Shown: in pieces, positions 1-23,183 of the stretch
Layout: each line of letters begins with the position of its first letter
Numbering within the stretch: the stretch's first letter is position 1
Virus record (IMG/VR): IMGVR_UViG_3300010885_040028
Location: 1 to 23,183 of that record
Length of the DNA: 23,183 bases
Direction: 5' to 3' (one strand)
Source of the DNA: a virus
Program-made: the position numbers and the translations under genes
The notes under the pieces: generated by a model
What the model saw: only the letters and a program-made list of their open reading frames with translations
Told to the model about the DNA's origin: nothing
Database searches by the model: none

Positions 1-350
1 ATTGTCCTTGTTGGTGTAATCGTATTAGTAGGTGTAATTGTATTTGTTGGAGTTATAGTGTTAGTTGGAGTTAAAGTCCTTGTTGGGGTAATTGTATTAG
101 TAGGGGTAATTGTATTAGTTGGAGTAACCGTATTAGTAGGTGTTAAAGTCCTTGTTGGGGTAATTGTATTAGTAGGGGTAATTGTTGGTGTCTTTGTCTT
201 AGTAGGTGTAACTGTATTTGTTGGTGTAACTGTATTAGTAGGTGTAATTGTTGGTGTCTTGGTGTTAGTAGGTGTTATGGTTGGTGTTATAGTTGGAGTT
301 TTAGTCATAGTTGGTGTAACTGTCCTTGTTGGCGTTGGCGTAGGGGTTGG
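1..350 (-). repeat. Low-complexity PT-linker repeat (18-base units)
   Basis: A long run of degenerate 18-base units encodes hexapeptides such as [12 protein letters not shown] and TPTRTL on the minus strand. Some units are shortened to TPTITP. Several multi-unit blocks recur almost exactly, for example around 67-125 and 145-180, which suggests recent expansion by slippage or unequal recombination. The repeat continues past the left edge. Confidence 0.85.
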
Positions 351-1688
351 GCAAATTGTTGACCCAGTTATAACCCCTACCGAATTTGTATCATAACAAG
401 TTCCACTTATCGAAAACTTTCTAGGACCAAACCAATTAGCGTCATTTTGATTTTGACAATCTTCTGAAGTTATATAATATTTAGTATTATTTGAACCGCT
501 AAAAACTGAATACTTACCACATATTGTGGTATTTGTATCTTCTTGAAAGCAAACATCATTGCAATTTAATTGTGGCGTTTGAAAAGGATCAATAAATACA
601 TCAAAACAATTGCAAGGTGGTGTTGATACAGATGGTGTTATTGTTGGTGTTACAGTTTTTGTGGGTGTTACCGTATTGGTTGGTGTCCGTGTTGGTGTTG
701 GTAGAGCAACAAATGAATTACCTTTAAAATAAATATTATTTTCATTTAATAATCTAAAATTTGTATCATTGAATGTTGTATAAACTCTATAAGTTGATTG
801 TGGTATTGTTGATCCAGTATAATTAACTATTAAATTACTATATGTCGAATTTAAACCTACCGATATCAATGAATTTGGGTCACCAAATGTATTAACACCA
901 ATATTAGATAATGTATTACCAAGTGTTGAACCTGTTGATATAACCCAAGTAAACCAAGAATATCCTGATAATGTATTTGCTGGGATTTCATGTGTTTTGA
1001 ATAAATAATCTTGAATTAAATTCCCATAATTATCTATACCCCCACTTACCCTACTAATATCTGCTGTTCGTACTTGTGGGGCATTGACACCCCAACCTGA
1101 ATAAGATAAATATTTGTTTAATTGTTGATTAAATGTATTTGCGCTGATGGATGGTCCTGTACCATTTGAAAATCCTTTAAAAGTATTTGAACCCCCCATC
1201 CAATTATTAAAATCAACATTTAAACTTACTGGTTCAATAAATAAATAAGCAAACAACTCTGGTTGTGTTGGTGTTAATGTCGGTGTTACTGTTTTAGTTG
1301 GTGTAACTGTTTTAGTTGGTGTAATTGTTGGTGTCTTTGTATTACTTGGTGTTAATGGTATGGTTGGGGTTGCAGTTGGTGTGACTGTTCTTGTTGGTGT
1401 AATGGTTGGTGTGACTGTTCTTGTTGGTGTTATTGATTTGGTTGGTGTTGGCGTTATGCAATCTAATTCAACTGTAACACCTATCAAGAATTGCTCTCTT
1501 GTTATATTATCATATAATGGAATGCTTTCTATGGTATCAACATAAATATCAAAAGGCCCTTTTGAATGTGATGATGGATTTAATTGTAAGAAATACCTTG
1601 AACAAGAAGTAACACCTGTTATGACGTTCTCAATGCTATTTTCGCATATTGGATCAGTATTTATTACAATTAATTTATATGTTGCCAT
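1..1688 (-). CDS. Modular Pro-Thr-linker structural protein, probable fibre/adhesin (C-terminus beyond left edge)
   Basis: The reading frame opens with ATG at 1688-1686 and stays open to the left edge, giving 562 visible codons and no stop, so the gene is partial. The layout is modular. Residues 1-77 form an N-terminal domain. Residues 78-142 are a Pro-Thr linker of [12 protein letters not shown]-type units. Residues 143-329 form a globular domain rich in Asn, Ser, Thr and aromatic residues. Residues 330-358 are a second PT linker. Residues 359-446 are a Cys-rich domain with eight cysteines, starting CNC and ending TIC. From residue 447 to the edge runs a long third PT linker. No signal peptide or membrane segment is visible. 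It follows the 347-residue PT-linker gene by only 7 bases and lies at the distal end of the baseplate operon. I infer a virion-surface or fibre protein with bead-on-string modules. I do not recognise the globular domains. The reading frame is certain; the function is inferred from architecture and position. Confidence 0.8.
617..701 (-). repeat. Short PT-linker repeat
   Basis: This encodes about 29 residues of Pro-Thr-rich linker ([10 protein letters not shown]-type units) between the globular and Cys-rich domains of the left-edge gene. It uses the same codon pattern as the other PT linkers in the window. Confidence 0.75.
1263..1457 (-). repeat. PT-linker repeat
   Basis: This encodes about 65 residues of [18 protein letters not shown] units between the N-terminal and second domains of the left-edge gene. 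A 30-base unit around 1375-1434 occurs twice with almost no change. The antisense strand reads as Val-Gly repeats, which is only a shadow. Confidence 0.8.
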
Positions 1689-1695
1689 TTTTTAT

Positions 1696-2739
1696 TTATA
1701 TGCAGATATTATAACCGTTTATTGCCCCATTTGCATTTGGCTGCCAATATAATTGATTGAAATTATCTTTGAAATAAGTTAACCCATTATAATCAGGTGT
1801 TCCATTTTGACAATTATTAAATGTTTGATAAAAAACTCCATTATTTGGATTATTTAAATTATCCAAAGTTCCAGAATAATACATAATTATATTTGGATTA
1901 CCCCCACAATCACAAATAGACCCAGATGTACACCCAGTAATAGTCATACAGGAAACATTAGGATTAGTTGTTGGTGTTTGTGTTGGGCTTGGTGTTGGGC
2001 TTGGTGAAGTTTGATTTATTGGTGTAACTGATGGTGTAACTGTATTTGTTGGCGTTGGTGTTGATGAAGTTTGATTTGATGGTGTAATTGATGGTGTAAC
2101 TGTATTTGTTGGCGTTGGTGTTGATGAAGTTTGATTTGATGGTGTAATTGATGGTGTAACTGTATTTGTTGGCGTTGGTGATGCAACCCCACAATCAATT
2201 ATCTTAAAATAACTGCAAGAATTACCATCATTAATTGTTAAAATAACTTGGGTTGAACCTTCAAATCTTACTGGAATATCAAAACTAATTGGCAATACAG
2301 TTGAATTTGTTATTATCCCAACATAAGTATTATAATTTCCATTTATGTCTGATATATATACACTTAAAGGTAGCAATCCAGTTACACTTGTTAATGTTAT
2401 TGTATTGTTTGTTACTGGTGCTGGTATATAACCTAGGGTTGATGATGGAGTTGGGGTAGGTGTTGGAGTGATTGACGTAATATTAGTTATGCTATAAATA
2501 ATATCACAATCAATATCACAATTTAATTTCTTTGTTGTCCTACACTCTTCACTATCTTCAATGATAATGGTAACTTGGGGGGATGAATTAAATATAATAG
2601 GTAAATCAAAAAAAACGTCTGAAACCAACGGAAGTGTTGTTATTTCCCCTATATACGTTTCATGTCCACCCAAGGCATCTGAAACATATATATTTAATGG
2701 CGTTACACCACTCAGACTTGTAAAAATAATTCTTGACAT
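1696..2739 (-). CDS. Modular structural protein with duplicated beta-domain, PT linkers and Cys-rich C-terminus
   Basis: 347 residues, ATG at 2739. Two homologous domains of about 75 residues occupy residues 3-77 and 112-185. Each has a pattern of SD, then NTYVG or ETYIG, then FD(L/I)P, then QV, then a terminal Cys-rich turn (LNCDI, IDCGV). The first is followed by a short TPTPTPTP linker (about 91-98). The second is followed by a long linker (186-260) made of 20-residue units of the form [18 protein letters not shown]. Residues 261-347 are a C-terminal domain with six cysteines and many Asn and Gly. No signal peptide or membrane helix is visible. It lies 30 bases after the SprB-repeat gene and 7 bases before the left-edge PT gene, and it shares linker chemistry with the latter. 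I infer a virion surface or fibre component; the exact role is unknown. Confidence 0.85.
   Translation of the reverse strand: MSRIIFTSLSGVTPLNIYVSDALGGHETYIGEITTLPLVSDVFFDLPIIFNSSPQVTIIIEDSEECRTTKKLNCDIDCDIIYSITNITSITPTPTPTPSSTLGYIPAPVTNNTITLTSVTGLLPLSVYISDINGNYNTYVGIITNSTVLPISFDIPVRFEGSTQVILTINDGNSCSYFKIIDCGVASPTPTNTVTPSITPSNQTSSTPTPTNTVTPSITPSNQTSSTPTPTNTVTPSVTPINQTSPSPTPSPTQTPTTNPNVSCMTITGCTSGSICDCGGNPNIIMYYSGTLDNLNNPNNGVFYQTFNNCQNGTPDYNGLTYFKDNFNQLYWQPNANGAINGYNICI
2001..2180 (-). repeat. Three tandem 60-base repeats (20-residue linker unit)
   Basis: Copies lie at 2001-2060, 2061-2120 and 2121-2180. The last two are identical over all 60 bases. The first differs from them at four positions (2004, 2018, 2019, 2028). 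The unit is in frame and codes for a 20-residue Pro/Thr/Ser/Asn linker, so copy number changes lengthen or shorten the protein without a frameshift. Confidence 0.93.
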
Positions 2740-2769
2740 ACACTCACATTAAATACACCTCAACACTTA

Positions 2770-4959
2770 TTATTCTATTTTTTTACAACTAATATTATAT
2801 ATTATCTTTAACTTAACAGTTAAAACTTGGTCAACTACACCATCATCAGGATCTGCAACAATATTTATCTTATTACTAATTAAATCATAAGTATAACCAG
2901 TTATACCCGGAACATCTAAAACAACATCTTTTGCGGATTCCATATATGAATAATCAGATGGTACGTCAGACTTTGTATAACCTGTATAAAAATAACTTGT
3001 TGTTCCAGTATAACCGCTAGGCTGCAATTCAGCATATAATCCAAACACAGCTGAATTTAGCTCACATTTTGTGCTGAACACATCTTCATCATTATCAAAC
3101 TCTGAATATACTAAATCATTAAAACCATCGTTCAGCGTCTCAATTAGCCCAAATTTTGATAATGGTTGTTCGTTAAATAATTCAGAATCCACAATATATG
3201 TTTGATATGTTTTAAACGTTGTTGCGCAATTTATTGTAGTCTCCCTTCTTAATGAACAATTATTTGAATCAGTAATAGTTAGACTATAAGATCCGCTTGA
3301 TAACCCCGACACAACAATATTTTGTGGATTTCCTGAAATATTTTCAGACCAATTAAACGTAAATGGTGGTTCACCAGATGTAATTAATGCTTCAATAATT
3401 GCATCATTTCCATTATAACATGAAATGGGGTATAATGAAAAATCTAAATATGAACTATTTTGAATTGTAATATTTGCAAATTGTGTACAACCAAGTACAT
3501 CAACCACTCTAAGTTGATAACCCCCAACTTCAACATTATTAAATGTAACCCCAGTCAAACTTGTTCCTAAAACACTTATATTATCTCCAAGGTAATAATC
3601 ATATGGGGCTGTTGCTCCTGTTGATATATATGCAAAAATTGTTGCATTATCAGACCCACAAGTTGTTCCAGTAAATGTATAACCTAATGTGAATTTATTC
3701 TCTGTTAATATTACAACCTCTTTATCCACATAACAACCACTTGAATCTTGAACATAAGCAGTATAAGTTACACCACTTGGACTATCCCCAAATAAATTAT
3801 CAAATATATAATTACTGAAAGTTGTTGTTATTGTTGTTGTATTTCCACTAGAATCAATTAACCCATAGGTGTATGGGGGTAAACCACCAACAACAGATAA
3901 AGTGATAGCACCATCAGTTTGTGAGCATATTGAGTTAAACCCATCTATTGAAACCGAAGAAACGCCATTAACACTATCCAGACTAGTTAATATTGTATAT
4001 TCACATAATGCGGCATCTGTTACTACTATTTGATAACTACCTGAACTCAATCCACTAATAACAATATTCCTATCATAAGTTATATCATAAAATCCTGTAT
4101 TGGCTGAATAATAAAAAGGGGCTGTCCCCCCTGTTATTGTTATATCCAAAGCACCATTTGCCAAAAAACAAGTTGGTTGTGTTGGAATAATTAATGCAGT
4201 TCCCATGGTTGGGGCATCAACAATTTCAATTATTTTTGTTTTTACACAATCATTACCATCAGTAACCTCAACGGAATATGTTCCAGCTGATAAATTTGTC
4301 TTTGTACTACCAGTTGAACCATCATTCCAAAAATAGGTATAGGGTCCAGGATTCGTTTGTCCTGTTATATAAATCTTACCAGTATTCCCACTAAAACAAG
4401 GGGATGAACCAACAACATAATATCCAAAATCAAAAGGTATGGAATCATTTATTATAAAACTTTCTGTTAAACCAGAACAACCCCCAACATCCTCAATATA
4501 CAAATAATAGGTATCTGCACTTAAATTTTCAAAAATAATTAAATCAGATTTAAAAACATTATTGGATATTAATTGGTCATCCATATTATACAAATAACAA
4601 TCAGTTGTTGAAAAATAAGATGTTGTTGTTGCTGTAACAGATCCATTACTATCACCACAAGTGGTATTACTTGTTGCTGAAATTGATGCACAAACACCAC
4701 TTGATATTGGTATATTAATAAAAAACTCTAAATTATCAGTTAACGTAGAATCATTAACCCTAATACCATATGTTGTTGCAGATAAACCTGAAATGGTTAT
4801 AGGTCCTGTTATTGTAACATATGGAGTACTATCCATATAAGGATCAACAAACTCAATACTATATGGTGGCGTTCCCCCAGATAAACTGATATTAAATGCG
4901 CCTGAATTTGTATTTGAACAATCCCCTGATATGCTTAAAAAATAATCAAATGCTGCCAT
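2770..4959 (-). CDS. SprB-like repeat protein, probable phage adhesin/fibre component
   Basis: 729 residues, ATG at 4959. Residues 1 to about 577 are roughly seven divergent repeats of 70-85 residues. They carry the signature GG(T/L/E)(P/A)P(Y/F)xY, then (L)S(A/S)G(T/S)Y, then V/I-T-D, then a Cys (for example LSAGTYSVEVTDGNDC near 223-237, and ISGLSSGSYQIVVTDAALC near 301-319). This matches the SprB repeat family known from Flavobacterium gliding adhesins and other Bacteroidota surface proteins. Residues 580-729 are a different C-terminal domain without repeats. Its ATG overlaps the TAA of the 430-residue gene by one base (TAATG), which suggests translational coupling. Its place in the structural operon suggests a virion adhesin. 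The family match is from pattern recognition; the adhesin role is inferred. Confidence 0.82.
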   Translation of the reverse strand: MAAFDYFLSISGDCSNTNSGAFNISLSGGTPPYSIEFVDPYMDSTPYVTITGPITISGLSATTYGIRVNDSTLTDNLEFFINIPISSGVCASISATSNTTCGDSNGSVTATTTSYFSTTDCYLYNMDDQLISNNVFKSDLIIFENLSADTYYLYIEDVGGCSGLTESFIINDSIPFDFGYYVVGSSPCFSGNTGKIYITGQTNPGPYTYFWNDGSTGSTKTNLSAGTYSVEVTDGNDCVKTKIIEIVDAPTMGTALIIPTQPTCFLANGALDITITGGTAPFYYSANTGFYDITYDRNIVISGLSSGSYQIVVTDAALCEYTILTSLDSVNGVSSVSIDGFNSICSQTDGAITLSVVGGLPPYTYGLIDSSGNTTTITTTFSNYIFDNLFGDSPSGVTYTAYVQDSSGCYVDKEVVILTENKFTLGYTFTGTTCGSDNATIFAYISTGATAPYDYYLGDNISVLGTSLTGVTFNNVEVGGYQLRVVDVLGCTQFANITIQNSSYLDFSLYPISCYNGNDAIIEALITSGEPPFTFNWSENISGNPQNIVVSGLSSGSYSLTITDSNNCSLRRETTINCATTFKTYQTYIVDSELFNEQPLSKFGLIETLNDGFNDLVYSEFDNDEDVFSTKCELNSAVFGLYAELQPSGYTGTTSYFYTGYTKSDVPSDYSYMESAKDVVLDVPGITGYTYDLISNKINIVADPDDGVVDQVLTVKLKIIYNISCKKIE

Positions 4960-6251
4960 TATTCACAAATTAAAGTAACATCCACCCCAACATTCAATGT
5001 TAAAAGTTTGTTTATTGAAAACGAATTGTCTAATGTAAAATCTTTAAGTGTAATGGTGTTATCTATATTTGGGGTTTCATAATTTATATTATAATATTTC
5101 ATATCAGATAAAGCAGTTGTTAAATTATTATTCCATAGTTCTATATTTGGAACATCTGTATTACCAATACCATCATAGAACTTAACTTTTGAAACAATCT
5201 TATTGTCTAATATTATTTCAGTATACCAACTTGTTAATACATTGACACCAAGGCAACTATTGTCAGCATTTTCCTTTGCTGAAAGTATTGCACCGCTCAA
5301 TATATCATTAAATGATTGATTTGGCATAGCTAACAATTTAGTTCCATTTTCAACTAAAACATTCTTAAAAATAGGTGTTGTTATATATATATCAGCTTCG
5401 CCAATTGCTTCTAATGTTAATATTGAATTTGACCCAGGTTGTATATCTTTTGGATTTAAACCAACAACACAACCCAATCTTCTTTTGTATGCATATTTTT
5501 GCCTATGAAATGGTGAGTTTTCATATTTAACACCTGCCATCCATAAGGTTGTTGCTGGTATCATTTGTTCAACCAACTTAATCCAGTTGGGATTAACACC
5601 AATGCTATAATCAATTAAATTTTGATAAGTATATTTGTTTGTATCAATATTGGCTTTTTCTTTTGCTTGGATATATTTCCAGAATATTGATTGCAATGTT
5701 GGATAACCCCCTGTCTTACCATCAGTAATATACATTCTGTTCCTAACGTTAATCATGCTGCTAGAAAATGTTTCCGAAAATTCAAAGAAAGTTTTGCTTG
5801 CTGGCTTGGGATCAATAAATGTTGAATCCGTTCCTCCGGTTGTTGGATACGGATAAGTTAACCCGGATTCAGGTATGGGATAATCATATTCTCTTGACTG
5901 AACCCATACATCATAAAGCAAACCTTGTGATGGATTTATAAATAAATCAACATTCTTAACATTCAATAATAACCTTTCATCTTTTAAATTATAATAAGCA
6001 TTATAATTACCATCAGAAGAATTCCTTAATAAAACATTATTGCTATCCCAAGATTTCTTATTATCAATATATTTGTAAATGCTGAAACCCTCATCAATAA
6101 ATGGGAATTTCCTAAATTTTTCTAAATATTTTTCACCATAAGTGAAATTCTCAAACTTTGTTCCGTATTGAGCAGTAGCTCCTGACCCAATTCTTGTTTG
6201 CACTTCTAAACTCCTATGGCTAGGTGTTAATTGATACCAACCAGCACCCAT
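4959..6251 (-). CDS. Phage structural protein of unknown function (430 aa)
   Basis: 430 residues, ATG at 6251. It starts with MGAGWYQLTPSHRSLEVQTR and ends LICE. No membrane segment, signal peptide or repeat is visible. It is rich in Tyr, Asn and Phe. A central block around residues 215-260 (containing NPNWIKLVEQMIP and then WMAGVKYENSPFHRQ) looks like a folded core. It lies 30 bases after the 545-residue gene and overlaps the SprB-repeat gene by one base. I do not recognise a family. From its place between a probable wedge protein and the modular adhesins, it may be an adaptor or attachment protein of the baseplate. That is inference only. Confidence 0.8.
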   Translation of the reverse strand: MGAGWYQLTPSHRSLEVQTRIGSGATAQYGTKFENFTYGEKYLEKFRKFPFIDEGFSIYKYIDNKKSWDSNNVLLRNSSDGNYNAYYNLKDERLLLNVKNVDLFINPSQGLLYDVWVQSREYDYPIPESGLTYPYPTTGGTDSTFIDPKPASKTFFEFSETFSSSMINVRNRMYITDGKTGGYPTLQSIFWKYIQAKEKANIDTNKYTYQNLIDYSIGVNPNWIKLVEQMIPATTLWMAGVKYENSPFHRQKYAYKRRLGCVVGLNPKDIQPGSNSILTLEAIGEADIYITTPIFKNVLVENGTKLLAMPNQSFNDILSGAILSAKENADNSCLGVNVLTSWYTEIILDNKIVSKVKFYDGIGNTDVPNIELWNNNLTTALSDMKYYNINYETPNIDNTITLKDFTLDNSFSINKLLTLNVGVDVTLICE

Positions 6252-6281
6252 CTGGAAGAAGAAATCATCCGCTTCTACTGT

Positions 6282-7919
6282 TTATGGATACCCTGTATTA
6301 ACATCAACAGGATATTTTGAAACATCAAAATTAACTCTTGTTGCACTTGTATTTGCTGTAAATGCGCTATATGTAACTAAACCAAATGTGAATGTATTAT
6401 TGGTTAATATTGGGTCGTTATCAATAAAAGACCCCGTTCGTATTTTTAATAATTCTGTATTAAATTTAGTTAAATTGATTTTTTGGTCAGCTAAATATAT
6501 ATGCTCATTAAATTCAATTAAAGGTTCTGGTATACCAAATAAATTAAGAATAAATTCAATGGATCTTCTTGTTCCTTTCGATTTGAATAAATAAAATGAG
6601 TTAATAACTAAATTCCTATAAAAAGAATAACTTAATTCTAATGGTGTTTGAGACCTATTATATGCTGGATATTTAAAATCACTCTGGTTGCCAAATATTG
6701 AATTAATCAAATCATCATCTGATATGATTTGGAAATTATCAACCCAACCTAATGTCCTAGCAAGATTATAAACTAATTGTGATGGGATATCATTTTTAGG
6801 GGTATAATTTATTGAATTCATAAAAGCTAATGAATCAATAAACTTTTTAACCTCGTCAAAACTTCTGCCATATATTTGCAAAACGCTCTCCACTCTTCTA
6901 TCAAAAGTATCAAACTCTTTTATTGAATCTGAAATTAAAAATCTTGAAATTAAATTTGTTCTAACCTCATCAAAATAACCAGATTTCTCTTGCAAGTCTT
7001 CCAGATAAGCTGTAAAATTAGAACTAGATATATCTAAATTCCATATCCCATCTAGGGGGAACGTTAACGTGCTATCAACAATTACAAAATCCCCATTATT
7101 ATTTTCTTGGGGCACTTGCAAAACCATTGTATATTTTGGGTCTGTTAGCGTTGTTAGCATATATTGTTCAATCTCATCCAATTCTGTTTTTAAAATAAAA
7201 TTAAAAACAAAATCATTTGGTCTAATTATATAAGATGTTATTGATGTTGAAGATTCAAAAGGTTTACCATTTACTGCAACTTTTAATGTACCAGTATATA
7301 GACTTGATGATGGCGTTAAAAGGTTTACCTCATAGGATTTATCCCCTATATAAAGAATATAATCAGAATAATATTTAGTAATATCCCTATATTTTGAAAC
7401 CAAACCCTCATTAGCCAATAAATTGGATTGAGCATTGGTGGAAAAATCAACAAGAAAAGGGTTTTTTATTCTTTCAATATTTATATCAAATTCGGTAGTA
7501 TCATCCTCCGCATCATAAATTATGTTTGTTGCTGTAAATCCAGTATTCAAATCATTATCATAATAATTAACATCAATTGATGCTGGAAATTTATTAATAA
7601 TATTGGTTATAGCAACTGAAAATCTTTTAGATAATGAACCATATAATGAGAAATTAATAACTTGTGATATATCATAATTTGGATAAACATCCAACTCTTT
7701 TGAAATAAATTCTCTAAATCCATCAATATCATTAACACCAAGTTTTTCAAGATTAATAGGGTCTCCAAAATTATTGGTATAGAAATTACGGGGAATTCTA
7801 TCCCCTACCCTACTTGAAAATTGAAAATTACCATAGGTTAATCCCCCACCATCAAACAATTGGTTTCCAACTATATTATCAAAAATCCCTAGATTACCTG
7901 TTAAAAAAATATTTGGCAT
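6282..7919 (-). CDS. Probable baseplate protein with gpI/gp7-like 'KGTRRSIEF' segment
   Basis: 545 residues, ATG at 7919, overlapping the TAA of the 297-residue gene by one base. The C-terminal third has features typical of phage baseplate proteins of the P2 gpI / T4 gp7 type. These are an amphipathic helical region (about 337-395, with DRRVESVLQIYGRSFDEV), then FYLFKSKGTRRSIEFILNLF near 441-460, followed by Gly-Ile-Pro-Glu-Pro. In gpI-like proteins a KGT-S-(I/V)-E segment before a short Leu/Gly stretch is common. The N-terminal 330 residues are not recognised and look beta-rich. If correct, it would complete the gp25, gp6 and gp7/gpI wedge set. The match is short and weak, so only the general call of baseplate or tail protein is reasonably firm. 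Confidence 0.55.
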   Translation of the reverse strand: MPNIFLTGNLGIFDNIVGNQLFDGGGLTYGNFQFSSRVGDRIPRNFYTNNFGDPINLEKLGVNDIDGFREFISKELDVYPNYDISQVINFSLYGSLSKRFSVAITNIINKFPASIDVNYYDNDLNTGFTATNIIYDAEDDTTEFDINIERIKNPFLVDFSTNAQSNLLANEGLVSKYRDITKYYSDYILYIGDKSYEVNLLTPSSSLYTGTLKVAVNGKPFESSTSITSYIIRPNDFVFNFILKTELDEIEQYMLTTLTDPKYTMVLQVPQENNNGDFVIVDSTLTFPLDGIWNLDISSSNFTAYLEDLQEKSGYFDEVRTNLISRFLISDSIKEFDTFDRRVESVLQIYGRSFDEVKKFIDSLAFMNSINYTPKNDIPSQLVYNLARTLGWVDNFQIISDDDLINSIFGNQSDFKYPAYNRSQTPLELSYSFYRNLVINSFYLFKSKGTRRSIEFILNLFGIPEPLIEFNEHIYLADQKINLTKFNTELLKIRTGSFIDNDPILTNNTFTFGLVTYSAFTANTSATRVNFDVSKYPVDVNTGYP

Positions 7920-8812
7920 TATTCTAATATATTATCAAAATTTTTACTTATATCAATATCATCTTCACGATCTTGTTTAATCTCATACAACAACTCATTA
8001 AACTGATTTCTAACCTCAAATAAATTATATTGCTTGTATATATTCAGATTATTATCATACATTGTATAGATACCATCTTCAACCGATTTAGACTGATTAC
8101 CAAATATACCAATAGCTAATGTTGATATATCATGTTCAACTATCTCAATTTCAAGTGTTGTTGGATTAAAATAACTATTAGTTAATATAATACTTTGGTT
8201 TGGTTGTCCAATAAAAGGAACTGCATTTGGTTTATTTGATGGAGAACTACTTGGCGTTAATGTTAAAAACACTAAATTGGTGTCATTATCAACATACCTA
8301 TATCTAATTGACTTTTGATTAACATTAACCTCATTTGTAACAATTGGCTCGCAAAAAAAAGAAGATGTTACTATTCTAAAAAAATTAGGTATTTTTCTAC
8401 CATTCTCCAAATATTCAACACGATACCCAATTAATTCTTGGGGTGAAACAAATTTATTCCTAAATTCATCAGGCACATTATTTAAATCAATAACAATACC
8501 TTTAACATTTGGTAATGCACTTAATATCCCACAATCTGTTATTTTTGTTCTTATTTGAGCTGGTCTTAAATATAGGGTATAATAACCCAAAGCATTAAAT
8601 TCCGTTGCTGGTAATGTTAAATTATATAAACCTCCAAGTATCTCTGTCGTATTCACATCATCAAAGTATTGCTTTAACAAATCTGATGCCACTAATTTCT
8701 TTTGGACAATAGTTTCTGTTTGATCCCTTGTTGGTGAATAAATCATAATTATCTCAACATCCTCTGGACTTACATCACTTGGTCTAACTGTTCCATATGT
8801 TCCAATTGCCAT
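7919..8812 (-). CDS. Phage structural protein of unknown function (297 aa)
   Basis: 297 residues, ATG at 8812, preceded by an A/T-only leader with no Shine-Dalgarno sequence. The N-terminus (MAIGTYGTVRPSDVSPEDVE) is followed by a mixed alpha/beta sequence, a Ser/Pro-rich turn near residues 185-195, and an acidic C-terminus rich in Asp, Glu, Ile and Asn. No membrane helix or signal peptide is visible. Its stop overlaps the ATG of the 545-residue gene (TAATG), so the two are probably translated together and may interact. The family is unrecognised; a baseplate or tail role is inferred from context. Confidence 0.78.
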   Translation of the reverse strand: MAIGTYGTVRPSDVSPEDVEIIMIYSPTRDQTETIVQKKLVASDLLKQYFDDVNTTEILGGLYNLTLPATEFNALGYYTLYLRPAQIRTKITDCGILSALPNVKGIVIDLNNVPDEFRNKFVSPQELIGYRVEYLENGRKIPNFFRIVTSSFFCEPIVTNEVNVNQKSIRYRYVDNDTNLVFLTLTPSSSPSNKPNAVPFIGQPNQSIILTNSYFNPTTLEIEIVEHDISTLAIGIFGNQSKSVEDGIYTMYDNNLNIYKQYNLFEVRNQFNELLYEIKQDREDDIDISKNFDNILE

Positions 8813-8847
8813 AATTTTTTATTTATTAATATAAATAGTTTATTTTT

Positions 8848-9879
8848 TTATTTATTAGTCAGTTTGAAATAACCATATCCATAATTCTGCATATCTTGTA
8901 ATGTTTTAACCTCCCCCAACCTTTGTATTTTTTCATATCCTGAATTTTTCCCCCTCTCAATGAAAACATTTGAATATATTTGAATATCAGAAACGCTCTT
9001 CATCAAAACATCATTTTTAACAATTGGTGTTGGTGTTGTTTTTTTAACATTAAAGTTTTTTAGATTAAAACTTGTTATTCCATTTGGAAAATCCAAATAA
9101 TTAATATCATTTATTGTGTATGCGGTATATTCACTTTTTATTTCTGTAACAAATCCAGTAAAGTTATCTTTTTCAATTTTAATATTTGTTTTAAGAATAC
9201 CACCATAAGAAACTAAATCATTTAATCTTGATTTTGTGAAACCTGACACATTTATATTTTGAGTAGAATTATCATAATATTTGCGTAACCCAGTATCCCC
9301 AGTAAATATATAATCATACTCAATTGTTTGACCTTTTAATACACCAAAATTGGGAGTAAATGTAAATGTTCCGTTTGGGTTTTCCGCCACCACCAATTTA
9401 AATGGTTTTGTAATTGTTTTGCTAATTATATTTGTTCCAAATGTGTTTTTTTGTGTTAGAGTTATCACATATTTACCATCACTTTTTATATAATTATGAC
9501 ATTGTTTTGCATTTTTAATTTGAAAATCAACAGAACCATCCCCCCAATTTATATCATATGTTGAATTTTCAGTTGCTGTTTTAAAAATAGATGTATTTGT
9601 TACACAATATTCAGTTTCTGATATACCCGTGAAAACAAAATTTGTTGCCACATCTTGTTGAATAATATCACCATCAAATTCAGAATAATAACCCATATCA
9701 ATATTATCTTGTGTTAATAATATGGGTATGGTTAATCCAGTTAATGTTGACGCACCGTTTGTTCCACCAGTTAGAACATTTGTCATACCAGTATAAACCC
9801 CAACAGAATTGCCACTATAATTGAACACCTTAACCATTGAAGATATTGATTCTGGTGATATTTTTATTCTATATATCAT
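8848..9879 (-). CDS. PKD-like domain structural protein (343 aa)
   Basis: 343 residues, ATG at 9879. Residues about 92-160 resemble a PKD or immunoglobulin-like fold, with the hallmark WGDGS (residues 112-116), then a Cys-His-Asn-Tyr turn and a GKYVITL strand. PKD domains are extracellular carbohydrate- or protein-contacting modules common in Bacteroidota surface proteins and in some phage tail proteins. The N-terminal part is Gly/Thr-rich and beta-like. The C-terminal part (about 285-343) holds a small TPTP motif and ends YGYFKLTNK. The gene lies 2 bases after the 194-residue gene and 35 bases before the 297-residue gene. The PKD call rests on the motif alone. A virion-surface role is inferred. 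Confidence 0.72.
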   Translation of the reverse strand: MIYRIKISPESISSMVKVFNYSGNSVGVYTGMTNVLTGGTNGASTLTGLTIPILLTQDNIDMGYYSEFDGDIIQQDVATNFVFTGISETEYCVTNTSIFKTATENSTYDINWGDGSVDFQIKNAKQCHNYIKSDGKYVITLTQKNTFGTNIISKTITKPFKLVVAENPNGTFTFTPNFGVLKGQTIEYDYIFTGDTGLRKYYDNSTQNINVSGFTKSRLNDLVSYGGILKTNIKIEKDNFTGFVTEIKSEYTAYTINDINYLDFPNGITSFNLKNFNVKKTTPTPIVKNDVLMKSVSDIQIYSNVFIERGKNSGYEKIQRLGEVKTLQDMQNYGYGYFKLTNK

Positions 9880-9881
9880 TA

Positions 9882-10466
9882 TTATCTACTTATATACTCA
9901 TACCAAGTAATTGGTGAATCTTTAATCCCAACTCTTTTATTGTCTTGTTTTATATCAAAATACTCATATGTCTTTGTAATATAATCCAAATCTAATCTAT
10001 AATAAAAATCAAAAACTTCATTTAAATTATACCTATCAGTTATATTTGTTGCCCCTTGGCAGACATTTGAAAAGTTGGTAACATTTCCTGTTTTACCATT
10101 GAAAAAAGACACTCTAACATAAAAGGTATCAAGATTAAAAATGGTCTTATCCCTTAACCAATAAATATAGAATCCTTCTGTATTTAAATCATAATCTAAA
10201 AAATATTCAGGCAAAACAATATCATTTGATTTAATACCATTTTTGGCTTGTAATATTATGGTGAAATATAACTTTTGTGATTTGTTGAAAGGGGTATCAT
10301 AATAATCTAATTTAAAGAAAGAATTTTCAAAACCATTAGAATTAATATCAGCATTAATAAATTTAGTTCTATCAGTCATATAACTAACACCCCAATTATT
10401 AACCTTGGTAATATCATTGCCTGTTAAAAAATTAAATTTAAAATTTAAACTATAATCTGAAATCAT
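9882..10466 (-). CDS. Small phage structural protein, unknown (194 aa)
   Basis: 194 residues, ATG at 10466, 5 bases after the stop of the FISUMP-domain gene and 2 bases before the PKD-like gene. The sequence is rich in aromatic residues (Phe, Tyr), Asp and Asn, with alternating beta-like segments (FYVRVSFFNGKTGNVTNFSN near 121-140). It has one cysteine and no membrane helix or signal peptide. I do not recognise a family. Its size and place suggest a small tail or baseplate accessory subunit, which is inference. Confidence 0.72.
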   Translation of the reverse strand: MISDYSLNFKFNFLTGNDITKVNNWGVSYMTDRTKFINADINSNGFENSFFKLDYYDTPFNKSQKLYFTIILQAKNGIKSNDIVLPEYFLDYDLNTEGFYIYWLRDKTIFNLDTFYVRVSFFNGKTGNVTNFSNVCQGATNITDRYNLNEVFDFYYRLDLDYITKTYEYFDIKQDNKRVGIKDSPITWYEYISR

Positions 10467-10471
10467 TTATT

Positions 10472-11785
10472 TTAAATTTTTACACATCTAATAGAATATC
10501 CATTATTTTTATTATCACACCCAGCATTATTGAAATCATTATTATTATAATTAACATTTGAATGTGATTTTAAACCAGGTAAACAAAGACCACCTGAACT
10601 CTGCCAGTAGAAAGCCTTTTCACCCTCTTTCTCAAAATTACCTTTATAATCCCTACTTCCAACAGGTATTGCATTAAATTTGGAACTGTTATTCGCATCA
10701 GTATTTGGGGCATCCCACCATGTTGTTCCACTTATTTTGATTTCACCTCCTGAATTTGCACCACCAAGGTAATTCTTTAATGTTGTGAAATCTTGATAAC
10801 TAGGAACTTTATATCCAGTTGGGCAAACACCCCTTACATCAGTTGCAACAAACCAATTATATAATGGACCAAAACAAGCTGATGTATTGTTATAATAAGA
10901 ATATGCGCCAATTGTGGCATTTTTCCATAGAGTTGTATCTGTAATGTTAGGAATAACACTACCATCATTATAACTTGTGGTCATTAAGTTTTCTTTAAGC
11001 CAAGTTTGTGTACCAATATTAACTGTACTATAATAATTAGACATAACATCTTGAACAAGAGAACCACTACATGCCGTAATTTCTTTAATCACACCCAAAT
11101 ATATTTCAACAACAACGCTCTCAATAGAATTAACATACCAACCATCTTCTAATTTAGTATAAATACCACCAGATAAGGTATATAAAGAATCATTTACTCT
11201 GGCGGTTTGTGGCGTTCTTTGTGTTGTCACATATACCCCAATACACTCACCATTGCAACCATAATTGTTTGTACCACAGAATGTTTGTGAACAAGCACTT
11301 TCTTTGCTATTAAATTTGAACCAAGTTCCACAACCACCAGAAGGTGATCCGCCAGCAAAAATGGTGATTGGGCAAGTTTCTTTAAATAATTTTAAGTTTG
11401 TAACACCATAATAATTAAGTAAAGGTGAACTTGCTGTTGGCGTAACTGTCCTTGTTGGTGTAACAGTATTAGTTGGCGTTGGAGTTACTGACGCTTGATT
11501 TGTAGGCGTTACAGTAGGAGTTACAGACATAGTAGGAGTTACCGTTTGAGTTGGGGTTGTAGTCATAGTAGGAGTTGGCGTTGGTGATGCAGCAATAGCA
11601 CCCTTATGCTGAAATCGAACAATTTCATAATCAACAATATTATTTACCGCATCATTTAAAACAACATCCTCATATTTAGAAATAGAATCATCTACCCCTA
11701 AATTATCAAAATTAATATTAACTGGTAGTTTTATTGTAATATCAGTAATAGTAGGTTGAATTAACCTATATTTATTCACACTCAT
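10472..11785 (-). CDS. PT-linker protein with C-terminal FISUMP (Fib_succ_major) domain, probable receptor-binding protein
   Basis: 437 residues from ATG at 11785. A TTG one codon upstream (11788) would add a single Met, and I prefer the ATG. Residues 1-66 are an N-terminal anchor-like region. Residues 67-117 are a PT-rich linker. Residues about 120-245 are a domain with several cysteines. Residues about 249-437 match the FISUMP family, a C-type-lectin-like fold: VNIGTQTWLKENL, then G-LYNWF, CPTGYKVPS, LGG, WW, N-S-KFNAIPVGSRD, and a C-terminal GYSIRCVKI. The start overlaps the end of the 553-residue gene by 14 bases, pointing to coupling. FISUMP domains are abundant in Fibrobacter and Bacteroidota secreted proteins. 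Placed at the C-terminus of a tail-operon protein behind a flexible linker, it is a good candidate for receptor binding. The last 35 residues are very Asn-rich. Confidence 0.85.
   Translation of the reverse strand: MSVNKYRLIQPTITDITIKLPVNINFDNLGVDDSISKYEDVVLNDAVNNIVDYEIVRFQHKGAIAASPTPTPTMTTTPTQTVTPTMSVTPTVTPTNQASVTPTPTNTVTPTRTVTPTASSPLLNYYGVTNLKLFKETCPITIFAGGSPSGGCGTWFKFNSKESACSQTFCGTNNYGCNGECIGVYVTTQRTPQTARVNDSLYTLSGGIYTKLEDGWYVNSIESVVVEIYLGVIKEITACSGSLVQDVMSNYYSTVNIGTQTWLKENLMTTSYNDGSVIPNITDTTLWKNATIGAYSYYNNTSACFGPLYNWFVATDVRGVCPTGYKVPSYQDFTTLKNYLGGANSGGEIKISGTTWWDAPNTDANNSSKFNAIPVGSRDYKGNFEKEGEKAFYWQSSGGLCLPGLKSHSNVNYNNNDFNNAGCDNKNNGYSIRCVKI
11435..11587 (-). repeat. PT-linker repeat
   Basis: This encodes about 51 residues of TPTPTMTTTPTQTV and similar units in the FISUMP-domain gene. 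It includes the [15 protein letters not shown] variant that resembles the linker of the 347-residue gene about 9 kb away. Confidence 0.8.
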
Positions 11786-13433
11786 CAATAATGGGTTTTA
11801 TTATAGTATCACTTCCAATATTCATAGAATCGTTAAAGAAATCATAACCCCCAACATCTGGAAATAATTTAAATAACGCATTGGTAAATGGATAAAAAGT
11901 ATTGTTTATAAATGGATAATTAACCCCATTTGATGTTTCATCAAAAAAACCAACATTATAAATATCCCTCCATCTATAACCGCCATCAAATTTTAAATAA
12001 AAAGCATAATTAGGTAAGTTTACCACAGATAACTTAGTATTTGTTGTTTCAACATAGTTAGAAAAAACCTTTAAAACCATTTTATTATGTGGTTTGTAAT
12101 AATAGCCATACTTATCATTGTTAAATTTATCTAATTTAAAGATATTAGATGAATGCTTTAATTTATAATGAAATTCTGAAACAACCCTTTCTTGTTGATC
12201 ATATTGATTATATTCGCAAAAATCACCATCAAACTCACTAGGATGTTTATAATAGAAAAACTCTTTGTTTTGAGCATCAAAATATGATGAAGGTAAAACA
12301 TTGCTATTTGATTTTGGATTGCTTTTATCCCACCAGGAATCAACCCCCTCTCTTATATTAAAAGACCATCCTTGTTTCATGCTTTCACCTCTATTTGCAA
12401 AAAAACCAGAATAACCTTTAAAAACCATTGTTAAGAAAATTTCAGTTATTGGTCTATTCTTGTTATCCAATAAACCCTCAATGTCCATCTCATTCTCAAC
12501 ACTAAAATTATAAGAAAAATTGGAACTCTTCTTCATTAATAAGGGGTTATTATTATAATAACTTTCAACATATTTACCATCAAGAACCCCAACTTGAAAG
12601 CCTGATTTTGTAACAATAACTTTATCACCCCCCTCAATTACCTTATGTTGCCTAATATAATATGTTGATGTTGTTTCAAGCGCATTATTATCAATAACAA
12701 CTCGTTTCAATGTTCCAACAACATTAGATGGAATCTCATTAGCAGTATTAAAAATATTTACAATATTCTTATCTGAATTAAAACTATTATCACCAAATGA
12801 ATATACCTTATAAAGTTTTTCAACCCCAGCTATTTTAATTAAAATGCTTTCATTCTCATTTAAATTATGATATAACCCACAAATTATTCTAACCAAATTG
12901 AAACCATTGATAATAACGTGTTCTGTTATAAATGGAATACCATCTTTTACCTTCCAATTAATTTCTTTATTCTTTATATTAATTGATAAATCTTTTTCAT
13001 AATCTTCTTTATATGGGTATGTAATATATGCACCCCAATTATATGTATAAGCACTCACGCTCTCATAACCAAAACTATTTGGTTTTGTTCCTCTGAAAAT
13101 ATCAAACTCATAGGATTGTAACAACCCTTTTTCAGTACCCTCACTCTGAATATTTAATGTTGATTGTAGGGGATATATTAAATCATCCTTATATTTACTA
13201 CTTGTTGACCCAGAATATATATTGTTATAAACATAATTAACATTGAAAACAGGTCTGATTTTAAATGACTTGTTTTTTTCGCTAATATATAAATCCCTTA
13301 AATCAATTGTTGATGATTTATCATACTCAATCAAATCTTTTGATGTTGATGATAAATCAATCTGGATTTGGGGGTCCACCTCAATTCCAAGTTTGTTTCT
13401 ATAAATGCTAGGGATAATATTAAATTTATTCAT
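11772..13433 (-). CDS. Large phage structural protein, unknown (553 aa)
   Basis: 553 residues, ATG at 13433, overlapping the end of the 1667-residue gene by 8 bases. The N-terminus is MNKFNIIPSIYRNKLGIEVD. The sequence is very rich in Asn, Tyr, Phe and Lys. A central segment, residues about 335-385, contains GYSGFFANRGESMKQGWSF, and the C-terminal part has GGYRWRDIYNVGFFDE. No repeats, membrane helix or signal peptide are visible. It ends 14 bases inside the FISUMP-domain gene. The tight overlaps on both sides suggest that it is made together with its neighbours and may carry the FISUMP protein on the virion. I do not recognise a family. Confidence 0.78.
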   Translation of the reverse strand: MNKFNIIPSIYRNKLGIEVDPQIQIDLSSTSKDLIEYDKSSTIDLRDLYISEKNKSFKIRPVFNVNYVYNNIYSGSTSSKYKDDLIYPLQSTLNIQSEGTEKGLLQSYEFDIFRGTKPNSFGYESVSAYTYNWGAYITYPYKEDYEKDLSINIKNKEINWKVKDGIPFITEHVIINGFNLVRIICGLYHNLNENESILIKIAGVEKLYKVYSFGDNSFNSDKNIVNIFNTANEIPSNVVGTLKRVVIDNNALETTSTYYIRQHKVIEGGDKVIVTKSGFQVGVLDGKYVESYYNNNPLLMKKSSNFSYNFSVENEMDIEGLLDNKNRPITEIFLTMVFKGYSGFFANRGESMKQGWSFNIREGVDSWWDKSNPKSNSNVLPSSYFDAQNKEFFYYKHPSEFDGDFCEYNQYDQQERVVSEFHYKLKHSSNIFKLDKFNNDKYGYYYKPHNKMVLKVFSNYVETTNTKLSVVNLPNYAFYLKFDGGYRWRDIYNVGFFDETSNGVNYPFINNTFYPFTNALFKLFPDVGGYDFFNDSMNIGSDTIIKPIIDECE

Positions 13434-16400
13434 TTAAATATTTTGTTTTAAATTTATCCAAAGCTGAAAAACCTTTCTTTATTCCAAAATAGAAATGGAA
13501 TGGTGCGCCAACAACAAAAGAATCAGATTTAGCAGATTCTTTATAATATTTGTTATCTTTTTCTGCAAAAATATAACCCCTATCATTGTTATAACTTAAA
13601 TCAAAAGATGAGTCAGAAAAATAATCTGTTGTTGTATAATTTTCTATATCTGTATTTGGTTTTATTCTTTCAAGGGATTGATATCTTTTTGATATAATAT
13701 TACTCTGATTTGTCCCCCAATCATTTTCATCATTCCCAAATATTGTTTTTGTTTTTTTTGCTAACATCCAAGAATAAAATGGAACTTCTTGCGAATTATT
13801 TCCATAATTTTGTATAACCAATGCACCTCCTTGCCTGAAATTAACTCTACCCGGGGTGATATGGTCTTTTAATTGTAAATCAGCTTGTGATGATGAGTAG
13901 AAAACACCCATAAAGTTTTTATTATTCTCTCTAAAAACAATAGTAGGGGAATTAACCTCAGTAAACGCATATATTTCTGGGGAAAATTTAACAACCCCAA
14001 ATTCAGAATTAATTGATAAAATTTGAGCTAAATCACCATCTACTTTTTTACCTAATCTACTAAAAAATGAATTAACTAATGTGTTATTTACTAAACTTTT
14101 CATCCAAACTTCTGAATCAAGAATCCTACTAACTATAAATAGATTTAATAAATCTGAATTATCATAATGACTTGTTGCATTTAAAGCATTAACAACATAC
14201 CCAAAAGTACTGAAATCATTAAATGTTCTTTCCAACCTATTCTTAACACCTAAATTAATTATTGTTGTTGGGTACATTAAATTTCGTACATTTATTGAAG
14301 TTTTAGATGGAGTAACACTACCAACAAACTTTTTAACACTTGAACTATAAGGTGAACTTCTATAATAGAAATTATTTGTTGCTCTATCATAATATGCAAT
14401 ATCCTTACAATAAATAGGATTTAACTGATTACCACCAAATTTATTTAACCTAAATGAAAACATAAATAAAGAACCGTTAACCCAGTTATTTGAAAATGTT
14501 TCAGAAATAATGCCTTGACATAATGCAAAATTTAATCTAAACCTCAACAACCATTCTCTAAACGCTTTCATATCTATGGGCAAATCAAGTATTGGTCGTT
14601 TAACTAAAACATAACAACCGTTTTTAATTTGAATTACTTTCTTATTTGGTGTTTTGCAAATATCTTTAATTTTTATTCTACCCTCTAAATCATTTTCATA
14701 ACAATCAAACGATACTAAATTAGAACAATTACTAAAAGTACTGATAACATTATCCTCATATGGCAAACCTTTTAAGTTGTTTGTTATAATACTTGAATCA
14801 AAAACTGAATTAATATATATTGGTGTTTGCTCCCCTTTGGATTTTTTAGGTATTACATATATATTAAATGCATTATTCTGTTGTAAGACACCTACACCGT
14901 TAGAATACCAAGTAGAACCATCTAATATATCCGATGTTGGTAATCTATCATTCCTTAATACAATCTTGTTTTTATTAGTTTTTTCTAATAAAGAATCTTT
15001 AAATTCCCTATGCGAACTGTAAGAATGGTACAACATATACTTATTAAACCCATTAAAGTCATTCTTATCAGTAATATTACCAACACCAACCATATATGTA
15101 CCCCCATTAAAATCTAATTTTGATAAACTATATTTTGAATCAATTAAACTATTTGGTGTAATTTTTGGAAAATTGTTTTCACCCCCAGCACGTTCACCAT
15201 TTTGTACAAAAAAGTTAATATCAATAAGTTCACGACTAGGGCTTGCTCTAAACCAATTTTTAAGGAATGTAACCAAAAAAGGTAAAACACCTAAAACCCT
15301 AATAAGAGGATTTACAATAATAGGTTTATCATTTAGAATACCAGAATAATATGAAAGAGCATCTGTTTTATATGTTTTAAATTGATTATTTGGTTCAAAT
15401 AAATATGATTCAAAAAAAACATCATCAACATTTGTTAATGTTTGAACAGTATAACTACTCCCACTTTCCTTTTCATTTAGTTTTTGTATTGGTATATTTA
15501 ATTTAGTGCTAGCTGTTATTTTAACAGCTGAATAATCATCATGCCCAAATATTTTACCCAAACCATATGTGTTTGTATATTCAGGTGAATATGGATCCAC
15601 ACCTCTTTGAAGTATTAAAACATATTTGTTATCAATATCCTGGAAATACTGAATTGGGTTATCTATAATTAATTCCTTCCCAATATCACCATCAAGTTTA
15701 ACTCTTAAAACTGTTGGTGAGGTTAATATACTTGGTAAATAACCTTTTTTTGTTTTATCAGCTACCGCAATATAATTAGAATATGTTAAACCAGTTAATA
15801 CTTGAAAATATTCAATATCTGATGGGTAATAAGATGTATTTGTAATATCCTCAACTATTGGCAATGTATATTGTGTTGATTCAAGGTCAATATCTTGTGT
15901 AACAGCATATTTTACTGTTATATTTTTATTCTGTTCATTTATTTTAATAGACCCTGGTACTCCAAAAAATGTTTCACCATTATCTGTAAGACCAGTAAAT
16001 TTAAAATTAATATCTTTTGATAACTTATTATCAACAAATGTAATTACCTCGCCTGATTTTATTTCAACATCAGATAAAACAACAATAACATTATCATAAT
16101 GATAAACAAATTTATTAACATCTAAATCACTAGCAAATGAAACCTCAATCTTATTTGCACCTGAAAAGTAATTATTCCTTAAATTAAAATAATTAATCCT
16201 CTCGCCAATAGGTAATGTTTCACTATAAATTAGCATTTTTTTATTAATTACTGGTAATTTATATTCATCAGACCTTGGCATTTTTCTATCTGTTTCACCC
16301 CCACCCCTACTATTAGCATTTTCTACTCTACCAGCAATTGCTTGAGTCATAAGTAATACAATAATATCTTTATCCTCTTCATATTTTGTATCATCAACAA

Positions 16401-18429
16401 TACCTAATATATTACTAAATGAAGACCACTTAAAATTATCTGATAAATTAGAAAAATATAGAGTTTGATTTGAAAATTGGGATAATAACCCATTAGTTTG
16501 ATAGGATTCACCTACTTCAACATCCACCTCTTCCATTTCACAGTTACAAAATTCACAATTTGGATAGGTTATACTAGGTAGATGTATAGTTTTAATCTTT
16601 CTCTTTACAAGCCTGCCAAAATTAATTATTAAAAACACTTCAAAAGCAATAAGAAAAATAAGTTTTGCATTAGTTGCAACATTTTGTGCAAATAAAACAG
16701 CAGCATAACTTGGTGCTGTGGGTACAAAAAATGCCGTTGTTAAAACATAAGCTAGAATTGTTTGTGTTTTACCCACATCTAATAAAAAATTATAAATTTG
16801 ATACCCAACCAATGTTATTATTGCTGGTAGCACTATCACCGCCAAATAATTCCACAAAAAAGTAACTAAATGATATCCAAATAATATAGGAATATAAATA
16901 AATTGAAGTAATTGCGTTATCACAGAAAATAAAAAATACATCAAACTAAAATTCTTAACCCCATCATTAACTGGGTATTTGTTAACGTTCTGCTCACAAG
17001 TTCTATCAGCAATCTCTTTTATCCCTATAAACTTACCTTGCCCAATATTGCTTTGATATTGGTCAACTAATCCTGCAACTGTATACGTTTTATTATATTC
17101 AAATTCATAAAAAGTGTCTTCACAATTAATTGCAGCATTATAATTTGTATATCCAGACCAATCCAACCCAAAATAATATGAACCAGCTAACTCTTTTTGT
17201 TTTTGAACATCCGAACTATTAATTGGATCATCAGTAACACCTCCATTAATCCAACCATATTCCTTAATATTTGGAATTAAAAAATGTGCTTTTCTTGACG
17301 TATCTGTTGTATTATCTGAATCTTGCCATTTTACCTTAAATCTATATTTACCCTTTCTTGGTATTCCTATTTTCTCATCATTCGTTATTATCTGATTTCC
17401 ATTCTCATCTGTAATAACATATTCCAAATTCATTGGTAATTCAACAACCCAAGTACCATCACCATCTATAACTCTACCAGAGTTTTGCAATTCATATTGT
17501 TCAATAATTGGTAATCCTTTTTCATCAAGATTTTTTGTTTGCCTTATTGCTAATATTTGACCCGGACCAGTTTCAAGTTGGCATAGATTACCCATACTTT
17601 CTTTAACCCCACAATCAATTCTTACACTATCCATATTGCTTGTTCCAAAGATTGACCCAATAAAAATAGCTGTTGGTTGTATATCAATACTTGCATCATC
17701 TCTTAAATCAAAATCAATTCTATTTATTGTTGAATCACAAGTTTCAGGATCCCCCCAGAGTGGAGATATTTCAACACCTTTTGATAATGAAACTATTTGT
17801 GGCAAAGAACCCAAATCTGGTGAACTTTGAAATGAATTACCCTTAAATTGAGCTTCTGTTGCTCTACCCATTCTTATCAAATCTTGGGGTGTCAATGAAA
17901 ATTCACCAATATCTGATAAATCCAAATCCATTAATACAGTATAACTTCCAACTGGAACTCCGAATATCATGTAGTCACCACTTGAATTTGTCTTTACTGT
18001 ATATTTATAATACTTTTCATACACCTCAATGGCTTGACCATTAGCCATAACATCATTTAATGTGGGAAATGTTCCCGTAGCAACATGACCAGGATAAGAT
18101 GGTTCATATGGTAATAAATTATACCTATAACCATCATCATTTTTGTCAGATATTGACTTATATGGATATATGGCTGTGATTAAATCATTATTCTCATCTT
18201 CTTCACTTAATGGAATGAAAACTGACACCCTAGCGTTTGGAACACCAAACCCATTATTTGCTGTAATCCTACCTGCAACAACACCATAATTTGCACAATC
18301 CAGAGTATAAACATCAGATTGTCTAACTTTAAAGGATAATAATTCTAAAAATTCAATATTTTGGTCTAACTGAAAATTAACAACTTTATCTTTACCTATT
18401 TCAGTCTTTATTCTATATGTGTTTTGCAT
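13426..18429 (-). CDS. Giant baseplate-operon protein with N-terminal carboxypeptidase-regulatory-like domain and central transmembrane cluster (1667 aa)
   Basis: 1667 residues, ATG at 18429. Residues about 47-170 resemble a carboxypeptidase-regulatory/transthyretin-like beta-sandwich (VVAGRITANNGFGVPNARVS, then YTVKTNSSGDYMIFGVPVGS). Residues about 491-606 are strongly hydrophobic and contain four likely membrane-type helices (around 493-515, 518-545, 556-582 and 585-605). A basic stretch follows (LVKRKIK), then a CEFCNC cluster (Cys625, 628, 630). A further short hydrophobic segment lies near residue 1043. The long C-terminal half is Asn/Tyr/Ser-rich and not recognised. No N-terminal signal peptide is visible. 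It lies directly after gp6, where a large wedge subunit would be expected in T4-like phages, but the membrane cluster does not fit gp7. It could be a virion protein that inserts into the host membrane during infection. The reading frame is certain; the role is not. Confidence 0.85.
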   Translation of the reverse strand: MQNTYRIKTEIGKDKVVNFQLDQNIEFLELLSFKVRQSDVYTLDCANYGVVAGRITANNGFGVPNARVSVFIPLSEEDENNDLITAIYPYKSISDKNDDGYRYNLLPYEPSYPGHVATGTFPTLNDVMANGQAIEVYEKYYKYTVKTNSSGDYMIFGVPVGSYTVLMDLDLSDIGEFSLTPQDLIRMGRATEAQFKGNSFQSSPDLGSLPQIVSLSKGVEISPLWGDPETCDSTINRIDFDLRDDASIDIQPTAIFIGSIFGTSNMDSVRIDCGVKESMGNLCQLETGPGQILAIRQTKNLDEKGLPIIEQYELQNSGRVIDGDGTWVVELPMNLEYVITDENGNQIITNDEKIGIPRKGKYRFKVKWQDSDNTTDTSRKAHFLIPNIKEYGWINGGVTDDPINSSDVQKQKELAGSYYFGLDWSGYTNYNAAINCEDTFYEFEYNKTYTVAGLVDQYQSNIGQGKFIGIKEIADRTCEQNVNKYPVNDGVKNFSLMYFLFSVITQLLQFIYIPILFGYHLVTFLWNYLAVIVLPAIITLVGYQIYNFLLDVGKTQTILAYVLTTAFFVPTAPSYAAVLFAQNVATNAKLIFLIAFEVFLIINFGRLVKRKIKTIHLPSITYPNCEFCNCEMEEVDVEVGESYQTNGLLSQFSNQTLYFSNLSDNFKWSSFSNILGIVDDTKYEEDKDIIVLLMTQAIAGRVENANSRGGGETDRKMPRSDEYKLPVINKKMLIYSETLPIGERINYFNLRNNYFSGANKIEVSFASDLDVNKFVYHYDNVIVVLSDVEIKSGEVITFVDNKLSKDINFKFTGLTDNGETFFGVPGSIKINEQNKNITVKYAVTQDIDLESTQYTLPIVEDITNTSYYPSDIEYFQVLTGLTYSNYIAVADKTKKGYLPSILTSPTVLRVKLDGDIGKELIIDNPIQYFQDIDNKYVLILQRGVDPYSPEYTNTYGLGKIFGHDDYSAVKITASTKLNIPIQKLNEKESGSSYTVQTLTNVDDVFFESYLFEPNNQFKTYKTDALSYYSGILNDKPIIVNPLIRVLGVLPFLVTFLKNWFRASPSRELIDINFFVQNGERAGGENNFPKITPNSLIDSKYSLSKLDFNGGTYMVGVGNITDKNDFNGFNKYMLYHSYSSHREFKDSLLEKTNKNKIVLRNDRLPTSDILDGSTWYSNGVGVLQQNNAFNIYVIPKKSKGEQTPIYINSVFDSSIITNNLKGLPYEDNVISTFSNCSNLVSFDCYENDLEGRIKIKDICKTPNKKVIQIKNGCYVLVKRPILDLPIDMKAFREWLLRFRLNFALCQGIISETFSNNWVNGSLFMFSFRLNKFGGNQLNPIYCKDIAYYDRATNNFYYRSSPYSSSVKKFVGSVTPSKTSINVRNLMYPTTIINLGVKNRLERTFNDFSTFGYVVNALNATSHYDNSDLLNLFIVSRILDSEVWMKSLVNNTLVNSFFSRLGKKVDGDLAQILSINSEFGVVKFSPEIYAFTEVNSPTIVFRENNKNFMGVFYSSSQADLQLKDHITPGRVNFRQGGALVIQNYGNNSQEVPFYSWMLAKKTKTIFGNDENDWGTNQSNIISKRYQSLERIKPNTDIENYTTTDYFSDSSFDLSYNNDRGYIFAEKDNKYYKESAKSDSFVVGAPFHFYFGIKKGFSALDKFKTKYLNE

Positions 18430-18484
18430 TGATTTTTACTTAACTTATTTTTAATATAAACGTTAAATAGTTAAAATAAACAAA

Positions 18485-20320
18485 TTATCCTATTGTAACA
18501 TTACCACTAGTCTTTACTTTTACTCTAATATCAATATCAGGGTATCTTATATGATAGACTTCTGATGGTTGAGCATAAATCATTTCATCTATTGGTTTTA
18601 TTGTTTTTGTGGTTGTATTAGAATATTCCATAGATGTGAAACCCCCAGAATAATTACCCCCAACCTCATTTATTATGGTTAAATCAGATACAGTAAACAC
18701 TCCATTTAATTTTTGGATATTACTTTTTATTTCAGATAAATTAATATCTGTACCTAATTGCATGCTTTGGGGTGAGAAATAAAGATTAATCGCAGAAATA
18801 ATAGAATTGATAATATCATTTGAATTAAAGTTAGCTGCAATTATAACAGAACAATCCACACTAACATCAATTATTGTGGCTGATTTAACAACTATATAAT
18901 CATTTATCATCCTATAATTTGATAAATAATTTGCAATATTATTGGTTAATATATTTGAAATTGTATTTGTTAATCTTCCATTTGAATCAAATGATAATAC
19001 AAGAACCTCAATCTTATTATCCACCTCTTGCACAGAAACCTTTGCAGGTGAACCAAATTCAGATGGCATATTCCTAATAATTGATTCATAATCTCTTATT
19101 GTTACTGCACGTTTTTGTGCTGCAAAATTATAAGAAACAAAGTTTCTAACCTCTTCAATAGTTGGTAATCCAGCACCCCCAATGGCAGGAAAAGCATTAT
19201 TAACCCTTAATGAATTAATAACTGCTGTTTTTTGCGCTTCATTGCCATTATTAACCTTAAAAATGTTTACCCCAATTTGATTTATTGTATTAACACCTAA
19301 ATTGCTATTCTGCCCCCCACCAACTCTATATTGTATAAAAATGGTTGAATTTGGTTTTAATGTTCTACCTAATGAAAAGTTATTTAAATAATTTTGAATG
19401 GTAGGATAATGATTCGTTGTCGTAAATAAATTCAATTGTTCTAGTGCTGTATTAACACCATTACCAAAAGTTATCTTCTTAAAACCCTCTGGGGTATATT
19501 CAGTTATAAACCTATTATCTGTTTGTATATACTTACCAACTTTAATACCAGCATTACCTGTATTTTTTGTTGTATCAGGAATGAAAATCCGATCCTCAGC
19601 CAATGAATCAACTTCATACCACTTACTATCAGAATCACCAATAAACTCCGCATTAGGGGGAACTGTTGATATTTGACCATCTTTTGCAATTACACTAGTT
19701 ATACCAAGAACATTTTTCTCCGGTAAAAATATTTCCAAAAAAGGTCTAACGTCAGAAGATGTAATAACTCTTTTAAAAACTTTTGTAGCACCATTTATTA
19801 CTGGTTCTTGCTTTACAATAGTATAATTAACTGTTTGACCATTTATTATATTTGGTATAACTTTCCTATTCTTAACACCTTGTGAACTAAAATCTTGCGT
19901 AAAATTAATATCATTAATTGTTTCAAATACAACCCCAGCACCAAAAACTTGCGCACCTCTTTCAATAACACCCATATATGATGTGTCAGCATTCCTGCCA
20001 TTGACAGGCACAGTTATTGAAAAATCACATAAGGTAATTGATGGCTTTTGACCAGGTATTTTTAAACCATAAGTCTTTGCTATATTATATATTGATGATT
20101 TTTGTTGGGCATATTGCAACACCGTTTCTTGCAAACTTCTATCAATATGATAATGCAAGTTATCCGCAACCGCAGCATTTAAATCAAGAAATACTGAAAA
20201 TATTGACGCATCGTTAAAATCATTTATCAAATCCGGATAATATGTTTTAACATAATTAAGTAATTCGTTTCTTATACCCTGAAAGTCTCTAACGCCATAT
20301 GATATTTGTCTATCTGCCAT
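18485..20320 (-). CDS. gp6: Baseplate wedge protein, gp6/gpJ (Baseplate_J) family
   Basis: 611 residues, ATG at 20320, close to the 660 of T4 gp6. The N-terminus has the family pattern: DFQGIRNELLNYVKTYYPDL, then NDASIFSVFLDLNAAVADNLHYHIDRSLQE, then an alpha-helical QKSSIYNIAKTYGLKIPG block. The middle holds FGNGVN and YRVGGGQNSNLG motifs typical of gpJ-like proteins, and then an RDYESIIRNMP block. In T4 and P2 this protein dimerises around the gp7/gpI subunit to form the inner ring of the baseplate and triggers sheath contraction. It follows the gp25 gene with a single base between stop and start. This is one of the two strongest identifications in the structural region. Confidence 0.9.
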   Translation of the reverse strand: MADRQISYGVRDFQGIRNELLNYVKTYYPDLINDFNDASIFSVFLDLNAAVADNLHYHIDRSLQETVLQYAQQKSSIYNIAKTYGLKIPGQKPSITLCDFSITVPVNGRNADTSYMGVIERGAQVFGAGVVFETINDINFTQDFSSQGVKNRKVIPNIINGQTVNYTIVKQEPVINGATKVFKRVITSSDVRPFLEIFLPEKNVLGITSVIAKDGQISTVPPNAEFIGDSDSKWYEVDSLAEDRIFIPDTTKNTGNAGIKVGKYIQTDNRFITEYTPEGFKKITFGNGVNTALEQLNLFTTTNHYPTIQNYLNNFSLGRTLKPNSTIFIQYRVGGGQNSNLGVNTINQIGVNIFKVNNGNEAQKTAVINSLRVNNAFPAIGGAGLPTIEEVRNFVSYNFAAQKRAVTIRDYESIIRNMPSEFGSPAKVSVQEVDNKIEVLVLSFDSNGRLTNTISNILTNNIANYLSNYRMINDYIVVKSATIIDVSVDCSVIIAANFNSNDIINSIISAINLYFSPQSMQLGTDINLSEIKSNIQKLNGVFTVSDLTIINEVGGNYSGGFTSMEYSNTTTKTIKPIDEMIYAQPSEVYHIRYPDIDIRVKVKTSGNVTIG

Positions 20321-20321
20321 A

Positions 20322-20798
20322 TTATATATTTATTACAACAAAATCACTTCCAGCAAATGCATTTGTATTGGAAATGAACTCAATTTTTATTTTAGCTGTG
20401 TTTTTATAAGTACCACTACCCGGTGATCTGTAAATTTTACTAGCAGAAGATAATCCAACATCATCAACTGATAATTTTGTTGATTGAACTTCCTCATCTT
20501 CTGTTAATGGTTCAATAAGAATATTAATAATTGTTAAATTGGGTATATATTTTTTAACAGCATCTCGTATATCACCCTCAATAACATCAAAAGATACCAC
20601 ATCCAATGGTTCAAATAAATATTCATAAAGCCTTGTCCCAAAATCAGGTAAATAATATCTACTACCTTTACGTGTTAATAATAAATGTAATAAGGAAGCT
20701 CGTATTTCATCAGAAAAATATTCTGTCATCTTTAACCCATCACCTCTATATGAGGTGTCAAAAGGAAAATCAACACCATATGTAATACCATTAGCCAT
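20322..20798 (-). CDS. gp25: Baseplate wedge protein, gp25 (GPW_gp25) family
   Basis: 158 residues, ATG at 20798. It shows the classic family core: IRASLLHLLLTRKGSRYYLP, then DFGTRLYEYLFEP, then a helix (VIEGDIRDAVKKYIP) and a strand with an Ile/Leu/Glu pattern. T4 gp25 has about 132 residues; the extra length here is in the C-terminal half (about residues 105-135). gp25 contacts the sheath and nucleates its polymerisation, and its EPR core motif is represented here by FEP. It is the first gene after a terminator and opens the long structural operon. Only about 40 bases separate it from the hairpin, so its promoter must lie there or upstream. No Shine-Dalgarno sequence precedes the ATG. Confidence 0.93.
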   Translation of the reverse strand: MANGITYGVDFPFDTSYRGDGLKMTEYFSDEIRASLLHLLLTRKGSRYYLPDFGTRLYEYLFEPLDVVSFDVIEGDIRDAVKKYIPNLTIINILIEPLTEDEEVQSTKLSVDDVGLSSASKIYRSPGSGTYKNTAKIKIEFISNTNAFAGSDFVVINI

Positions 20799-20840
20799 TG
20801 TATATTATTTAACCTATAAATATATATTTTTTGATTTTAT

Positions 20841-20884
20841 ACAAAAATAAAAATCCCCAAATCTAAATTAATAGACTGGGGGAT
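20841..20884 (-). terminator. Rho-independent terminator, copy 1
   Basis: On the minus strand an inverted repeat (ATCCCC/GGGGAT, with CCCCA/TGGGG as an alternative pairing) encloses a 17-base loop and is followed by a T-rich tract (TTTTTATTTTTG). The loop is almost identical to that of the second copy at 21604-21649. It lies 28 bases after the end of the 216-residue gene and before gp25, so it probably ends transcription of the former. Confidence 0.8.
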
Positions 20885-20912
20885 GGTTATTCCAATATTG
20901 AGTATTTATAAG

Positions 20913-21563
20913 CTACCAATTTTCATCCAACTGGCTAAGAGGCAATGGGGGTTTTGTTGGGTTACAAATTTTTATATTCTTAATAGGATTAATAGAGAAT
21001 AAATTTTTAACATCCGATTTTGTTTTACAAGCATTTAAATCACCAATATCAAACATTACGTATATTTCGTCAATCTCAAATTTATAAACAACTCCACATG
21101 TTGATAAAAAAAAAGGACTATTTTTTTCAAAATGTTTAATAGTCTCATTTCTCATGAAGAAAGGTGTTATTCTTGGTAAGAAATTCACAAGAGATATTTT
21201 AATATCATTTAGTTTTGATAATCTAGTTATATCCGAATTAATGCTATTGAGAGTGTTAATTTTATTCTGTTTTATATTTGATGCTGGGGCTTTGTTTAAA
21301 ATTATCTCAATTAACTTATAATCTTTATAAACGCAAATATCAACAGGAAAAGACTCTCCCCATAACAATTTACGTTTTGGTATATTAACCTCTGTCCTAA
21401 ACAAACAACCATCATATGTTTCGTCTTGTTTTAAGGATTCTATCACAACACTATTAATAATATTCTGTCTGTTTTTACCTCTTGATTGATTAATACTGTA
21501 AGAAACTTCATATATTTTACTAATTTGTTCATTAGAAAATGCTATATTCTTAAATTTTTTCAT
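20913..21563 (-). CDS. Unknown protein, possible degenerate PD-(D/E)XK nuclease fold (216 aa)
   Basis: 216 residues from ATG at 21563. A TTG further upstream at 21620 would begin inside the preceding terminator hairpin, so I reject it. Residues 54-110 resemble a restriction-endonuclease-like core: Glu58, then FPVDICV with Asp75, then YKLIEII with Glu86, followed by LNKAPASNIKQNK. The usual E-x-K is replaced by Glu-Ile-Ile, with a Lys only at 91, so an active nuclease is doubtful. The C-terminus is Pro-rich (NPTKPPLPLSQ). No membrane helix is visible. The gene forms its own unit between two near-identical terminators and is not part of the structural operon. It could be a moron-like or mobile accessory gene. 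The family call is weak. Confidence 0.7.
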   Translation of the reverse strand: MKKFKNIAFSNEQISKIYEVSYSINQSRGKNRQNIINSVVIESLKQDETYDGCLFRTEVNIPKRKLLWGESFPVDICVYKDYKLIEIILNKAPASNIKQNKINTLNSINSDITRLSKLNDIKISLVNFLPRITPFFMRNETIKHFEKNSPFFLSTCGVVYKFEIDEIYVMFDIGDLNACKTKSDVKNLFSINPIKNIKICNPTKPPLPLSQLDENW

Positions 21564-21603
21564 TATTTTTTTTATTTTAATACAACTATAAGTAAAACTT
21601 TTT

Positions 21604-21649
21604 AAAATAAAAACCCCCAAACCTAAATTAATAGACTGGGGGGCTTTTT
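21604..21649 (-). terminator. Rho-independent terminator, copy 2
   Basis: On the minus strand a perfect CCCCCA/TGGGGG stem, extended by flanking A/T pairs, encloses a 17-base loop and is followed by TTTTTATTTTA. It lies 22 bases after the stop of the ribonucleotide reductase gene. The A-run on the other flank would let it work in both directions. The loop differs from copy 1 at one base. Confidence 0.88.
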
Positions 21650-21670
21650 ATTTAACAAATTGTAACAAAT

Positions 21671-23183
21671 CTACGATTCACAACTCACACACTCATTAAT
21701 ATTTCTTGCGAATGATTGTGCTGAACTCTGGCTAAACTGATAATAAAGCGTTTTAACGCCCTCCTCATGCGCATATAAATATAATTGATTTATATCCTTT
21801 GCTGGAACTGAGGGATGTATCATTAAATTTAATGATTGTGATTGGTCAATGTATTTTTGCCTCTGTGCTGCTTGTAATATCAATTCTTTTGGTGATATTT
21901 CAATAAATGATTTAAACACCTCTTTTGTGGGGAAATCCAAATGCTGAACCGATCCATCTTTTTTCAAAATACTCTCCCAGGTATCTGGCGTATTTAAACC
22001 ATACTTATCCAATTCAATTTCCAAAAATGGATTCTTATAAATTGTTTTTGATTTTGCCAAATCTTTAATAAAATAATTTGATTTTATTGGCTCAATACCC
22101 ATACTTACCTGTCCTAGAATAAATGAACTTGACTTGGTTGGGGCAATAGCAATTAGTGTTGTATTGGCATATCCCTCTCTTAAACATTCATATCCCTTTC
22201 CCTTCTCTTCATATAAATATTTTGAAGCTAATTCAGATTTTTCTTTAATTGTTTTAAATATTTGATGATTTAATTGCTTCGCCATCAAAGATTCAAATGG
22301 TATTAATTTGGATTGAAATAATGAATGATAACCCAAAACACCCAAGCCAATGGCTCTATGTTGTGATGCAAATCTATTAGCTCTTTTCATGCCAGCCATT
22401 TTATCTGACTTCAATATAAATTCATCCATAACTGCATTTAAGAACATTGTATAAACCTCAATTGCATCAGTCTCAATTATTTCATCCCAATGAAGTAAAT
22501 TCAATGAACCCAAACAACAAACAAATGAGTTAAATGAATCTGTTGGTAATTGAATTTCTGAACAATTAAAAGTCCTCAAACCATTTGATACAAAAATATG
22601 CTCATCATTATCAATAGTTGGGCAATAAACTGGTTCATTATCTAATTGTTCAATTGAAATAACTTTTGCTCTTTTTTTAGTATTATCCCTATACTCCCTA
22701 TCTTCAATAATAATATTCTTTCTTGTTAAGAACCCAGTTTTTTCTTCAATAATTAAAGCATCATTTTTACTTCCAAAAATTAATCTCCAACAATCTTTTG
22801 ATGTATAGTATTTATGACCACCTTTACCATCAGGTAATAAAGTTTCACCTTCTTTTCTTAAAAGACGAATAGAACAACTAAGACCTAAATTAGTAAATAA
22901 AATTTGTAATTCGCTTAAAAATTCTTTATTGATATCAGCATATGCAATTTGTATTGGTTCACCTTTACTATCACTCTTGAATGCTGAACCATCTGCATAT
23001 AATAAACCTTTTAAATAAGACCAAATAGTATCCTCATTTGATTGCCAAATCCAATATGGGACATAACCTTTTTCAAAATTTAATGCTTTTTTCAAAGTTC
23101 TTGATGTCAAACGCTTCTTTTTAACCAGTGATTGATTTATTTTACAATCATGAAATGTTGCTGGATTTCTATTTCTTAATCCA
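21671..23183 (-). CDS. nrdA: Ribonucleoside-diphosphate reductase large subunit, C-terminal part with intein (5' end beyond right edge)
   Basis: The frame is open to the right edge, so the gene is partial. A TTG at 23110 is internal, since the frame continues upstream through GLRNRNPATFHDC. From 22564 down to the stop are 297 extein residues, close to the 300 that follow Cys462 in E. coli NrdA. They begin CSEIQLPTDS and include FVCCLGSLNL, IGLGVLGYHSL, IAPTKSSSF, RQKYIDQSQSLN, the Tyr-Tyr pair of KTLYY (radical pathway), and a C-terminal C-x-x-C (ECVSCES) that would re-reduce the active site. The enzyme converts ribonucleotides to deoxyribonucleotides for phage DNA synthesis. Upstream of the cysteine lies an intein (separate entry). 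The gene ends at a strong terminator. The identification is firm. Confidence 0.95.
   Translation of the reverse strand, partial: GLRNRNPATFHDCKINQSLVKKKRLTSRTLKKALNFEKGYVPYWIWQSNEDTIWSYLKGLLYADGSAFKSDSKGEPIQIAYADINKEFLSELQILFTNLGLSCSIRLLRKEGETLLPDGKGGHKYYTSKDCWRLIFGSKNDALIIEEKTGFLTRKNIIIEDREYRDNTKKRAKVISIEQLDNEPVYCPTIDNDEHIFVSNGLRTFNCSEIQLPTDSFNSFVCCLGSLNLLHWDEIIETDAIEVYTMFLNAVMDEFILKSDKMAGMKRANRFASQHRAIGLGVLGYHSLFQSKLIPFESLMAKQLNHQIFKTIKEKSELASKYLYEEKGKGYECLREGYANTTLIAIAPTKSSSFILGQVSMGIEPIKSNYFIKDLAKSKTIYKNPFLEIELDKYGLNTPDTWESILKKDGSVQHLDFPTKEVFKSFIEISPKELILQAAQRQKYIDQSQSLNLMIHPSVPAKDINQLYLYAHEEGVKTLYYQFSQSSAQSFARNINECVSCES
22565..23183 (-). other. Intein (LAGLIDADG type) inserted at the Cys462-equivalent of NrdA, N-terminal part outside window
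   Basis: The sequence before the NrdA motif CSEIQLP is not reductase. It holds a homing-endonuclease motif, YLKGLLYADG (22988-23017), followed by the expected alpha/beta region. It then has the splicing blocks KVISIEQLDNEPVY and then HIFVSNGLRTFN, ending with Asn at 22565-22567 directly before the +1 Cys of the extein. The penultimate residue is Phe rather than the usual His. The N-terminal splice junction is beyond the right edge. Whether a second LAGLIDADG motif exists cannot be seen. Confidence 0.9.

Follow-up and report, generated by a model that had tools for sequence, protein, structure and literature searches.

A large protein encoded directly after gp6 marks a clade of uncultured T4-like phages and is a candidate host-membrane-engaging baseplate component

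We analyzed a 23,183-nucleotide stretch of viral DNA (the window) and found that its baseplate operon encodes a 1667-aa protein, named TMb here, which belongs to a previously undescribed family in which a hydrophobic region of the level seen in polytopic membrane proteins is conserved. From these properties we infer that TMb is a good candidate for a part of the phage that engages the host membrane. The coordinates of TMb, its segments and the neighbouring genes are collected in Table 1.

Table 1. Position of TMb, of the segments within it and of associated genes (window coordinates unless a contig is named)
Feature	Coordinates	Strand	Basis
TMb, 1667-aa clade-specific baseplate-operon protein	13426..18429	-	ORF; 133 full-length relatives from IMG/VR loci
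N-terminal beta-sandwich (CarboxypepD_reg/Cna_B-like) domains of TMb, residues ~48-368	17326..18288	-	Pfam, AlphaFold2, Foldseek
PVNDGVKNF motif (family form PVNDGVRNFDF), residues 486-494, just ahead of the hydrophobic region	16948..16974	-	
Hydrophobic helical region, residues 496-602 (helices 496-565, 573-602)	16624..16944	-	
CxxCxC motif, C625, C628, C630, directly after the K/R-rich flank	16540..16557	-	
C-terminal region, residues ~647-1667, mixed beta fold	13429..16491	-	AlphaFold2; PDB and BFVD fold searches
Second, isolated hydrophobic segment, residues 1037-1055	15265..15321	-	
Wedge protein of gp6/Baseplate_J type, 611 aa, gene immediately upstream of TMb	18485..20320	-	
gp25-like wedge protein, 158 aa	20322..20798	-	Pfam/PHROG-type matches
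g553, protein of unknown kind, start overlapping the TMb stop (ATGAATAA)	11772..13433	-	
g545 and g430, homologues of the large protein found at the gp7/tail-protein-I position in related phages	4959..7919	-	
Probable tape measure of the TMb clade	L178:5951-7798 = G003:43951-45798	-	between tube-side and large hub-side genes

The initial annotation had placed the TMb gene directly after gp6, and this position was borne out: the preceding gene is Baseplate_J/gp6-like (PF04865, E 7e-8; PHROG baseplate wedge, E 1e-21) and the gp25-like gene lies further upstream. At the other end, the overlap between the stop of TMb and the start of g553 is conserved, and this suggests translational coupling of the two genes. 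We examined 320 gp6-bearing loci, a few contigs being counted twice, and TMb stood directly after gp6 in 152 of them; in two more loci it lay further downstream or was truncated, and it was absent from 93 loci with at least 3 kb of downstream sequence. The gp6 tree split the proteins followed by TMb exactly from all others, with a support of 1.0. Judged from these sequences, TMb is an extra, clade-defining component inserted after gp25-gp6. The earlier association of TMb with the baseplate thus held in gene terms, since the gene is fixed in a contractile-tail baseplate operon and its hydrophobic stretch is conserved family-wide. Two cultured phages that encode full-length relatives of gp6, Flavobacterium phage immuto and Microcystis phage Mel-JY01, have no TMb, and neither has an uncultured phage of 484 kb; in all three, gp25-gp6 is followed by one or two smaller genes and then by a gene for a 1265-1404 aa protein. 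TMb-less phages of the immuto type encode, immediately upstream of gp25, a protein of 330-660 aa with hydrophobic stretches of its own (L081:18030-19145; L259:6153-7151; L191:5844-6851; L243:4456-6429), with Kyte-Doolittle (KD) values up to 2.36 and a 60-residue mean up to 1.3. Its annotation in immuto, 'DNA repair ATPase RecN', is probably wrong, and it may be the membrane-active tail protein of these phages.

We typed eleven long contigs bearing TMb (82-326 kb) and found a tail sheath in nine and a gp23 capsid protein in three, and with gp25 and gp6 present in the window, the TMb lineage is by gene content one of T4-like contractile phages. A sheath of 1066 aa (L178:10277-13474, minus strand) showed sheath homology over its last ~300 residues only, and at L177:12032-19558 (minus strand) the hub side includes a protein of 2509 aa. 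We also considered the moraphages, a recently described lineage of aquatic, Bacteroidota-type jumbo phages in which a lysine-tRNA ligase is common (VOG occurrence 24) (PMC12619734). This assignment was ruled out, as the ligase (PF00152) occurred in none of the eleven long contigs, including the one of 326 kb. The window carries SprB-repeat and Fib_succ_major domains, and its gp6 is similar to that of Flavobacterium phage immuto; these features are compatible with a Bacteroidota host. The SprB repeats, five in number, are in the neighbouring gene at 2770-4959, while putative fibre/adhesin proteins with long Thr/Pro repeats are encoded at 3-1688, 1696-2739 and 10472-11788 (minus strand), the last ending in the Fib_succ_major domain (E 7e-33). 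At 21671-23182 (minus strand) the window end cuts through a gene for the large subunit of a class I ribonucleotide reductase (PF02867), into which an intein-like LAGLIDADG element (PF14528, E 1.5e-6) is inserted.

Four membrane-type helices had been proposed for positions 16959-16612, which correspond exactly to TMb residues 491-606. To place this region on a scale, its mean Kyte-Doolittle hydropathy was found to be 1.51 over 60 residues and 1.32 over 116, the latter being the best 116-residue mean of the protein, while the maximum among 2000 residue shuffles was 1.00. Soluble E. coli proteins (n=29) reached at most 0.89 and 0.71 over the same lengths, and six E. coli transporters gave 1.25-1.80 and 0.81-1.49. 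The hydropathy of the TMb region is therefore comparable to that of lac permease and far over that of soluble proteins, and the shuffles together with this calibration ruled out chance hydrophobicity. The region also contains a run of 58 consecutive uncharged residues. TMb had at least 595 related loci in IMG/VR (a profile search gave 578, partly overlapping), from which 133 full-length proteins and the window protein were reduced to 67 members at <80% identity. Across the entire family the 60-residue mean ranged from 1.38 to 2.60. TM-like 19-mers were present in the aligned region of all 67 non-redundant members (mean 2.6, range 1-4) as against a mean of 0.15 such windows outside it, and only nine of the 67 had hydrophobic segments elsewhere. 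The length classes of the family share one pattern: PVNDGVRNFDF, a hydrophobic core of 47-135 residues, a K/R-rich flank and LPMxSYPDCEACxC. Most of them also conserve a K/R at about position 45 of the stretch, and the flank that follows the hydrophobic region averages 3.5 positive and 1.4 negative residues.

We modelled residues 1-700 of TMb with AlphaFold2 using the 67-row alignment, and residues 605-1667 separately. The first model (pLDDT 77.5) contained beta sandwiches at residues 48-368, followed in the hydrophobic region by a 70-residue helix (496-565) and a 30-residue helix (573-602), with low-confidence linkers at 481-494, 621-624 and 634-646 that were predicted to be disordered. The strong hydrophobic region of the initial annotation thus stood, at residues ~496-602, while its count of four crossings was not confirmed. 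A fixed four-helix topology found no support across the family, as the model has two helices and the relatives vary both in TM-like windows (one to four) and in core length. On hydropathy and this fragment model, the region is a candidate for crossing a membrane.

A strongly hydrophobic stretch could also be a buried one, and the earlier suggestion of a check for a soluble helical bundle was followed up in the same model, which predicted an extended two-helix hairpin flanked by disordered linkers and no self-contained bundle. The helices might nevertheless pack within the baseplate, against other TMb copies or partners such as g553, and never meet lipid. We scanned 15 T4 baseplate proteins as controls and found a TM-like 19-mer in gp7 (residues 886-904, KD 2.07) and another in the tape measure gp29 (237-255, KD 2.20); gp11 was marginal (KD 1.66) and the remaining proteins were below 1.4. 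The earlier statement that such a region is missing from known T4-type wedge proteins is wrong for gp7, although there it is a single segment and not ~110 residues, and the TMb region is far longer. The gp7 segment sits between Pfam domains V (766-861) and VI (920-1012), and gp7 is annotated in GenBank with the words 'C-terminus is predicted integral membrane domain'. Since structures of gp7 have been solved (5hx2, 5iv5, 5iv7) and its inter-domain segment is presumed to be packed inside the baseplate, it is a warning that hydrophobicity is no proof of membrane contact. The TMb region likewise lies between folded domains, and the conserved H520, N and P residues inside it could reflect specific packing. 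However, the 60- and 116-residue hydropathy of TMb is transporter-like and exceeds every soluble control, and the linkers flanking the helices are predicted to be disordered. In addition, the sequence drifts through the middle and second half of the stretch (column conservation 0.11-0.29 in the middle, 0.1-0.5 in the region) yet remains hydrophobic, and such free drift is typical of lipid contact rather than of specific packing. We therefore regard a purely buried interface as possible but on balance unlikely.

Outside the hydrophobic region, the N-terminal 490 residues are the best-conserved part of TMb (column conservation ~0.75). The beta-sandwich module that had been read at the N-terminus was supported by a CarboxypepD_reg match at residues 142-165 (E 3.7e-4, under the Pfam cut-off), by the predicted strands and by PDB fold matches, which were to generic Cna_B/pilin-like sandwiches with query TM-scores <0.2. 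The three CxxCxC cysteines were invariant across the 67-row alignment and may possibly form a metal or disulfide site. Residues 605-1667 were predicted to be mostly beta (pLDDT 77.7), and a fold search with this half found no match in the PDB (best E 0.12) or BFVD (best E 0.18). By sequence and profile, TMb had no match in the PDB, none in PHROGs and none in Pfam beyond the weak CarboxypepD_reg hit. A tblastn search of 50,697 phage records with the window protein and a distant relative found no cultured relative, and there was no confirmed relative in the bacterial genome contigs searched, prophages included.

The size and position of TMb recall gp7, and this identity was ruled out, because two genes elsewhere in the window, g545 and g430, match the gp7-position proteins and TMb matches none. 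The gp7 families phrog_964, Gp7_5th and Gp7_6th did not match TMb, while T4 gp7 itself matched them; hhalign gave no match between TMb and the operon genes and T4 proteins tested (<1% with T4 gp7), and gp7 structures were absent among the Foldseek matches listed for TMb. By hhalign g545 matched the 1265-1336 aa proteins at 70-89% (best blastp E 7e-10), and it is probably the gp7/tail-protein-I equivalent, on the strength of position and motif rather than of a family match. In the window the gp7-position gene, a single ~1000-aa gene in 85 of 89 relatives, is broken in two: an in-frame stop and a short gap separate g545 from g430, whose start is in the same frame. This split may be a nonsense mutation, an assembly error or a real fission.

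Membrane segments in tails are usually sought in the tape measure. A tape measure lies between the tube/sheath and hub genes, is helical and has a length that tracks tail length. TMb was ruled out as one, as it follows gp6, its flanks are mainly beta and a separate protein of 613-671 aa occupies the tape measure position. The latter was present at this length in nine of the eleven long contigs and had no PHROGs match. Its only matches among phage records were five tape measure proteins, all weak (E 0.9), and Pfam PhageMin_Tail matched it at E 0.011; its position, constant length and these weak matches make it the probable tape measure. Unusually, no TM-like segment was found in it in any of the nine contigs (maximum KD 1.28), in contrast to T4 gp29 with its segment of KD 2.20. 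In contig G003, whose tail module spans 57 kb from sheath to fibres, no protein of the module other than TMb had several strong TM-type segments. A tape measure without TM-like segments beside a TMb that has them suggests, at the sequence level, that TMb carries the membrane role, and would fit a transfer of that role to TMb. As a precedent, phage TP901-1 could no longer infect once the first hydrophobic region had been removed from its tape measure (PMC5099701).

Our preferred reading, which we hold tentatively and at somewhat below an even chance, is that TMb belongs to the baseplate, is specific to its clade and has a hydrophobic hairpin that is shielded before it enters the host envelope. 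It would be a structural baseplate component in a single large, uncultured clade of T4-like contractile phages and would dock onto the gp25/gp6 core through the conserved beta-sandwich domains at its N-terminus. The hairpin, with two helices and 2-4 crossings, would stay shielded in the virion until baseplate rearrangement on the host releases it into the envelope. Once inserted it might anchor or seal the baseplate and help to form the DNA path, so that TMb would take over the membrane role held by tape measure proteins in many other phages. Wedges of contractile phages remain at the cell surface, so a hairpin located in the wedge would meet the outer membrane first; helical proteins are unusual in that membrane. 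A channel in the inner membrane would need association of TMb with the hub or tube and is not specifically supported. A bolder form of the proposal, in which clade-specific proteins form a ring around the tail tube, their membrane-inserting hairpins replace the tape measure segment and the baseplate itself seals or opens the envelope, seems to us unlikely.

The same hairpin might instead enter the cytoplasmic membrane while TMb is being made; baseplates would then assemble there, and TMb would be left behind or carried out at lysis. The excess of positive charge in the K/R-rich flank (3.5 vs 1.4) fits the positive-inside rule, with cytoplasmic insertion and an even number of helices, and a membrane-anchored contractile system is known in the cyanobacterial tCIS (PMC8894136). 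Against such an anchor, the 1060-residue C-terminal beta region resembles a virion structural module and not an assembly factor, and the related T4-type baseplates of immuto- and Mel-type phages assemble without TMb; we consider it quite unlikely. TMb could also act in the membrane of the infected cell, for example by remodelling the envelope or in superinfection exclusion, and share no more than an operon with the tail genes. Its membrane-type segment would suit such a role, and its virion location is one that we infer. The near-invariable place after gp6, the overlap with g553, the very high N-terminal conservation and the large size all speak against this role, which we regard as highly improbable.

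How DNA passes the host membrane after tube puncture in contractile phages is poorly understood, and the TMb family points to a protein other than the tape measure. Hundreds of copies of the family were seen in metagenomes and none was found in a cultured phage, and the hairpin offers a precise deletion target. TMb is a core-looking baseplate gene that marks a whole clade yet is invisible to current family libraries. Like TMb, the T4 wedge initiator gp7 (phrog_964) is large, is encoded directly after gp6 and has a beta-sandwich N-terminus (fn3 in gp7), but gp7 has one 19-residue TM-like segment between domains where TMb has ~107 hydrophobic residues. Tape measures with TM regions, such as TP901-1 TMP and T4 gp29, have hydrophobic regions that are thought to enter the host membrane; unlike them, TMb is mostly beta, has no long coiled tape and is encoded in the wedge operon. 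In the tail knob of phi29, a podovirus, gp9 is a tail-tip protein with an inserted pore-forming hydrophobic loop that enters the membrane, and it resembles the proposed TMb in its way of working. A contractile parallel to our reading of TMb, as a baseplate-associated membrane contact, is the thylakoid-anchored CIS of Anabaena (Cis13/Cis12), in which the tail-fibre protein Cis13 supplies the anchoring TM helix (PMC8894136); there the contact is made by a trimer that resembles a tail fibre and has a single TM helix at the C-terminus, whereas in TMb it would be an internal hairpin of a 1667-aa phage protein.
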